DNA of 64,000 nucleotides from Thiobacter sp. AK1 (GCF_039822265.1 NZ_JBAJEX010000001.1:248001-312000), one strand, 5' to 3'; counted from the first letter of the stretch, positions 1 to 64,000 are shown. Notes: generated by a model not told the origin, from the letters alone. Numbers and translations: made by a program.

Positions 1-773
1 GTCATGTTGGCCTGATCCTGGCCCAAGCTGAGATGGATCTCCACCGGCCCGAGCTGGGGCGGGGTCACCTGGATCTGGGCGAACTGCTGTCCCTGGTGGT
101 TTAACCACACCACCTTCTGGGCGAACTCGCCACCCCAGCCGGGACTGCCCACCGGCTGCTGCACGGCCGCCGCCGGCATGATTTCGCCGCGCGACGGTGC
201 GACGCCCTGGGCATGCCAAGCGGCAAGCGGTTGGGGTGTAGCCTCCGCCAGCCTCGAAGCCGGGGCGTCCAAGCTATCAAGATTTCGCGCTCCGACGGCG
301 TCTTTGGCCATATTCACCCCGGCCGGCAAAAGGAAAGGCTCGTCGGCAACTTTTGCCGGCTTGGCGTCAACTTGCGGCAAGACCGGTGGCAGCGAAGCAG
401 GCGCATCACCGGCCCTCTCGGCTTTGCTCGTGCCGGTGCGCGGCAGGTTGTCCTGCCGCCCGGCGGTCGGGGCCAGTTGCGAAGTAGCCGACACCAGGGG
501 CATTAGCGGCAGCGTCGGCAACGCTGCCGCGGGGTCCGTTGTCGATGGAACCGACCCGGCCACCGTGCCTGAATCGTCGGTAACTTGAGCCCCCTCCGCG
601 CGCGCTTCGGCGATGGGAGGCGAAAGCGGCACGGCGTCCTGCGCGAGCTGGCGCGCAAGCAAGCTGGCAAACAGCGCGCCGTCGGTTGCCGCCGGCTGGT
701 TAGCCGGTTGCTCGGCCACTGGGGGTGCGACGGCGATCACGGTGATGTGGGAAGAAACAGGCATGTTGGGCAT
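1..773 (-). CDS. fliK: Flagellar hook-length control protein FliK (N-terminal part, cut by window edge)
   Basis: FliK is the secreted molecular ruler that stops hook growth and switches the export gate from rod/hook to filament substrates. The frame starts at ATG 773, preceded by a CAGGAG-like ribosome site, and runs off the left edge without a stop. The visible part begins MPNMPVSSHITVIA, continues through a long Ala/Pro-rich, low-complexity segment typical of FliK, and ends in the conserved C-domain motif PPQLGPVEIHLSLGQDQANM. The gene is the last visible one of fliEFGHIJK. Only about 257 residues are in the window. Identification rests on the C-domain motif and position, because the N-terminal part is poorly conserved in this family. 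Confidence 0.85.
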   Translation of the reverse strand, partial: MPNMPVSSHITVIAVAPPVAEQPANQPAATDGALFASLLARQLAQDAVPLSPPIAEARAEGAQVTDDSGTVAGSVPSTTDPAAALPTLPLMPLVSATSQLAPTAGRQDNLPRTGTSKAERAGDAPASLPPVLPQVDAKPAKVADEPFLLPAGVNMAKDAVGARNLDSLDAPASRLAEATPQPLAAWHAQGVAPSRGEIMPAAAVQQPVGSPGWGGEFAQKVVWLNHQGQQFAQIQVTPPQLGPVEIHLSLGQDQANM

Positions 774-844
774 GAAACCGGCTCCTGCTTTGGGCCCGCT
801 ACGGGCGACACGAGCGGATAAGCAAACGACATGCCAGAACGTGG

Positions 845-1306
845 TCAATCTTCGCCGCGGGGCAGATGGGGGGTCGCCGCCCGGATGCGGCGCGCATGTT
901 CGTCCTGGTCCCGCTGCTCCAACCGGTTTTCTCGCACACGCTCGCTAGCGGCATGGCGCGCCTTGAGGACTTCGTAGGTTTTCAGCTTGCGGCGTTCCTC
1001 GAGCCAGACGCGCTGGCCGTGCTCCCAGGCCTGGCGGCAGCGTTCCACTTCGGCGAGCTGATGGCGAATGGCGACTTCGATCTTGGCAAGAAAGGCGTGG
1101 AAGTCTCGCATGCGCGTCACATCCAGCCCCTCCCGCACGGCCTGTCCGAGGCGCTGGCGGTATTCCTGCTGGTAGTCGCGCAGCTTGGCGAGTTTGTCCT
1201 CGGCGGCCTGCCAGGTCCGCTTGAGCTCGGCCAGCCGACGCGAGGCCGCCTCCAGCCGATCGGCCGCCAGATCGTGCAGGCTTTGCAGAGGGAAGCGACG
1301 CGGCAT
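845..1306 (-). CDS. fliJ: Flagellar export chaperone FliJ
   Basis: FliJ is the small coiled-coil protein of the flagellar type III export apparatus. It links the FliI/FliH ATPase to the FlhA gate and cycles export chaperones. The product has 153 residues, close to the usual 147 or so. It is almost wholly helical and charged, with heptad-like runs rich in Leu, Arg, Glu and Gln (for example LAELKRTWQAAEDKLAKLRD), and opens with FPLQSLHDLAADRLEAA, a typical FliJ start. It lies 11 bases after fliI and 71 bases before fliK. Sequence conservation in FliJ is low, so gene order carries much of the weight. Confidence 0.9.
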   Translation of the reverse strand: MPRRFPLQSLHDLAADRLEAASRRLAELKRTWQAAEDKLAKLRDYQQEYRQRLGQAVREGLDVTRMRDFHAFLAKIEVAIRHQLAEVERCRQAWEHGQRVWLEERRKLKTYEVLKARHAASERVRENRLEQRDQDEHARRIRAATPHLPRGED

Positions 1307-1317
1307 GGGCTAGATGC

Positions 1318-2742
1318 TCACCCGCCAAGAAGCCGTTCCAGGCGTAGGATGCTATCGTCGTAGCTCGCCCGCTCGCGCATGTCCTGCACCAGGAAGGCCT
1401 CCAGCTTGGGATACATGACGATGGCCTCGTCAAGCAAAGGGTCGCTACCGCGCACGTAGGCGCCCACGCTGATGAGATCCCGGCTGCGCTGATAGCGGGA
1501 ATACAGGTTTTTGAAGCGCCGCACCCGCTCCAGCTGCTCAGGCGAGACGATTTCGGTGATGGCCCGGCTAATGGAGGCCTCGATGTCGATGGCCGGATAG
1601 TGGCCTTGATCGGCGAGGCTGCGCGATAGCACCACGTGACCGTCGAGGATGGCGCGCGCGGCATCGGCGATGGGATCCTGCTGGTCGTCGCCCTCGGTGA
1701 GCACGGTGTAGAAGGCGGTGATAGAACCCCCACCCTCGCGCCCGTTGCCGGCCCGCTCCACAAGCTGCGGCAGCTTGGCGAACACGGAAGGTGGGTAACC
1801 CTTGGTGGCCGGCGGCTCGCCAATGGCCAGAGCGATCTCCCGCTGCGCCATGGCGAAGCGGGTCAGTGAATCCATGATGAGCAAGACGTGCTTGCCCTGG
1901 TCGCGGAAGTACTCGGCGATAGCGGTGGCATAAGCCGCCCCATGCAGGCGCAGCAGGGGCGGCGTGTCCGCGGGGGCCGCCACCACCACGGCGCGGGTGC
2001 GGCCCTCATGGCCCAGGATGTTCTCGATGAACTCCTTGACCTCGCGCCCGCGTTCGCCGATCAGGCCGACGACGATCACATCCGCGCTGGTATAGCGCGC
2101 CATCATGCCTAAAAGAATGCTCTTGCCCACGCCGCTACCGGCGAACAGGCCCATGCGTTGGCCGCGGCCCACGGTGAACAAGGCATTGATGGCACGCACA
2201 CCGGTATCCAGCACCTCGCGGATGGGGGCGCGCGCCAGGGGATTGAAGGGCCGGCTCTGCAGCGGCACGCGCGTTGCCGCTTCCACCGGACCGAGCCCGT
2301 CGAGGGGACGGCCGGCCCCATCCACCACCCGGCCGAGCAGCTCCGGGCCCACCGCCACCTGGCGTGCCCGGTCTTCCGCGCGCCGGCGCCGGATCAGACT
2401 ATCACGGGGGCGCGGCACCTGGAGCTCACTACTTTCCACGGGAATCACACGCGCGCCTGGCACCAGGCCATACACATCGGTGGAAGGCATGAGGAACAGG
2501 CGCTCGCCGGAAAAGCCCACCACCTCGGCATCCACGGTGAGCCCGTTGGGCAACTCCACCAGGCAGCTCGAGCCCACTGCCAGTTTCAGCCCTACCGCTT
2601 CCATCACCAGTCCAGCGACACGGGTGAGACGGCCCGTCATCGCCCAGGGCTTGGTGGCCCTCACCACATCCTGGCAGTCGCGCAGGAAGGCCTGCCAGTG
2701 CGCCAGGGCGTTGTCTTCGCTCTCAATCGTTCCAGTTTCCAT
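1318..2742 (-). CDS. fliI: Flagellum-specific ATPase FliI
   Basis: FliI is the hexameric ATPase of the flagellar export apparatus, related to F1-beta and to the type III secretion ATPases. The 474-residue product has the Walker A stretch [20 protein letters not shown], the Walker B region [27 protein letters not shown], and the C-terminal segment [16 protein letters not shown]. The chosen start is ATG 2742 ([11 protein letters not shown]), which overlaps the end of fliH by 20 bases. An open frame continues upstream to 2829, but those residues lie inside fliH and do not resemble FliI. Length and motifs fit the family well. Confidence 0.96.
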
Positions 2743-3343
2743 CGCTGCCCAGTGCCGACACGATTCGTTTCCAGCGCGTCTCAAGGGTGGCATCGAGTTC
2801 GCTTTCTGCGGTTTCGATGCGGCAGCCACCGCGCGTCATGTGGGGATCTTCCACCACCCGCCAGACCGATTCCTGATATTCGTAGGCCAACATCTGGCGC
2901 ACCAGGTTGGCGTCGTCCGGATTCAGCACCAGCACCGGGTGTTCCGACAACTGGGGTAGGCTCTCGATGGCCTCACGCACCACGTCCAGCACGCGTTCGG
3001 GTTCCACGCTGAGCGTGCGTCGCACCAACTGACGGGCGACTTCCAGGGCCAAGGCTAGGATCTCACCCGCCATGGCGTGCTCGAAACCTCTTAGCGCCTG
3101 ATCCAGGCCTTGCATGAGCTCGCGCATGCGGTGCGCATCGGCCTCGCCCTGGGCACGTCCCTCGCGCACGCCGGCCGCGAAACCTTCCTGATAGGCCTGC
3201 TGGTGAATGCGTTCCAGTTCCTCGGCGGTGGGCAGCTTCACCGCGGGCTCCGGTGGCGGAGGGGGGTTGTCCTCCAGGGAGGCAAGCTCCCAGCGCTGGT
3301 AGGCGGAGAGCTGTTCCTTGGGGATGATGGGTTTGGAGGCCAT
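2723..3343 (-). CDS. fliH: Flagellar assembly protein FliH
   Basis: FliH is the stator-like regulator of FliI; it forms dimers that hold the ATPase at the export gate via FliN. The 206-residue product has a Pro-rich N-terminus ([15 protein letters not shown]), then a region with repeated Gly/Ala spacing ([20 protein letters not shown]), which is the GxxxG-rich helix typical of FliH. A C-terminal domain follows, ending in [20 protein letters not shown], a strongly conserved FliH signature. It starts 61 bases after fliG and overlaps fliI by 20 bases. Confidence 0.93.
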
Positions 3344-3404
3344 GGCTAGCTGGCGTAAGGGTTACTCATGAATTATGACGCCGCCCGCCGCCGGGGCAAA
3401 GGGG

Positions 3405-4400
3405 TCAAATGAAGGCTTCTTCGCCCTTGCCGCCCAGGACGATCTGCCCTTCGTCGGCCAAGCGGCGCACGATCTTCAAGATCTCTTTTTGTTCGGCCTC
3501 CACTTCCGAGACACGCACCGGACCCTTGGCTTCCAGGTCGTCGCGCAGCATTTCCGCCGCGCGCTGGGACATGTTCTTGAAGATCTTCTCGCGCAGCTCT
3601 GGGCTGGCTCCCTTGAGGGCGATGATGAGGCTTTCCGACTGCACCTCGCGCAGCAACAGCTGTACGGCGCGATCGTCCAGGTCCAAGATGTTCTCGAAGG
3701 TGAACATCTCGTCCTGGATCTTTTGCGCCAGTTCGGGATCGAAGTCGCGCACCGCGGCCAGCACCGATGTCTCCACCGCCCCGCTCATGAAATTGAGGAT
3801 CTCGGCCGCAACACGGCTGCCACCCATGGCGCTCTTCTTGATGTTGTTGGGCGAGGTGATGAGCCGGGTGAGCACGTCGTTGAGATCGCGCAGGGCCTGG
3901 GGCTGGATGCCATCCAGGGTGGCGATGCGTAGGATCACGTCGTTCCTTAGCCGCTCGGTGAACTGGCCCAGAATCTCGCTCGCCTGGTCGCGATCCAGAT
4001 GCACCAGGATGGTGGCGATGATCTGAGGGTGTTCGTTCTTGATGAGTTCGGCCACGGCGGGGGCATCCATCCATTTCAGACTCTCGATGCCCGCGGTGTC
4101 GCCGCCGTGCAGGATGCGATCGAGCAGGCTCGCGGCACGGTCGGAGCCCAAGGCCTTGGTGAGCACGTTCTTGATGTAGGCGGCGGAATCCGCGCCCAGG
4201 GCAGTCTGTCCTTCCGCCTTCTCGCGGAATTCGGCCAGCACTTTTTCCACCTTCTCCCGGTTGACAGTGGATAGGCTGGCCATGGCTGCGCCCAGTTTCT
4301 GCACTTCCTTCGGCCCCAGGTATTTGAACACCTCGGCCGCCTCTTCCTCGCCCAGGGCGAGTAGCAGGATGGCGCTCTTCTCGATGCCCTCCTCGTTCAC
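3405..4400 (-). CDS. fliG: Flagellar motor switch protein FliG
   Basis: FliG is the rotor protein of the C-ring that meets the stator and generates torque. From GTG 4400 the product has 331 residues, the standard length. It opens with EEGIEKSAILLLALGEEEAAEVFKYLG-type sequence, carries the middle-domain motif EHPQIIATILVHLD, and ends with the charged torque helix (EILNFMSG, DFDPELAQKIQDEMFTFENI). The GTG is chosen because an AAGGAGG site sits 6 bases upstream and because it overlaps the fliF stop codon as GTGA. An upstream ATG at 4421 lies inside fliF and has no good ribosome site. Translational coupling to fliF fits the 1:1 ring stoichiometry of the two proteins. Confidence 0.96.
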   Translation of the reverse strand: MNEEGIEKSAILLLALGEEEAAEVFKYLGPKEVQKLGAAMASLSTVNREKVEKVLAEFREKAEGQTALGADSAAYIKNVLTKALGSDRAASLLDRILHGGDTAGIESLKWMDAPAVAELIKNEHPQIIATILVHLDRDQASEILGQFTERLRNDVILRIATLDGIQPQALRDLNDVLTRLITSPNNIKKSAMGGSRVAAEILNFMSGAVETSVLAAVRDFDPELAQKIQDEMFTFENILDLDDRAVQLLLREVQSESLIIALKGASPELREKIFKNMSQRAAEMLRDDLEAKGPVRVSEVEAEQKEILKIVRRLADEGQIVLGGKGEEAFI

Positions 4401-6013
4401 GCACCCTCCTTGCCGACCCACTCCCGCACGACGTTGGCCACCACGCTGGGATTCTGGCGCGCGAGCTCTCGCACCGCAGCGAGATTCTGCTCATAACCAG
4501 TGGGTTGGGCCGCCTCCGCGCCCCCCTCCGGCGCGGCCACGCCCTCTGGTAAGGGAGGCGGCGCCGGGGGGCGCGCCAGTTCCCGCAGGATGGGCCGCAG
4601 CACCACGAACACCACCAACCAGATGATGCTGGCGATGCCCAGGAACTTGAGCAAACCCAACCCTGCGCTCTGCACCCACGGGTTCTGGTAGAAAGGCAAA
4701 GCTTCCACCTTCTCCGCTGGCGGCAAGTTGAAGGCCGCGTTGACGACGTTGGCCGTATCACCCCGCTGGGCGTTGAAGCCCATGGCCTCCTTGACCAGGT
4801 TGGTGATCTGGGCGAGCTCCGCCTGGGACAGGGGCGCGATGCTCACCTTGCCATCCTTGCTGGTGATTCTGCGGTAGTTCACCACCACTGCCGCCGACAG
4901 GCGCTTGACTGCACCGGGCGGTAGCCGGGTATGGCGCACGGTCTTGTCCACCTCGTAGTTGATGGTCTGCTCTTTCTGGGAGGGCGCCACGGCCTGGGTC
5001 TGCCCCGCAGCAGGCGCAGTGGCCGGCGCGGTGATGGGCGCGCTGGCCGCGCCGGGCGGCTGGTTGGACAAGGCGCCCGGCACGCCGGCCGGTCCGCCGG
5101 TGGCGCCGATGCTCTCGCGGCTTTGCAGGCTACGCACCGCCGCTTCCTGCGGCGCCGGGTTGGGCTTATAGGTTTCCGCCGTCTGCTCGGTCTGGGCAAA
5201 ATCGAGCTCTGCCGTCACCTGGGCACGCACGTTCTCCGGCCCGACGATGGGGGCGAGTATGGCCTCGATGCGGCGCGCAAAGCCCTCCTCCACCTGGCGC
5301 ACGTATTCGAGCTGGGTGGCATCCAGTCCCGCCTTGCGTAAGGCCGCCTCGGGGCCGGTGAGCAGGTTGCCGTTCTGATCGATGACGGTGACGTTTTCCG
5401 GTGGCAAGTCGGGCACGCTGGAGGCCACCAGATGGACGATGCCGGCCACCTGCGCCGGTTCCAACCGGCGCCCGCCGCCCAGGTTGAGCAGCACCGAAGC
5501 AGAAGGCTTCTGCTGGTCCCGCAGGAACACGGAAGGCCGCGGAATGGCCAGATGCACGCGTGCGCCCTGCACCGCCGACAGGGACTGGATGGAGCGGGTG
5601 AGCTCGCCCTCCAGCGCCCGCTGGTAGTTGACCTGCTCTACGAACTGGCTCACCCCCAGCTTCTGGCCTTCCATCAGCTCGAAGCCCACCACGCTACCCT
5701 TGGGCAGGCCCTGGGAGGCGAGTTTCAGGCGCACTTCGTACACCTGCTCCATGGGCACGAGGATGGTGCTAGTGCCCTCTGTCTTGTAGGGCACGTTCAT
5801 CTGCTGCAGGGCGGCGATCACCGCACCGCCGTCGCGATCGGAGAGATTGGAGAACAGGACCTGGTAGGTGGGCGTGCGATACCAGAGCACCCCGGCCACC
5901 ACCAGTGCGAAGATGGCCGCGATGCCAATGATCAGACCCAGCTTCTGACTGTTGGAAAGCTGGGTGAAACCCGCCAGTGGGCCAAGCAGTGAGGATTGGG
6001 GGGCGAGGGCCAT
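4397..6013 (-). CDS. fliF: Flagellar M-ring protein FliF
   Basis: FliF forms the MS ring in the inner membrane, the platform for rotor and export gate. The 538-residue product has an N-terminal membrane helix (LGLIIGIAAIFALVVAGVLWY, about residues 25-45), the ring-building motifs TPTYQVLFSNLSDRDGGAVI and RVHLAIPRPSVFLRDQQKPSASV, a Pro/Ala-rich linker around residues 290-340, a second membrane helix near residue 455 (GLLKFLGIASIIWLVVFVVL), and a cytoplasmic tail that binds FliG. About 220 bases separate it from fliE. I see no separate promoter or gene in that gap. Confidence 0.97.
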   Translation of the reverse strand: MALAPQSSLLGPLAGFTQLSNSQKLGLIIGIAAIFALVVAGVLWYRTPTYQVLFSNLSDRDGGAVIAALQQMNVPYKTEGTSTILVPMEQVYEVRLKLASQGLPKGSVVGFELMEGQKLGVSQFVEQVNYQRALEGELTRSIQSLSAVQGARVHLAIPRPSVFLRDQQKPSASVLLNLGGGRRLEPAQVAGIVHLVASSVPDLPPENVTVIDQNGNLLTGPEAALRKAGLDATQLEYVRQVEEGFARRIEAILAPIVGPENVRAQVTAELDFAQTEQTAETYKPNPAPQEAAVRSLQSRESIGATGGPAGVPGALSNQPPGAASAPITAPATAPAAGQTQAVAPSQKEQTINYEVDKTVRHTRLPPGAVKRLSAAVVVNYRRITSKDGKVSIAPLSQAELAQITNLVKEAMGFNAQRGDTANVVNAAFNLPPAEKVEALPFYQNPWVQSAGLGLLKFLGIASIIWLVVFVVLRPILRELARPPAPPPLPEGVAAPEGGAEAAQPTGYEQNLAAVRELARQNPSVVANVVREWVGKEGA

Positions 6014-6234
6014 GGTTCAGCTTCCCGCCTCGAACGCGGTGCCGCCGCACCCGTCAACGCCCTGGGGCAGGCCCAGAAAGCGCGTACACTCAGCAACCAG
6101 GCCGATCCTCATGCCCGAGCCCTCGCTTCCCATTGCTGGGACGCGGCTAAGCGGCTTGCCCATAGAAAAAGCGGCGGCGGCGACACCAGCGGGCTCAAAC
6201 CCCGTCGCGCCGCACGCCCTGCCGCTTCGTGTCA

Positions 6235-6555
6235 TCAAACCTGGAGGTTCATGATCTGCTGGTAGGCCTCCACCAGCTTGTTGCGCACCTGGACCATGGT
6301 CTGGAAGGACACATCGGCCTTTTGCAGGGAAATCATCACGTCTTCCAGACTTACGTTGGGCGCCCCCTGTTCGAAGGCCTGGGCCAGGCGTTGCGCTTCC
6401 GTCTGGCTTTGGCTCACCTGCTCCAGGGAAGCCTTGAGCAAAGCGGCGAATTCGCCCCCTTCCGCGCCCGCGGGCTGCGTGCCCTGTCCGCCCGTGGCGA
6501 GCTGGGAGGCGGCCCGCATCTGACCTAGCAGCTGATCGATCCCTTTGGCATCCAT
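6235..6555 (-). CDS. fliE: Flagellar hook-basal body protein FliE
   Basis: FliE is the adaptor between MS ring and rod and one of the first exported substrates. The product has 106 residues, as usual. The C-terminal half carries the family signature: LEDVMISLQKADVSFQTMVQVRNK followed by LVEAYQQIMNLQV. The start ATG 6555 follows an AAGGACG site. It is the first gene of the fliE-K operon and is preceded by a sigma54 promoter at 6608-6623. The start region is short and Gln/Ala-rich, as in other FliE proteins. Confidence 0.95.
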   Translation of the reverse strand: MDAKGIDQLLGQMRAASQLATGGQGTQPAGAEGGEFAALLKASLEQVSQSQTEAQRLAQAFEQGAPNVSLEDVMISLQKADVSFQTMVQVRNKLVEAYQQIMNLQV

Positions 6556-6607
6556 GGCGTCGTCCTTGCTCGCGGTTCAAGTCACTATCGGCATTCGGAA
6601 GCATAAA

Positions 6608-6623
6608 TGCAAGATCCATGCCG
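6608..6623 (-). promoter_or_regulatory. Sigma54 (-24/-12) promoter of the fliE operon
   Basis: Read on the minus strand the site is CGGCATGGATCTTGCA. The invariant GG and GC are separated by exactly 10 bases, and TTGCA matches the -12 element fully. Transcription would start near 6596, about 40 bases before fliE. The gene just upstream is an NtrC-type activator (flrC), which fits the FlrC/FleR-sigma54 control of fliEF known in Vibrio and Pseudomonas. The match was found by eye and not scored. Confidence 0.75.
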
Positions 6624-6627
6624 ATCG

Positions 6628-7965
6628 TCAAGAGGCGTCGCCTCCTAAGGCAGCATCCTCTTTCCGGTAGCGGGCGAGCTTGTAGCGCAGGGTGCGCTCG
6701 CTCATGCCCAGCCGCTGGGCCGCGCGTTTGCGGGATCCACCCTCCGCCGCCAGCGCCTCCATGATGTGCTGGCGTTCCAGCGACTTGATGTCGGTTGGAC
6801 CTCGCGCCGCTTCGGCTGCCGCTACCGCCGACCCGGCAATTTTTGCCGCCGGCAAATGCAAATGGGACGGCTCTATCACGTGCCCCGGGGCGAGGATAAG
6901 TGCCCGTTGGATCACGTTTTCCAGCTCGCGGATGTTACCGGGCCAGGGTGACTGAGTCAATTTGAGCGCGGCCTCCGGCGAAAAGCTCATGCCATGGCGC
7001 TGCGCCTGTTTCGCCAGCCGGGCGAGGATGTGGCGTGCCAGGGGCACGATGTCCTCCCGCCGGTCCCGCAAGGGCGGCAGGTAAAGGGGAAACACATTGA
7101 GGCGGTAGTAGAGATCCTGGCGGAATCGTCCGGCCGCCACCTCCGCTTCCATGTCGCGGTTGGAGGTGGCGATGATGCGCACATCCACAGGAACCGGGCC
7201 CTTGCCACCGAGCCGCTCCACCTCCCGCTCTTGCAGCACGCGCAGCAGCTTGGCCTGCAGCGCCAGCGGCATTTCGGAAATCTCGTCGAGCAGCAGCGTG
7301 CCGCCATTGGCTTGCTCGAACTTGCCGGGCTGGGCGCCCGTGGCGCCGGTGAACGCACCTTTCTCGTAACCAAACAGAATCGATTCCAACAGGTTGTCCG
7401 GAATCGCGGCGCAGTTGATGGCGACGAAGGGCTTGTCGGCGCGGGGTGAATGGCGGTGCAGGTAGCGGGCCATCACCTCCTTGCCGGTGCCGGACTCACC
7501 GGTGATGAGCACGGTGGCATTGGAAGCGGCCACCCGCCGCGCCAGCGCCAAGACCTCCCGAGACATGGCGTCTTCGGCCACCACGTCGTCCTCGACCGGC
7601 GGCGTGAGCAGATAGCGCGCCACTTCGGCGAGCAGCCGGTCGGCCTCGAAGGGCTTGGTGAGGTAATTGCAAGCCCCATCACGCATGGCCTCGACGGCCT
7701 TCTCGATCATGCCATAGGCCGTCATCAACAGCACGGGAATCTCCGGCCAGCGGCTCTTGATGGCTTTGAGCAAGGCGTGACCATCCATGGGACGCATCTG
7801 CACGTCCGATATCACCAAGCCCACCGGTTCCCGCTCCAGGATCTGCAAGGCGGCGCGACCGTCTTCCGCCACGCGCACCGTATGGCCAGCGAGCGCCAAG
7901 GTGTCGCTGAGGGCCTCGCGCAGGTCGCGGTCGTCTTCGACGATGAGGATGGGCAGAGAGGACAT
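6628..7965 (-). CDS. flrC: Sigma54-dependent flagellar response regulator FlrC/FleR
   Basis: This is an NtrC-family response regulator that activates class III flagellar genes with sigma54. The 445-residue product has a receiver domain (ILIVEDDRDLREALSD, with phospho-acceptor Asp in VISDVQMRPMDG), an AAA+ domain with Walker A GESGTGKE, the sigma54 contact loop GAFTG, and Walker B GGTLLLDEISEMPL, and a C-terminal Fis-type helix-turn-helix (RKRAAQRLGMSERTLRYKLA). The start is ATG 7965 (MSSLPILIVEDD); the frame stays open to 8241, but that part lies within the kinase gene. It follows flrB after 16 bases and precedes the fliE promoter. Confidence 0.93.
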   Translation of the reverse strand: MSSLPILIVEDDRDLREALSDTLALAGHTVRVAEDGRAALQILEREPVGLVISDVQMRPMDGHALLKAIKSRWPEIPVLLMTAYGMIEKAVEAMRDGACNYLTKPFEADRLLAEVARYLLTPPVEDDVVAEDAMSREVLALARRVAASNATVLITGESGTGKEVMARYLHRHSPRADKPFVAINCAAIPDNLLESILFGYEKGAFTGATGAQPGKFEQANGGTLLLDEISEMPLALQAKLLRVLQEREVERLGGKGPVPVDVRIIATSNRDMEAEVAAGRFRQDLYYRLNVFPLYLPPLRDRREDIVPLARHILARLAKQAQRHGMSFSPEAALKLTQSPWPGNIRELENVIQRALILAPGHVIEPSHLHLPAAKIAGSAVAAAEAARGPTDIKSLERQHIMEALAAEGGSRKRAAQRLGMSERTLRYKLARYRKEDAALGGDAS

Positions 7966-7981
7966 CGAGGCGGCCTTCGGT

Positions 7982-9139
<1,158 letters not shown>

Positions 9140-9164
9140 GGGCAGAAGAGGGTGGCTGGGCACG

Positions 9165-9170
9165 ATTATA
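9165..9170 (-). promoter_or_regulatory. Possible -10 box of the flrBC operon
   Basis: A perfect TATAAT on the minus strand ends 25 bases before ATG 9139. No convincing -35 hexamer lies 16-18 bases upstream (the sequence there reads CGGTGG). It may be an activator-dependent sigma70 promoter or chance. Confidence 0.35.
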
Positions 9171-9229
9171 GCGTTACGCGCCTAAGCCCACCGACTCGAT
9201 CGCGCCGACAGGGGAAAATTTACTGGCCC

Positions 9230-9257
9230 TAAAGTTTTGCCGGGCGGCTGCCGCTAT
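9230..9257 (+). promoter_or_regulatory. Sigma28 (FliA)-type promoter of the chemotaxis operon
   Basis: TAAAGTTT begins at 9230 and GCCGCTAT begins at 9250. The enterobacterial consensus is TAAAGTTT-N11-GCCGATAA; the spacer here is 12 bases and one or two bases of the -10 differ. It lies about 30 bases before the first chemotaxis gene, where a FliA promoter is expected. Confidence 0.7.
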
Positions 9258-9288
9258 AGGGGCACAACCCGTATCCGAGGAGTCAACC

Positions 9289-10926
9289 GTGTCATTGCTG
9301 AACCAGCTCAGCATTCGCAGCAAGCTCACTTTGCTGGTGGCGTCAAGCTCACTAATCATGCTCGCCGTGGGCATCACCGGCCTGTGGGGCCTGCATGCCG
9401 CCAACCGGGTGGCCGAGTCCATCTACAAGGAACGTCTGGTGGCCATCAATCAACTCAACACCATCCGCCACTACCAGATGCAAAACCGCATGGAGCTTTT
9501 GGCGGCGCGCCTCGAGCAAGACGCCTTCGAGATCATGGCCCACGCCGACAAGGTGCGCAGCAACATGTACAAGGTGCAGCAACTGGTGAATGCCTACGCG
9601 GCCCGCAAGCCTGCCGGTGAGGAGGGGCGGCTGTTCACCGCGTTGCTCAAGGCGCGGCGCGCCTTCAGCGACGAAGGCCTGCTGCCTTTGATCGACCTCC
9701 TGCAAGCAGAAAAATTCGCCGAAGCGGACCGGCTGCGCAAGAACACCATGGATGCGCTCTTCGACACCCAGGCTGCGGCCATCGATGCGCTCATCGACCA
9801 CCAGACTCGGGCGGCGGAACGGGATTTCGCCCGCGCTCAAGCGCGGGCGCGAGTGGTGGATGGCATCGCCATCGGCGCTATCGTCGTCGGTGTGCTGCTT
9901 TCCACGCTGTGGGGCCTATTGCTCACCCGTTCGGTGAACCGCGGCGTGGCACGTCTGGAGCAAGCCGCCGCGCGGCTTGCCCAGGGCGATCTCACCACCC
10001 GTGTCCACGCCGAAGCCCATGACGAGATCGGCGCCGTGGCCCAAAGCTTCAACCGTATGACCGACCAGTTTGCCGGTATCGTGCGCGAGGTGAGCGAGGC
10101 GAGCCACAGCGTGGACAACACGGCCGAGCGCCTGTCCCATGTGGCAGAGCAGGTGACCACCCGTTCCCGCAGCCAATCCCGGGAAGCGGCCGAGGCCGCC
10201 GCCGCCATCGAAGACCTCAACCGCGCCTTCCAGGAGATCGCGGCCACTGCGGAGCGGATCGAGGCGGCCGCCGCCGAAGCACGCGCCCTGGCCGAGCGCG
10301 GCAATGGTGTGGTGACCACCGCCGTCAAGGGCATCCAAGACGTGGCGCAAACGGTGAGCGAATCGGCGCAAATGATTGCCCAGCTGGGAGAACGCTCGAG
10401 CCAAATCGGCCAGATTCTGGCGGTGATCAAAGACATCGCCGACCAAACCAATCTGCTTGCCCTCAACGCCGCCATCGAGGCGGCGCGCGCCGGCGAACAG
10501 GGGCGCGGCTTCGCGGTGGTGGCGGACGAAGTGAGAAAGCTCGCCGAGCGTACCGCCAACGCCACCAATGAGATCTCCGCCATGATCGAGGCCATCCAGT
10601 CCGAAACCGCCCGTGCCGTGGCCACCATGGAGAAAGGCAGCCAGCAGGTAGCTGAGGGCGTCAGTCACGCCAATCTGGCGGGACAGGCCTTATCCGACAT
10701 CAATCGCAGCGTGGCCGACGCGGTGCGGCGCATCCACGACATCGCCGTTGCCACCCGCGGACGCACCGGCCAGAGCGAGGCCCTCGCCGCCCAAGTGGAG
10801 CGCATCGCAGCGATGGCCGAATCCAATCGTGCTGCCCTGGAAGACACCAGCCAGGCGGTACATGCCCTGCTGGCCCAGGCCCATAATTTGGAGCAGGTGG
10901 TGAAGCGATTCCGCCTGGCTGCCTGA
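9289..10926 (+). CDS. Methyl-accepting chemotaxis protein, Tar-like with four-helix-bundle sensor
   Basis: This is a transmembrane chemoreceptor feeding CheA. The 545-residue product has TM1 at about residues 13-35, a periplasmic helical sensor of about 150 residues of the 4HB_MCP/TarH type ([24 protein letters not shown]), TM2 at about 190-212 ([21 protein letters not shown]), a HAMP domain ([20 protein letters not shown]), and the cytoplasmic hairpin with the highly conserved tip ([20 protein letters not shown]). The GTG start has a GAGGAG site. There is no C-terminal CheR-tethering pentapeptide. The ligand cannot be inferred. It is first in the che operon, behind a sigma28-like promoter. 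Confidence 0.93.
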
Positions 10927-10962
10927 ATCCCCGACGACAAGCAACGACAAAGGAGACGCAGC

Positions 10963-12090
10963 ATGTTTGGCAAGAGCAAAGAACTGATCAAAAACCTGCG
11001 CGCACAACTGGACGCCATGGCGGCGGAAAAAAGCCGGCTCGCCATGGCCGCAGACAAGGCCAAGCAGGAAAAAGAAGCGCTCGCCGCGCGGGTGGCAGAG
11101 CTGGAGGCGGAGCTTGCGTTCCAGCGCGGCATGTTCGAGAACATGGAGCGCTTTGGCGTGTCCTTTCTGGAGATGCAACGCACCCTGGCGGGGCTGGCCC
11201 AAAACATGAAGACTGAGAAGGAGCACGCCGTCACCGCCGCCAGTGCCTCTGGCGCCAGCCGCGCGGTGATGGAGGATATCGCCTCCAACCTGCAATCTGT
11301 GGCGGAAAAGACACAGCAGACGGCATCCAGCGTAGAGCGCCTCAATGAACGTGCGGGACAGATCGGCGGCATCGTCAAGCTCATCAAGGAAATCGCCGAT
11401 CAGACCAATCTGCTGGCCCTCAATGCGGCCATCGAGGCCGCCCGCGCCGGCGAGCAGGGCCGCGGCTTCGCGGTGGTAGCAGACGAGGTGAGAAAGCTTG
11501 CCGAACGAACTGCAAATGCCACCAACGAAATCTCGACCCTGGTGGGCGCCATTCAGACCGAGATCCAAGGCACCAAAGGTCAGATGGAAACGGAAGCCCG
11601 GGAGTCCGCCAACTTTAGTCTCAAGGGTGAGGAAGCATCGAAGGCCCTCAAACACCTGATCGAGCTATCCCACGACATGGAAGGCGCCATTTCCGCCTCT
11701 GCCCTGCGTAGCTTCGTAGAACTGGCCAAAGTGGATCACCTGGTGTTCAAGTTCGAGATCTATAAGGTGTTCATGGGCCTGTCGGAGAAGAAACCCCAAG
11801 ATTTCGCTAGCCACACCGCCTGCCGCCTGGGCAAGTGGTACTACGAAGGGGATGGCCATGCCTGCTTCAGCCAGCTGCCGGGGTATCGCGAAATCGAAGC
11901 ACCACACAAGACCGTGCATAGTGCCGGCGTGGCTGCCCTCGAAGCCTTCTATGCGGGGGACAAGACCGCTGCCCTGTCTCACCTGCAGAAGATGGAGAAC
12001 GCTAGCCTAGACGTGCTAGCCAATCTAGAGCGCATGGCCGCCAGCGGCGAGGCGGATAGCAGCATCTTGTGCGTCAACCACGGCCATTGA
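10963..12090 (+). CDS. Soluble chemoreceptor with C-terminal zinc-binding CZB domain
   Basis: The 375-residue product has no membrane segment. It opens with a charged coiled coil (residues 1-50, Lys/Glu/Ala rich), then a shortened MCP signalling hairpin with the standard tip ([20 protein letters not shown]). It ends with a chemoreceptor zinc-binding (CZB) domain at about 255-350. The CZB ligand pattern is visible: His in [15 protein letters not shown], His and Cys in [14 protein letters not shown], and His residues in [13 protein letters not shown] receptors are reported to sense zinc or oxidants such as hypochlorite through the zinc-bound Cys. A good AAGGAG site precedes ATG 10963. It probably signals from the cytoplasm to CheA. 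Confidence 0.92.
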
Positions 12091-12117
12091 GGAACAAATC
12101 GTCTGACGGAGCACACC

Positions 12118-13083
12118 ATGTCCGAACTGCTGAAAAACATCGATGCCCGTACCAAGTTGGCCGGCACCAACAAGCTGGAGATCCTCCTCTTCACCCTGGG
12201 CACCGATGTGCGCACCGGGCGCCGGGAGACCTTCGGCATCAACGTGTTCAAGGTGCGTGAAGTGATGCGCGTGCCAGAGATCACCCGTGCGCCGGAAATG
12301 CCACCCGCGGTTGAGGGCATGGTGAGCCTGCGCGGCGTGCTGGTGCCCGTGGTGGATCTGGTGAAGTTCACGGGCATCCAGACCGAGAACAAACCCGAAA
12401 TCATGATCGTCACGGAATACAACGGTCACACACAAGGCTTTCTGGTGGAGGCTGTGGACACGATCCTGCGATTGGATTGGTCCTCCATCAAAGTGCCGCC
12501 GGAGATGTTCGCCGGCCACATGGGCGGCCTGGTCACCGCCGTGACGGAACTCAAGGACGGCCGTCTCGTGATGCTGATGGACGTGGAAAAGATTCTTGCC
12601 GAAACCACCCACGTGGACGACGAGTTCCTCTACAGCGCCGTGCAGCCACTGGAGTCCGAAGAACCACACACTATCTTTTTCTGCGATGACTCGGCGATCG
12701 CCCGCAAGCAGATCGAGAAAACGCTGCAAGCCATGGGCGTCAACTACCACATGGCCAACAACGGGCGCCAGGCCTGGGAGGCCTTGCTCAAGATCGCCAA
12801 TCAGGCGGAAGCCGCTGGCCTGCCCGTGAGCCACTTCATCCAGGTCATCCTCACCGACGTGGAAATGCCGGAGATGGACGGCTACATCCTCACCAAGAAC
12901 ATCAAGAGCGATCCCCGCTTCGCCGGCATTCCCGTCATCATGCATTCCTCTCTGTCGGGCATGTCCAACCAGCAGTTGGGCCGCTCGGTGGGGGTGGATG
13001 AATACGTCTCGAAATTCGAGCCGCAACGGCTAGCCGAGACGCTCACCCGCATCCTCAAGGGTAACGTTCGCGCCGCGGCCTGA
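12118..13083 (+). CDS. cheV: Chemotaxis coupling protein CheV (first copy)
   Basis: CheV is a CheW domain fused to a response-regulator receiver; it couples receptors to CheA and helps adaptation. The 321-residue product has the CheW part at about 15-165 (FGINVFKVREVMRVPEITR, GMVSLRGVLVPVVDL, FLVEAVDTILRLDW) and the receiver at about 180-315 with acidic pocket FFCDDSAIARK, phospho-acceptor Asp in LTDVEMPEMDGY, and Lys in EYVSKFEP. It carries a short insertion (VRTGRRE) missing from the second copy. It follows the CZB receptor by 27 bases. Confidence 0.94.
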   Translation: MSELLKNIDARTKLAGTNKLEILLFTLGTDVRTGRRETFGINVFKVREVMRVPEITRAPEMPPAVEGMVSLRGVLVPVVDLVKFTGIQTENKPEIMIVTEYNGHTQGFLVEAVDTILRLDWSSIKVPPEMFAGHMGGLVTAVTELKDGRLVMLMDVEKILAETTHVDDEFLYSAVQPLESEEPHTIFFCDDSAIARKQIEKTLQAMGVNYHMANNGRQAWEALLKIANQAEAAGLPVSHFIQVILTDVEMPEMDGYILTKNIKSDPRFAGIPVIMHSSLSGMSNQQLGRSVGVDEYVSKFEPQRLAETLTRILKGNVRAAA

Positions 13084-13110
13084 TCGCAAACTGACCACGG
13101 AAACTCGATC

Positions 13111-14046
13111 ATGGACATGTCTGCCAATCCCGCTCTCATCGAGAGCATCGACGCCCGCACCAAGCTCGCGGGGTCGAACAAGATGGAGATCCTGCTGTTC
13201 TCGCTGGGCACCGGCGAGGTGTTCGGGATCAACGTCTTCAAGGTACGGGAAGTGTCCCAGACCCCGCCCATCACGCGCACGCCCAATACGCCCCCGGGGG
13301 TGGAGGGGGTGATTTCCCTGCGCGGCAACATCATTCCCGTGATCTCGCTCGCCACATTCATCCGCATCGACGGCGCTCCCGAGAACACCGGTCAGACCAT
13401 GATCGTCACGGAATTCTCGCGCCACACCCAGGGGTTCCTGGTGCACGACGTGGACCGCATCATTCGCGTGGACTGGGACAAGGTGAAACCCCCCACCTCC
13501 ATGCTCACCGGCCAGGACTCCATCATCACTGCCATCACCGAGCTGCCCGATGGCAAGCTGGTCTCCATCCTGGACGTGGAGCAGATCCTCGCCCAAGCCA
13601 TCGGCGAGGAAGAGGTTCCGCCCCTAGAACCGGTGCAGTCGGAGAAAGAACATCTAGTGTTTTTCGCCGATGATTCCGTGGTGGCGCGCAAGGAGATCAC
13701 CAAAGTCCTGGAGACCATGGGCATCAAGTATCAGCAGGCCACCAATGGCCAGGAAGCCTGGGAAAAACTCCAAGCCTTGGCGGCTCAGGCGCTGGCCGAG
13801 GGCGTGCCGCTCAACGAAAAAGTTAGCCTTATCCTCACCGATGCGGAAATGCCTGAAATGGACGGCTACGTGCTCACCAAGCAGATCAAGTCGGATCGCC
13901 GCTTCGAGGGCATTCCGATCATCATGCACTCTTCCCTCTCCTCCGAAGCCAACCGGGCCATGGGCCAGGCGGTGGGAGTGGATCACTACGTGGCGAAATT
14001 CGACCCGGCAGTGCTGGCAGAAACCCTGCGTCCCTTCCTGCACTGA
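13111..14046 (+). CDS. cheV: Chemotaxis coupling protein CheV (second, tandem copy)
   Basis: This is a paralogue of the preceding gene (311 residues) with the same CheW-receiver layout: FGINVFKVREVSQTPPITR and GVISLRGNIIPVISL in the CheW part; FFADDSVVARKEI, LTDAEMPEMDGYV and HYVAKFDP in the receiver. All receiver pocket residues are kept, so both copies could be phosphorylated. The two copies are clearly diverged, so this is not a recent duplication. The ATG at 13111 follows a GGAAA site; a second ATG at 13117 is possible. With two CheV genes and no cheW nearby, they may be the main coupling proteins here. Confidence 0.94.
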   Translation: MDMSANPALIESIDARTKLAGSNKMEILLFSLGTGEVFGINVFKVREVSQTPPITRTPNTPPGVEGVISLRGNIIPVISLATFIRIDGAPENTGQTMIVTEFSRHTQGFLVHDVDRIIRVDWDKVKPPTSMLTGQDSIITAITELPDGKLVSILDVEQILAQAIGEEEVPPLEPVQSEKEHLVFFADDSVVARKEITKVLETMGIKYQQATNGQEAWEKLQALAAQALAEGVPLNEKVSLILTDAEMPEMDGYVLTKQIKSDRRFEGIPIIMHSSLSSEANRAMGQAVGVDHYVAKFDPAVLAETLRPFLH

Positions 14047-14109
14047 CGGAAGGACTGCACCCGATGATGAACAGAAAGGCTCACATGCAGATAAACCAAG
14101 GAGCGCCGC

Positions 14110-14505
14110 ATGGCTGACCCCAACATGAAGTTCCTGGTAGTGGACGACTTCTCCACCATGCGCCGTATCGTCCGCAACCTGCTAAAGGAGTTGGGCTTTG
14201 CCAACGTGGAGGAGGCGGAGGACGGCGTGGTGGCGTTGCAGAAACTGCGCAATGGCAAGTTCGACTTCGTGGTCAGCGACTGGAACATGCCCAACATGAC
14301 CGGACTCGATCTGCTCAAAGCCATTCGCAGCGACCCTGCGCTCAAGCACATCCCGGTGCTCATGGTGACCGCGGAGGCGAAGAAGGAGAACATCATCGCG
14401 GCGGCCCAGGCCGGCGCCAGCGGCTATGTGGTGAAGCCCTTCACCGCAGCCACTCTCGAGGAAAAACTCAACAAGATCTTTCAGAACCTAGGAGGTGCCA
14501 AGTGA
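14110..14505 (+). CDS. cheY: Chemotaxis response regulator CheY
   Basis: CheY is the diffusible response regulator that binds FliM and changes motor rotation. The 131-residue single receiver domain has the full pocket: [18 protein letters not shown] (paired Asp), phospho-acceptor Asp in [12 protein letters not shown], Thr in [11 protein letters not shown], and Lys in GYVVKPF. The sequence is close to enterobacterial CheY. It overlaps cheZ by 4 bases (GTGA), so kinase target and phosphatase are translationally coupled. Confidence 0.97.
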
Positions 14506-15263
14506 GCAACACGGCAAGCGGTGACAATGACGAACTGGAAGCCCTGTTCGATAGCATCGTACGCGCCAACGCCCTGGCAGAAGCCGGGCATGCGCCCGCC
14601 TTGACGCCAGATCAGGCTGCCGAGGCCACCGTCCACCCAGCGGAGGGCGGCGGCATCATGGAACCCTATTACAGCCAGTTGGGCCAGCTCACACGCAAGC
14701 TCCATGACACCTTGAAGCAACTGGGCTACGACAAAACCCTGGAGAAGGCCGTGGACTCCATGATTCCCGATGCCCGCGACCGCCTGGCCTACATCGCCGC
14801 CCTCACCCAGCAAGCCGCGGAGCGGGTGCTCAACGCCACCGACGTGGCCAAGCCCATTCAGGAAGAGTTGGAATCCAAGTCGAATACCCTGTCTGCCCGT
14901 TGGGACAGCCTGTTCCGCAACGAGTTGTCGGTGGAGGAGTTCAAACAGTTGGTGCACGAGACGCGCGGTTTCCTACAGGACGTGCCGCGCATGACCTCCG
15001 CCACCAATGCCCAGCTCCTGGAAATCATGATGGCCCAGGATTTCCAGGATCTCACCGGCCAGGTGATCAAGAAGATCATCGACATGGCCCAGGAAATGGA
15101 AAACGAGCTACTCAAGGTGCTGGTGGAAAGCACGCCCATTGAGAAGCGAACCCAGCTCGAGAGCAGCCTCCTCAATGGCCCAGTGGTCAATGCCGAGGGC
15201 CGGACCGACATCGTTACCAGCCAGGCCCAAGTGGACGAGCTGCTGGAAAGCCTGGGTTTCTGA
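14502..15263 (+). CDS. cheZ: CheY-phosphate phosphatase CheZ
   Basis: CheZ dephosphorylates CheY-P and ends the tumble signal. The product has 253 residues from GTG 14502, with a GGAGGTG site just upstream. It is helical, with the conserved middle segment ending in [17 protein letters not shown]; the Asp/Gln pair in QDFQDLTGQ includes the catalytic Gln. The C-terminus [14 protein letters not shown] is the CheY-binding helix. CheZ is found in beta- and gammaproteobacteria, which agrees with the rest of the window. Confidence 0.95.
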
Positions 15264-15292
15264 GGTCGCAACACAAAGAGAGGACACGCCTC

Positions 15293-17140
15293 ATGAGCGC
15301 ATTCGAAGGCATGGAAGACCTGCTGCAGGACTTCCTCACGGAAGCCACGGACCTGCTGTCCGAAGTGGACAACAGGCTAGTGGAACTGGAAAAGTCCCCA
15401 AACGACAAGGAGCTGCTCAACCAGATCTTCCGTGGCTTTCACACCATCAAGGGGGGCGCAGGCTTCCTTAACGCGACGCCGCTGGTGGAGCTGTGCCATC
15501 GCACCGAAAACCTGTTCGACAAGCTGCGCAACGGAGAAATGTCCCTCAACCCGGAGATCATGGATGTGATCCTAGCTGCCACCGCGGCGGTCCGGGAGAT
15601 GTTTGGCTACCTCGCGCAAGGCCGCATGCCGGAACCCACCGACAAGGATTTGATGCTGGAGCTGGATGCGGTACTTGCCGGCGAAAAGGCCATGCAGGTC
15701 TGGCAGAATCAGGCGGCCCATACGCCCCAGGCGCCGGTGGAAGACGAGGTCCCATCCACCCAGGCAGCAGCGGAACATGGCCCGGACTGGCGATTGCTTT
15801 ATCACGCGCTGCTAGGCAGCCGCCCGGAGGAAAGCCCGGGGGCGGAACGTCCGGCGGCGACCAATCCCGCCTCCTCGGCTCCGCCTGCGCGGCTTGAGCC
15901 CAAGCCCGCCCCCGCCAAGAGTACCGCGCCAGCGGGGAAAGAAACCACCATTCGCATCGACACGGCGCGACTGGATCAGGTGCTCAATCTCTCGGGTGAA
16001 ATTGGTCTCACCAAAAACCGCCTCAACTGTCTGCGCGCGGACATCCTCGCCGGCAAGACCGATCTCGCAACGCTGAAAGCCTTGGATGAAGCGGTGAGTC
16101 AGCTGGATCTGCTAGTGGGGGATCTGCAAAACGCGGTGATGAAGACCCGCATGCAGCCCATCGGCCGCCTGTTCCAGAAATACCCGCGTCTGGCGCGGGA
16201 CTTAGCGCGTAGCCTGGGCAAGGAGGTGGAGCTGATCCTAGAAGGCGAAGATACCGAGATCGACAAGACCATGATCGAGGACCTCAACGATCCGCTGGTG
16301 CATCTAGTGCGCAACGCAGTGGACCATGGCGTGGACAGCCCCGAGGAACGCCTCGCCGCAGGCAAGCCGGCCAAGAGCGTGATCAAACTTTCCGCCCAGC
16401 AGGTAGGTGACCACATCGTCATCGAGATCGCCGACGATGGCCGTGGTATCCGCCCCGACGTCATCCGGCGCAAGGCACTGGAAAAGGGTCTCATCGACGT
16501 CGAGACCGCCAACAGCCTGGACGAGCGCCAAAGCCTCAATCTCATTTTCCTGCCGGGTTTCTCCACCAAGGACCAGATTTCGGACGTTTCCGGTCGCGGC
16601 GTGGGCATGGACGTGGTGAAGACCAACATCACCCGCTTGAACGGCCGCATCGACATCCGCTCCGTGGTGGGCCAGGGCACCACTTTCACCATCACCCTGC
16701 CCTTGACGCTGGCCATTCTGCCGGTGCTGATCGTGCGCCTGGGGCAACAGCCCTTCGCCGTCCCCTTATCCATGGTGCGGGAGATCATTCCCATCCGGCC
16801 CCACGAGGTGCAGCAGGTCTCGGGACGCGCCACGCTGGTGGTGCGCGACGAGGTGCTGCCGGTGAAGACGCTGGCCGGCATCATCGGTTGGCCGGAAGAA
16901 GGGCCACCGTCCTTCGGGGTGCTAATGCAATCCGGTGAATCCACCTTCGTCCTGGCCATCGACGGCTTCATCGGCCGCGACGACGTGGTGATCAAACCGT
17001 TGCAGGGCATCAAGCCCCACGGCGTGGCCGGCGCCACCCTCTCCGGCGACGGGCAGGTGGTGCTGGTGCTGGACATGGAAGCCCTGCTGTCTAGCGAAAC
17101 GCCCAGCCCCCAGGCCAGCCTATTCCGCGCCGCCGGCTGA
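15293..17140 (+). CDS. cheA: Chemotaxis histidine kinase CheA
   Basis: CheA is the receptor-controlled kinase that phosphorylates CheY and CheV. The 615-residue product has an Hpt domain with phospho-acceptor His50 (FRGFHTIKGGAGFL), a Pro/Ala-rich linker (about 130-215) with no obvious P2 CheY-binding domain, a dimerisation domain (DTARLDQVLNLSGEIGLTKN), a HATPase domain with N-box HLVRNAVDHGVDSPEERLAAG and G-boxes DDGRGI and SGRGVGMDVVKTN, and a C-terminal CheW-like domain (QPFAVPLSMVREII). It is slightly shorter than E. coli CheA (654), which the missing or reduced P2 explains. It is the last core che gene here. Confidence 0.96.
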   Translation: MSAFEGMEDLLQDFLTEATDLLSEVDNRLVELEKSPNDKELLNQIFRGFHTIKGGAGFLNATPLVELCHRTENLFDKLRNGEMSLNPEIMDVILAATAAVREMFGYLAQGRMPEPTDKDLMLELDAVLAGEKAMQVWQNQAAHTPQAPVEDEVPSTQAAAEHGPDWRLLYHALLGSRPEESPGAERPAATNPASSAPPARLEPKPAPAKSTAPAGKETTIRIDTARLDQVLNLSGEIGLTKNRLNCLRADILAGKTDLATLKALDEAVSQLDLLVGDLQNAVMKTRMQPIGRLFQKYPRLARDLARSLGKEVELILEGEDTEIDKTMIEDLNDPLVHLVRNAVDHGVDSPEERLAAGKPAKSVIKLSAQQVGDHIVIEIADDGRGIRPDVIRRKALEKGLIDVETANSLDERQSLNLIFLPGFSTKDQISDVSGRGVGMDVVKTNITRLNGRIDIRSVVGQGTTFTITLPLTLAILPVLIVRLGQQPFAVPLSMVREIIPIRPHEVQQVSGRATLVVRDEVLPVKTLAGIIGWPEEGPPSFGVLMQSGESTFVLAIDGFIGRDDVVIKPLQGIKPHGVAGATLSGDGQVVLVLDMEALLSSETPSPQASLFRAAG

Positions 17141-17187
17141 TGGCGGGCGCAGACTAGAGAACCGGCATCGCACGTGGAGACCCGCCC

Positions 17188-18435
17188 ATGAACCCCTTTG
17201 CGCCCGCCGCCATCAGCCACCGCTCCGAGGAAGTTTTCGTCGGCCGCCAAGCCATCGTCGACGGCCAGCAGCGCATCATCGGCTACGAGCTCCTCTTCCG
17301 CGACCAAGCGCATGCCACCCAGGCCGAGATCACGAACGACCTGCTGGCCGGCACCCGGGTGCTGGTGAACACCCTGAACAATATGGGCACGGAATGGCTA
17401 TTCGGCGACCGCATAGCCTTTCTCAACGTCTCCAACCCGATGCTGGAAAGCGAGTTCCTGGAACTGCTGCCCGCCCGCCGGGTGGTGCTGGAAATCCTGG
17501 AAGACGTGGCGCCAACGCCCGAGTTGCTGCCACGCTTGAATGACCTACGCGCCCAGGGTTTCGCCCTCGCCCTCGACGACTACGACGGCAATCCCGACCT
17601 TGATTTCCTGCTGCCCCTGGTGAGCTACGTGAAAATCGACGTGCTGGCCACGCCAGCGGAGCGCTTGCCCGACCTGGTGGCAAGCGTGCGCCGGCATCCA
17701 GTGAAGCTGGTGGCAGAGCGGGTGGAAACCCGCAGCATGTTCCACACCTGCCGCAACCTCAAGTTCGATCTGTTTCAGGGCTTTTATTTCGCCCGGCCGG
17801 AAACTCTCACGGCGCGCGTGATCAACCCGGGGCAAGCGCTGGTTTTGGAGCTGCTCAATAAGGTGCGTGCCAATGCCGACATCGGCGAGATCGAAAAAGG
17901 CTTCAAGCGTGACGTGGCCCTCTCCTTCAAGCTGTTGCGCTATATCAACTCGGTAGGCTTTGGGCTTTCCTGTGAAATTCAATCCATCCGCCATGCGCTG
18001 GCCATCCTGGGCTATCAGCAGCTCTACCGCTGGCTCACCCTACTCGTGGTCACGGCCAACGAAGGCTCGACCCCGCCGGCGCTGATGAAAACCGCCGTCA
18101 CGCGAGGCCGCCTCACGGAGCTTCTGGGACAGGAGCTGTTGGACAAGCACGAGCGCGACAACCTGTTCATCGTCGGCATTTTCTCCCTGCTCGACGCCAT
18201 GCTGGAAATGCCCATGGAACAGATCTTGGAAAGGCTAAATCTGCCGGAGCCCATCGCCGATGCGCTACTACACCGGGAAGGCGTGTATGGCCCCTTTCTG
18301 CAGCTAGCGGAAGCCTGCGAGGGCGCCGACATCCCGCGCATCCGCGCCCTGGCCGAGGCCCTGACCCTGGATCCGGAACGGGTGAACGTGGCGCACCTAC
18401 AGGCGCTCGCCTGGGTGGAAGAGCTAGGCGTGTAG
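17188..18435 (+). CDS. EAL-HDOD signalling protein (YuxH/CdgJ-like)
   Basis: The 415-residue protein joins an EAL-like domain (about 15-215) to an HDOD domain (about 225-410). The EAL signature reads ELL in GYELLFRD. Later positions are partly kept: Asn in FLNVS, Glu in LEILED, LDDYDG in place of DDFG, Lys in VKIDVL, AERVET and QGFYFARPE. The HDOD part includes FKLLRYINSVGFGLSCEI and IRHALAILGYQQLYRWL. Members of this architecture are often inactive as phosphodiesterases and act as regulators of motility. Its place 47 bases after cheA suggests a link between cyclic-di-GMP and chemotaxis; activity cannot be decided from sequence. Confidence 0.85.
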   Translation: MNPFAPAAISHRSEEVFVGRQAIVDGQQRIIGYELLFRDQAHATQAEITNDLLAGTRVLVNTLNNMGTEWLFGDRIAFLNVSNPMLESEFLELLPARRVVLEILEDVAPTPELLPRLNDLRAQGFALALDDYDGNPDLDFLLPLVSYVKIDVLATPAERLPDLVASVRRHPVKLVAERVETRSMFHTCRNLKFDLFQGFYFARPETLTARVINPGQALVLELLNKVRANADIGEIEKGFKRDVALSFKLLRYINSVGFGLSCEIQSIRHALAILGYQQLYRWLTLLVVTANEGSTPPALMKTAVTRGRLTELLGQELLDKHERDNLFIVGIFSLLDAMLEMPMEQILERLNLPEPIADALLHREGVYGPFLQLAEACEGADIPRIRALAEALTLDPERVNVAHLQALAWVEELGV

Positions 18436-18460
18436 TGTCTGCCTTTTATGGGTTTCCGGC

Positions 18461-19690
18461 TCAGGCAAAGAACAAATAAGACACGGCGATCGCCGCCACC
18501 ACGCCAGCCAAATCGGCCAAGAGGGCGCAGGCAATCGCATGGCGCGCGCGCTTGATGCCCACCGCGCCGAAATACACCGCCAGCACGTAAAAGGTCGTTT
18601 CCGTGCTGCCCTGAATCACCGCCGCCAGGCGCCCCGCGAAGGAATCGGGGCCGAAAGTACGCATGGTCTCCACCATCATCGCCCGTGCGCCGCTGCCGGA
18701 CAGGGGTTTCACCAGAGCAGTGGGCATTGCGTCCACGAAGCGGGCATCCAGTCCCAGCGCCGTCACCAGCGCACGCAGGCCGTCGAGGAGCATATCCAAG
18801 GCGCCACTCGCGCGCAGCATGCCAATCGCCACCAGCATCGCCACCAGATAGGGAATGATGCCCACGGCGATCTGGAAGCCATCCTTCGCCCCTTCAATGA
18901 AAAGCTCATACACCGGCAGCCGCCGACGGAGCGCTCCCAACAGGAATCCGGCTACCAGGGCGAGCAGGATGGCATTGGTGAGGATGGCCGATTGGCGCTG
19001 CATCTGCCCGGCCGGCAAAGCAGCGAAATAGGCCGCCATCCCCGCCACACAGGCCGTGGCACCCCCCAGATAGAGCAAGATGACCGGATCCATGAGCCGG
19101 ATGCGCTGCACCCATGCCACCGCAAGTAGCCCCACCAGGGTCGAGCACCAGGTGGCGATCAGGATGGGGATGAAGACATCGGTGGGGTCCGCCGCGCCCA
19201 TCTGGGCGCGGTAGGTGAAGATGGTCACCGGAAACAGCGTGACGGACGAGGCATTGATCACCAGAAACAGGATCTGGGCATTGCTCGCCGTCTCCGGGTG
19301 GGGATTGAGCCCCTGCAGCTCGCGCATGGCCTTGAGCCCCAGGGGCGTGGCGGCATTGTCCATCCCCAACACGTTGGCGGCGAGATTCATCACCACCGCG
19401 CCCTGCGCCGGATGGCCCGGCGGGACCTCTGGCATCAAGCGCGTAAGCAAGGGCGCCAAGGCGCGCGTCAGCAGCGCGAGAAGCCCGCCCGCCTCGCCGA
19501 TGCGCATGAGCCCCAACCAAAGACTCATCACGCCGGTCAGCCCCAGGGCCACCTCGAAGGCGAGGCGGCTATTTTCGAACATGCTCTTCATAAGGGTGGC
19601 GAATACGTGGATGTCGTCAAACCACAAGGCCCGCGCCAGGGCCGTGGCCAACGCCACCAGCACAAAGCCCGCCCAGATGGCATTCAGCAT
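18461..19690 (-). CDS. SpmA-SpmB fusion, nucleoside-recognition (Gate) domain membrane protein
   Basis: The 409-residue polytopic membrane protein has two Gate/nucleoside-recognition domains, one in each half. The N-terminal half matches SpmA (PAQGAVVMNLAANVLGMDNAATPLGLKAM, written here in part; note NxxxNxLGxxNAxTPLGLKAM) and the C-terminal half matches SpmB (LSGSGARAMMVETM, QGSTETTFYVLAVYFGAVG). In Bacillus, spmA and spmB affect spore-core dehydration, but fused homologues are widespread in non-sporing Gram-negatives, where their substrate is unknown. About ten membrane helices are visible. It overlaps the end of mltB and is the last gene of an SDR-mltB-spmAB operon. Confidence 0.88.
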   Translation of the reverse strand: MLNAIWAGFVLVALATALARALWFDDIHVFATLMKSMFENSRLAFEVALGLTGVMSLWLGLMRIGEAGGLLALLTRALAPLLTRLMPEVPPGHPAQGAVVMNLAANVLGMDNAATPLGLKAMRELQGLNPHPETASNAQILFLVINASSVTLFPVTIFTYRAQMGAADPTDVFIPILIATWCSTLVGLLAVAWVQRIRLMDPVILLYLGGATACVAGMAAYFAALPAGQMQRQSAILTNAILLALVAGFLLGALRRRLPVYELFIEGAKDGFQIAVGIIPYLVAMLVAIGMLRASGALDMLLDGLRALVTALGLDARFVDAMPTALVKPLSGSGARAMMVETMRTFGPDSFAGRLAAVIQGSTETTFYVLAVYFGAVGIKRARHAIACALLADLAGVVAAIAVSYLFFA

Positions 19691-20697
19691 GGATCGGCAC
19701 CGCAGGCGGTGAAGCGGCTGGCGGCAATCGCGCTCGCCAACTGATACACCGCCAGGGCGTACTGGAAGCTGCGGTTATAGCGGGTGATCACGTAATAGTT
19801 CTGGAAGGCGAGCCAGAATTCCGGCCCGCTCGTCGTATCGAGGCGCACCAGCATGGCCTGCTCGTCCTCTGGCAATGGGGTGGCCTGGTTCACGCCCAAC
19901 CGCCGCCACTCGGCCACCGTCTTGCGCGTGCTCCAGCCGGTGTTGGCCAGCTCCCGCGTCGCCTCTCCCGCCACTTCCACCGGGACCACCACCCGCCCGC
20001 CTGGCTGCCAGCCGAAAGCCTGCAGGTAATGGGCCACGCTGCCGATGGCGTCCACCGGATTGCGCCAGAGATCGGCATGGCCATCGCCATCGAAATCGAC
20101 GCCGTACTTGCGGCAACTGCTGGGCATGAACTGCCCCAGCCCCATCGCGCCCGCATAGGAGCCTTTCACCGTCAGGGCATCCACGCCCTGCTCCCGGGTG
20201 AACAGCAAGAATTCTGTCAGCTCGCGGCGAAAATAATCGGCGCGGGGTGGATAGGCCACCGCCAGGGTGGTGAGCGCATCCAGCACCCGCCAGCCGCCCA
20301 TGTTGCGGCCATACTGGGTCTCCACGCCCAGGATGGCCACGATTACGGCTTCCGGCACACCATAGGTTTCTCGCGCTCGCGCCAGCGCATCCGCATGACC
20401 CTCCCAGAAGGCCACCCCGCCTTGGATACGGGCCTCGTTGAAGAACAGCGGGCGATATTGATCCCAGGGCCGTGCCTCGGCGGGCAGCGAAATGGCACGC
20501 AGGATCTGGGGCTTGATGTGCACCTGTCGAAACAGGTGATCGAGTTGCTGCCTATCGAGCGAAAGGGTATCCGCCAGGCCCTGCACGAAGCGCTCATAGC
20601 CAGGCTGCGCCGCGAATAGCGGCCCGGGATCGGGCCCGCGTCGCGCCGCCACCGGCAGACTCACGGCGAGCAACAGCATGACGAACAGCGCCCTCAT
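19684..20697 (-). CDS. mltB: Lytic murein transglycosylase B
   Basis: MltB cleaves the MurNAc-GlcNAc bond of peptidoglycan, leaving 1,6-anhydroMurNAc ends. The 337-residue product has a signal peptide (MRALFVMLLLAVSLPVAA) without a lipobox, so it is probably a soluble periplasmic form. The catalytic Glu126 lies in AILGVETQYGRNMGG. Other family motifs are GSYAGAMGLGQFMPSSCRKY and DFDGDGHADLWRNPVDAIGS. The start overlaps the stop of the preceding SDR gene (ATGA), and the end overlaps spmAB by 7 bases, so the three genes are translationally coupled. Confidence 0.94.
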   Translation of the reverse strand: MRALFVMLLLAVSLPVAARRGPDPGPLFAAQPGYERFVQGLADTLSLDRQQLDHLFRQVHIKPQILRAISLPAEARPWDQYRPLFFNEARIQGGVAFWEGHADALARARETYGVPEAVIVAILGVETQYGRNMGGWRVLDALTTLAVAYPPRADYFRRELTEFLLFTREQGVDALTVKGSYAGAMGLGQFMPSSCRKYGVDFDGDGHADLWRNPVDAIGSVAHYLQAFGWQPGGRVVVPVEVAGEATRELANTGWSTRKTVAEWRRLGVNQATPLPEDEQAMLVRLDTTSGPEFWLAFQNYYVITRYNRSFQYALAVYQLASAIAASRFTACGADPC

Positions 20698-21536
20698 TTC
20701 GTCTCTCCCTCTGCCACCCTAAGCAGTAGCGCGTCAAGCCAGCGATCCGGTAGCCAGCGCCGGGCATACCAGAACAACGTGGCGGGTAGCGTGACGCGGT
20801 AGCGGGTGCGCGGTCGGCGCGCCTCCAGGGCGCGGCGGACGGCCGCCAGCACCGCCTGCGCCGGCAAGGTGAACGGGACAGCCGGCCCTGGTTTGGTCAG
20901 GCGGCGCTCCATGGTCTCGTAGCGCTGCCGGTGCACGCTGTGCGTCTTGTCGATGTTGCGCTGGTAGGCACTAAAGGCATTGGCGCGGAAGCGGCTTTCG
21001 ATGGGGCCAGGCTCGATGAGCACGACGTGGATGCCACTTTCTGCGAGTTCCAGCCGAAGGGTATCGGTGATGCCTTCCAGTGCGTATTTGGAAGCGGTGT
21101 AGGCGCCGCGATAGGGCAAGGCCACATAACCCAGAAGCGAGCTCACCTGCACGATGCGGCCATGACCCTGGCGGCGCATCACGGGAATGACGCGATTGGT
21201 GAGCTCCACGGTGCCGAACAGATTGGTCTCGAATTGCTCGCGCAACACCTCCCGCCGCAGATCCTCCACCGCGCCCGGCTGGCCATAGGCGCCGTTGTTG
21301 CACAGGGCATCGAGCCGTCCACCAGTTTGCGCCAGCACCTCCTCGACGGCATTCGCGATGGAAGCGGAATCGGCAAGATCGAGCCGCACCGCAGGAAAAC
21401 CCGCGTCAGTAAGACGCACCACGTCTTCCGCCTTGCGCGCAGTCGCAAATACCCGCCAGCCCCGGGCTCTGAGACCGTGGGCCAGTGCGAGCCCAATGCC
21501 GCTGGAACAGCCGGTGATGAGAACGCTCTTAACCAT
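20694..21536 (-). CDS. Short-chain dehydrogenase/reductase
   Basis: This is a classical SDR of 280 residues. The cofactor motif is LITGCSSGIGLALA, the structural motif is NNGAYG, the catalytic Ser is in VSSLLGYVALP, and Tyr/Lys are in YTASKYALEG. The C-terminal PARRxxTRYRVT-like region and the EPGPIESRF motif recall the subfamily often annotated as oxidoreductases acting on retinol/steroid-like substrates, but the real substrate is unknown. I prefer ATG 21536; a TTG at 21548 is also in frame. It is the first gene of the SDR-mltB-spmAB operon, which hints at an envelope-related role. Confidence 0.85.
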   Translation of the reverse strand: MVKSVLITGCSSGIGLALAHGLRARGWRVFATARKAEDVVRLTDAGFPAVRLDLADSASIANAVEEVLAQTGGRLDALCNNGAYGQPGAVEDLRREVLREQFETNLFGTVELTNRVIPVMRRQGHGRIVQVSSLLGYVALPYRGAYTASKYALEGITDTLRLELAESGIHVVLIEPGPIESRFRANAFSAYQRNIDKTHSVHRQRYETMERRLTKPGPAVPFTLPAQAVLAAVRRALEARRPRTRYRVTLPATLFWYARRWLPDRWLDALLLRVAEGETK

Positions 21537-21757
21537 GCAGATCGTCAAACTATCACGGATGGCTTATCGGGAATTATTAAAGTATGGGTGCCTTTCCGTC
21601 CGCCCCGCGCAAGCAAAGACCCAGTAACCGGACGCAGCGCGAGGTGCAAGCCCGGACACCGCCCAAGCCGGGACGATCAAGGCTTTGTTTCCCGCCGGCG
21701 CAGGAAAGAGATGACGGTCCGATCGCATGGCTACCCCATGGGGTCGCTTGTCCCACT

Positions 21758-22456
21758 TTATATCGGCAGGAATACGGCGGTGGCGAGATTCTGGATGACG
21801 CGCACGATGGTGCGCTGGGTGCGTCCCGCGACAATGCGCGCCATCATATCCGTCTCGCCGATCAGCTTGCCAAACTCACGTTCGAAGGAGAGATTGCGCC
21901 CTTCCCCGCCCATCTCGTTGGAAAGCAGGAAGAGCTCGCCCCGGGCATCACGCGCGTTTGCCAGCTTCCAGGCCGCAATCTCGTAATTGCGCGCCGCGTT
22001 GTAGAGTTTCTGGGGGTCGAGCTCGTCCAGAGCATAGTATTCAGTGCGGTCGTTGTAGGCCGCAAGCGTCATGGTGGCCAAACCCCAGATGAAGGCGAGC
22101 ACCCGATCACCGCCGTAGTCGTCCCGGAAGGCCAGGTGCACGGCAGCGGTGCCGCGCCGACCCTGTAACTCCGGCAGTTCGCGCTGGAACCCACCTTCGA
22201 ACAGGCGCGCCATGGCCTGCTCCAGGGACACGTGCCCGCCCTTGCGCCATTCGCGCGGATTACGCCGGTAGAGCTTCTCCGCCAGCACCCTCAGGTGGTG
22301 CAGCGCTTCTTGCACGTGCAGCTCCGCCACGTTGTCGATGTCGGTCTTGGCAAGAGAGGTCATGCGCCATTCTGGCGTCGCTGGGCCGGTGCCGCCGCCG
22401 ACATGGGTGCAGGCAAGTAAAAGACAAGCGGAAGAGCAAGCCGCAAACCAGCGCAT
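21758..22456 (-). CDS. Conserved lipoprotein of unknown function
   Basis: The 232-residue product starts with a lipoprotein signal peptide (MRWFAACSSACLLLACTH; lipobox LLAC, Cys16). The mature part is mostly helical, with motifs HHLRVLAEKLYRRNPREWRKGG, FRDDYGGDRVLAFIWGLATM and LYNAARNYEIAAWKLANARD. It ends in a hydrophobic stretch, VIQNLATAVFLPI. I recall similar sequences as uncharacterised proteobacterial lipoproteins but cannot name a family with a function. The 220 bases between its end and the SDR gene hold nothing I can recognise. Confidence 0.75.
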   Translation of the reverse strand: MRWFAACSSACLLLACTHVGGGTGPATPEWRMTSLAKTDIDNVAELHVQEALHHLRVLAEKLYRRNPREWRKGGHVSLEQAMARLFEGGFQRELPELQGRRGTAAVHLAFRDDYGGDRVLAFIWGLATMTLAAYNDRTEYYALDELDPQKLYNAARNYEIAAWKLANARDARGELFLLSNEMGGEGRNLSFEREFGKLIGETDMMARIVAGRTQRTIVRVIQNLATAVFLPI

Positions 22457-22505
22457 GATGCAGCCAGTGTAGCGTGAAACGCCAGACCGGTGACAGCACG
22501 CCCCA

Positions 22506-23171
22506 TCATGAGTCCAGCGGGCGGATCAGCTCGGGTCCATCGTTGCGCGGATTGTTCACGCGTGCACTCACCGGCTCGGCCGTGAGCTCATCTGCGCTGT
22601 AAGGGGCCAACAACGGTAGCAGTGTCTGCGTCGGCGTGGCGGGATCAAGCCAGGCACGGTAAGTCTCAGGCGGCAAAATCACGGGCATGCGCCCATGGAT
22701 GGGCCGGATCAGAGCGTTGGCCTCGGTGACGATGATGGCGCAAGTTTCCAGCGCTTCGTCCCCACCCTGCCAGCGCTCCCACAATCCGGCAAAGGCGAAG
22801 GGCTGACGGTCCTTGCGATGGATGTACCAAGGTTGCTTGCCCGTTCCCTGTTTCTGCCATTCGTAGAAGCCATCGGCGGGAATCAGACAGCGCCGCCGCC
22901 GGAAAGCGTCGCGGAAGGCGGGCTTCACCGACACCGTCTCCGCGCGGGCATTGATGGTGCTGTACTCGCTCCTGGGTTCCTTCGCCCAGTGGGGAACCAA
23001 CCCCCACTTCACCCAGGCCAGTTCATAGCCGCCCCTGGCGCCGACGCGGATGATCGGTACCGGCAGACTGGGCGCGATGTTATACGACACGGGCACGGCC
23101 GGCAGGGTCACACCCAGCACCGCGCCGATGGGGGCAAGATCCGGGGTGGTGAGCGTGTAGCGGCCGCACAT
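22506..23171 (-). CDS. yedK: SRAP-domain protein YedK (abasic-site DNA-protein crosslinker)
   Basis: YedK/HMCES proteins form a stable thiazolidine crosslink with abasic sites in single-stranded DNA. The 221-residue product begins MCGRYTL, placing the catalytic Cys at position 2 after Met removal. Other conserved parts are SYNIAPSLPVPII, WGLVPHWAKE, NARAETV, RRCLIPADGFYEW and the His of IHGRMPVIL. ATG 23171 overlaps the stop of the upstream MBL gene (TGATG). The frame is open to 23543 in the MBL gene, but only the MCGRY start gives a working enzyme, since Cys2 must be exposed. Confidence 0.94.
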   Translation of the reverse strand: MCGRYTLTTPDLAPIGAVLGVTLPAVPVSYNIAPSLPVPIIRVGARGGYELAWVKWGLVPHWAKEPRSEYSTINARAETVSVKPAFRDAFRRRRCLIPADGFYEWQKQGTGKQPWYIHRKDRQPFAFAGLWERWQGGDEALETCAIIVTEANALIRPIHGRMPVILPPETYRAWLDPATPTQTLLPLLAPYSADELTAEPVSARVNNPRNDGPELIRPLDS

Positions 23172-24568
23172 CAGAGCCGTGCAAGCTCCAGACGCTGGCC
23201 CAGCCCCGGCGTGTGTACCCGGGCACCCAGGGTCGTGCGCAGGTGTTGCGCCAGGGCGTCCATGGCCGAGGGCTCGCCATGCACCAGAACGACCGGTGGC
23301 CGGTTGCGGAAATGGGCATACCAATTCGTCAGGCCCGCTTGATCTGCGTGGGCGGACAGGCCACCCACGGTATGGATACGCGCCCGCACCGGCACGTCCT
23401 CGCCGAACAAATGGACGTGCTTGGCGCCATCCACCAATGCCCGGCCCAGGGTGCCCCGGGCCTGGAAGCCGACGATGAGCACATGAGCCTGGGCAAAAGG
23501 CAGATTGCGCTTGAGGTGGTGCAGAATGCGCCCACCCGTGCACATGCCGCTGCCGGCAATGATGATGGCGCCGGCACGGATGTCGTTGATGCGCATGGAC
23601 TCCTCCGCCGTGCGCGTCAGGCGCAGATTGGGCACGGCGAAGGGATCGCCGTGATTGGCCACGATCTCGCGCGCTGCTTTGTCGTACACCCCCTGATATT
23701 GGCGGTAGAGCGCGGTGGCCTCGATGGCCATGGGACTATCCAGAAACAGGTGCCACTCGTCCAGATGCCAGTCGCGATAATAACGCGCGAACACGTAGAG
23801 GAGCTCCTGGGTTCGCCCCACGGCAAAGGCGGGTACCAGGATGTTGCCCTTGCCCGCGCGGGCGCTGCCGATGATCTCGCCCAACTCTGCCCAGGTGGCG
23901 TCCCATGGCCGGTGGCAGCGGTCACCGTAGGTGGATTCCATCAGCACCAGATCCGCCTCCTCGAGCACGGTGGGATCGGCCAGGATGGGTGCGCCCACAT
24001 GGCCCAGATCGCCGCTCACCACCACGTGGCGGCTGAGATTACCTTCCTGCAACCGGAGCTCCACGATGGCCGAACCCAGGATGTGCCCGGCATCGTGCAG
24101 GGTGACGGTGACGCCCGGCAGGATCTCCACCGGCTCGTGGTAATCGATGGGTTTGAAATGGCGCTCGGTGGTATAGACGTCGTTCTGATCGAACAGGGGT
24201 TCCAGGCGCGGCTTGCCGCGCCCCGCCTGATAGCGGTTATAGCGTTCCGCTTCCTTCTCGTTTAGATGGGCGGCATCCTCCAGCATCACGCGGCAAAGTG
24301 AGGCGGTGGCGCGGTGCGCGTAGATGTAGCCACGAAATCCCGCCTTGATGATTAGCGGCAGCCGGCCGGAATGATCCAGATGCGCATGGGTGAGCACCAC
24401 GGCATCGATCTCGCGAGCGTTGAAAGGAAGCGGCTCGCGGTTCAGTTTCTCGTGCTCGGGCGAGCCCTGGATCAGCCCACAATCCACCAGGAAACGGTAG
24501 CGCCCCACCTGGAACAGATGACAGGAGCCCGTGACCTCGCGTGCCGCGCCATGGAATTCGATGTGCAT
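23171..24568 (-). CDS. Metallo-beta-lactamase/beta-CASP nuclease family protein
   Basis: The 465-residue product belongs to the MBL-fold beta-CASP group with a C-terminal RNA-specificity (RMMBL) domain, related to CPSF-73 and to bacterial YbaX/Ysh1-like nucleases. Metal ligands are visible in THAHLDHSGRLP, HDAGHILGSAIVEL and the Asp of VVSGDLGH; the beta-CASP part shows STYGDR and AFAVGRTQELLY; the C-terminal motifs are AGSGMCTGGRILHHL and AHADQAGLTNWY. RNase activity is likely by family, but the bacterial substrates are not defined. It is translationally coupled to yedK. Confidence 0.9.
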   Translation of the reverse strand: MHIEFHGAAREVTGSCHLFQVGRYRFLVDCGLIQGSPEHEKLNREPLPFNAREIDAVVLTHAHLDHSGRLPLIIKAGFRGYIYAHRATASLCRVMLEDAAHLNEKEAERYNRYQAGRGKPRLEPLFDQNDVYTTERHFKPIDYHEPVEILPGVTVTLHDAGHILGSAIVELRLQEGNLSRHVVVSGDLGHVGAPILADPTVLEEADLVLMESTYGDRCHRPWDATWAELGEIIGSARAGKGNILVPAFAVGRTQELLYVFARYYRDWHLDEWHLFLDSPMAIEATALYRQYQGVYDKAAREIVANHGDPFAVPNLRLTRTAEESMRINDIRAGAIIIAGSGMCTGGRILHHLKRNLPFAQAHVLIVGFQARGTLGRALVDGAKHVHLFGEDVPVRARIHTVGGLSAHADQAGLTNWYAHFRNRPPVVLVHGEPSAMDALAQHLRTTLGARVHTPGLGQRLELARL

Positions 24569-24576
24569 GTTGAATC

Positions 24577-25740
24577 CTATCTCAGAATCCGCGCCAGACG
24601 CGCCACACCTTCCTCGAGCCGCTTCATGCCCGTGGTATAAGCGAAACGCAGGTGATGCCGCGCCTGGTGGCTGCCGAAATCGACGCCTGGTGTAACGGCG
24701 ACCCCGGCTTCTTCCAGCAGTCGCTGCGCCAACGCCATGCTGTCGTCGCTGAAGCGCTCGCAGCCGGCATAGACGTAGAACGCACCATCCGGCAGCACAG
24801 GCACGCTGAATCCCAACTCACGCAACGCCGGCACCAAGAAATCACGACGCTGGCGGAAAGCCTCGCGCCGTTCCTCCAGGATGGCCAGCGTGTCGGGCCG
24901 GAATGCCGCCAGCGCCGCGTGCTGGGCAATGGTGGAGGGTGCGAGGAAAAGATTCTGGGCCAGCCGCTCCAGGGCCGGCAGGAAAGCCGTTGGGGCCACC
25001 AGCCAGCCCAGCCGCCAGCCAGTCATACCGAAATATTTGGAAAAGCTATTCACCACGAACACTTCATCACTCACGGCAGCCGCGGTGTGGGCATCGCAAC
25101 CATAAGTGAGGCCGTGGTAGATCTCATCCACGACGAGTGCCCCTCCCCGCTCGGAAATGGTCCCATAGAGGCCCCGCAAGGCCTCAGAACTGATCAACGT
25201 GCCCGTGGGATTGGCCGGCGATGCCACCAGCACGGCGCGGGTGTGCGCCTGCCAATGGGCGGCGACCGCTTCCGCAGTAAGCTGGTAGCGGCTCGCCGGC
25301 CCCAAGGCAATGCCCCGCGCCCGCGCCTCCAGGAAGCGCGCAAAATGCCGGTTGCAAGGATAGCCCGGATCCGCCAGCAGCAGTTCGTCGTCCCGCCCCA
25401 GGAGTGTAGCCAGAGCAAGCAATAGCGCGCCGGATGCACCCGGCGTGACGATGATGCGCGCAGCCGCCATCTCGACCCCATAGCGGCTTGAGTAGAAATC
25501 CGCGATCGCCTCACGCAGGGCGGGCAACCCCAAGGCCGGCGTGTAGTGAGTGTGCCCGGCCCGCAGCGCCTGCATACCCGCCTCGATGATGGGGAAAGCA
25601 GTGGCAAAATCGGGTTCACCGATTTCCATGTGCACGATGTCGCGCCCCGCGGCTTCCAAGGCGCGGGCACGCGCCAGAATGTCCATCACATGGAAAGGCT
25701 GAATGTCTTGGGCGCGGGCGGTGAGAGGTGGCAGGGACAT
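24577..25740 (-). CDS. PLP-dependent aminotransferase, class I/II
   Basis: This is a fold-type I aminotransferase of 387 residues from ATG 25740 (MSLPPLTARAQ). The PLP Lys lies in NSFSKYFGMTGWRLGW; other conserved parts are MEIGEPDFATAFP, YTPALGLPALREAIADFY, SPANPTGT and VVDEIYHGLTYG. It resembles proteins annotated as aspartate/alanine-type aminotransferases or YbdL-like enzymes; the substrate cannot be assigned. An open frame continues upstream to 25857 but has no family similarity. It ends 8 bases before the MBL gene start, so it may lead that operon. Confidence 0.88.
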   Translation of the reverse strand: MSLPPLTARAQDIQPFHVMDILARARALEAAGRDIVHMEIGEPDFATAFPIIEAGMQALRAGHTHYTPALGLPALREAIADFYSSRYGVEMAAARIIVTPGASGALLLALATLLGRDDELLLADPGYPCNRHFARFLEARARGIALGPASRYQLTAEAVAAHWQAHTRAVLVASPANPTGTLISSEALRGLYGTISERGGALVVDEIYHGLTYGCDAHTAAAVSDEVFVVNSFSKYFGMTGWRLGWLVAPTAFLPALERLAQNLFLAPSTIAQHAALAAFRPDTLAILEERREAFRQRRDFLVPALRELGFSVPVLPDGAFYVYAGCERFSDDSMALAQRLLEEAGVAVTPGVDFGSHQARHHLRFAYTTGMKRLEEGVARLARILR

Positions 25741-25891
25741 GACCGGATTCGCTAAGGGCCAACGACAGCGCGCAGATACCATTATCCCGGAAAGCGGCGT
25801 CTCACCCCAAGGAGAGGCGCGCCATCCCGTCGCGGCTCGAACCCCTCCCACACCCATCCACCTCTGTCGTGGGAAGCGCTCAAAGAGCGAC

Positions 25892-26610
25892 TCATCCGAG
25901 CCTCGCGCCGCTCCCGCACGCGGCGCCGACCTGCACCAAACGAATGCAGCCGTTCTCCACGATCATGGCCCCTGCCTGGCGTGTTTCTTCTACCCACGCG
26001 TCGAAAGCATCCGCCGCCAAGGTCTGGGTCAGATAATAACCTTGGGCCGGGTCGCAGCCGAGGTCGCCTAGCCTCTCAAACAAAGCTCGCGTGATTGCGC
26101 TTGGCGGCATACTGGCCATGTCGGCTCGCTGTAACAGCGTATCGGGATCGGTGTCATGCTCGGGATAGATGGCGATGCCCATGCTCGCGCGCACGTCGAG
26201 CCTGAGCTGCTCCAGCATCAGGGGCATTGCCATCGTCTGCTCGATCTTCTTCACCACCGCTCCCACTGCCTTGATCGCGGACGGCGCTGGCACGAGCACC
26301 GCGTATTCGTCGCCCCTAGCCGCGCCACGCTCTCCGGCGCCTGCACGACGGCGTGCAGTCGGATCGCCATCTGCTTTAGCAGCCGGTCGCCGTTGTAGGG
26401 GCCCATGGCTTCGTTGATTTGCTTGAAACGATCGAGGCCCATCACCCGCACCGCCACGCGCTTTTGCTGCCGCGCCGCAGCCAGCAACGCTTGCGCCAAC
26501 CCATCCTTGAACGGAAAACGATTGGGCAGTCCCGTAAGCGGGTCTTGAGGGGCGTTAAACGTGGCCTGCGCCTCCAGGGCCTCCGTCTGGGCGCGCAGTG
26601 ATCGACCTAC
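25892..26610 (-). pseudogene. Decayed GGDEF-EAL cyclic-di-GMP gene
   Basis: Pieces of a diguanylate cyclase/phosphodiesterase are spread over two frames. From about 26580 the minus strand reads DPLTGLPNRFPFKDGLAQAL, then DRFKQINEAMGPYNGDRLLKQ. At about 26315 the frame shifts inside the active-site motif: one base appears lost from a G run, turning GGDEY into GATN in frame, while the next frame continues GDEYAVLVPAPS and RASMGIAIYPEHDTDPDTLL. Soon after, the sequence jumps to the end of an EAL domain (RLGDLGCDPAQGYYLTQTL), so over 200 residues of EAL are missing. No intact start is seen. The gene is certainly non-functional as a cyclase. Confidence 0.85.
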
Positions 26611-26646
26611 ATCAGCGCGGGAACGACAAAGCTGGGAAATGGCGCT

Positions 26647-27123
26647 TCAGCGTATGCCAGCGCGGGCGAGCGCGGCCTTGACGTCGAAGGGCGTGGTACG
26701 GCGCCAGCCCTCGTCCATCTTGCTGATGTAACCCTGGATGGGGTGGCGCTCAACCAGTGTGGCCAGGACACAGCGCGCCAGTGCCGCCTCGTCCGGGCCA
26801 GTGCAGGTCCCCTTGCGTCGGGCCAGGATGGCGGCGAAGTAGCGTTGACCGTCCGGTCCTTTGATGTTTTCCACGTCGTAGTTCTCTACCAGGGCCAGGT
26901 AGAGAAAAGCGAAATCATGGAGCACAGGCAGCGCATCGCGGCCCTCCAGGATGAAGCGCAGACAGGTATCGTCCGGGCAATGCTCGACGATGGCCTGGCG
27001 GCTGGTCTGCACCATGCCCACGTTGTTCGCGCCGAACACCTGTTTCAAAGGCCAACGCTGGCTTTCCCCGCCCCATGCCGAAAGAGCCATCACAGCGAGC
27101 AGGAGTAGCACGCCCCCTCGCAT
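26647..27123 (-). CDS. Small secreted protein of unknown function
   Basis: The 158-residue product has a signal peptide (MRGGVLLLLAVMALSAWGG, cleavage near residue 19-20). The mature part has four Cys residues (HCPDDTC, GTCTG, ALARCVL) that could form two disulfides in the periplasm. A readable segment is FAFLYLALVENYDVEN. I do not recognise a family with a known function. The start is 10 bases after the end of rmuC on the same strand, so the two may be cotranscribed. Confidence 0.65.
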   Translation of the reverse strand: MRGGVLLLLAVMALSAWGGESQRWPLKQVFGANNVGMVQTSRQAIVEHCPDDTCLRFILEGRDALPVLHDFAFLYLALVENYDVENIKGPDGQRYFAAILARRKGTCTGPDEAALARCVLATLVERHPIQGYISKMDEGWRRTTPFDVKAALARAGIR

Positions 27124-27133
27124 GCAAGCCCCC

Positions 27134-28573
27134 TCAGTTGACCGGCCGCGCCGCCTGCTCGTCCTCCTCTACCTCCAGGAGTTGGAATCGGGCCGCGGCC
27201 TCCTCGTGTTCCAGTTCCACCGCCTCGATCTGGGCGAAACGGCGACTGATCCTCTGACTGGTCGTATGCACCCTTTCGGCGTCCTCGTGGGCCTGGCGGA
27301 TGTGGTCGGCGAGCTTCTTCATACGCGCGTCGAACATGTGGAAATCCTTAGCCAGCTTGGCCAGGGAATCCTTGATGATATGCACCTGCTTGCGCGTCTC
27401 CACGTCCTTGATCACGGCGCGCGCAGTGTTGAGGATGGCCATCATGGTGGTGGGCGAGACGATCCACACGCGCTTTTGCATGGCATATTCCACCACGTCC
27501 GGATGATAACCGTGAATCTCGGCGAACACCGCCTCCGCCGGCACGAACATCACCGCGCCATCCGCTGTCTCGTTGGGAATGATGTACTTGGCTGCGATGT
27601 CGTCGATGTGTTTCTTCACGTCCTGCTTGAACTGACGTTGCGCCGCCGCCCGTTCCGCCTCGGACAGGGATTTGTCGAACATGCGGTGGTAGTTCTCCAG
27701 TGGAAATTTGGAATCCACCGCGACGGTGCCCGTGGGCTCCGGCAGGAACAGCGCGCAGTCCACGCGCGTGCCGTTGGACAGCTTGTGCTGCATGGCATAG
27801 ATGGGCTGCAGCGAATTATTGGGCAGGATGTTGCGCACCAGGGTTTCCAGTTGCACTTCGCCAAACGCCCCGCGGGCGCGCTTATCGCCCAAAAGCTCCT
27901 GCAGACTGACGACATTGCTGGTAAGGCCGTCGATCTTTTTTTGCGCCTCGTCAATGGTGGCCAGCCGTGCCATGACCTGGGCAAAGGTTTCATTGGTCTT
28001 GCGGAAGCCCTCGTCCAGCCGTTCCGAGACCTTGCCTGAGATTTGTTCCAGGCGGCTATCCGTGGTCTTGGTGAGGGCTTCCATGGCACTCATGAGCTGC
28101 TGCGTCACCGCCGCCATGGTCTTGGTGATCAGCTCCTGATCGGCGCGTCCCTGTTCGCTCATCGTCTGGGTGAGCCGCGCCAGCGTGTCCTCGCGTAGGG
28201 CATTGAGACGTTCCTGGGTGGCCGCCGTGGTCTCCATCAGGCTACGTGCCATCATTTCGCGCAACTGGCCCAGGCTTTCCGTCTGCGCGACCTGGAGCTG
28301 ATGCATGGACTCGCGCGTGAGCTTGAGCTCAAGGGAAATGACACTGCGTTGCCGCTCGGCCTGATCGGCGATCACCTGGTTGATGCGGTCACCCTGCTTG
28401 TTGAGATTGTCGTGGAGATCGGCCAGCATCAGCCGATGCTTGTCCTCCAGCATCTGGCCGATTTCCACGGGAGACTGCTCCTGCAGCCGCGCCATGTGCC
28501 CCAGCCGCAGGCCAATCCAGAGGGCGCCCAGCACGAAGAAGAGCAGCAAGACGCCGATCAGAATTTCCAGCAT
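27134..28573 (-). CDS. rmuC: DNA recombination protein RmuC
   Basis: RmuC limits inversions at short inverted repeats; its predicted nuclease fold has not been fully explained. The 479-residue product has an N-terminal membrane helix (residues 3-25, LIGVLLLFFVLGALWIGLRL), a long coiled coil (about 40-220), then the RmuC core with GAFGEVQLETLVRNIL, VAVDSKFPLENYHRM, PNETADGAVMFVPAEAVFAE and VSPTTMMAILNTARAV. The length is typical. A short spacing suggests cotranscription with the small secreted protein downstream. Confidence 0.94.
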   Translation of the reverse strand: MLEILIGVLLLFFVLGALWIGLRLGHMARLQEQSPVEIGQMLEDKHRLMLADLHDNLNKQGDRINQVIADQAERQRSVISLELKLTRESMHQLQVAQTESLGQLREMMARSLMETTAATQERLNALREDTLARLTQTMSEQGRADQELITKTMAAVTQQLMSAMEALTKTTDSRLEQISGKVSERLDEGFRKTNETFAQVMARLATIDEAQKKIDGLTSNVVSLQELLGDKRARGAFGEVQLETLVRNILPNNSLQPIYAMQHKLSNGTRVDCALFLPEPTGTVAVDSKFPLENYHRMFDKSLSEAERAAAQRQFKQDVKKHIDDIAAKYIIPNETADGAVMFVPAEAVFAEIHGYHPDVVEYAMQKRVWIVSPTTMMAILNTARAVIKDVETRKQVHIIKDSLAKLAKDFHMFDARMKKLADHIRQAHEDAERVHTTSQRISRRFAQIEAVELEHEEAAARFQLLEVEEDEQAARPVN

Positions 28574-28652
28574 GAAAACGCTCCGGGTTCGATGCCAATG
28601 CGCATGGCCCCAGTATAACCCAGCGCCCCAGGCACTTGCTCCTGGAATGACA

Positions 28653-28675
28653 AAGCCCGGCGCTGGGCCGGGCTT
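28653..28675 (-). terminator. Stem-loop terminator after the glycine-zipper gene
   Basis: A perfect 9-base-pair stem (AAGCCCGGC / GCCGGGCTT) encloses a 5-base loop. On the minus strand it is followed by TTTGTC, a weak U tract. It lies 18 bases after the stop of the gene at 28693. Confidence 0.6.
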
Positions 28676-28692
28676 CGCGAACAGGTCAGGAC

Positions 28693-29010
28693 TCAGTCGT
28701 CCCAGTCGTGACGATGCTTGCGCTTGTGCTTATAGTGCCCAAGATGCAGGCCGTTATCGTGGCGCTTTTCCACGTACACCACCTCTTTCTTCACCCGTTT
28801 GGGGCGATCCTGGGTGGCGATCGCCGCGCCGGCCGCGCCGCCCAAGCCCGCGCCGATCACCGCGCCCTCACGGCCGCCTACCGCCGAGCCCACCGCCGCA
28901 CCGGCCGCGCCTCCCAGGGCGCCGCCCACCACTGCGTCAGTATCCAAAGCATGGGCCGTGGAAATGAGGCCTGCAGAGGCCAGCCACACCGTCAGCAAAG
29001 TCCGTTTCAT
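28693..29010 (-). CDS. Glycine-zipper (YMGG-like) envelope protein
   Basis: The 105-residue product (ATG 29010, with an AAAGGATGG site) has a signal peptide (MKRTLLTVWLASAGLISTAHA). The centre is built of Gly-zipper repeats, VVGGALGGAAGAAVGSAVGG and VIGAGLGGAAGAAIA, which suit helix packing in a membrane. The C-terminus is Lys/His-rich (HLGHYKHKRKHRHDWDD) and could bind metal or nucleic acid. Open frame continues upstream to 29211 but lacks family features. The function is unknown; similar proteins are outer-membrane or stress-related. Confidence 0.8.
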   Translation of the reverse strand: MKRTLLTVWLASAGLISTAHALDTDAVVGGALGGAAGAAVGSAVGGREGAVIGAGLGGAAGAAIATQDRPKRVKKEVVYVEKRHDNGLHLGHYKHKRKHRHDWDD

Positions 29011-29093
29011 AGTCCATCCTTTCAGAAAGTTCCGCGCGCCTTGTATACCATCCTCCGCCGCCGGGCAACATGAAATTTCTGTCAGACAACCCT

Positions 29094-29474
29094 TCACCCC
29101 GGCACGTTGCGCATATGATCGGCCGTGCGGGCGAAAGCTTGAATCAATTCTTGGCGCAGCTCGTTTTCTACCCCCAGTTCGGCCATGGCCCGCGCCATGC
29201 ACGCGAGCCACTGGTCGCGTTCCGCCACGCCGATGGGAAAGGGCAGGTGCCGCGCCCGCAGCATGGGGTGGCCGAAGGCCTCCACATAAAGTGGCGGACC
29301 GCCCATCCAGCCCGACAGAAACATGAACAGCTTCTCGCGGGAAGCGGTGAGATCCCGTGGGTGTAGCTTGCGAATGCCGTAGTAGTCCGGATCCTCGTCC
29401 ATGAGATCGTAGAAGCGGTCCACCAGTTGGCGGACTTTTTCTTCGCCGCCGATTCGTTCGTAATGCGTCTGCAT
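29094..29474 (-). CDS. Group II truncated haemoglobin
   Basis: This is a 2-on-2 globin of 126 residues from ATG 29474. Family motifs are visible: THYERIGGEEKVRQLVDRFYDLM, the YYGIRKLHP segment, FMFLSGWMGGPPLYVEAFGH (with distal Trp), RARHLPFPIG with the proximal His, and ERDQWLACM. Group II globins bind oxygen and NO and are linked to NO detoxification or oxidase supply. The start lies 2 bases past the purT stop, so it is probably translated from the purT mRNA. Confidence 0.92.
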   Translation of the reverse strand: MQTHYERIGGEEKVRQLVDRFYDLMDEDPDYYGIRKLHPRDLTASREKLFMFLSGWMGGPPLYVEAFGHPMLRARHLPFPIGVAERDQWLACMARAMAELGVENELRQELIQAFARTADHMRNVPG

Positions 29475-29476
29475 GC

Positions 29477-30676
29477 TCAAGCCTTCACCGGTCGCACCAG
29501 GCTCGCCGCCCGTTTGGCCCGTGCCCTCGCCTCGTCGATATCCTTGCCATTGGCCAATGCCACGCCCATGCGCCGGCGCTCGAACGACACCGGCTTGCCG
29601 AACAGGCGAATCTCGCTTTGCGGCACCGCCAGCGCCTCGGCCACGCCCTCGAAGGCGATGCCCGCCGCTTCCATGCCGCCGTAGATCACGGCACTCGCCC
29701 CGGGCTCGCGCAGGCTCACATCCACCGGCAGGCCGAGGATGGCGCGCGCATGCAGGTCAAATTCGCTCTGCACCTGCGAACACATCGTCACCATGCCCGT
29801 GTCGTGGGGCCGCGGGCTCACCTCCGAGAACCACACCTCATCGCCCTTGACGAACAGTTCCACGCCGAAGATGCCGCGCCCGCCCAGCGCATCCGTGACA
29901 CGCTGGGCGATCTCGCGCGCGCGCTCCCGCGCCAGCGGGCTCATGGGCTGAGGCTGCCAACTCTCCACGTAATCGCCCTTGACCTGCACATGACCGATGG
30001 GCGCGCAGAAGAAAGTTTCCACCTGCCCGGACCCGCCCACGGCGCGCACCGTGAGCTGGGTGATCTCGTAGTCGAAATCGATGAAGCCCTCGACGATCAC
30101 CCGGCCCCTGTCCACACGGCCGCCGCGAGCTGCATAGTCCCACGCCGCCTGCACCTCATCCGGGCCATCCACCTTGGACTGGCCCTTGCCCGAGGAGGAC
30201 ATCACGGGCTTGACCACGCAGGGATAGCCGATGCCCGCGTCAATCGCCGCGCGCAATTGCTCCAGGCTGTCGGCGAAGGCATAGGGCGAAGTGGGCAGGC
30301 CCAGTGTCTCCGCCGCCAGCCGGCGAATGCCTTCCCGGTTCATGGTGAGCTGCGCCGCGCGGGCAGTGGGAATGACTTCGGCGAGGCCCTCGGCTTCGAT
30401 TTGCACCAGCATGTCGGTGGCGACGGCCTCGATCTCCGGCACCACCAGCTGCGGGCGTTCCTGCTCGATCAGCGCGCGCAATGCCGCGCCATCGGTCATG
30501 TCGATCACGTGGGCGCGGTGGGCCACCTGATGCCCGGGCGCATTGGGGTAGCGGTCCACGGCGATGGTTTCCACGCCGAGCCGCTGCAAGGCGATGATGA
30601 CTTCCTTGCCCAGCTCGCCGGCGCCGAGCAGCATCACCCGGGTGGCGCTGGGAGAAAGAGGGGTTCCGATTTTCAT
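29477..30676 (-). CDS. purT: Formate-dependent phosphoribosylglycinamide formyltransferase PurT
   Basis: PurT makes formyl-GAR from GAR, formate and ATP, an alternative to PurN in purine synthesis. The 399-residue product starts [20 protein letters not shown] at ATG 30676, as in other PurT proteins. ATP-grasp features follow: [65 protein letters not shown] (in part) and [15 protein letters not shown]. The frame is open further upstream, through a palindromic repeat, but without coding character. The truncated globin gene follows at once. Confidence 0.96.
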
Positions 30677-30716
30677 GGAGCGCTCGCCTATCGAGGATTC
30701 CGTAAGTGCGTGACAC

Positions 30717-30775
30717 CTTGCCGTCGTCCCCGCGCAAGCGGGGTCCCAGGAAAACGGCCCTGGAATGACGGTCCA
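30717..30775. repeat. REP-like palindromic intergenic repeat
   Basis: The stretch reads TTGCCGTCGTCCCCGCGCAAG, then a GGGG arm that pairs with the CCCC, then CCAGG...CCTGG arms around AAAACGG, and ends GGAATGACGGTCC. This layout is like the dispersed short palindromes common in betaproteobacterial intergenic DNA. A shorter relative (TTGCCGT...GGGAATGACGGT) is visible near 39477-39502. Copy number in the genome cannot be seen here. Confidence 0.5.
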
Positions 30776-30857
30776 ATGATGCCACCCATCACGCCTTTGG
30801 CAACACCTAGCCAATCCGGCTTTCCGGCAAGGCGCGTATCATGCCCGTTTCGGGTTA

Positions 30858-32183
30858 TCAGCGCAGTTGGTAACGCGCGAGCTTGCGATAGAGGGTGCGC
30901 TCGCTGATGCCCAGCGCTTGCGCCACACGGCGGCGGTTACCCTGGTGGCGGGTGAGCATTTCGGCGATGTGGCGTGCTTCCAGCTCCACCATACGCGGCG
31001 GCCGGTCCGGGACGGGTGCCGGCGCTTCCGGCACGCTTCGCCTGTCTCGCTCGTGGGGAAACAGGATGTGCTCGGGACCGATCAAGCCGTTGGGGGCCAA
31101 CGCCGCCGCTTTCTGCACGATGTTGCGCAGCTCGCGCACGTTGCCTGGATAGTCGTACTGCACCAGAAGCGCGAGCGCCTCGTCGCTGAAGCGGTAGCGC
31201 CGCCCATCGCGCGTGCCCAGCCTTCCCAGCAGCACCTCGGCCAGCGCCGGAATGTCGCTCCGGCGCTCCCGCAAAGGCGGCAGGCGCACGTCGATGCCGG
31301 CGATGCGGTAGTAAAGATCCTGCCGAAAGCGCCCCTCATCCACCATGGCCAGCAGGTCACGGTTGGTGGCCGAGACCAGGCGCACGTCGGCACGGATGAT
31401 CTCGCGGCCGCCCACGCGACGGAATTCGCCCGTCTCCAGCACCCGCAGCAGCTTGGCCTGCATGGACAGGGGAATCTCGCCGATCTCGTCCAGGAACAAG
31501 GTGCCGCCGTCGGCTTGCTCGAACAGGCCCTCGCGCCGTCCCACGCAGCCGGTGAAGGCGCCCCGCTCGTGTCCGAACAGCTCGGCCTCGAACAGGCTTT
31601 CGGGAATCGCGGCGCAGTCTAGCGCGACGAAGGGCTTGGCCGCCCGCTCGGAGCGGCGGTGGATGTACTGGGCCGCGAGCTCCTTGCCCACCCCCGATTC
31701 GCCCAAAAGCAGCACCGGAGCCTCGGCCTGGGCGGCGGCGGTGAGGTGTTCCACGCAGGCGAGGAAGGCGGGCGAGCGCCCGATCATGCGCAGCTCGTCG
31801 CAATCCAGCTCGGTGCCCGCGAGGCGGCGTATCTGTTCGCCGAGATAGGTGCGGCCGTCCACCGAGGCCAGGCGCCGTCCCACCAGCTTCACGTGTTCAG
31901 GACGACCCAGCGCATCGAAGTGCACGTGCACCAGATCCACCCGAGTCTGCCCCGAAAAAACGCGCACATGGGGGCAGTCCTCGCCGTTTTCGTGACAGGG
32001 CACCCGGGAATGGTGGGACACCTCGTGGCAGCGCCGTCCCACCACGTCCTCCCGCGCCACGCCATAGGCCTGGCAATAAGCCGAGTTGGCCGCGACGATG
32101 CGATAGTCCCGATCGATCAGGACGAAGGGGTCGTCCTGTAGATCGATCAGGCCCTGAATGTCGAGCATGGGGGTTTCTGCCAT
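30858..32183 (-). CDS. fisR: Sigma54-dependent sulfane-sulfur regulator, FisR type
   Basis: The 441-residue product has an N-terminal PAS-like sensor (about 5-130), an AAA+ domain (GESGVGKE, GAFTG loop, GGTLFLDEIGEIPLSM) and a Fis-type helix-turn-helix (NRRRVAQALGISERTLYRKL). The sensor holds Cys52, Cys63 and Cys70 in CHEVSHHSRVPC...ENGEDCP. Cupriavidus FisR, which senses sulfane sulfur and activates sqr with sigma54, uses Cys53, Cys64 and Cys71 (recalled from the literature): the same 11- and 7-residue spacing. The gene is divergent from sqr, and a sigma54 site precedes sqr. ATG 32183 is chosen; upstream frame to 32276 crosses the promoter. Confidence 0.88.
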   Translation of the reverse strand: MAETPMLDIQGLIDLQDDPFVLIDRDYRIVAANSAYCQAYGVAREDVVGRRCHEVSHHSRVPCHENGEDCPHVRVFSGQTRVDLVHVHFDALGRPEHVKLVGRRLASVDGRTYLGEQIRRLAGTELDCDELRMIGRSPAFLACVEHLTAAAQAEAPVLLLGESGVGKELAAQYIHRRSERAAKPFVALDCAAIPESLFEAELFGHERGAFTGCVGRREGLFEQADGGTLFLDEIGEIPLSMQAKLLRVLETGEFRRVGGREIIRADVRLVSATNRDLLAMVDEGRFRQDLYYRIAGIDVRLPPLRERRSDIPALAEVLLGRLGTRDGRRYRFSDEALALLVQYDYPGNVRELRNIVQKAAALAPNGLIGPEHILFPHERDRRSVPEAPAPVPDRPPRMVELEARHIAEMLTRHQGNRRRVAQALGISERTLYRKLARYQLR

Positions 32184-32191
32184 ATTGGCAG

Positions 32192-32220
32192 AGTATAGCG
32201 CGAGGCCGAGTCCGTGTCGT
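32192..32220 (-). promoter_or_regulatory. Possible sigma70 promoter of fisR
   Basis: On the minus strand ACGACA (-35-like, four of six) and TATACT (-10) are separated by 17 bases. The predicted start of transcription is within a few bases of ATG 32183, so the message would be leaderless or nearly so; no ribosome site is visible before that ATG. Confidence 0.4.
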
Positions 32221-32454
32221 GTCACACGGCATGTGGACGAGCCCGCGACGAGACACAGGCCCAACCGTCGTGCCAATAAGCACAGACTCCCTTACTAACA
32301 GCCGAGACACGCTCTTGGCTCGAGCCGGAGAAATAGACCTGGCGCGGTCTTAACCTGATTTTGACATTATGACCGCGACCTAGTACGGTTGCGCCAGACT
32401 GACATGATTGCTTCGGGCTGCCGCAACACGGTCCGTATCTGTTGGTCAGCACAT

Positions 32455-32469
32455 CTGCCATTGTGGCAG
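32455..32469. promoter_or_regulatory. Inverted repeat, candidate activator site for FisR
   Basis: CTGCCA-TTG-TGGCAG is a perfect 6-3-6 inverted repeat. Its centre is about 110 bases before the predicted sqr transcription start, the usual distance for enhancer sites of sigma54 activators. The 425-base fisR-sqr gap holds no gene. No second equally good copy was found in it. Confidence 0.5.
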
Positions 32470-32546
32470 TCCTGACAGTTGAACAGACAGGGATCATTCG
32501 TCGGGGAAACGACACAAGTTACTGACTTAAAAAGGTGTCTGATCGA

Positions 32547-32562
32547 TGGCACAGGCCTTGCT
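32547..32562 (+). promoter_or_regulatory. Sigma54 (-24/-12) promoter of the sqr operon
   Basis: The site reads TGGCACAGGCCTTGCT. Both TGGCAC and TTGCT match the sigma54 consensus, with exact GG-N10-GC spacing. Transcription would start near 32574, leaving a leader of about 35 bases before sqr with a GAGGAG ribosome site. It fits the divergent FisR-type activator. Confidence 0.85.
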
Positions 32563-32608
32563 CAGCGTGAGCTTCATCTGTCATCACTAAACGAGGAGCA
32601 TTGGCATC

Positions 32609-33889
32609 ATGGCACACATCGTCATCATGGGTGCGGGCATCGGCGGCATGCCCATGGCCTACGAAATGGCGGAACTCGCCCGCAAGGGGGACCGCGTCAC
32701 CGTCGTTTCCAACACGCCGAATTTCCACTTCGTGCCCTCCAATCCCTGGGTGGCGGTGAACTGGCGCACGCGCGAGGACATCGAGTTTCCCGTTGCGCCC
32801 TACCTTGCCAAGAAGGGTATCGAATTCGTCGCCACCGGCGTCAAGCGGGTGCATCCAGAGGAAAGCCGCCTCGAGCTCAGCGACGGCACAAGCCTCGCCT
32901 ATGACTATCTGATCATCGCCACCGGCCCCAAGCTCGCGTTCGAGGAGGTGGAAGGGCTGGGACCGCAAGGGCATACCCAGTCCATCTGCCACGTGGACCA
33001 CGCGGTGCAGGCGGCACGCGCCTGGGAGCAGTTCGTGCGTGACCCTGGGCCGGTGGTGGTGGGCGCAGTGCAGATGGCCTCCTGCTTTGGTCCCGCCTAC
33101 GAGTTCGCCATGATCATGGACACCGATCTGCGCAAGCGCAAAATCCGCGACAAGGTGCCCATGACCTTCATCACTTCCGAGCCCTACATTGGCCACCTGG
33201 GTCTTGGCGGCGTGGGCGACTCCAAGGGGCTATTGGAATCGGCCATGCGCGATCGGCACATCAAGTGGATCACCAATGCCAAGACCACCAAGGTGGAAGC
33301 CGGCAAGATCTACGTCACGGAATACGACGACAACGGTCAGGAAAAGAAGCAGCACGAGATTCCCTTCAAGTACGGGATGATGCTGCCCGCGTTCAAGGGC
33401 GTGGACGCGGTGTTCGGCATCGAGGGCCTCACCAACCCGCGCGGCTTCATCATCGTCGATGAGCATCAGCGCAACCCCAAGTACAAGAACATCTACGCCG
33501 TGGGCGTGTGCGTGGCCATCCCGCCGGTAGAGCAAACCCCCGTGCCCACCGGCGCGCCCAAGACCGGCTATATGATCGAGACCATGGTCACCGCCACCGC
33601 CCACAACATCCGCGCCGAGCTGGATGGCGGTCAACCTACTGCCAAGGCCACGTGGAACGCCATTTGTCTGGCCGATTTCGGCGATACGGGCGCGGCTTTC
33701 GTGGCACTGCCGCAGATTCCGCCGCGCAACGTCAACTGGTTCAAGGAGGGCGCGTGGGTGCATCTGGCCAAGGTCGCCTTCGAGAAATATTTCATCCGCA
33801 AGATGAAGAAGGGCACCACGGATCCTCTCTACGAGAAATACGTGCTGTCCGCGCTGGGCATCAAGAAGCTCAAAGAACCCGTGCAATGA
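32609..33889 (+). CDS. sqr: Sulfide:quinone oxidoreductase
   Basis: SQR oxidises sulfide to sulfane sulfur/polysulfide at the inner membrane and passes electrons through FAD to quinone. The 426-residue product has the FAD motif IVIMGAGIGGMPMAYEM and three redox Cys: C127 (SICHVDHA), C159 (MASCFGPAYE) and C353 (NAICLADFGD). These match the three Cys of Acidithiobacillus ferrooxidans SQR, and whole segments look alike (FITSEPYIGHLG, PVPTGAPKTGYMIE). The C-terminus has amphipathic, basic helices (WVHLAKVAFEKYFIRKMKKG) for membrane attachment. There is no signal peptide. It is first in an operon with a cytochrome and fccB. Confidence 0.93.
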   Translation: MAHIVIMGAGIGGMPMAYEMAELARKGDRVTVVSNTPNFHFVPSNPWVAVNWRTREDIEFPVAPYLAKKGIEFVATGVKRVHPEESRLELSDGTSLAYDYLIIATGPKLAFEEVEGLGPQGHTQSICHVDHAVQAARAWEQFVRDPGPVVVGAVQMASCFGPAYEFAMIMDTDLRKRKIRDKVPMTFITSEPYIGHLGLGGVGDSKGLLESAMRDRHIKWITNAKTTKVEAGKIYVTEYDDNGQEKKQHEIPFKYGMMLPAFKGVDAVFGIEGLTNPRGFIIVDEHQRNPKYKNIYAVGVCVAIPPVEQTPVPTGAPKTGYMIETMVTATAHNIRAELDGGQPTAKATWNAICLADFGDTGAAFVALPQIPPRNVNWFKEGAWVHLAKVAFEKYFIRKMKKGTTDPLYEKYVLSALGIKKLKEPVQ

Positions 33890-33926
33890 CCACCCACCAA
33901 CCAAGCAAAAAAGGAGGTACGACACC

Positions 33927-34238
33927 ATGAAGCGAAGCCTGCTTTGGGTGACCCTGGGACTCGTCACCGCGAGCCTCGGGGCCCATGCCCAGGAGGTCAA
34001 CAAGCACGCGCGCATCCTCGCCGCGCCCTGCGCCGCCTGCCACGGCACCAATGGCAACAGCGTCGGCGGCACGCCCGTGCTGGCCGGCGCCGACCGTGCC
34101 CACTTCATCCTGCAGATGAAGGAATTCAAGTCGGGGGCCCGTCCCGCCACGGTGATGCACCAGCACGCCCGCGGCTACACGGATGAAGAAATCGAAATGC
34201 TGGCCGACTTTTTCGCCGCCCAGAAGCGCGGCCAATAA
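33927..34238 (+). CDS. fccA: Monohaem c-type cytochrome (flavocytochrome c sulfide dehydrogenase haem subunit)
   Basis: The 103-residue product has a Sec signal peptide (MKRSLLWVTLGLVTASLGAHA) and one haem-binding motif CAACH (Cys35, Cys38, His39). Met77 in ATVMHQHARG is the likely sixth ligand. It lies between sqr and fccB, 20 bases before fccB, and is most simply the haem subunit of FCSD. It has one haem as in Chlorobium FCSD, not the two found in Allochromatium FccA. AAGGAGG precedes the start. The symbol is by context; a free electron-carrier role is also possible. Confidence 0.82.
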   Translation: MKRSLLWVTLGLVTASLGAHAQEVNKHARILAAPCAACHGTNGNSVGGTPVLAGADRAHFILQMKEFKSGARPATVMHQHARGYTDEEIEMLADFFAAQKRGQ

Positions 34239-34258
34239 CGGATTGGAGGAGGACCAAG

Positions 34259-35539
34259 ATGAGTCTTGATCGTCGTTCGTTTCTGAAACTGGCGGGCGCC
34301 ACTGGCCTGTTCGCGCTCTCCCCTGCGGCGGTGCAAGCTGCCGAGACCCTGGGCAAGGGCAAACACAAGCCGCGCGTGGTGGTCATCGGCGGCGGCTATG
34401 GCGGGGCCACCTGCTCCAAGTACCTGCGCATGTGGAGCAACAACGCGGTGGAGGTGGTGATGGTGGAACGGCAAAAGCAGTTCATCTCCTGCCCCATGAG
34501 CAACACCGTGCTGGGTGGTTCGCGCACCATGGCCGACATCACCCACGACTACGACAGCCTGACACGCAAGTGGGGCGTGAACCGCGTGGAGGCGGAAGTC
34601 ACCGCCATCGATCCGGCCAAGAAAACCATCCGCACCGCGCGCGGGGAACTTTCCTATGACCGGCTGGTGCTCGCGCCCGGCATTGACTTCCTCTACGACC
34701 AGGTGCAGGGCACCTCCCACGAATTGGCCGAGACCAAGGTGCCCCACGCCTGGAAGGCCGGCAAACAGACCGCGCTTCTGCGCAGCCAATTGGAAGCCAT
34801 GCCGGACGGCGGCGTCTATGTGCTGGCCATTCCCAAGGCCCCCTATCGCTGCCCGCCCGGCCCCTACGAGCGCGTCTGCCAGGTGGCCTTCTATCTCAAG
34901 CACCACAAGCCCAGGTCCAAGATCATCGTGCTCGATGCCAACCCGGACATTACCTCCAAGAAGGGCTTGTTCATGAAGGCCTGGAACGAGCTCTACCCGG
35001 GCATGATCGACTACCGTCCCAATGCCCAGGTGGTGCGGGTGGATGGCGCCACCCTCACCGCCCACACCGACTTCGACGCGGTCAAGGCGGATGTCCTCAA
35101 CGTGGTGCCGCCCATGCGCGCCGGCAAAGTGGCGGATCTGGCCGGCGTGGTCACCGCGGACAAGCGCTGGTGCGGCGTGGATTTCCTGTCCTTCGAATCC
35201 ACCGCCCAGCCGGGCATCCACGTGATCGGCGATGCGGTCTCTTCCAGCCTGCCCAAGTCCGGACACATGGCCAACACCCAGGCCAAGGTCGCCGCTGCCG
35301 CCATCATCGAACTTCTGGCCGGCAACCAGCCCGACCCCGATCCGGTGCTGGGCAACACCTGCTACAGCATGGTGTCGGACAAGGAGGCCATGCACGTGGC
35401 CAACGTCTTCAAATACGACAAGGAGAAAAAGCAGTTCGTCGCCGCCCCGGGTGGTGGCGTCTCCGACAAGCATTCGGAGACGGAAGGCAGCTATGCCAAG
35501 TACTGGGCCATGAACATCTGGTCCGACGTGCTCAAATAA
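34259..35539 (+). CDS. fccB: Flavocytochrome c sulfide dehydrogenase, flavin subunit
   Basis: FccB oxidises sulfide in the periplasm and passes electrons to its cytochrome partner. The 426-residue product begins with a Tat signal (DRRSFLKLAGATGLFALSP), then a dinucleotide fold (VVVIGGGYGGATC). Cys78 in FISCPMSNTVLGG is placed to bind FAD covalently. Cys198 (APYRCPPGPYERV) and Cys368 (GNTCYSMV) correspond to the redox disulfide. The Tat signal implies folding and flavin loading before export. A good GGAGGA site precedes the ATG. The gene ends 21 bases before a strong terminator. Confidence 0.93.
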   Translation: MSLDRRSFLKLAGATGLFALSPAAVQAAETLGKGKHKPRVVVIGGGYGGATCSKYLRMWSNNAVEVVMVERQKQFISCPMSNTVLGGSRTMADITHDYDSLTRKWGVNRVEAEVTAIDPAKKTIRTARGELSYDRLVLAPGIDFLYDQVQGTSHELAETKVPHAWKAGKQTALLRSQLEAMPDGGVYVLAIPKAPYRCPPGPYERVCQVAFYLKHHKPRSKIIVLDANPDITSKKGLFMKAWNELYPGMIDYRPNAQVVRVDGATLTAHTDFDAVKADVLNVVPPMRAGKVADLAGVVTADKRWCGVDFLSFESTAQPGIHVIGDAVSSSLPKSGHMANTQAKVAAAAIIELLAGNQPDPDPVLGNTCYSMVSDKEAMHVANVFKYDKEKKQFVAAPGGGVSDKHSETEGSYAKYWAMNIWSDVLK

Positions 35540-35560
35540 TTCATCTGTCGAGAGCCTTCC

Positions 35561-35585
35561 GGGCCGCGCAAGCGGCCCTTTTTTT
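35561..35585 (+). terminator. Rho-independent terminator of the sqr-fccAB operon
   Basis: A perfect 7-base-pair GC stem (GGGCCGC / GCGGCCC) with a GCAA tetraloop is followed by seven T residues. It closes the operon and separates it from the convergent ABC permease gene. Confidence 0.92.
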
Positions 35586-35648
35586 GTCCATACAGGGTAG
35601 GGCGCTCACCCGTCGCTCCCCCGCGCAGAGGGCTTGCCGGCCGCGCCT

Positions 35649-38120
35649 TCAGCCGCGCAGTATCGTAAGCGGCGGTGTGCCCAGCACCCGACGTGTGGCG
35701 AAAACACCGGCGAAAGCCACGCCCACACAACCAGCGGCCACCCCGATCAGCCAGAGCATCGGGTTCATCGTATAGGGCAGATCGAGCACCCGCTCTGCCA
35801 GCGCCCAGGCCACGAAGGCCGCGCCAGCAGCACCCACCAGGCCGGCGAGCGCGCCGATGAGGGCGAATTCGAGCCACTGCGCCAAGAGGAGCTGACCTCG
35901 ACGCGCCCCCAGCGCACGCATCAGCGCCGCTTCGTACATGCGTTCATCGCGCGTGGCGACGAGCGCAGCATAAAGCACCATGAGCCCTGCCAGCAGCGTG
36001 AACAGGAACACGAATTCGAGCGTCTGCGCCACGCGATCCATGATGCCGCGTACTTCCTCCAGGATGGCAGCCACGTCGATCACGCTGACGTTGGGAAAGG
36101 CGCGCACCAGGGCATCTAGCACCGCCTCCCGCCCCCGCGGCAGATGAAAACTGGTGATATAGCTGGCTGGCTGGCCAGCGAGCAGCCCTGGGGTGCCGAT
36201 GACGAAGAAATTGACGCGCATGGAGTCCCAGTCCACGTGGCGCAGGTTGGTGACCGGTGCCTCCACTACGGTTCCAGCTACGTCGAAACGGAGCCGATCA
36301 CCCAGGCGGATACCCAGCGTTTTGGCGATGCCTTCTTCCACCGACCACTGGGACAGACCGGTCTGTGCCTGCCAGAAGCGCCCTGCCACGACCCGATTGT
36401 CACTGCGCAAAGTGCTCGCCCAGGAAAGGTTGAACTCCCGCTCCACCAGTCGCTGGCTGCGTTCGTCTGCGTAATCGCGTGCGCGAACGGGGCGATCGTT
36501 GATGGCAATCAGCCGCCCCCGCACCGTGGGATAGAAAGTTGGCGGCGCAAGTCCCTGCTGGTTCATGAAATGAGCAAGGCTCGACACCTGGTCCGGCTGC
36601 ACGTTGATGAGAAAGCGATTGGGCGCATTCGCCGGCAGTGTGCGTTGCCAGCTCGCCAACAGATCGCCGCGCACCAGGGTAACCAACAACAACGCCATGA
36701 GCCCGACGGCAAAGGCAAGGATCACAAGACGGCTCGACTCGCCCCGCCGCGTGACGGCGGCCAGACCGTAGAAAAGCACGCCATGGGCGCGCGAGCGCAA
36801 CCGGGCCACGAGGGCAAGCAGTGCCGAGGCGGCGAGCCAGGCGACGCCCAACACCGCGCCCAACCCCGTAGCGACGTAGAGCGCAAGTCTGGGCTCGCCG
36901 GCCTTCCACAGAAAAAGCGCTGCGAGCACGGCGACGGCCAGGGCCTGCCCTGCTCGCCCCAGCCCGGTAGGCGGAGCGAGTTCTCGGCGCAGCACGCGCA
37001 ACGTGGGGACGCGCGCCAGCCGCGCCAAGGGCACGACGCCAAAGGCGGTCAGTAGCACGGCGCCCAACAGCATCCCCTCGATGAGAGGCATCGGGCCTGG
37101 CAAGGGCAGCAAGAGCCCAAGCTGCCCCGCGAGCAGGCGCGCCAGAACCTCCTGCGCGGCCATTCCCATTAGGCTGCCCACCAAGCCTCCCACGGCACCG
37201 AGGACTAGCAGCTGCACGAAATACAGGCCAAAGATGCGGCGCTGAGCAGCCCCGAGGCAACGCATGATGGCGCAGGCATCCAGATGGCGGATCACAAAGC
37301 GCCGGGCCGCCAGCGCCAGCGCCACACTGGAAAGCACCGCTGCCACTAGCGCGGCGAGCCCCAGATAGCTGCGCGAGCGCTCAAGCGCGGAACGAATCTC
37401 CGGGCGCGCATCGCTCACCCCTTCCAGGCGCTCGCCACGGGCAAGCTTAGGCTCGATCGCGCGCCGATAAGCCGCCACTGCCCGTGGCTGGCCCGCCACC
37501 AAGAGTCGGTAACGAATGCGGCTACCCACGGTGATCAGTCCCGTCGCCGGCAAATCGCCCTCATTCATCATCAGCCGCGGCGCGATGTTGAAAAAATCCC
37601 CTGCCCGATCCGGCTCACGCTCAAGCACAGCCACCAGGGTCAACGCCTTGCGCCCCACCTCGATGACATTTCCGGGCACAAGGTTGAGCGCCCCCATTAG
37701 CCGCGCATCCGCCCAGACCGTTCCCGGCGCGGGACCGTGGGCCACGTCCATCCCTTTGCCGGTCGCCGCGGTGATCCGGAGACGGCCCCGCAGGGGGTAG
37801 CCTTCGCTTACTGCCTTGATCTCGGCCAGGTGGGCATGGCCCGCCGCCACCACCATACTGGGAAACACTGCGCTATGCGCCACCGCCAATCCCAAGGCCC
37901 GGGCCTGAGCCTCCCGGTGCGCCTCGATGGGATGGTCGCTCGCGAGCACAAGATCCGCGGCGAGCAACTCGCTCGCCTGACGGTCGAGCGCCTGATTGAC
38001 GCGGTCTGTGAAAAAGCTCACAGTGGTCACGGCCGCCACCGCCACCAACAGCGCGAGGACGAATACGGTAAGCTCCCCCGCGCGCCACTCGCGCAAAAAC
38101 AGGCGCAAGGCGAGGGTCAT
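35649..38120 (-). CDS. ybbP: ABC transporter permease, FtsX/MacB-like (YbbP family)
   Basis: The 823-residue membrane protein has the YbbP layout: an N-terminal helix (LTVFVLALLVAVAAVTTVSFF), a large periplasmic domain, three helices near 255-400, a second block of helices and periplasmic domain, and three C-terminal helices near 705-815. The FtsX core is seen in RHLDACAIMRCLGAAQRRIF and ALMRALGARRGQLLLAQWLEF. Start ATG 38120 overlaps the ATPase gene (ATGA). With the ATPase and the divergent tesA it forms the ybbAP-tesA cluster known from enterobacteria, thought to act on lipids or hydrophobic compounds; no substrate is proven. Confidence 0.9.
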   Translation of the reverse strand: MTLALRLFLREWRAGELTVFVLALLVAVAAVTTVSFFTDRVNQALDRQASELLAADLVLASDHPIEAHREAQARALGLAVAHSAVFPSMVVAAGHAHLAEIKAVSEGYPLRGRLRITAATGKGMDVAHGPAPGTVWADARLMGALNLVPGNVIEVGRKALTLVAVLEREPDRAGDFFNIAPRLMMNEGDLPATGLITVGSRIRYRLLVAGQPRAVAAYRRAIEPKLARGERLEGVSDARPEIRSALERSRSYLGLAALVAAVLSSVALALAARRFVIRHLDACAIMRCLGAAQRRIFGLYFVQLLVLGAVGGLVGSLMGMAAQEVLARLLAGQLGLLLPLPGPMPLIEGMLLGAVLLTAFGVVPLARLARVPTLRVLRRELAPPTGLGRAGQALAVAVLAALFLWKAGEPRLALYVATGLGAVLGVAWLAASALLALVARLRSRAHGVLFYGLAAVTRRGESSRLVILAFAVGLMALLLVTLVRGDLLASWQRTLPANAPNRFLINVQPDQVSSLAHFMNQQGLAPPTFYPTVRGRLIAINDRPVRARDYADERSQRLVEREFNLSWASTLRSDNRVVAGRFWQAQTGLSQWSVEEGIAKTLGIRLGDRLRFDVAGTVVEAPVTNLRHVDWDSMRVNFFVIGTPGLLAGQPASYITSFHLPRGREAVLDALVRAFPNVSVIDVAAILEEVRGIMDRVAQTLEFVFLFTLLAGLMVLYAALVATRDERMYEAALMRALGARRGQLLLAQWLEFALIGALAGLVGAAGAAFVAWALAERVLDLPYTMNPMLWLIGVAAGCVGVAFAGVFATRRVLGTPPLTILRG

Positions 38121-38791
38121 GTCTGCCCCAGAAGACGCCCACCATCCAGTACCAACCGACGCGCGCACCGATGCGCCAGGGCAGGATCATGGGTGACCAG
38201 CACCAGAGTCGTGTCGCGCTCCCGGTTGAGATCGAACAACAGCTCGATCACCCGCGTTCCGGTGGCGCTATCCAGATTGCCCGTGGGCTCGTCTGCAAAT
38301 AGGATGGCTGGTTCCATGACGAAGGCCCGGGCGATGGCCACCCGCTGCTGCTCGCCCCCCGAAAGCTGGCGGGGATAGTGCACCAGGCGCTCGCCGAGGC
38401 CGACGCGCTCCAGGATCGTCTCGGCGCGTTTGCGAGCCGCGCGCACCCCCGCCAGCTCCAAGGGCAGCATGACGTTCTCCAACGCGGTGAGTGCAGGCAG
38501 CAGGTGAAAAGACTGGAACACGAAGCCCGCCAGTCGGCCGCGCAAGGCCGCGCGCGCGTCTTCGTCGAGCGCAAAGAGATCCTGACCATTCCAGTGCACC
38601 TGGCCGCGGCTGGGCGCGTCCAGTCCCGCGAGCAACCCCAGCAAGGTGGACTTGCCAGAGCCAGAAGCGCCCAAAATGGCCAGGGATTCGCCGGCTTTGA
38701 CTTCCAGCGACACATCGGCGAGGATCGTAAGCCGTCCGCTTGCCACAGGGACGTCTTTGCCAAGGTTGGTTGCGCGAATGAGGGGCGTCAT
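38117..38791 (-). CDS. ybbA: ABC transporter ATP-binding protein YbbA
   Basis: This is the LolD/MacB-type ATPase partner of the YbbP permease. The 224-residue product has Walker A GASGSGKSTLLGLLAG, the Q-loop FVFQSFHLLPALTALENV, signature LSGGEQQRVAIARAF, Walker B ILFADEPTGNLD and the switch His in VTHDPALAHRC. Start ATG 38791 has GGAAGAAG upstream. It overlaps by two bases the start codon of the divergent tesA, so each gene's promoter must lie inside the other or very close. Confidence 0.94.
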   Translation of the reverse strand: MTPLIRATNLGKDVPVASGRLTILADVSLEVKAGESLAILGASGSGKSTLLGLLAGLDAPSRGQVHWNGQDLFALDEDARAALRGRLAGFVFQSFHLLPALTALENVMLPLELAGVRAARKRAETILERVGLGERLVHYPRQLSGGEQQRVAIARAFVMEPAILFADEPTGNLDSATGTRVIELLFDLNRERDTTLVLVTHDPALAHRCARRLVLDGGRLLGQT

Positions 38792-39422
38792 GCGATTTCT
38801 TCTTCCGTGGCATTGGTGCTTGGCGATTCTCGCCGCGTTAGTGGTTGCGAGCAATCTCGCCCACGCCGCGGTCGCGCCGCGTATCCTCGTGCTGGGAGAC
38901 AGCCTATCAGCCGCCTATGGCCTGCCGCAGGAGGCGGGCTGGGTCGCCCTGTTGCAGAGTCGTCTTAAGGCAAGAAAGTTTCCCTATCAGGTGGTGAACG
39001 CAAGCATCAGCGGCGAGACCACGGCCGGCGGACGCACACGGCTGCCAAGTCTTTTGGCGCACTACCGGCCGCAGGTGGTGATCCTGGCCCTGGGCGCCAA
39101 CGATGGCTTGCGCGGCCTGGATCTCGAGCAGACGCGGGGCAATCTAGAGGCCATGATCCGCGCCGCGAAGGCCAGCGGTGCGCGGCTGCTGCTTGTCGGC
39201 ATGAAGCTGCCGCCCAACTACGGTCCGGCCTATACCCAACGCTTCCACGCCCTGTACGGGAGCCTTGCGCGCCAGCACCAGCTGGCCTTCGTGCCCTTCC
39301 TGCTGGAAGGGCTGGCCACCCGGCAAGATTGGTTCCAGGCCGATGGCCTGCACCCCACTGCCGAGGCCCAACCCCACATCCTCGACACGGTGTGGCCCGT
39401 TCTCGAGCCCCTCCTGCGTTGA
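38790..39422 (+). CDS. tesA: Acyl-CoA thioesterase I / lysophospholipase L1 / arylesterase TesA
   Basis: TesA is a periplasmic SGNH hydrolase with thioesterase, lysophospholipase and esterase activity. The 210-residue product has a signal peptide (residues 1-27, to ASNLAHA), Ser38 in VLGDSLSAAYG, Gly in ASISGETTAGG, Asn in LALGANDGLRG and the Asp/His pair in ADGLHPTAEAQ. ATG 38790 follows GAGGGG. Divergent pairing with ybbA is conserved in enterobacteria too, which supports a functional link of the esterase with the transporter. Confidence 0.94.
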   Translation: MRFLLPWHWCLAILAALVVASNLAHAAVAPRILVLGDSLSAAYGLPQEAGWVALLQSRLKARKFPYQVVNASISGETTAGGRTRLPSLLAHYRPQVVILALGANDGLRGLDLEQTRGNLEAMIRAAKASGARLLLVGMKLPPNYGPAYTQRFHALYGSLARQHQLAFVPFLLEGLATRQDWFQADGLHPTAEAQPHILDTVWPVLEPLLR

Positions 39423-39562
39423 ACCCCGATCATCGATTACCGAGGGTGGCGAAAGTCGTGCTGCCTGCGGACCGCCGTTGCCGTATTCATGGGAATGACG
39501 GTAAAGGCACAGCGTGTCGCCTGCTTTTGTGAATCTCGACAAGGAAAGATCTGGGTTGAACT

Positions 39563-39868
39563 TCAGAGCCTGCCACCGCAATTCCAGCAGACATCGAAGG
39601 ACGCGGGGGATGCCTCGCCACAGGCGGGACAGCGCCGGCTCGCTGCCTCGTTGTGCGCGGTCTCGTAGGCGCGCACCACGGCCCGCGCCCGTTCGAAATC
39701 GGCATCGTCTTCGATCCATACCTCGGGCGCGGTCTCGGCAAAGGGGAGCTCCCCTAGCCCACCCCGGGCATGTTGTTGCAGCACCCGCGCGGCAATGCCC
39801 CGCTGGATAAGCAAGCCAAGCAGGATGTGTGCGTCGGCGAGGTCTGCGGCGCTATAGACGCGGCGCAT
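39563..39868 (-). CDS. DUF2007-type protein with C-terminal zinc ribbon
   Basis: The 101-residue product has an N-terminal DUF2007 (PII-like, putative signal-transducing) domain: MRRVYSAADLADAHILLGLL, GIAARVLQQHARGGLGELPF and PEVWIEDDADFERARAVV. It ends in a four-Cys ribbon, CPACGEASPASFDVCWNCGG. The start overlaps the stop of the histidine kinase by one base (TAATG), so it is translated from the same mRNA. The function is not known. Confidence 0.85.
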   Translation of the reverse strand: MRRVYSAADLADAHILLGLLIQRGIAARVLQQHARGGLGELPFAETAPEVWIEDDADFERARAVVRAYETAHNEAASRRCPACGEASPASFDVCWNCGGRL

Positions 39869-41244
39869 TAGGTGACTGGCAGCAAAATGGTGAAGGCCGC
39901 ACCGCCCAGCCGGCTATCGGACACGCTCACCGAGCCGCCATGCAATTCCACGAAGGCCTTCACCAGGGACAGGCCCAGGCCCGTTCCCGGCAGGGTGCGG
40001 CTGGGGTCGAGACGCACGAAGCGATCGAACACCTTGCTGCGCATCTCGGGGACAATGCCGGGACCACTGTCGGCCAACACGATTTCCACGCGCTCACCGC
40101 GCCGTGCCAAGGCCAGTTCGATCATGCCACCGGCGGGCACGTACTTGATGGCATTGTCGAACAGGTTGGAAAACACCTGGGCCAGGAGCTGGCGGTCGCC
40201 ACTGATGGTCACGCCCTCGGGGATGCGGGTAGTGAGGGTCTGTTCCTTCTCTTCCATGAGGGGAGCGTAGAGTTCCGCCATGTCCTCCAGCAGCGCGGAG
40301 AGATTCAGCGGTTTCTTGCGAATCTGCAGGCTGCCCGCCTCGGCCTGACCGAGGGAGAGCAGGGACTGGAAGATCTCCTGCATCTCCTGCAGCTCCTCCA
40401 GGGCGCGTTCCAAGGTCTCCCGGTATTTGACCGGGTCCTCCTGCTGCAATGCGACCTCCACGTCCGCGCGCAGGCGGGTGAGCGGACTTCTCAGGTCATG
40501 GGCAATGTTGTCGCTCACCTGACGGATGCCCTGGAATAATTTTTCGATGCGATCCAGCATGGCATTCATGTTGCTCGCTAGGGCAGCAAACTCGTCGTCC
40601 CCGCGCACCGGCAAGCGGCTGGAAAGATTGGCGGAGTGCACGATCTTCATGGCCATCTCGTTGAAGGCTTCGATCTGGGACCAGAAGCGCCGGCCAAGCC
40701 AGTAGCCGAGTCCCACGCCCACCACGAGGATCAACACCAGGGCTTGGATCAAGGCCATCCAAAAACCCTGCATGGTGCGGTCGATGGACTGGGTGCTGTG
40801 GGCGAGATACACCCTGTAGCGCTCGCCCAGCGTGAAACTCACCGCGCGTGCATGTCCACCGGGCTCACCGCCCACTGGCGGGATCTTCATGTCCTGTACG
40901 CCCTTGAAGGGTTTGACCTCGGGGAGGGTGAGCTCACCCGCCTCGAACACCACGCGACCGTTGCGGTCCAGGATGCGGTAGTTGCGTTCGCGCTTACCCT
41001 TGGACAAAAGCTCGCTTTCGATGGCGCGGAACAGGCCTGCCACGCCACTGTCCCGGTATTGCACCGTGAGCAGGCTTTGTTGATCCAGCAAGGCCTTGTC
41101 GATCTGGGCGATCAAGGCCGCCTTGATCTGGAAGCTCAAATAGGCGAAGACAAGCAGCGTCCCCACCAGGAACAAAGAGACGAAGCCAAGCGTGAGCCGC
41201 GCGGGTGTGGAACGGAAAAATCGCAGGAACGAAGCCAGTGGCAC
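39868..41244 (-). CDS. Membrane sensor histidine kinase of a two-component system
   Basis: The 458-residue product has TM1 at about 17-38, a periplasmic sensor (about 40-165) with ERNYRILDRNGRVVFEAGE, TM2 at about 168-190 (ALIQALVLILVVGVGLGYWL), a HAMP domain, a HisKA H-box (SDNIAHDLRSPLTRLRADVE), and HATPase motifs FDNAIKYVPAGG, LADSGPGIVPEM and GTGLGLSLVKAFVELHGG. The layout resembles metal-resistance kinases such as CusS/CzcS, but the sensor shows no metal site I can identify. It follows its regulator by 6 bases. Confidence 0.9.
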   Translation of the reverse strand: MPLASFLRFFRSTPARLTLGFVSLFLVGTLLVFAYLSFQIKAALIAQIDKALLDQQSLLTVQYRDSGVAGLFRAIESELLSKGKRERNYRILDRNGRVVFEAGELTLPEVKPFKGVQDMKIPPVGGEPGGHARAVSFTLGERYRVYLAHSTQSIDRTMQGFWMALIQALVLILVVGVGLGYWLGRRFWSQIEAFNEMAMKIVHSANLSSRLPVRGDDEFAALASNMNAMLDRIEKLFQGIRQVSDNIAHDLRSPLTRLRADVEVALQQEDPVKYRETLERALEELQEMQEIFQSLLSLGQAEAGSLQIRKKPLNLSALLEDMAELYAPLMEEKEQTLTTRIPEGVTISGDRQLLAQVFSNLFDNAIKYVPAGGMIELALARRGERVEIVLADSGPGIVPEMRSKVFDRFVRLDPSRTLPGTGLGLSLVKAFVELHGGSVSVSDSRLGGAAFTILLPVT

Positions 41245-41250
41245 TGGCGG

Positions 41251-41958
41251 TCATTCCCCGCCTTGCTGGGGCGCATCTTCGGCCGCGCGCAGCACATAGC
41301 CCGTGCCGCGCACGGTGTACAGCATCGGCTTAGGAAAGTACTTGTCGATCTTGTAGCGCAGTCGGCTGATGTGAACATCCACCACGTTGGTCTGGGGATC
41401 GAAGTAATACTCCCAGACGTTCTCCAGTAACATGGTGCGCGTCACGACCTGCCCTGCGTGACGCATCAAATACTCCAGCAGACGGAATTCACGCGGCTTG
41501 AGGTAGATCTCCTGGCCTGCGCGGCTGACCGTGCGAGCCAGCAGATCCATGTGCAGATCGCCCACGGTGAGCTCAGTCTCCGGGTGCTTGCCGTAATTCT
41601 TCGCCCGCCTAAGCAGCGCCTCGATGCGTGCCTGCAGCTCGTTCAGGGCATAGGGTTTGACCACGTAATCATCGCCACCGGCACGCAAACCTTCCACCCG
41701 ATCGTCCACCTGACCACGCGCCGAGAGGATCAGCGCAGGCACCTGCTTGCCCTCGTGGCGCAGGGATTTCAGCACCGACAAGCCGTCCCGCTTGGGCAGC
41801 ATCACGTCGATCAGCCACAGGTCGTAATCGGTCTTACGGGCCATGGCAAGACCTTCCTCGCCGTCGTGGGCCACGTCCGCCTCGTACCCAAAATTACTCA
41901 AACCCTGGCGCAGGAAATCCGCAGCGGAATTGTCGTCTTCGATGATCAGGAACCTCAT
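41251..41958 (-). CDS. OmpR-family response regulator
   Basis: The 235-residue product (ATG 41958) has a receiver domain (FLIIEDDNSAADFLRQGL, phospho-acceptor Asp in LWLIDVMLPKRDG, Lys in YVVKPYAL) and a winged-helix DNA-binding domain (LKPREFRLLEYLMRHAGQVVTR, HISRLRYKIDKYF, YTVRGTGYVL). It is first in a regulator-kinase-DUF2007 operon. The nearest transport genes are tesA/ybbAP; there is no proof that they are targets. Confidence 0.93.
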   Translation of the reverse strand: MRFLIIEDDNSAADFLRQGLSNFGYEADVAHDGEEGLAMARKTDYDLWLIDVMLPKRDGLSVLKSLRHEGKQVPALILSARGQVDDRVEGLRAGGDDYVVKPYALNELQARIEALLRRAKNYGKHPETELTVGDLHMDLLARTVSRAGQEIYLKPREFRLLEYLMRHAGQVVTRTMLLENVWEYYFDPQTNVVDVHISRLRYKIDKYFPKPMLYTVRGTGYVLRAAEDAPQQGGE

Positions 41959-42109
41959 GGCGTTTCCCCCTGCCAAAAGTATGGCTTCATTCTAATTCAG
42001 GCCCGTTTCACGGCGGAAATTACAAAGGGGTTAAGTGACGGCACAGTAACGGTTTTGTCGCCATGTGCGCGATAGCATGGAAAACGACGGTGATCCTGGA
42101 GCACGCCTG

Positions 42110-42277
42110 ATGGAAAGTCCTCTCCTGCCCCTGTACGAAGTCGAGTATCTGCCGGTGGAGCGGCGGCTGGGTGAGCGCCGTCGCAACCCTCCGAACCTAC
42201 GCCCACCGGGGTTGGAGCGCCGCCGCGGAGAACGGCGTCAACCCGAAGCCCCGGCGGTCTTGCGTCCGATGGCCTGA
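42110..42277 (+). CDS. Small protein with repeated ERRxGERR motifs
   Basis: A 55-residue frame begins MESPLLPLYEVEYLPVERRL. It carries two copies of a basic-acidic motif: VERRLGERRRNPP and LERRRGERRQPEA. Similar RRxxxRR tracts occur at PilZ domain starts and in small, uncharacterised proteobacterial proteins. A GGAG site lies 9 bases before ATG 42110. It sits alone between the response regulator start and the selD end. Coding status is plausible, not certain. Confidence 0.4.
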   Translation: MESPLLPLYEVEYLPVERRLGERRRNPPNLRPPGLERRRGERRQPEAPAVLRPMA

Positions 42278-42319
42278 CCTGGCAGCGGAAGGCTGCGCAC
42301 CTTCGCGGCTTCAACGGCT

Positions 42320-43360
42320 CTAGACCACGCGCACCGACACCTCACCCGCCATGAGCGCGCCGATCTCGGCCGCGTAGCCGAAGCCCTCCCGGGCAAACAA
42401 CGCCATCACCTCGTCCACCGCCTCCGGCGCGCAGGCCACGAGCAGGCCGCCGCTGGTCTGGGGATCGCACAAAAGCTTGCGCCGCCACTCGGGCCAGTCC
42501 GCCGGCAGGCGCACCGCCTGACCATAGCTCGCCCAATTGCGGTCCGCCGCACCCGGCGCGAAGCCTGCCTGCGCCAGGGCTTCAACGCCTGGCAAGATGG
42601 GCAGCCGATTCCATTCCAGTTCTGCGCCCAGGCGGGAGCCGCGGCAAATCTCCAGCAAATGCCCCAGCAGGCCGAAGCCGGTGACGTCGGTGAGGGCGTG
42701 CACCCCCGGCATTTCCGCCAGCGCCGCGCCGGGCGTGTTGAGCTGGGTGGTGCTGGCCACCATTTGCCGGTAGCCTGCCGCGTCGAGCCGTCCTTTCTTG
42801 AGGGCCGCGCTCATGATGCCGACGCCGAGGCCCTTACCCAGAATCAGCCGGTCGCCCGGCTGCGCTTGGTCGTTGCGCTTGACCCGCTGCGGATGCACCA
42901 CGCCCAGGGCCACCAGGCCGTAGATGGGCTCGGGCGCGTCAATGGAATGGCCGCCGGCGATGGGGATGCCCGCCGCCGAGCAGACGCTACTGCCCCCTTC
43001 CAGAATGCGGCGGATCACCTCCACCGGCAGCTTGTCCACCGGCATGCCCACCACCGCCAGGGCAAGGATGGGACGCCCGCCCATGGCATATACGTCGGAG
43101 AGGGCATTGGTGGCGGCGATGCGTCCGAAATCGTAGGGGTCATCGACGATGGGCATGAAGAAGTCGGTGGTGGCCACGATGGCCTGCTCAGCGTTGAGCC
43201 GGTAGACCGCGGCATCGTCGCTGGTCTCGGTGCCCACCAGAAGATCGGGAAAGGCATGGGTCAAAGAGACCTGGCCGAGGATTTCGGAAAGCAGGGCGGG
43301 GGCGATTTTGCAGCCACACCCACCGCCGTGGGAGTAGTGGGTCAGTTTGATCTCGGTCAT
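42320..43360 (-). CDS. selD: Selenide, water dikinase SelD
   Basis: SelD makes selenophosphate from selenide and ATP, the selenium donor for selenocysteine and 2-selenouridine. The 346-residue product has the N-terminal active loop SHGGGCGCKIAP, with Cys15 (equivalent to E. coli Cys17) and Lys18; so Cys, not selenocysteine, is used. Other motifs are TETSDDAAVY, TTDFFMPIVDDPYDFGRI, AGGHSIDAPEPIYGL and DPQTSGGLL. ATG 43360 is chosen over upstream in-frame starts because it gives the standard N-terminus. It is divergent from mnmH, its likely user. Confidence 0.96.
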   Translation of the reverse strand: MTEIKLTHYSHGGGCGCKIAPALLSEILGQVSLTHAFPDLLVGTETSDDAAVYRLNAEQAIVATTDFFMPIVDDPYDFGRIAATNALSDVYAMGGRPILALAVVGMPVDKLPVEVIRRILEGGSSVCSAAGIPIAGGHSIDAPEPIYGLVALGVVHPQRVKRNDQAQPGDRLILGKGLGVGIMSAALKKGRLDAAGYRQMVASTTQLNTPGAALAEMPGVHALTDVTGFGLLGHLLEICRGSRLGAELEWNRLPILPGVEALAQAGFAPGAADRNWASYGQAVRLPADWPEWRRKLLCDPQTSGGLLVACAPEAVDEVMALFAREGFGYAAEIGALMAGEVSVRVV

Positions 43361-43462
43361 AGGTGTACGAAGACTGGCTAGCCCGTGGGCTTGATCATCG
43401 TGCTGGGCCATCCCTCGGGTTAGAATGACACTCTTTCGTGCGAAGAAAAGCAGAAGCGAGCC

Positions 43463-44530
43463 ATGACGGGCGTCGTTACCGTAGCACAGCTCACCGGCTT
43501 TGACGAGATCATCGACGTGCGCACCCCCACGGAATTCCGCGAAGATCACATTCCGGGCGCGGTGAACCTGCCGGTGCTCTATGACGAAGAGCGGGCACGC
43601 GTGGGGACCCTCTACAAGCAGGTCTCGCCCTTCGAAGCGCGCAAGGTGGGGGCGGCACTCATCTCACGCAACATCGCCCACCACATCGAGCACCATCTCA
43701 TGGATCGCCCGCGCGATTGGCGTCCCCTGGTGTATTGCTGGCGCGGCGGCAAACGCAGTGGCGCCTTGTCCCACATCCTGAGTGAGATCGGCTGGAAGGT
43801 CTCGCGCCTGGAAGGCGGCTACAAGGCGTATCGACGCCGGGTGATCGAGGAGCTGGCCACGCTGCCCGCCCGTTTCCACTTCCACATCGTCTGCGGCCCA
43901 ACCGGTTCCGGCAAAAGCCGGCTACTTGCCGCCCTCGCCCGGCGCGGCGCCCAGGTGCTGGACCTGGAGGCGCTCGCCGCCCATCGCGGCTCGGTGCTAG
44001 GCAGCCTGCCCGACGCCCCGCAACCCAGCCAGAAATGGTTCGAAAGCCAAGTGTGGCACGCACTTGGCCACTTCGATCCGGCCCGGCCGGTGTTCGTCGA
44101 GGGCGAAAGCAAGAAGATCGGCAACCTGCGGGTGCCGGAAGCCTTGATCCAGCGCATGTGGACCACCGGCCTATGTATTCGCCTGCACGTGGACGCGCAG
44201 CAGCGCGTGGCCTTGCTCAAGGAGGAATACCGGCACTTCTTGGAGCAGCCGGCCACCCTCCTGTCGCGGCTCGATGCCCTCACCGCCCTGCACGGCGCCG
44301 AGCGTATCCAGCTCTGGCGTGACCTCGCGACCGCCGGCCGCTGGGACGAACTCGTGCGTGATCTGCTGGAAAAGCATTACGACCCCAGTTACACACGCTC
44401 CATGGCCCGTCACTATCCCCAGCTGGAATCCGGTCCCCTGCTTGAACTTCGCGACACTTCACAGGCCGCCTACGACCTCCTAGCCAACGAGCTCATGCCG
44501 GACCTGGCCGAGAAGTTGCACGCAAAATGA
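43463..44530 (+). CDS. mnmH: tRNA 2-selenouridine synthase MnmH (SelU/YbbB)
   Basis: MnmH converts wobble 2-thiouridine in some tRNAs to 2-selenouridine by way of a geranylated intermediate, using selenophosphate. The 355-residue product has a rhodanese domain with catalytic Cys92 (VYCWRGGKRSG) and a P-loop domain (CGPTGSGKSRLL at about 144-155). It also has the family segments FVEGESKKIGNLRVP and YDPSYTRSMARH. The start has only a weak purine run (AGAAGCGAG). With selD it forms a selenium pathway that needs no selenocysteine machinery in the window. Confidence 0.95.
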   Translation: MTGVVTVAQLTGFDEIIDVRTPTEFREDHIPGAVNLPVLYDEERARVGTLYKQVSPFEARKVGAALISRNIAHHIEHHLMDRPRDWRPLVYCWRGGKRSGALSHILSEIGWKVSRLEGGYKAYRRRVIEELATLPARFHFHIVCGPTGSGKSRLLAALARRGAQVLDLEALAAHRGSVLGSLPDAPQPSQKWFESQVWHALGHFDPARPVFVEGESKKIGNLRVPEALIQRMWTTGLCIRLHVDAQQRVALLKEEYRHFLEQPATLLSRLDALTALHGAERIQLWRDLATAGRWDELVRDLLEKHYDPSYTRSMARHYPQLESGPLLELRDTSQAAYDLLANELMPDLAEKLHAK

Positions 44531-44689
44531 ACGATCAGGCGCAGCCAAGGCCCGCGGCTTTCGATTTCGGCGATGTTCGCATGCCGACCGTTCGCAACGC
44601 AGGCACGGGCCGGTCCAGGGGAGAATCTGGGTTGAATGGGGTTTAATGCCCCTGTACCCTATAGTGAAACTTTGATGAAGGAGCACAGC

Positions 44690-45121
44690 ATGAGTATGAC
44701 CTGGGTCGTCGTCGCCAACGCAAGCATCGCCCGCATCTACGAACGCAACAAAGGTCTGCATCCCGTGACCGAGCTCACCCACCCGCAAAGCCGCATGAAA
44801 CGTGCCGACCTGGTCACCGATCGCCCCGGCTACATGCAGAGCGTGGGCAACGGCCATGGGTCACGTCAGCCCGCCACCGATCCCAAAACCCACGAGGCCG
44901 AGGAATTCGCGCTGGAAATCGCCAAGCTCTTGGATCACGAACGGGCGGCGGGCAAGTTCAACCGCTTGGTGCTGGTGGCATCCACCCCCTTCATGGGCAT
45001 GCTCAAGCAGCGCCTGCACGCCCAGACTGCGGAGCTCGTGACGGACACCATCGAGAAGGACTACACCAAGGCCTCCGAAAAAGAACTCGTGGAACGACTG
45101 AAAGAGCAGATTGTCATTTGA
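44690..45121 (+). CDS. Host-attachment (Host_attach/eRF1-like fold) family protein
   Basis: The 143-residue protein matches the family named for attachment to host cells: MTWVVVANASIARIYERN at the start, a flexible middle rich in Ser, Gly and Pro, AEEFALEIAKLLDHERAAGKF and LVLVASTPFMGMLKQRL. The fold is related to archaeal eRF1 domain 1 or Baeyer-like nucleases, and the biochemical role is unknown; a symbiosis role was shown for one member only. ATG 44690 follows GGAG with good spacing. It is monocistronic. Confidence 0.82.
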   Translation: MSMTWVVVANASIARIYERNKGLHPVTELTHPQSRMKRADLVTDRPGYMQSVGNGHGSRQPATDPKTHEAEEFALEIAKLLDHERAAGKFNRLVLVASTPFMGMLKQRLHAQTAELVTDTIEKDYTKASEKELVERLKEQIVI

Positions 45122-45122
45122 A

Positions 45123-45138
45123 CCCAGATTATTCTGGG
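45123..45138. repeat. Inverted repeat at the end of the host-attachment gene
   Basis: CCCAGA-TTAT-TCTGGG is a perfect 6-4-6 palindrome just after the stop codon. It could be a short terminator stem, but the next T run (TTTTTTG) is about 20 bases further on. The ten bases AATCTGGGTT also occur before the gene, at 44627-44636. Confidence 0.4.
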
Positions 45139-45168
45139 CCGGCACCCGCCCCCATTTTTTGTTTGCCC

Positions 45169-45684
45169 TCAGCCGGGCAAGGACCAGGCGGCGAGCTGGG
45201 CGTAGGACGCCCCTTCGTTGCCCAGCCGCGAGGAAACCAGGACGAACTCCCGGACAGGCCAGACGATGTCATCAACCTTGGGCAGGTCGCCGCGGCAGCG
45301 CGCCTGGCGCAGCAGGGTGACATGGGGCAGGTAGGGTCGATCATCGAGCGCGAAGCCCCGCGCCCCCAGGCCGCTGGCAAGGGCCGAGACCAGATCGAAC
45401 AAGCCTCGTGGCGGCTCGGTGGGCGCAAGCCAGGCAATGCGCTGGCGTGGCCAGTACCCCAGCTCGCGCAAGTCGAGCTCGAACGCCCGCGCGCTCACCG
45501 CATCGGCGGCGGCGCGCACTTCCGGAAGCCGCGCCGGCTCCACCTCGCCCAGGAACACCAAGGTGAGATGCAGATTCTCAGCCCGCGTGGGCTTGCCGCC
45601 ACAAGCCTTCGCCACACGCCAGCCGGCCGTCTTTAGCGCGGTGCGCACTTCCTCCTGCGGCCAAAGGGCAAAGAATAGGCGCAT
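45169..45684 (-). CDS. thpR: RNA 2',3'-cyclic phosphodiesterase ThpR (2'-5' RNA ligase family)
   Basis: ThpR opens RNA 2',3'-cyclic phosphates and is a 2H-family protein. The 171-residue product starts MRLFFALWPQEEVRTAL at ATG 45684. The two HxTx catalytic motifs are HLTLVFLGEVE and HVTLLRQARC. The C-terminus reads FVLVSSRLGNEGASYAQL. The frame remains open into ispF, but only this start gives the family N-terminus. It follows ispF after 13 bases. Confidence 0.92.
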   Translation of the reverse strand: MRLFFALWPQEEVRTALKTAGWRVAKACGGKPTRAENLHLTLVFLGEVEPARLPEVRAAADAVSARAFELDLRELGYWPRQRIAWLAPTEPPRGLFDLVSALASGLGARGFALDDRPYLPHVTLLRQARCRGDLPKVDDIVWPVREFVLVSSRLGNEGASYAQLAAWSLPG

Positions 45685-45697
45685 TCTCCGCGCCCGG

Positions 45698-46177
45698 TCA
45701 GGCGTCGCGCATGATGAGGCAGACGGCTTGGGCGGCGATGCCTTGGCCCCTACCCGTGAACCCCAGCTTCTCGGTGGTGGTGGCCTTGACGTTGACGCAG
45801 TCCTCGGCCACTTCCAGGTCGCTCGCGATGTGGCGCACCATCTCCGGAACGTAGGGCGTAAGCCGCGGTGCCTGGGCCACCACGGTGGCATCCACGTTGC
45901 CCACCCGCCAGCCCTGCTCCTTGAGCACCGCGCGCACCTGGCGCAACAGCCGCCGGCTGTCGATGCCCCGATACTGGGGGTCGCTATCGGGAAAATGGCG
46001 GCCAATGTCTCCCATTGCCGCCGCGCCCAAAAGCGCATCGCAAATGGCGTGGAGCAGCACGTCGGCATCCGAGTGGCCTTCCAGCCCGAGCGGAAAAGGA
46101 ATCTCCACCCCACCGAGGATCAGCTTGCGCCCTTCCACCAGGGCATGCACGTCGAAGCCTTGTCCAATACGCATCAT
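45698..46177 (-). CDS. ispF: 2-C-methyl-D-erythritol 2,4-cyclodiphosphate synthase IspF
   Basis: IspF makes the cyclic diphosphate in the MEP route to isoprenoids. The 159-residue product has metal ligands in [11 protein letters not shown] (Asp, His) and [12 protein letters not shown], and family motifs [22 protein letters not shown] and [16 protein letters not shown]. It overlaps the ispD stop by 4 bases; a second in-frame ATG follows at 46174. The ispD-ispF pairing is the usual arrangement in proteobacteria. Confidence 0.97.
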
Positions 46178-46875
46178 AGGTAGGTCCCCCTGTCACTGAG
46201 GATCAGTTCTGCCAGGCGCAGGTCCCGGGGCCACGTGACCTTGAGATTGCTGGCGTCGCCCTCCACCAGCTTGGGTTTGAGGCCCAGTGCTTCTACCGCC
46301 CCAGCCTCGTCGGTGGGCTCACGGCTAACAGCAGTCTCCAGGGCGCGCAAAAGCAGGGCGTGGCGAAACATCTGCGGTGTCTGGGCCTGCCAGAGGCCTT
46401 CCCGCGGTGCGGTGGCGGCGATGCGGCCTTGCGCGTCTGACCGCTTGAGCGTATCAGCTACCGGAATGGCTAGGATGCCACCCACGGAATCGTGCTCGAC
46501 GCCAGCGATTAGACTGTCCAGATGATGGCGGCTCAGACAGGGACGTGCCGCGTCATGTACCAGCACCCAATCCTCGGCCGCGACCTCGCCTGCCATCGCT
46601 CTGAGCCCATTTAAGACGCTCATCGCGCGCGTGGCGCCGCCGCAGCGCAGCACGGCAAGCCCGGGAAATTCCGTCTGCCAGTCCCAGGTATCGAAAAGCC
46701 TATCTTGCACAGAGAGCACCACATACACGCGCCGAATGCGGGGATGCATCGCGAGGGTCCGCACCGCATACCAGATGAGCGGCCGGCCCGCTACGGTGAG
46801 ATATTGCTTGGGCAGTGCGGCACCGAAACGGCTGCCGTTGCCCGCGGCGGGAATCAGGGCGAAGCAGTGGGACAT
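46174..46875 (-). CDS. ispD: 2-C-methyl-D-erythritol 4-phosphate cytidylyltransferase IspD
   Basis: IspD couples MEP to CTP in isoprenoid synthesis. The 233-residue product starts [20 protein letters not shown] at ATG 46875, with the CTP loop [18 protein letters not shown]. Other motifs are [26 protein letters not shown] and [10 protein letters not shown]. It is first in ispD-ispF-thpR. An upstream in-frame start at 46929 lacks family similarity. Confidence 0.97.
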
Positions 46876-46922
46876 GGAATTTTCTGGCGGTAGAGGTCTA
46901 TATTGATGAGGATGCGTATAGC

Positions 46923-46965
46923 CACTCACCCGGCCCGCACTTCGATGAGCCCACTTGGGTGAGTG
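46923..46965. repeat. Nine-base inverted repeat in the ispD-AmmB divergent region
   Basis: CACTCACCC and GGGTGAGTG are separated by 25 bases. The pair lies in the 214-base gap between divergent ispD and the MEMO1-family gene, so it could be an operator or an RNA stem. No other element is clear in this gap. Confidence 0.35.
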
Positions 46966-47089
46966 AGCCAGGTCCTTTGCGCATCATTAGGACGCGCGAT
47001 GCGGCTATCGCGCGCCGCAGGGCGATCCGGGTTGAAAAGCGCCTTCGCGGCCCCATTCCCCGGGCCAGCATCAGCAAGAGGAGAGGACC

Positions 47090-47896
47090 ATGGCGCACGC
47101 CGTCCGCCACCCCGCCGTCGCCGGCACCTTTTACCCGGAGCATGCCGGCAAGCTCGACTACGATCTGGACAATCTGCTGCGTCGGGCGCGCAAGACCACC
47201 GGGCCCGTGCCCAAGGCCGTGATTGTACCCCACGCCGGTTACATCTATTCCGGTCCCATCGCCGCCAGCGCCTACCAGCGCATCGCCGCCGGACGCGACC
47301 ACATTCGCCGCGTGGTGCTGCTCGGGCCCGCCCACCGGGTGCCGGTACGGGGCCTGGCCCTACCCGGCGTGGACGCCTTCGAAACCCCCTTGGGCGCTGT
47401 GCCCCTAGATCAGGACGCCATTGCGCGCCTGCGCAGCCTGCCCCAGGTGGTGGAAAGTGCCCCCGCCCATGCCTGGGAACACTCGCTGGAAGTGCAGTTG
47501 CCCTTCCTGCAGAAGGTGCTCGACGAGTTTACCCTGGTGCCGTTGGTGGTGGGGGATGCCACGCCGGAAGAAGTGGCCGAGGTGCTAGAACGTGTCTTGG
47601 GCGGCCCGGAGACCCTGATCGTCATCAGCTCGGATCTGTCCCATTACCTCCCTTACGATCTGGCGCGGCGCATCGATGGCGACACGGCGCAACTGATCCT
47701 CGACCTGCGCCCCGTGAGCCATGAGCAGGCCTGTGGTGGCACCCCGGTCAACGGGCTGCTGCTCGCGGCGCGCCGTCACGACCTCAAGCCGGAGCTGCTC
47801 GATCTACGCAATTCCGGCGATACCGCCGGCGATCATGACCATGTGGTGGGCTACGCCGCCTTCGCCTTCGTGGAGGATCAGTCCGGTGTCCACTGA
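47090..47896 (+). CDS. amrB: AmmeMemoRadiSam system protein B (MEMO1 family)
   Basis: The 268-residue product is a full MEMO1-family protein: HPAVAGTFYPEHAGKLDYDLD, VPHAGYIYSGPIAASAY, VVLLGPAHRVPVRGLALPG, HAWEHSLEVQLPFLQ, VISSDLSHYLPYDLA and CGGTPVNGLLLAAR. The fold is like LigB-type dioxygenases, with His residues in a metal-site position; human MEMO1 binds copper/iron. It is the first of three overlapping genes, with AmmA and a radical SAM enzyme, behind GAGAGG. The reaction of the set is unknown. Confidence 0.93.
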   Translation: MAHAVRHPAVAGTFYPEHAGKLDYDLDNLLRRARKTTGPVPKAVIVPHAGYIYSGPIAASAYQRIAAGRDHIRRVVLLGPAHRVPVRGLALPGVDAFETPLGAVPLDQDAIARLRSLPQVVESAPAHAWEHSLEVQLPFLQKVLDEFTLVPLVVGDATPEEVAEVLERVLGGPETLIVISSDLSHYLPYDLARRIDGDTAQLILDLRPVSHEQACGGTPVNGLLLAARRHDLKPELLDLRNSGDTAGDHDHVVGYAAFAFVEDQSGVH

Positions 47897-48467
47897 CGAG
47901 CAGCAAGATCGCGGCCAGATCCTCCTGTCGATCGCGCGCGCAAGCATCGCCGAGGCCCTGGGCCGCCATTATGTCCTGCCGGACTATGACCAGCCTTGGC
48001 TCGATGAACCCGGCGCAAGCTTCGTCACACTGACCCGCAATGGCGCGCTGCGCGGCTGCATCGGCAGCCTCGAAGCCCATCGTCCCCTGCGCGTGGACGT
48101 GGCCAGCAATGCGCTGGCCGCCGCCTTGCGCGACCCGCGTTTCCCGCCGCTCACCAGCCGGGAATGGCCGGACATCCGGGTCGAGGTGTCCCTGCTTTCG
48201 CCACCCGAGCCCCTGCCGGTGGCATCCGAGCAGGACGCGTGGGAAAAGCTGCGGCCCCACGTGGATGGCGTGATTCTGGAATACGGCCCCTATCGCAGCA
48301 CCTTTCTGCCCCAGGTGTGGGAACAGCTGCCGGACCCCGACCGCTTTCTGGCGCACCTGAAAATGAAGGCCGGTCTGCCTTGGGACTTCTGGGCGCCGCA
48401 GCTCAAGCTTGCGCGCTATAGCGTGCGCAAATGGAAGGAACCCGAACAGGAGATCGTCACGCCATGA
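47886..48467 (+). CDS. amrA: AmmeMemoRadiSam system protein A (AMMECR1 family)
   Basis: The 193-residue product begins at GTG 47886, 11 bases inside the MEMO gene end, with GGAGG upstream. AMMECR1 features are visible: GASFVTLTRNGALRGCIGSLEAHRPL (in part), ALRDPRFPPLTSREWPDIRVEVSLLSPP, and GLPWDFWAPQLKLARYSVRKW. The LRGCIG motif is the most conserved in the family. The human homologue is linked to disease, but the molecular role is not settled. The end overlaps the radical SAM gene as ATGA. Confidence 0.93.
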   Translation: MSTDEQQDRGQILLSIARASIAEALGRHYVLPDYDQPWLDEPGASFVTLTRNGALRGCIGSLEAHRPLRVDVASNALAAALRDPRFPPLTSREWPDIRVEVSLLSPPEPLPVASEQDAWEKLRPHVDGVILEYGPYRSTFLPQVWEQLPDPDRFLAHLKMKAGLPWDFWAPQLKLARYSVRKWKEPEQEIVTP

Positions 48468-49558
48468 GCCATGTTCCGGAATCCCATCACCCCGGCCGCT
48501 GGTGGCACAGGCTGCCGGATGGCCGCATCCAGTGCGACCTGTGTCCCCGCGACTGCAAGCTGCACGAAGGCCAGCGCGGCGCCTGCTTCGTGCGCAAGAT
48601 GGAAGGCGGCCAGATGATCCTCACCACTTATGGCCGCTCCTCGGGCTTTTGCATCGACCCCATCGAGAAGAAGCCGCTCGCCCATTTCTATCCGGGCACC
48701 AGCGTGTTTTCTTTTGGCACCGCCGGCTGCAATCTCGCCTGCAAGTTCTGCCAGAACTGGGACATCAGCAAGTCGCGCGAGATGGACCGCCTCATGGACC
48801 AGGCCGCGCCGGCGGAGATCGCCAAGGCGGCGCAGCGCCACGGCTGCAAGAGTGTCGCCTTCACTTACAACGACCCGGTGATCTTCGCCGAATACGCCAT
48901 GGACACGGCTGACGAGTGCCACAAGCTGGGCATCAAGACGGTGGCAGTCACCGCAGGTTACATCCATGCGGAGCCGCGGCGGGAATTCTTCGCCAAGATG
49001 GATGCCGCCAACGTGGACCTCAAAGCCTTCACCGAAGAGTTCTATTTCAAGCTTACCGGCGGCCATCTGCAGCCGGTGCTGGACACCCTGCTTTACTTGA
49101 AAAAGGAAACCAATGTCTGGCTGGAAATCACCACGCTGCTGATTCCAGGCAAGAACGATTCCGACGAGGAAATCACGGCGCTTTCCCAGTGGGTCGCCCG
49201 GGAGCTGGGGCCAGACGTGCCCCTGCACTTCTCCGCCTTCCATCCCGACTACAAGATGATGGACGTACCGCCAACCCCGGTCTCCACGCTGGTGCGGGCG
49301 CGCGAGATCGCCATGAAGCAGGGCCTGCACTACGTCTATACGGGCAACGTGCACAACGTGGAGGGCGACACCACCTTCTGCCCCAACTGCCATGCGCCGG
49401 TGATTCAGCGCGACTGGTATGCCATCAAGGATTACCAGCTCGACGATTCCGGCCACTGCCGTCACTGCGGCACGCGCATCGCCGGCCATTTCCAGCACTT
49501 CGAGCTTGGCCGGCAGTTCGGCCCGCGCCGCATTCCGGTGGCCATGCACATCGCCTGA
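48464..49558 (+). CDS. amrS: AmmeMemoRadiSam system radical SAM enzyme
   Basis: The 364-residue product has the radical SAM cluster motif CNLACKFC (Cys89, Cys93, Cys96), and additional Cys near both ends: CDLCPRDC (24-31) and GACFVRK, then a C-terminal zinc ribbon (FCPNCHAPV, GHCRHCGTRI). The rest is PflA-like: VAFTYNDPVIFAEYAMDTA, TAGYIHAEPRREFF, NVDLKAFTEEFYFKL, LLIPGKNDSDEEI and FHPDYKMMDVPPTP. Start and stop overlaps tie it to the AMMECR1 gene. Family members are of unknown substrate; a peptide or glycyl-radical-like target is possible. Confidence 0.94.
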   Translation: MSHVPESHHPGRWWHRLPDGRIQCDLCPRDCKLHEGQRGACFVRKMEGGQMILTTYGRSSGFCIDPIEKKPLAHFYPGTSVFSFGTAGCNLACKFCQNWDISKSREMDRLMDQAAPAEIAKAAQRHGCKSVAFTYNDPVIFAEYAMDTADECHKLGIKTVAVTAGYIHAEPRREFFAKMDAANVDLKAFTEEFYFKLTGGHLQPVLDTLLYLKKETNVWLEITTLLIPGKNDSDEEITALSQWVARELGPDVPLHFSAFHPDYKMMDVPPTPVSTLVRAREIAMKQGLHYVYTGNVHNVEGDTTFCPNCHAPVIQRDWYAIKDYQLDDSGHCRHCGTRIAGHFQHFELGRQFGPRRIPVAMHIA

Positions 49559-49614
49559 GACGGACCGGCGCGTTCGTCTGTCCTTTGCCCTGCGGGTCGT
49601 CTATATATGAAGGC

Positions 49615-50277
49615 ATGCTGCAACGACTCGTGCACATTCCGGATGGGCCGGCCCTCATCGAGGGCATGCTGGAAATCCCCGACCAACCCCGGGGCATCGT
49701 TCTGTTCGCCCACGGCAGCGGTTCCAGCCGCCACTCGCCACGCAACAACTACGTCGCGGGCGTCCTGCGCGAGGCCGGCATCGGCACCCTGCTCATGGAC
49801 CTGCTCACGGCCGAAGAAGACGGCGACTACAAGACCCGCTTCGACATTCCCCTGCTCACCCGGCGGCTGACCGTCGCCACCCAATGGCTCGCGCAGCAGC
49901 CCGAGGCCAAGGGCCTGCCCATCGGCTATTTCGGCGCCAGTACCGGCGCCGCCGCGGCGCTGCAGGCCGCGGCGAAGATGGGCAAGGCCGTCGCGGCCGT
50001 CGTCTCGCGCGGCGGGCGCCCCGATCTCGCCGGCGGTGTTGCCCTGCGCCAGGTGGTGGCTCCCACTCTGCTGATCGTCGGCAGTCTGGATGACGTGGTG
50101 ATCGAACTTAACCGCGCCGCCTTCGAAGTGATGACCTGCGAGAAGGAACTGCGCATCGTCCCGGGCGCAAGCCACCTGTTCGAGGAGCCAGGCACCCTGG
50201 AAGAAGTGGCGCGGCTAGCCACCGACTGGTTCCTGCGTCATCTACTGCTGCAATTGGGCAACCCCCACGCGCTGTAG
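49615..50277 (+). CDS. Dienelactone-hydrolase-family alpha/beta hydrolase
   Basis: The 220-residue protein has alpha/beta-hydrolase features: GIVLFAHGSGSSRHSPRN (oxyanion region), nucleophile motif YFGASTGAAAAL in which Ser takes the usual place, LIVGSLDDVVIELN for the acid and GASHLFEEPGTL for the His. It is the type often fused to, or paired with, a phosphoribosyltransferase such as the convergent gene next to it. The substrate is unknown. The ribosome site is poor (GAAGG too close to ATG 49615), and the start is set by similarity. Confidence 0.82.
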   Translation: MLQRLVHIPDGPALIEGMLEIPDQPRGIVLFAHGSGSSRHSPRNNYVAGVLREAGIGTLLMDLLTAEEDGDYKTRFDIPLLTRRLTVATQWLAQQPEAKGLPIGYFGASTGAAAALQAAAKMGKAVAAVVSRGGRPDLAGGVALRQVVAPTLLIVGSLDDVVIELNRAAFEVMTCEKELRIVPGASHLFEEPGTLEEVARLATDWFLRHLLLQLGNPHAL

Positions 50278-50295
50278 AAGTAGAGGGACGCTCCC

Positions 50296-50364
50296 AGCCA
50301 GACGGCAAGGTGGGTGAGGGCAGCCGCGTCACGCCCCCTGTGCGCGGTGACGGACAGTCTGGCT
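50296..50364. terminator. Nested stem-loop between convergent genes
   Basis: Outer arms AGCCAGAC (50296-50303) and GTCTGGCT (50357-50364) enclose an inner pair CGTCAC / GTGACG. The structure lies between the hydrolase stop and the phosphoribosyltransferase stop. It has no T tract, so a role as bidirectional terminator is only possible. Confidence 0.35.
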
Positions 50365-50999
50365 CAGGGGCGCGCCGAGGCCTCGCGCAGGACGCGCATG
50401 ACCTCCTCGTCCTCCACCTGAGGAAATTCGGCATAGAACTGGCCGACGGCATAGAAGTCGTATGGGGTCTCGAGGCATACCACCTCGTCGCAGTAGCCGC
50501 GCACCCTCTCCACCGTCTCCGGCGGCGCGACCGGTACCGCACAGATCAGTTTCGCCGGCCCCTTGGCGCGCAGCGCATGCAGCGCGGAAATCATGGTGGC
50601 CCCGGTAGCCAATCCGTCGTCCACCACGATCACGATGCGCCCAGCGGGATCGATTGGCGGGCGCACCGGCGTGTACTGCGCCCGCCGCTGGCGCATGATA
50701 GCCATCTGACGTGCCTTTTCCCGCTCGATGTAGTCCGGAGTGGCACCCGCTGCGGCCGCATAGTCTGCGATGTAGGTCCAACCCGTTTCGTCCACCGCGC
50801 CGATGGCGAATTCCGGGTTACCCGGTGCACCCAGCTTGCGCACCAGGACCACATCCACCTGGCCTTGCAACACGTCGGCGATATGCTTGGCCATGGGCAC
50901 CGCGCCACGGGGAATGGCCAGCACCAGCGGATTCTGTCCCTTGTAGGCGATAAGACGCCGCGCGAGGCGATCGGCGGCTTCGAGACGGTTGCGAAACAT
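50364..50999 (-). CDS. Phosphoribosyltransferase-domain protein
   Basis: The 211-residue product starts MFRNRLEAADRLARRLIAY at ATG 50999, behind a strong AGGAGG. The PRPP loop is IVIVVDDGLATGATMISAL; other motifs are PLVLAIPRGAVPMAKHIAD, VVLVRKLGAPGNPEFAIGAV and VCLETPYDFYAVGQFYAEFP. It belongs to a large, poorly defined class of PRTases that are often fused to a dienelactone-hydrolase-like domain. Here the two are separate and convergent. The upstream frame up to 51149 crosses a terminator-like stem and is not coding. Confidence 0.87.
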   Translation of the reverse strand: MFRNRLEAADRLARRLIAYKGQNPLVLAIPRGAVPMAKHIADVLQGQVDVVLVRKLGAPGNPEFAIGAVDETGWTYIADYAAAAGATPDYIEREKARQMAIMRQRRAQYTPVRPPIDPAGRIVIVVDDGLATGATMISALHALRAKGPAKLICAVPVAPPETVERVRGYCDEVVCLETPYDFYAVGQFYAEFPQVEDEEVMRVLREASARP

Positions 51000-51060
51000 G
51001 GCAGTCCTCCTCGCTGTCACCATAGCACAGGGGTCATCGCAGTCAGGCAGGCCGCCCACG

Positions 51061-51087
51061 AAAAAAGAGGCGGAACCCGTCCGCCTC
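51061..51087 (-). terminator. Terminator-like stem-loop upstream of the phosphoribosyltransferase gene
   Basis: On the minus strand GAGGCGGA / TCCGCCTC form a perfect 8-base-pair stem with a 5-base loop, followed by six T residues. It points towards the phosphoribosyltransferase gene, which begins 61 bases further on, and no minus-strand gene ends just before it. It may block antisense transcription from mfd or act as an attenuator. Confidence 0.7.
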
Positions 51088-51195
51088 CCAAGGAGAGCCC
51101 CACTCCGTCCCGAGCAGGTAACTCTTGTATCGGCCACCATCGCCGCCACTTGAGAAGAAGTTTTCGCAGCCCGCCGGCCCGTCGCCGCACTCCCT

Positions 51196-51201
51196 TATAA
51201 T
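51196..51201 (+). promoter_or_regulatory. Possible -10 box of mfd
   Basis: A perfect TATAAT lies 19 bases before ATG 51221, so the leader would be only about 12 bases. I see no good -35 hexamer at the right distance (the region reads GCCGGC). Confidence 0.35.
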
Positions 51202-51220
51202 TCGCAGTTTTGTCTTGCCC

Positions 51221-54200
51221 ATGCTGTTCTCCGCTCCCCTCCCCCGTCCCGGCGAAAGCCAGCGCTACACGAACCTCACCGGCTCGTCGGATGCGCTCGC
51301 CCTGGCGCAACTGGCCGCGACTGGCCAACGGCTGGTGGTGATCACGGCAACGGCATTCAGCGCCCAGCGGCTGCGCGATGAGATTCCCTGCTTCGATCCC
51401 AGCCTGTCCGTCCACCTGTTTCCGGACTGGGAAACGCTGCCCTACGACCAGTTCTCGCCCCACCAGGATCTGGTCTCGGAACGGCTGGCCACCCTATACC
51501 AGCTGGATCGCTGCGCCTTCGACGTGGCCATCGTGCCTGTCTCCACCGCCCTCTACCGCCTCCCACCCAAGGATTTCCTAGCCGCCCACACCTTTTTCCT
51601 GAAACAGGGCGCCCCGCTAGACCTCGATGCCCTGCGCCGCCAACTCACCTTGGCGGCCTACGTTCATGTCAACCAGGTGCAGGCCCCCGGCGAATTCTGC
51701 GTGCGCGGCGGCGTCATCGACTTGTTTCCGATGGGCAGTCCGGTGCCCTACCGCATCGATCTGTTCGACGAGGAAATCGAGACCATCCGCACCTTCGATG
51801 TGGACACCCAGCGCTCCATTTATCCCGTGCCGGAGGTGCGGCTGCTGCCCGCGCGGGAATTTCCCCTCAACGAGACCGGCATCGCACGCTTCCGCCAAGC
51901 CTTCCGTGAGCGCTTCGAAGGCGACCCGTCGCGCAGCCGCCTATACAAGGATGTGAGCAACGGGCTTGCACCGCCCGGCATCGAGTACTACCTGCCGCTT
52001 TTTTTCCAGGAGACGGCTACCTTTCCCGATTATCTGCCGCACGATGCGCTGATTTGCCTGCACCACGGGGTAAAAGAAGCCGGCGAGCAGTTCTGGCGGG
52101 ATACCCGTTCCCGTTATGCGCTGCTGCGTGGCGATGTCGAACGCCCGCTTTTGCCTCCCGAGGCGTTGTTCCTCACCGTCGATCAGCTCTTCGCTGCCCT
52201 TAAGACCCATCCACGCCTGGAAATTCTCCCCCCTGCAACACCGCTGCCGGCTCGCACCGTGGCCTGTGCCACGGCGCCGCTACCGCCCGTACACGTGGAC
52301 CGGCGCGCGGAGCGGCCCTTGGCCCGGCTCGAGACTTTCCTGGCCGAGTTCCCGGGGCGGGTGCTGCTTGCGGCGGAAAGCGCGGGCCGCCGCGAGACCA
52401 TCGCCCAGATGTTGCACGACCATGGCCTTAAGCCGGCGCCGGTGGAGGGCTTCCAGGCCTTCTTGGCGCAGACGGCCCCGTTCATGCTCGCCACGCTGCC
52501 GGTGAGCCAGGGCTTCATGCTGCCGGCGGCAGGCATCGCCGTCATCGGCGAATCTGAGCTGTATGCCTTGCAGGTGCGTCAGTCGCGCCTGCGCGAAGGG
52601 AAGAAACCCGGTTCGGAGCACTGGCTGCGGGATCTCTCGGAGGTACGCGTCGGCGATCCCGTGGTGCACGAGGCCCACGGCGTGGGCCGCTATCACGGCC
52701 TGGTCACCTTGGATCTGGGCGAGGGCGACACGGAGTTCCTGCTATTGCAATACGCCGGAGGCGATAAGCTCTACGTGCCGGTGGCCAATCTGCATCTGAT
52801 CAGCCGCTACAGTGGCGGCCCGCCCGAGACCGCGCCCCTGCACCGGCTGGGCAGCGGCCAGTGGGAGAAGGCTCGCCGCAAGGCGGCGCGCGCGGTACGT
52901 GATACTGCGACGGAACTCCTCGAGCTGTACGCGCGGCGCGCGGCCCGGGCCGGTCACGCCTTTCGGCTCAAGCCTCAGGACTACGAGGCGTTCGCCGCCG
53001 CCTTCGAATTCGAGGAAACGCCGGATCAGGCGGCGGCCATCCGCGCCGTGATCGAGGATATGACCTCGGGCAAACCCATGGACCGCCTGGTCTGCGGCGA
53101 CGTGGGTTTCGGCAAGACCGAGGTGGCGCTGCGCGCCGCCTTCGTCGCCGTGGCAGACGGCAAGCAGGTGGCGGTGCTGGTGCCCACCACGCTGCTCGCC
53201 GAGCAGCACTACCAAACCTTCTCCGACCGTTTTGCAGACTGGCCGGTTAAAGTGGCGGAAATTTCCCGCTTCCGCACCGGCAAGGAGCAAGCGGAGGTGC
53301 TAAAGGGCGTGCGAGAAGGTGCCATCGACATACTGATTGGCACCCACCGCCTGCTGCAGCAGGACGTCGCATTCAAGAACCTGGGGCTGGTCATCATCGA
53401 CGAAGAGCATCGCTTCGGCGTGCGCCAGAAAGAACGCTTAAAGGCGCTGCGTGCTGAAGTGGACGTGCTCACCCTGACGGCCACCCCCATTCCCCGCACC
53501 TTGTCCATGGCCCTGGAAGGCCTGCGTGACTTTTCCGTGATCGCCACCGCGCCGCAGCGCAGACTTGCCATCAAGACTTTCGTCCATCCCTTTAGCGACG
53601 GCCTGATCCGGGAAGCGGTGCTGCGCGAGCTCAAGCGTGGTGGACAGGTCTATTTCCTCCACAACGAGGTGGAGACCATGCACAACATGCACGAGCGCCT
53701 GGCGCGCATCGTGCCCGAGGCGCGCATCCAGGTCGCTCACGGCCAGATGCGTGAACGTGAGCTGGAACACGTGATGCGCGATTTCTATCACCAGCGCTTC
53801 AACGTGCTTCTGTGCACGACCATCATCGAGACCGGCATCGACATTCCCACCGCCAATACCATCATCATCAACCGCGCCGACAAATTCGGGCTGGCGCAAC
53901 TGCACCAGCTACGCGGCCGGGTGGGGCGTTCCCACCACCAGGCCTACGCCTACCTGCTCACTCCGGAAGGCACGCTCACCGGGTCGGCAAAGAAGCGGCT
54001 GGAGGCGATCCAGATGATGGAAGACCTGGGCGTGGGCTTTAACCTCGCCATGCACGACCTGGAAATCCGCGGCGCGGGGGAGCTGTTGGGAGAATCCCAG
54101 AGCGGCGAGATGCAAGAAATCGGCTTCACCCTCTACGCCCAGATGCTGGAGCAGGCGGTCAAGGCCCTCAAGGCGGGCAAGGAGCCGGCGCTCGATGCAC

Positions 54201-54643
54201 CGTTAAACGTCACCACCGAAATCAATTTGCATGCGCCGGCCCTTTTGCCTGCTGACTACTGTGGCGACGTGCACGAGCGACTGGTGCTCTACAAACGCCT
54301 CGCCCACTGCGAAACCCTCGACCAGCTCGATGCCATGCACGAAGAACTGGTGGACCGCTTCGGTCTGCCGCCCGCCCCGGCGAAAACCCTGCTCGACACC
54401 CACCGTCTGCGCATCCTGGCCAAGGAGGTGGGTGTGGCACGCATCGATGCCAATGGCGAGGTCATCACCCTGCAATTCGTCCCCAGCCCGCCCATCGACG
54501 CGGGCCGCATCATCGAGTTGATCCAGACCCGGAAAAACTACAAACTTGCCGGCCAGGACAAACTCAAGGTCACACTGGCCACACGCGATGCCGAAACTCG
54601 GGTCAAGGCCGTGCAGACGATTTTCCGGGAACTAAAGGCATGA
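51221..54643 (+). CDS. mfd: Transcription-repair coupling factor Mfd
   Basis: Mfd removes stalled RNA polymerase and recruits UvrA for transcription-coupled repair. The 1140-residue product (ATG 51221) has the UvrB-like N-terminal module (PDWETLPYDQFSPHQDLVSERL, QAPGEFCVRGGVIDLFP), the RNA-polymerase interaction domain (GDPVVHEAHGVGRYHGLVTL), a RecG-like motor with Walker A CGDVGFGKTEVALRAAF (about residue 625), the DEEH box IIDEEHRFGVRQKERLK and TATPIPRTLSMAL, then the TRG region and the C-terminal domain. All expected parts are present. It is followed by serB at 49 bases. Confidence 0.97.
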   Translation: MLFSAPLPRPGESQRYTNLTGSSDALALAQLAATGQRLVVITATAFSAQRLRDEIPCFDPSLSVHLFPDWETLPYDQFSPHQDLVSERLATLYQLDRCAFDVAIVPVSTALYRLPPKDFLAAHTFFLKQGAPLDLDALRRQLTLAAYVHVNQVQAPGEFCVRGGVIDLFPMGSPVPYRIDLFDEEIETIRTFDVDTQRSIYPVPEVRLLPAREFPLNETGIARFRQAFRERFEGDPSRSRLYKDVSNGLAPPGIEYYLPLFFQETATFPDYLPHDALICLHHGVKEAGEQFWRDTRSRYALLRGDVERPLLPPEALFLTVDQLFAALKTHPRLEILPPATPLPARTVACATAPLPPVHVDRRAERPLARLETFLAEFPGRVLLAAESAGRRETIAQMLHDHGLKPAPVEGFQAFLAQTAPFMLATLPVSQGFMLPAAGIAVIGESELYALQVRQSRLREGKKPGSEHWLRDLSEVRVGDPVVHEAHGVGRYHGLVTLDLGEGDTEFLLLQYAGGDKLYVPVANLHLISRYSGGPPETAPLHRLGSGQWEKARRKAARAVRDTATELLELYARRAARAGHAFRLKPQDYEAFAAAFEFEETPDQAAAIRAVIEDMTSGKPMDRLVCGDVGFGKTEVALRAAFVAVADGKQVAVLVPTTLLAEQHYQTFSDRFADWPVKVAEISRFRTGKEQAEVLKGVREGAIDILIGTHRLLQQDVAFKNLGLVIIDEEHRFGVRQKERLKALRAEVDVLTLTATPIPRTLSMALEGLRDFSVIATAPQRRLAIKTFVHPFSDGLIREAVLRELKRGGQVYFLHNEVETMHNMHERLARIVPEARIQVAHGQMRERELEHVMRDFYHQRFNVLLCTTIIETGIDIPTANTIIINRADKFGLAQLHQLRGRVGRSHHQAYAYLLTPEGTLTGSAKKRLEAIQMMEDLGVGFNLAMHDLEIRGAGELLGESQSGEMQEIGFTLYAQMLEQAVKALKAGKEPALDAPLNVTTEINLHAPALLPADYCGDVHERLVLYKRLAHCETLDQLDAMHEELVDRFGLPPAPAKTLLDTHRLRILAKEVGVARIDANGEVITLQFVPSPPIDAGRIIELIQTRKNYKLAGQDKLKVTLATRDAETRVKAVQTIFRELKA

Positions 54644-54692
54644 CGCCCGCTGTGTCCTCCCTGTCCTTTGTTTCCACTTTTGGAAGGAAGCG

Positions 54693-55526
54693 ATGAACCT
54701 TGTCATCCAGGGTCTCGACGTCAAGACGCCCGATCTCAAGACATTGGCCAGACTCACCCAGGCCAACGGCATCGAGCAGGTGCGGCCGAACGTGTTCCGG
54801 CTCGTCCACTCTACACCCCACCCCGATGTGCCCCGCCTATGCGAAGGCGCCCAGCTCGACTATGGCTACGTCCCGGAAGGCCAGAGGCTTGATCAGCTGG
54901 GCCTGGTGGTGATGGACATGGATTCCACCCTGATCACCATCGAGTGCATCGACGAAATCGCCGATATGCTGGGCATCAAGCCTCAGGTCGCTGCCATCAC
55001 CGCCAGCGCCATGCGCGGCGAGATGGAATTCGCCGAGAGCCTAACCCGCCGCGTGGCTTTGCTTGCCGGCCTCGAGGAGATTGCTTTGCAGCGCGTCTAT
55101 GACGAGCGGCTAAAACTGTCGCCTGGGGCAGAGCGCCTGCTTGCCGTCCTCAAGGCGCACGGCATCAAGACCCTGCTGGTATCGGGCGGTTTTACCTTTT
55201 TCACGCAGCGTCTTAAGACCCGTCTGGGGCTGGATTACGCCGTAGCGAACACGGTCGAGATCGTCGACGGCAAGCTCACCGGCAAGGTGCTAGGCAAGAT
55301 TATCGATGCCCAGGGCAAGGCCGACTGGCTCAACCGTGTTCGGACGGAACTGGAGCTTGGGCGCGAGCAAGTCCTGGCCATTGGCGATGGCGCCAACGAT
55401 CTCAAAATGTTGGCCGAGGCGGGCATCAGCGTGGCCTATCACGCCAAGCCAGTGGTGCGGGAAAAAACCAGTTACGCCATCAACTACGTGGGGCTGGACG
55501 GCGTGCTCGAGTTCTTCGAGTACTGA
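54693..55526 (+). CDS. serB: Phosphoserine phosphatase SerB
   Basis: SerB performs the last step of serine synthesis. The 277-residue HAD-family protein has the nucleophile motif VVMDMDSTLITIECIDEIAD (Asp75), motif II TLLVSGGFTFFTQRLK, and motif III with Lys in DAQGKADWL and the acidic pair in AIGDGANDLKMLAEAG. The N-terminal 65 residues form the short regulatory extension seen in proteobacterial SerB. GGAAGG precedes ATG 54693. Confidence 0.96.
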   Translation: MNLVIQGLDVKTPDLKTLARLTQANGIEQVRPNVFRLVHSTPHPDVPRLCEGAQLDYGYVPEGQRLDQLGLVVMDMDSTLITIECIDEIADMLGIKPQVAAITASAMRGEMEFAESLTRRVALLAGLEEIALQRVYDERLKLSPGAERLLAVLKAHGIKTLLVSGGFTFFTQRLKTRLGLDYAVANTVEIVDGKLTGKVLGKIIDAQGKADWLNRVRTELELGREQVLAIGDGANDLKMLAEAGISVAYHAKPVVREKTSYAINYVGLDGVLEFFEY

Positions 55527-55547
55527 ACAGCGGGGGACCGTGCAACT

Positions 55548-56621
55548 TCAGAAAAGGCTCATCTGGCCGGAGGTCGCTGGCGGCCGGAAACGATCCGTAG
55601 CGAGCACTGGCAACCCAGGGAAGCCAAGCCGCCGGTAGGCTAGTCGAAAGCGGTCGCGTAAGAATCGGGCGTAGGGGCCACTGCCCACCAGGCGTACGCC
55701 GAATGCGGCCTCATAATCCTTGCCGCCGTTTAGCTCCCGCACCCGACTCATCACGTGCTGGGCCGCGAGCGGCCGGTGGCTGGCCAGCCATTCCCGGAAC
55801 AGATTCTTCACCTCGTGCGGCAGGCGGAGCACCGCGTAACCCGCTTCCTGCGCCCCGGCTGCCCGCGCCCGTTGCAGAATGCTTTCCAGCTCCGGATCGG
55901 TGAGGACGGGTATCACCGGCGCCACCATCACCCCCACCGGTACCCCTGCCCGAGCCAGAGTCTCGATCACAGCAAGCCGCCTTTCCGGCTGGGCCGCGCG
56001 TGGCTCCATGCAGCGGGCCAATTCGCGGTCCAGGGTGGTGAGGGAGACGAACACATGCACCAGATCGTCCCGTGCCAGATCGGTGAGCAGATCCAGATCG
56101 CGCTCAATCAGCGCGGACTTGGTGACGATGGATACCGGGTGACGGCACGCTGCCAGCACTTCCAGCAGGCGCCGTGTCAGAGCGAGCCGTCGTTCTGCCG
56201 GCTGCCAGCCGTCGGTATTGATGCCTAGCGCAATGGGCTGGCACCTGTAGCGCGGATGAGCCAACTCCTCGCGCAGGCGCTCGGGTGCATCGGGCTTGTA
56301 GAACAAGCGACTTTCGAAGTCCTGGCCCGCCGACAAGCCGAGATAGCCGTGAGACGGCCGGGCAAAACAGTAGATGCAGCCGTGCTCGCAGCCGCGATAG
56401 GGATTGATGGAGCGGTCGAAGGGGATGTCGGGCGAGTCGTTGTAGGTGATCACCCGGCGCGCGCGGTCCACACCCACCACGGTGGCGAGCACCGTCTCTT
56501 CCGAGACGCTGCCCCAGCCGTCGTCCTCGCGCTCGCGGCGCAAAGACTCGAAGCGGCCATCGGGATTGCTCGCCGCGCCACGCCCCTTGCGCAGGTTGCG
56601 AAATTTGGCGGATTCGCTCAT
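55548..56621 (-). CDS. Radical SAM protein of the PA0069/SplB-like family, with C-terminal clamp-binding-like motif
   Basis: The 357-residue product (ATG 56621) has the radical SAM motif CEHGCIYCFAR, and family parts SINPYRGCEHGC, LFYKPDAPERLREELAHPRY, IALGINTDGWQPAERRL, IVTKSALIERDLDLL and HEVKNLFREWL. It resembles spore photoproduct lyase-like Rv2578c/PA0069 proteins, whose substrate is unknown. The last residues are TSGQMSLF: QMSLF fits the bacterial sliding-clamp binding consensus (QLSLF-like), as at the end of MutS or ImuB. It ends 21 bases from the convergent serB stop. Confidence 0.88.
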   Translation of the reverse strand: MSESAKFRNLRKGRGAASNPDGRFESLRREREDDGWGSVSEETVLATVVGVDRARRVITYNDSPDIPFDRSINPYRGCEHGCIYCFARPSHGYLGLSAGQDFESRLFYKPDAPERLREELAHPRYRCQPIALGINTDGWQPAERRLALTRRLLEVLAACRHPVSIVTKSALIERDLDLLTDLARDDLVHVFVSLTTLDRELARCMEPRAAQPERRLAVIETLARAGVPVGVMVAPVIPVLTDPELESILQRARAAGAQEAGYAVLRLPHEVKNLFREWLASHRPLAAQHVMSRVRELNGGKDYEAAFGVRLVGSGPYARFLRDRFRLAYRRLGFPGLPVLATDRFRPPATSGQMSLF

Positions 56622-56731
56622 GAAGCCATCTTTCAGGATCAAAAAGAGCTTACCCACCCCTCAAGCTTTTGCAAGCGGGGACGCTATAGTGAATGCAGGC
56701 GGCAATGATTCGCCGCCCAAGGAGGTGCATC

Positions 56732-56974
56732 ATGCTGATCGTGAAAGACATGGGCTCCGGCACCATCGAGGAATGGATCGGTCCGGACGACGAGACATTC
56801 GCGGACGACTACGACGCCGCCCTCTCCTCCGGCTGGGACCCCGTGATGGCAGAAGTGATAAAGCGGGAACGGGACCATTACGAGATCTCTCAGGCGGAAA
56901 CGCCGATGCCGGCCGATCTCAACGACGTGGACATCGACGCCTTCTTGGACCGCATGTACACGTACATGGGTTGA
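56732..56974 (+). CDS. Small acidic protein of unknown function
   Basis: The 80-residue product (MLIVKDMGSGTIEEWIGPDD...) is rich in Asp and Glu, with readable segments FADDYDAALSSGWDPVMAEVI and LNDVDIDAFLDRMYTYMG. ATG 56732 has an excellent AAGGAGG site, and a strong terminator follows 11 bases after the stop, so it is well built for high expression as a single gene. I do not recognise a family. An ORF start 39 bases upstream lacks a ribosome site. Confidence 0.75.
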   Translation: MLIVKDMGSGTIEEWIGPDDETFADDYDAALSSGWDPVMAEVIKRERDHYEISQAETPMPADLNDVDIDAFLDRMYTYMG

Positions 56975-56985
56975 GCCCTGCGCCG

Positions 56986-57033
56986 AAACGGCCACGACGT
57001 CCCCGGGAAACGGGGCAAAGTGGCCGTTTTTCT
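56986..57033 (+). terminator. Rho-independent terminator after the small acidic gene
   Basis: A perfect 10-base-pair outer stem (AAACGGCCAC / GTGGCCGTTT) encloses an inner hairpin (CCCCG / CGGGG), and a T-rich tail follows (TTTTTC). It separates the acidic protein gene from dapA. Confidence 0.9.
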
Positions 57034-57123
57034 TTGCCTCCGCCAGGGGCGTTTGCAAACAGCAGCCGGTTTCCGCGGCGCTCCGGCGTGGGGTAGAATG
57101 AGCTTTTTGCCAAAGAAGCCGAC

Positions 57124-58002
57124 ATGATCAAAGGCAGTCTGGTGGCGCTGGTCACCCCCATGCATGAGGACGGCAGCCTCGACTGGGAAGCCTACCGCGC
57201 CCTCATTGAATTCCACATCGCCCAGCAGACCGACGGCCTGGTAGTAGTGGGCACCACCGGGGAATCGCCCACTGTCGATTTCGACGAACACCGCCGCCTG
57301 ATCGAGGAAGCGGTGAAAATCGCCGCCGGCCGCATTCCGGTCATCGCCGGCACCGGCGCCAATTCCACGCGTGAGGCCATTGAGCTCACCCAAGCAGCGA
57401 AGCAGGCCGGCGCCGATGCCTGCCTGCTGGTGGCGCCCTACTACAACAAGCCGGGACAGGAAGGGCTCTACCAGCACTACAAAGCAGTGGCCGAGGCGGT
57501 GGACATGCCCCAGATCCTCTACAACGTGCCAGGCCGTACCGCCTCCGACATCGCCAACGACACCGCGCTGCGCCTTGCGCAAATCCCCAACATCGTCGGC
57601 ATCAAGGATGCCACCGGCAACCTGCAGCGGGGCACGGATCTCCTGCTGCGCGCCCCGGAGGGCTTCGCCATCTACAGCGGTGACGACGCCTCTGGGCTTG
57701 CCCTCATGCTACTGGGTGGCCATGGCGTGATCTCGGTAACGGCCAACGTGGCGCCCCGCCTGATGCACGAGATGTGCGCGGCGGCGTTGGCAGGGCGGCT
57801 TGAGGAAGCGCGCGCCATCAATGCCCGCCTGTTCCCCCTGCACGACAAGCTGTTCGTGGAGGCCAACCCCATCCCGGTGAAATGGTGCGTGGCGCAGATG
57901 GGGCTGATCCGGCCCGGCATCCGCCTGCCCCTCACCCCCCTGTCCCCGACTCACCACGACGCCCTACGCGCCGCGATGCGCGCCGCTGGCGTGCTGGGCT
58001 GA
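57124..58002 (+). CDS. dapA: 4-Hydroxy-tetrahydrodipicolinate synthase DapA
   Basis: DapA condenses pyruvate and aspartate semialdehyde in lysine/diaminopimelate synthesis. The 292-residue product has [17 protein letters not shown] (Thr pair), the Tyr of [11 protein letters not shown] and the Schiff-base Lys161 in [13 protein letters not shown]. The C-terminus [20 protein letters not shown] is typical of betaproteobacterial enzymes. The gene is first in dapA-bamC-MBL, an order conserved in betaproteobacteria. Confidence 0.97.
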
Positions 58003-58042
58003 TGACGCAGCCCTTTAAGCGCCCCTCTAGGAAGGACGGAGC

Positions 58043-59188
58043 ATGAAACGAGGTATCAAATCGGGGATGGCGCTGCTTTTGATCGCCACCCTCTCCATCG
58101 GCGGCTGTTCCATGTCGCTGGAGACTAAGAAGATCGACTACAAGTCGGCGGGCAAGATCCCGCCCCTGGACGTGCCGCCCGACCTCACCGCCACCACGCC
58201 GGATGATCGCTACGTGGTGCCCGATGTCACGCCACGGGGCAGCGCCACGCTCTCGGCCTACCAACAAGAACGCCAGGCACGCCCAACCACCGCCAACGCC
58301 ACGGCGGGCAATCTTTTACCGGACCTGGCCAACGTTCGCGTGGAACGCGCAGGCAACCAGCGCTGGCTCGTGGTGAAAGCCCCGCCGGAGCAGGTCTGGC
58401 CCGTCGTGCGCGATTTCTGGCAGGAGCTGGGCTTCATCATCAAGACCGAGCAACCGGAAGCCGGCATCATGGAAACCGACTGGGCGGAGAACCGGGCCAA
58501 GATCCCGCAGGATTTCATCCGCAACATCCTGGGCAAGGTGCTGGATAGCCTGTATTCCACCGCCGAGCGGGACAAGTTCCGCACCCGTCTGGAGCCAGGC
58601 AAGGAGCCGGGCACCACCGAGGTCTATATCAGCCATCGCGGCATGTACGAGGTCTTGGAAGGCGGCGATGGCGGCCAGCGCACCATCTGGCAGCCCCGCC
58701 CGCCCGATCCTGAGCTGGAGGCGGAAATGCTGCGCCGCCTGATGGTGCGCTTCGGTGTGGAGGAAAGTCGCAGCAAGACGCTGCTCGCCACCAGCAAGGA
58801 CGTGGACCGCGCCCGGCTCGACCGCCGCCCGGACGGCAGCGCCAGCCTGGTGCTGGACGATGCCTTCGACCGCGCGTGGCGGCGGGTGGGACTGGCCCTC
58901 GACCGCGTCGGCTTCACCGTGGTGGACCGAGATCGCTCCCAGGGTCTCTACTACGTGCGCTACCTGGATCCAGAGGCGGAAGACACCAAGAAGAAAGACG
59001 ACGGCTGGTTCTCCAAACTCGCCTTCTGGCGCAGTCGCGACAAGCAGCAAAAACCGGAAGAGTTCCGGGTGCGCGTGACCGAGGTCAACGAGGCCACGCG
59101 GGTGGCCATCGAGGACAAGCAAGGCGCGCCGGACAAGTCGGAGACCGCCAGCAAGATCCTCAACCTTCTCTATGAGCAGCTGAAGTAA
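58043..59188 (+). CDS. bamC: Outer-membrane assembly lipoprotein BamC (NlpB/DapX)
   Basis: BamC is an accessory lipoprotein of the BAM complex. The 381-residue product has a lipoprotein signal (MALLLIATLSIGGCSMS, Cys22), the unstructured N-terminal segment that contacts BamD (IPPLDVPPDL), then two helix-grip domains with WLVVKAPPEQVWPVVRDFW, METDWAENRAKIPQDF and VEESRSKTLLATS. The end carries a Lys/Asp-rich loop (EDTKKKDDGWFSK). It overlaps the next gene by one base (TAATG). Confidence 0.93.
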   Translation: MKRGIKSGMALLLIATLSIGGCSMSLETKKIDYKSAGKIPPLDVPPDLTATTPDDRYVVPDVTPRGSATLSAYQQERQARPTTANATAGNLLPDLANVRVERAGNQRWLVVKAPPEQVWPVVRDFWQELGFIIKTEQPEAGIMETDWAENRAKIPQDFIRNILGKVLDSLYSTAERDKFRTRLEPGKEPGTTEVYISHRGMYEVLEGGDGGQRTIWQPRPPDPELEAEMLRRLMVRFGVEESRSKTLLATSKDVDRARLDRRPDGSASLVLDDAFDRAWRRVGLALDRVGFTVVDRDRSQGLYYVRYLDPEAEDTKKKDDGWFSKLAFWRSRDKQQKPEEFRVRVTEVNEATRVAIEDKQGAPDKSETASKILNLLYEQLK

Positions 59189-59955
59189 TGCGCTTCGCCT
59201 GCCTCGGCAGCGGCAGCGAGGGCAACGCCTTGCTGGTCGAGTCAGGCAAGACGCGCCTGCTCCTCGACTGCGGCTTCAACCTCAGGGAAACCACGGCGCG
59301 GCTGGCGCGGCTAGGACGTTCGCCCAGTGATCTCAGCGCTATCCTAGTCAGCCACGAGCACGGCGATCACGTCGGTGGCGTGCCCCGGCTCGCGGCGAAA
59401 TTCGGCTTGCCGGTGTGGCTCAGCCACGGCACCCATCTGCAGCTGGCAGCAATAGGACAGATGCCAGAGCAGTTTCATCTGTTCGACACGCATCACCCCT
59501 TCGCCGTAGGCGATCTGTGGATCCAGCCTTTCCCGGTGCCCCACGATGCGCGCGAGCCTACCCAATTCGTCTTCAGCGACGGCGCGTATCGCCTCGGTGT
59601 GCTCACCGACCTGGGTCGCAGCACGCGTCACATCGAAACCATGCTCGATCGCGTCGATGCCTTGGTTCTGGAATGCAACCACGACGTGGAGCTGCTCGCC
59701 GCGGGGCCGTATCCCCCAACCCTCAAGCGGCGGGTGGCGGGCGACTACGGGCACCTGAGCAATGCCGCCGCTGCGGCACTCCTCGCCAAACTGGACACGC
59801 GGCGGCTCAAGCACATCATCGCCGCTCATCTATCACGCACCAACAACCGGCCAGGGCTTGCGCGGCAGGCGCTCGCCCAAGTGCTGGCATGCGAGCAGGA
59901 CTGGATCGCGATCGCCGACCAGGATACCGGCCTGGACTGGCGGCAGCTTCTGTAA
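59188..59955 (+). CDS. MBL-fold hydrolase of the YycJ/WalJ type
   Basis: The 255-residue product has the metallo-beta-lactamase motif LVSHEHGDHVGGV, with HGTHLQ, FPVPHDAREPTQFV, YRLGVLTDLGRSTRHI, LVLECNHDVELL and a C-terminal AAHLSRTNNRPGLA. It lies downstream of bamC, as in many betaproteobacteria. YycJ-like proteins have been reported to have DNA exonuclease activity and roles in repair; the reaction in this organism is not known. Confidence 0.9.
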   Translation: MRFACLGSGSEGNALLVESGKTRLLLDCGFNLRETTARLARLGRSPSDLSAILVSHEHGDHVGGVPRLAAKFGLPVWLSHGTHLQLAAIGQMPEQFHLFDTHHPFAVGDLWIQPFPVPHDAREPTQFVFSDGAYRLGVLTDLGRSTRHIETMLDRVDALVLECNHDVELLAAGPYPPTLKRRVAGDYGHLSNAAAAALLAKLDTRRLKHIIAAHLSRTNNRPGLARQALAQVLACEQDWIAIADQDTGLDWRQLL

Positions 59956-59998
59956 GAAGGGGCCGGAAAAAAAGCGGCTGTTTTGAATTTCGAGTGGG

Positions 59999-60083
59999 TT
60001 AAGCGGCATGCGGGTTGAAGCGAGTGAAGTCGAGCTTGCCGACGATGAGGACAATCACGGTGCGGATGGTGGAGAATCGTCTA
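59999..60083 (-). pseudogene. Possible gene fragment beside the IS3 remnant
   Basis: The minus strand reads about 28 codons of plausible protein (RFSTIRTVIVLIVGKLDFTRF, in part, ending NPHAA and a stop), then becomes non-coding at the edge of the IS3 remnant. It looks like the C-terminal end of a gene cut by the element, perhaps another transposase, but I cannot name it. Confidence 0.25.
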
Positions 60084-60084
60084 G

Positions 60085-61062
60085 TGCGCCGGTCCCGTTT
60101 TTTTGGACAGTCGGATAAGCCAAAGCGGTCCGGTTGAAAGGAACGTGAAGCATGGGAGCAAAGCGCAAGCAGCACAGTGGGGAATTCAAGGCGCAAGTCG
60201 CGATGGCGGCACGGGCGGGGGACAAGACCCTGGCGGAGCTGGCCTCGGAATACGGGGTGCATCCGACGATGATCAGCACCTGGAAACAGGAACGGGTAAA
60301 GAACGCCAAGAACCTTTTCGAGCGGGGCAACAAGAAAGCCGCCGACCCGCAGGCGGTGATCGACAACCTGTAGCGCAAGATTGGCCCGTTGCAGGTCGAA
60401 CGGGATTTCTTGGCCGGACAGCCCGCCATTGCCCGCCTCGTGAGAGGCGCGCGATGATCACCCCGGACAGCGAGCTGTCCGTGGCCCGGCAAGCCAAGCT
60501 GCTCGGCGTCTCGCGCAGCAGCGTCGATTACCGGCCCAAGCCGGAATGTCAGGAAGAACTCGATCGCCTCAAACGGCTGGACGAACGCTTCACCGAGAAC
60601 CATCCGCATGCGGCACGGTTTCCTGTACCTGTGCGCGATCATGGACTGGTCGATGCGGAAAGTGCCGAGTTGGCGCTTGTCGAACACCCTGACGAGCGAC
60701 TTCTGCACAGCGGCGTTGCGGGCGACGCTGGCGCGTTACGGCGCCCCGGAGATATTCAACACCGGCCAGGGCAGCCCATTCACCAGCGCCGAATGCACCG
60801 ACGTGCTCAAGGCGCATTCGATCCAGATAAGCCAGGATGGACGCGGGCGATGTCACGACAACATCTTCGTCGAACGGCTGTGGTGGACCGTCGCACGAAT
60901 GGGTCTATCTGCGCCCCTGCGACACCGCATCGAGCAGCAGCGTAGTCTCGCCCAGTGCTGCGAGTGGTATAACCGCCGAGGACTTACCCGTCGCTGGACT
61001 GGCAGACACCCGACGAAGCCTACTTCAGCGCCCTGGCGCAAACCCTGCCAATGGCGGCGTGA
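60085..61062 (+). mobile_element. Decayed IS3-family insertion sequence
   Basis: The left end is probably near 60085, where TGCGCCGGTCCCG and a T run then TTGGACA begin, about 65 bases before the transposase frame. The right end cannot be placed: the reading frame stops at 61062 and no matching inverted repeat is clear beyond it. No target-site duplication is visible. Confidence 0.75.
60152..61062 (+). pseudogene. IS3-family transposase remnant (orfA and orfB)
   Basis: OrfA begins MGAKRKQHSGEFKAQVAMAA with its helix-turn-helix (YGVHPTMISTWKQE), but ends at a TAG (60371) where IDNLYRKIG is expected. OrfB starts near 60454 (SVARQAKLLGVSRSSVDYRP). About 90 codons are missing at about 60604, so the sequence jumps to RHGFLYLCAIMDW (first Asp). 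The second Asp is changed (FNTGQGSPF in place of NTDQGS); Glu remains in NIFVERLW. At least three further frame shifts follow (HEWVYLRPCDTASS, RSLAQCCEWYNRR, SLDWQTPDEAYFSAL in turn). It cannot encode an active enzyme. Confidence 0.9.
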
Positions 61063-61405
61063 CATGGAAAGCCAATGCACTGTGGATTTGTGGGCAGCCG
61101 GCAGCACCCGCCTGACCGCGAAGCCGCGGACCCCCATGGACAAGCCATGGACAACGCTTGCCCACAGGTCGGCGGCTGACCGCCAGCGCCACAGCGCGCA
61201 AGTTACAATCCTGCAAATCCGGGAACGTCAAAACCCTCTCTCTCCGGCACCAGCCTTAGCTTATTCCTCCCTGGTGGCTGTCCAAGCTACCGTGACCACC
61301 GCAGCCGATTCAGTTCTTGCAGCACTGGATCAGCACTCAGCATAAGCAAAATCTGGCAGCATGAAACCCGCCGCTTGGAAGACGAAAAACATAGGGAATG
61401 TCACG
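61063..61405. other. Intergenic DNA with no recognisable gene
   Basis: About 340 bases between the IS3 remnant and the RHH gene. The transposase-side frame stays open to 61345 but has no protein-like features. A tandem 11-base repeat, CCATGGACAAG then CCATGGACAAC, lies at 61134-61155. I see no promoter, RNA gene or inverted end that I can support. Confidence 0.5.
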
Positions 61406-61738
61406 TCAACCCAGCAAGGCGGTGGCATCCACCGCCTCGCCCTGGCTGTAGATCATCAGCCACTTGACGCAGATGACGCGCAGGCAAGAGGCGATGTTCT
61501 TGTCGTTGGCCACCAGACAGCCGTCATGAACGCGCTGGATGAGCTTGGGCAGGGTTAGTCCCAGTTCCCGCGCCATGTCCTCCAGCACGTTCCAGAAGGC
61601 ACGCTCCAGAGCGATGGTGGTGCTGTGACCGTGGATGCGGAAACCGCGTTTTTCCGGGATGAACTCCGTGATCTGCGCCGTGGTGCAGGCGTTGAACATA
61701 TGATCAAGGGCGTCGTGCTCCTCGATGAAGATCTTCAT
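61406..61738 (-). CDS. Ribbon-helix-helix (RHH_4) domain protein
   Basis: The 110-residue product has a ribbon-helix-helix domain of the RHH_4 type: RGFRIHGHSTTIALERAFWN, VLEDMARELGLTLPKLIQRV and ASCLRVICVKWL. The first 30 residues (EEHDALDHMFNACTTAQITEF) are acidic and contain a Cys; another three Cys follow in the main domain. ATG 61738 has an AGGAGAGGAG site. It is divergent from the YeeE/TusA operon with 162 bases between, so it is a candidate regulator of it; the RHH_4 group is not always DNA-binding in proven cases. Confidence 0.78.
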   Translation of the reverse strand: MKIFIEEHDALDHMFNACTTAQITEFIPEKRGFRIHGHSTTIALERAFWNVLEDMARELGLTLPKLIQRVHDGCLVANDKNIASCLRVICVKWLMIYSQGEAVDATALLG

Positions 61739-61900
61739 CTGCTCCTCTCCTATCGTTTCTTCCGATTACAACGCAGACACAAGTGCTTAGCAAGGTATCT
61801 CTGCCCGCGCGGCGCGAAGCGTCGCCTGTTGGCAAAGATTACTACCACGGGGCGAGCACGCTGGCCTATCCTTGCTTCAACGATACAACAAGGAGGCAAG

Positions 61901-62392
61901 GTGGAACTCTTCAAAAAAACGCTGGATCCGGTGTTCGCCCTGGCGGTGATCGCCGTGCTCGACATCTTTCTCTTCCTGACCATCGGCGCCTGGACCGTGG
62001 GCGGCGGCGAAACCATGATGACCGGCCTCATGGCTCAGGCCATCCTGGGTGAAGACCTTAAGCGCCTGCCCTTCTGGAGCCTGGTGTTCCAGCCCCACTG
62101 GGACTACTGGAAGATGTACATCAGCCTGGGCATGTTCTTCGGTGCCTTCCTCGGTGCGGTGCTCAGCAAGGAGTTCTACCTGCGGGTGCCGCGCCGCCTA
62201 TCGGAATGGGTAATGATCACCCTGGGTGGTCTACTCATGGGCGTAGGCATCCGCCTCGCCTTCGTCTGCAACGTGTCTACCTTTTTCGGCCTCACCCCGG
62301 AAATGAACCTGGGTGGCTACCTGGCCGTCTCCGGCATCGTCGCCGGCGCCTGGGTCGGTTCCCTCGTGTACAAAAAAATGTTGGAGGGGTAA
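61901..62392 (+). CDS. YeeE/YedE-family membrane protein, first half
   Basis: The 163-residue protein (GTG 61901, with AGGAGG 5 bases before it) has about five membrane helices. It shows the family core GGLLMGVGIRLAFVCNVSTFFG with a conserved Cys, and an N-terminal helix PVFALAVIAVLDIFLFL. YeeE/YedE proteins (TsuA type) carry thiosulfate through the inner membrane by way of conserved Cys residues. Here the transporter is split in two genes, only 2 bases apart, as in PmpA/PmpB pairs. Confidence 0.85.
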   Translation: MELFKKTLDPVFALAVIAVLDIFLFLTIGAWTVGGGETMMTGLMAQAILGEDLKRLPFWSLVFQPHWDYWKMYISLGMFFGAFLGAVLSKEFYLRVPRRLSEWVMITLGGLLMGVGIRLAFVCNVSTFFGLTPEMNLGGYLAVSGIVAGAWVGSLVYKKMLEG

Positions 62393-62394
62393 AC

Positions 62395-62994
62395 ATGTCC
62401 ACCATCGCCGAATGCATGATCGCCTTCATTTTCGGTAGCGTCGTAGGCCTTTTGGTGCAGCGCTCCCGGTTCTGCAACACCGCCGCCTTGCGCGATGCCA
62501 TCATGTTCCAGACCTATCGCAACACCAAGGCGTTACTGGTGGCCATGATGATTCTCACCCTGGGCTTCACCGCCTTCATGACCGTGGGCGCAGGTCATCC
62601 CTTGGATTTCGATGTGGGCCTCAATACCTTTCTGGGCCTGTTCCTGTTCGGGGTGGGCATGGTGCTCGCCGGCGCCTGCACCGTTTCCACGTGGGTAAAG
62701 GCCGCGGAGGGCAACGTGGGCGCCGTATGGGCGCTGCTGTTCACCTTCATCGGCATGTTTCTCTTTTCTCTGCTCTGGTCCTACAACCAGTGGCCGCCGG
62801 CGCCCGCCTCCATGACTGGTGACCCCAATCCCGAAGCGCTGCAGGCGGGTTTTGCCAATGCCCGTACCCTACAGGAAAAAACCGGCATCCCCGCCATTGT
62901 CTTCGGCCTGATCCAGTTCGCCGTGCTGCTCGGCATTTACCGGGCGATCCGGCGCAAGGAAAAGGCTCGCGAACAGGATGACGCTCACGAATGA
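62395..62994 (+). CDS. YeeE/YedE-family membrane protein, second half
   Basis: The 199-residue protein has about five membrane helices and the family motifs GLLVQRSRFCNTAALRDAIM and GVGMVLAGACTVSTWVKAAEG, each with a conserved Cys that would line the path for thiosulfate or another sulfur compound. The C-terminus is charged (RRKEKAREQDDAHE). It follows the first half by 2 bases and precedes a TusA-like gene by 15 bases, so imported sulfur could be handed to TusA. Confidence 0.86.
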   Translation: MSTIAECMIAFIFGSVVGLLVQRSRFCNTAALRDAIMFQTYRNTKALLVAMMILTLGFTAFMTVGAGHPLDFDVGLNTFLGLFLFGVGMVLAGACTVSTWVKAAEGNVGAVWALLFTFIGMFLFSLLWSYNQWPPAPASMTGDPNPEALQAGFANARTLQEKTGIPAIVFGLIQFAVLLGIYRAIRRKEKAREQDDAHE

Positions 62995-63009
62995 AACAAG
63001 GAGACAACG

Positions 63010-63312
63010 ATGGGACTTTTTGCTAACAAGAAAACGCAAAGCGCAGGCAGCGGGGGCAGCGCGACCCTACCGAACGGGCAGATGGTGACCGTGGCGCGGC
63101 AGGTGGATGCCATCGGCGACTCCTGTCCCCGCCCCCAGCTCATGACCAAGAAGGCGATGGGCGAGCTTACTTCCGGCCAAGTGCTGGAGGTGATTGTGGA
63201 CAACCCCACCTCGATGGAAGCCCTGCCACCCATGTGCGCGGAACTCCACTGTGAGCATCTGGGCACGGTCAATACCGGTCGCGCCTGGCATGTGTATCTG
63301 AGGAAACTGTGA
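63010..63312 (+). CDS. TusA-like sulfurtransferase
   Basis: TusA-family proteins carry persulfide sulfur on a Cys in a CPxP motif. The 100-residue protein has VDAIGDSCPRPQLMTKKAMG, with the active Cys, then LTSGQVLEVIVDNPTSMEAL. The first 30 residues (MGLFANKKTQSAGSGGS) form a flexible extension not found in E. coli TusA. An ACAAGGAG site precedes the ATG. YeeE-TusA pairs are known from thiosulfate-using bacteria. Confidence 0.92.
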   Translation: MGLFANKKTQSAGSGGSATLPNGQMVTVARQVDAIGDSCPRPQLMTKKAMGELTSGQVLEVIVDNPTSMEALPPMCAELHCEHLGTVNTGRAWHVYLRKL

Positions 63313-63313
63313 C

Positions 63314-63523
63314 ATGGCCCGTTTCTTGATGCGCGCCTATCTGGCAGTGTCCCTTGCCATCTGCGCCTGGGGCGTGTGGAAGGTCTATCTCCACCCGCCG
63401 GCGAGCATGAAGGTCAACCGCGACGGCGTACCCTATTTCACGCCGCCGGTGATCGACCCGGCGACCGGCAAGCCGATTCCCGTTGAGGTCCTGGTACGCC
63501 ACTACAAGGGTGAGAAACCATGA
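63314..63523 (+). CDS. Small membrane-anchored protein of unknown function
   Basis: The 69-residue product has one membrane helix (residues 5-24, LMRAYLAVSLAICAWGVWKV) and a short Pro-rich soluble tail (FTPPVIDPATGKPIPVEVLV). It begins one base after the tusA stop and overlaps the next small gene as ATGA. I do not recognise the family. The arrangement suggests a membrane partner for the sulfur proteins before it. Confidence 0.7.
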   Translation: MARFLMRAYLAVSLAICAWGVWKVYLHPPASMKVNRDGVPYFTPPVIDPATGKPIPVEVLVRHYKGEKP

Positions 63524-63612
63524 TCGTCGACTTCGAAACCACGCTCCAGATCGTTATGTTCGTCATCGCCTTCGGGGTGATGTACCTCGCCTTACTCCAC
63601 GACACGCTCTAA
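63520..63612 (+). CDS. Single-helix membrane microprotein, 30 residues
   Basis: ATG 63520 overlaps the previous stop (ATGA) and the frame ends at TAA 63610-63612. The product is MIVDFETTLQ followed by a 20-residue hydrophobic run (IVMFVIAFGVMYLALLHDTL with a polar end). It looks like a small membrane subunit of the CcoQ/CydX size class. Translational coupling and a lone membrane helix argue that it is real, though too short for usual gene finders. The function is unknown. Confidence 0.6.
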   Translation: MIVDFETTLQIVMFVIAFGVMYLALLHDTL

Positions 63613-63619
63613 GGTCGCC

Positions 63620-63886
63620 ATGAACCGCGAAAGCCTAATCTTCTGCATCCTGGCCCTGGCTGCGGCGCTGGCCATTTCCGTCCTTGGCTTCCGCTACGCC
63701 GCGCTACCGCCCGAAGTGGTGGCGCAAGCCAAGACCCCCGTCACCCCGGACAAGCTGCCGGAGTTGGACCTGGGCAGCTTTGGACGAGTCTCCGGCATCG
63801 ACCTGATGGCCTACTGGATGGAGCATCCCCCGGCGGCGGGCAGCGACGCCGCGCCCGCCTCGGTGAAACGCTTTGGAGGCTGCTAA
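63620..63886 (+). CDS. Small membrane-anchored protein of unknown function
   Basis: The 88-residue product has an N-terminal hydrophobic helix (LIFCILALAAALAISVLGF, residues 5-23), then a periplasmic or cytoplasmic part rich in Pro and Ala (LPPEVVAQAKTPVTPDKLPE), GIDLMAYWMEHPPAAG and a C-terminal Cys (KRFGGC). It is 7 bases after the microprotein stop and 3 bases before the next gene. I do not recognise it. Confidence 0.7.
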   Translation: MNRESLIFCILALAAALAISVLGFRYAALPPEVVAQAKTPVTPDKLPELDLGSFGRVSGIDLMAYWMEHPPAAGSDAAPASVKRFGGC

Positions 63887-63889
63887 AGC

Positions 63890-64000
63890 ATGCGCGCCCT
63901 GTTCTGGCTGCTCGCTTGCACGATCTTGCCTGCCCGCGCCGAGCTGGGTCTGCGCCCCGTGCTTCCCCCGCCCGGGGTCGAAGTGGTGCTCCTCGACGTG
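63890..64000 (+). CDS. Secreted protein, start only (cut by the window edge)
   Basis: ATG 63890 opens a frame that runs off the right edge after 37 residues: MRALFWLLACTILPARAELG, then LRPVLPPPGVEVVLLDV. The first part is a signal peptide. The visible mature residues are too few to assign a family. It is the next gene of the YeeE-TusA operon. Confidence 0.6.
   Translation, partial: MRALFWLLACTILPARAELGLRPVLPPPGVEVVLLDV

Follow-up and report, generated by a model that had tools for sequence, protein, structure and literature searches.

A conserved twelve-gene operon with a split YeeE transporter, TusA and membrane microproteins, and its probable role in sulfur import in sulfur-oxidizing proteobacteria

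Introduction

By what route does the sulfur that the Sox system leaves in the periplasm reach the oxidizing enzymes of the cytoplasm? This route is called poorly understood or unknown in the literature, and the question is raised by a locus of Thiobacter sp. AK1, found at the right end of the window analysed here (the whole stretch of 64,000 nucleotides, G000:C1:248001-312000). The contig continues as L002, in which a position equals the window position minus 60999.

Several YeeE-based systems are available for comparison. YTD clusters (yedE, tusA, dsrE, chp1, chp2) have been described in sulfur disproportionators (PMC12998232, PMC9751629). A reinterpretation classes them as yeeE-tusA-dsrEFH type II, which transfers sulfur in vitro via one DsrE cysteine (PMC13293266); a structure is also available (PMC13047784). 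The YeeE-like protein SoxT imports sulfur for oxidation, SoxT1 has been studied alongside sHdr, and PmpA/PmpB of Serratia represent a two-chain form of YeeE, with about 130 aa in each chain (PMC11582611). The papers found in the open-licence literature include work on YTD and SoxT, but the present set of 12 genes appears in none of them. The operon probably encodes a machine dedicated to importing and relaying sulfane sulfur in sulfur oxidizers equipped with both Sox and rDsr, a reading to which we assign a probability of about 0.68.

Layout of the locus

The 12 genes are arranged in the order YeeE-a, YeeE-b, TusA, p69, p30, p88, rhdL, DsrE-like, DsrF-like, DsrH-like, rhd2 and cytochrome c, and the window contains only the first part of the operon (Table 1). 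The downstream genes mostly overlap or are separated by short gaps, and unrelated genes lie past the right end. The YeeE-a start codon is a GTG, which corrects an earlier reading. The first-pass annotation, made from the window alone, had recognized a split YeeE/YedE pair with conserved cysteines, an extended TusA-like protein, the start of a secreted protein and a divergent RHH_4 protein, all of which were borne out by the profile matches and, for the secreted protein, by a gene running past the window end. Its expectation that the operon exceeds the window also held, extension to the right leading to about 66770 in window coordinates.

Table 1. Features of the operon and its upstream region, in window coordinates unless marked L002
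Feature	Position	Strand	Evidence or remark
RHH_4 protein, 110 aa, divergent, probable repressor	61406-61738	-	Pfam E 5.9e-21
Predicted operator TTGGCAAAGATTACTACC, consensus TTKSCAAWRAWTACYACC	61829-61846	+	54 bp 5' of first YeeE gene
YeeE-a, C-terminal half of YeeE/YedE (PmpA-like) sulfur transporter	61901-62392	+	Sulf_transp E 1.4e-20, profile 171-310
YeeE-b, N-terminal half (PmpB-like)	62395-62994	+	Sulf_transp E 1.4e-24, profile 1-156
TusA with N-terminal extension, Cys39 in CPRPQ	63010-63312	+	TusA E 5.9e-20
p69, microprotein of 69 aa, one TM helix and motif GVPYFTPPV	63314-63523	+	76 family members; purifying selection
p30, single-TM microprotein of 30 aa	63520-63612	+	76 family members; conserved position
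p88, 88 aa, single TM helix with a flexible C-terminal tail (...FGGC at its end)	63620-63886	+	terminal Gly-Cys conserved
rhdL, rhodanese-like with signal peptide	63890-64474 (L002:2891-3475)	+	PDB rhodanese profile match; window ends 111 bases in
DsrE-like gene	L002:3472-3765		beyond window; DsrE fold of model
DsrF-like gene	L002:3762-4040		beyond window; DsrF fold of model
DsrH-like gene	L002:4037-4216		beyond window
rhd2, secreted rhodanese	L002:4237-5172		beyond window
Secreted cytochrome c	about L002:5121-5771, start uncertain		beyond window

Conservation and distribution

A search for p69 across 250 genomes from the order of the home genome gave nine positives from several families, and in the eight genomes other than the home genome, the remaining operon genes were present around p69, apart from a few gene calls that were missing or broken. 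A contig scan with the DsrF-like family returned 110 relatives, of which 80 were kept, from alpha-, beta- and gammaproteobacteria (taxa as labelled in the records); the carriers include Thiobacillus, Sulfuriferula, Sulfuritalea, Sedimenticola, Magnetovibrio, Maritimibacter, Thiorhodococcus, Rhodobium and many MAGs. A profile scan showed the operon order to be near-perfect in 89 loci, with gaps chiefly at contig ends; four of these loci duplicate records already represented and were excluded from later counts, and small order swaps in the locus table are an artefact of sorting on stop-to-stop frames. No further carriers were found in a wider phylum sample. Clustering of the flanks, which returned mostly antisense frames, served as a lead only.

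The gene order, whose conservation in sulfur oxidizers the first-pass annotation had named as a check, recurs across the three proteobacterial classes, and the small genes are decisively conserved beside YeeE and TusA. The genes downstream do not come from an unrelated pathway; they are rhdL, the DsrE/F/H-like genes, rhd2 and the cytochrome c gene. The locus is a real, widely conserved and apparently undescribed operon for sulfur import and relay, a module that occurs in about a hundred genomes and includes several genes without annotation.

Cysteines of the transporter, TusA, rhodaneses and cytochrome

Both YeeE halves exceed the gathering cut-off of Sulf_transp (PF04143) and have conserved pore cysteines: Cys123 of YeeE-a (72/73), and Cys7, Cys27 and Cys95 of YeeE-b (in 68, 73 and 74 of 74 sequences, respectively). 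As in PmpA/PmpB, there are two half-size chains, one for each half of the long form, but the chains are longer here (163 and about 200-220 aa) and the gene context is different. The operon shares with SoxT1/SoxT2 the YeeE family and, probably, the import of sulfur for dissimilatory oxidation, and differs from them in its two-chain transporter, rather than one long chain, in its Dsr-bearing carriers and in having small proteins of its own. TusA Cys39 is invariant (75/75).

The rhdL profile (A5) matched rhodaneses in the PDB (E 5.6e-16), and the corresponding alignment has no conserved catalytic cysteine in the active-site loop; rhdL is a rhodanese relative that looks inactive. Its only conserved cysteines, a Cys43/Cys53 pair near the N terminus, are present in 78/84 sequences. 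Most rhdL homologues are about 300 aa long, with a C-terminal hydrophobic stretch, the shorter form being found in this genus. The rhodanese domains of rhd2 retain the catalytic cysteine (Cys264, conserved), and the CxxCH motif of the cytochrome c is conserved. Cysteines are conserved wherever a sulfur relay would need one: in YeeE-a/b, TusA, the DsrE-like protein, rhd2, rhdL and the cytochrome.

Co-occurrence with Sox and Dsr

Among 45 carrier genomes, 42 have SoxB above its cut-off and 42 have a DsrA above that of TIGR02064, a model that does not tell the oxidative from the reductive type; no dissimilatory DsrA was found in carriers G092 and G273. SoxC exceeds its cut-off in only 8/45 carriers, so most of them must dispose of SoxY-bound sulfur by other means. 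In the sample of 250 genomes of the order, DsrA occurred in 8/9 p69-positive genomes versus 43/241 others (Fisher p 1.4e-5) and SoxB in 9/9 versus 110/241 (Fisher p 0.001), these counts and tests being uncorrected for phylogeny. Conversely, only 8/51 DsrA-positive genomes of this sample have p69, and the operon is therefore not required for rDsr.

These figures bear on a different function for the operon, in which the YeeE pair would take in whole thiosulfate and TusA would split it, as in TsuA/TsuB, for assimilation or oxidation, the small proteins being accessory. How TsuA/TsuB work is established (PMC11582611 and references therein), and the thiosulfate transporter models of NCBIfam match each YeeE half, though with scores below the cut-off. 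However, an assimilatory role leaves unexplained why DsrA and SoxB each occur in 42 of the 45 carriers, and why a secreted rhodanese, a cytochrome c and DsrEFH-like proteins are grouped in a single operon. Moreover, TusA and DsrEFH type II of cable bacteria took no sulfur from thiosulfate (PMC13293266). Import of whole thiosulfate is, on balance, unlikely.

A second DsrEFH-like set and its relation to YTD

Profile searches of the PDB with the DsrE-, DsrF- and DsrH-like families gave no DsrEFH/Tus relatives, and profile-profile comparison of the DsrE-like with the DsrF-like family yielded nothing useful. Confident AlphaFold2 models (pLDDT 96.6 for the DsrE-like protein and 96.7 for the DsrF-like protein) point to DsrE/DsrF folds for both: the DsrE-like model aligned with DsrE of DsrEFH (2hy5_A) with a Z of 13.0 and an rmsd of 1.9 over 95 aligned residues, and the DsrF-like model with DsrE/DsrF-family structures with a Z of 11.3 and an rmsd of 2.2 over 90 residues (Z 9.1 with DsrF, 2hy5_B). 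Cys61 of the DsrE-like protein is conserved in 83/83 sequences and aligns with the DsrE cysteine of the canonical DsrE of the home genome. This genome has dsrA, dsrB, canonical dsrE, dsrF and dsrH, and dsrC together (named by sequence and a DsrA model match), and also soxB; the DsrEFH-like set of the operon is therefore a second one. Its identity to the canonical proteins is low, at 15-24% for the DsrE-like protein with DsrE and 16-29% for the DsrF-like protein with DsrF.

The operon has the synteny of YeeE/YedE, TusA, a DsrE-like protein and two small proteins by which YTD or dsrEFH type II is recognized, with YeeE split here, and the single, invariant functional cysteine of DsrE; the clustering of YeeE and TusA with three small DsrE/F/H-like proteins is likewise common to both. 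Two genomes of the same order have loci with a full-length YeeE that we read, from gene content, as YTD clusters, and their subunits match the operon profiles (E 2e-9 to 3e-5). The operon could, in principle, be the YTD cluster of proteobacterial sulfur disproportionators, given that both have yeeE, tusA, a dsrE-like gene and two further small conserved genes as their core, and that its profiles match (E 1e-7 to 1.5e-8) a YTD-like locus of the same order. This is the least probable of the explanations considered, as its carriers mostly have SoxB and DsrA, and many belong to sulfur-oxidizer genera, the DsrE-like and DsrF-like proteins are no more than 19-31% and 19-33% identical, respectively, to those of the two YTD-like loci, and the role of YTD itself in disproportionation is disputed (PMC13293266). 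Furthermore, the additional conserved genes of the operon (p69, p30, p88, rhdL, rhd2 and cytochrome c) are absent from published YTD, as is the divergent RHH gene present in about half of the loci. The operon is best filed as a distinct, larger, oxidizer-side variant of the yeeE-tusA-dsrEFH kind, for several parts of which no described match was found; it would extend DsrEFH type II from sulfate reducers to sulfur oxidizers, or define a third type.

Three membrane microproteins

The very small membrane proteins noticed at first pass, at least three in number, withstood closer analysis: the three small ORFs have homologues in identical order at more than 70 other loci, and the dN/dS values of p69 (0.07-0.14), p30 (0-0.14) and p88 (0.06-0.17), calculated for those pairs of relatives in which synonymous change was sufficient, are so low that these microproteins must be regarded as genes. 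All three have a single TM helix, and p69 and p30 have no conserved cysteine. Charge balance favours an N-in/C-out orientation for p69 (42 versus 11), which leans to a periplasmic tail, and an N-out orientation for p30 (49 versus 4); for p88 (31 versus 19), charge does not decide the side of the tail. A comparison of p69 with p88 in hhalign (probability 53%, E 1.4e-4) suggests that the two may be distant paralogues.

The tail of p88 is rich in proline and alanine and ends in Gly-Cys in 78/79 homologues, 68 of them with GGC, and the sole homologue without this ending is a frameshifted copy. No match to p88 was found in Pfam, the PDB or any other database searched, and no plasmid copy was found. 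SoxY has its cysteine on a flexible C-terminal arm, in the motif GGCGG. By analogy, p88 would work like SoxY, with a cysteine on a flexible, glycine-containing C-terminal arm. Unlike SoxY, p88 is membrane-anchored and ends exactly at the cysteine, with GGC or xGC in place of the C-terminal GGCGG, and it has no SoxY sequence match or other detectable sequence relation. The terminal cysteine would then be the sulfur-carrying residue. On a bolder proposal, which is tentative and about which we are more doubtful than confident, p88 would be a sulfur carrier of a new class: a microprotein, tethered to the membrane, that bears the sulfur on its C-terminal cysteine and swings like an arm in the periplasm to load the split YeeE channel. 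The import complex still missing from the picture of many Sox-rDsr oxidizers would then consist of p88, p69, p30, rhdL and the cytochrome, and a sulfur-sensing RHH repressor would control it.

A possible route for sulfur

In a dedicated import and relay machine, the imported species would be sulfane sulfur. This sulfur, a remainder of the Sox system or drawn from polysulfide, would be taken up in the periplasm by rhd2 via Cys264 and passed to the terminal cysteine of p88. As a membrane-tethered swinging arm, p88 would be held near the transporter together with p69, p30 and a membrane-anchored rhdL, and the cytochrome c would remove electrons upon thiol oxidation, possibly at Cys43/Cys53 of rhdL. 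The YeeE-a/YeeE-b pair would then carry the sulfur across the membrane to Cys39 of TusA, and Cys61 of the DsrE-like protein, in a small DsrEFH-like complex, would relay it to the canonical DsrEFH/DsrC and rDsrAB. The function first proposed for the locus, sulfur import and relay, is well supported by the YeeE pair, TusA, the DsrE/F folds, the rhodanese and the co-occurrence with Sox and Dsr; the accompanying idea that the small proteins receive sulfur from YeeE and TusA is more conjectural, and sulfur may instead pass from the terminal cysteine of p88 to the transporter on the periplasmic side.

The direction of sulfur flow is not readable from the sequence, and sulfur transfer between TusA and its partners is reversible in vitro (PMC13293266), as would suit a machine working outwards or sideways, loading or unloading sulfur globules or detoxifying sulfane sulfur rather than feeding rDsr. 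The strong link to DsrA and the import type of the YeeE proteins argue against such a machine, which we consider very unlikely. The preferred reading, import towards rDsr, is accessible in cultured carriers (Sulfuriferula multivorans, Sedimenticola selenatireducens, Magnetovibrio blakemorei and Maritimibacter, among others), and the question of the sulfur route becomes directly testable with an operon that is conserved, self-contained and regulated separately and that has conserved cysteines for both membrane sides.

Regulation

The divergent protein has an RHH_4 domain (PF13467) over the cut-off and differs from ordinary RHH_4 paralogues in conserved cysteines that are absent from the latter: Cys18, Cys74 and Cys85, invariant in 41/41 operon-linked copies, and Cys90, present in 38/41. 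In three alphaproteobacterial genomes, similar cysteine-bearing RHH genes have soxB as a neighbour at a distance of a few kb. An 18-bp site lies between the RHH and YeeE genes, in one orientation throughout, with at most three mismatches to TTGGCAAWRAWTACYACC in 36/37 cases and no occurrence in shuffled controls. The refined consensus was found in 37/41 RHH-bearing loci versus 0/31 RHH-less ones (Fisher p 2e-16, not corrected for phylogeny), and the single perfect site in the home genome is the one at this operon. The RHH protein is thus tied to the operon by a conserved predicted operator and is its likely regulator. Since its cysteines are absent from ordinary paralogues and its kin lie near soxB, it is attractive to infer a sulfur-sensing repressor, which would act at the consensus site and probably sense sulfur via the conserved cysteines.

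A sigma-54 reading of the motif on the RHH side was rejected, as in many sites GG and GC do not occur with the spacing required. The RHH-less loci have another arrangement: among the 23 of them for which 3.5 kb or more of upstream sequence is available, genes for a histidine kinase and an NtrC-type regulator adjoin 15, versus 0/31 RHH-bearing loci, and a sigma-54-like promoter is present in most RHH-less loci, in many cases 50-90 bp 5' of the first gene.

Apparently damaged, RHH-less and related loci

In one operon-bearing genome (G092), p69, p88, rhdL and the DsrF-like gene are broken by frameshifts or stops at L016; no DsrA match over the cut-off was found in this genome, which does have SoxC. 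The broken genes may reflect either decay of the operon following Dsr loss or sequencing errors. At L032, an operon copy without the RHH gene, YeeE-a is preceded by a sigma-54-like promoter. The two YTD-like loci (L101 and L102) come from genomes of the same order as the home genome, both with a DsrA match.

Coordinates of the features discussed
Feature	Coordinates	Description
L016	G092:C1:1292000-1308000	apparently damaged operon copy
L032	L032:16-3442	upstream neighbours of the operon copy: PhnD-like binding protein, histidine kinase and NtrC-type regulator
L101	G167:C48:14000-29000	full-length YeeE, TusA, DsrE-, DsrF-, DsrH-like genes
L102	G145:C27:2000-17000	as L101
Home, just ahead of operon	window:60152-61060	broken, putatively transposase-like ORFs
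Home, past operon	L002:5830-6080	probable tRNA gene, minus strand

Both home flanks were read by eye, and beyond the putative tRNA gene its end occurs a second time. In three alphaproteobacterial genomes (loci L132, L133 and L134), soxB lies within a few kb of Cys-bearing RHH_4 genes, with a YeeE-like gene close by in two; these RHH_4 proteins are a candidate regulator family of sulfur oxidation.
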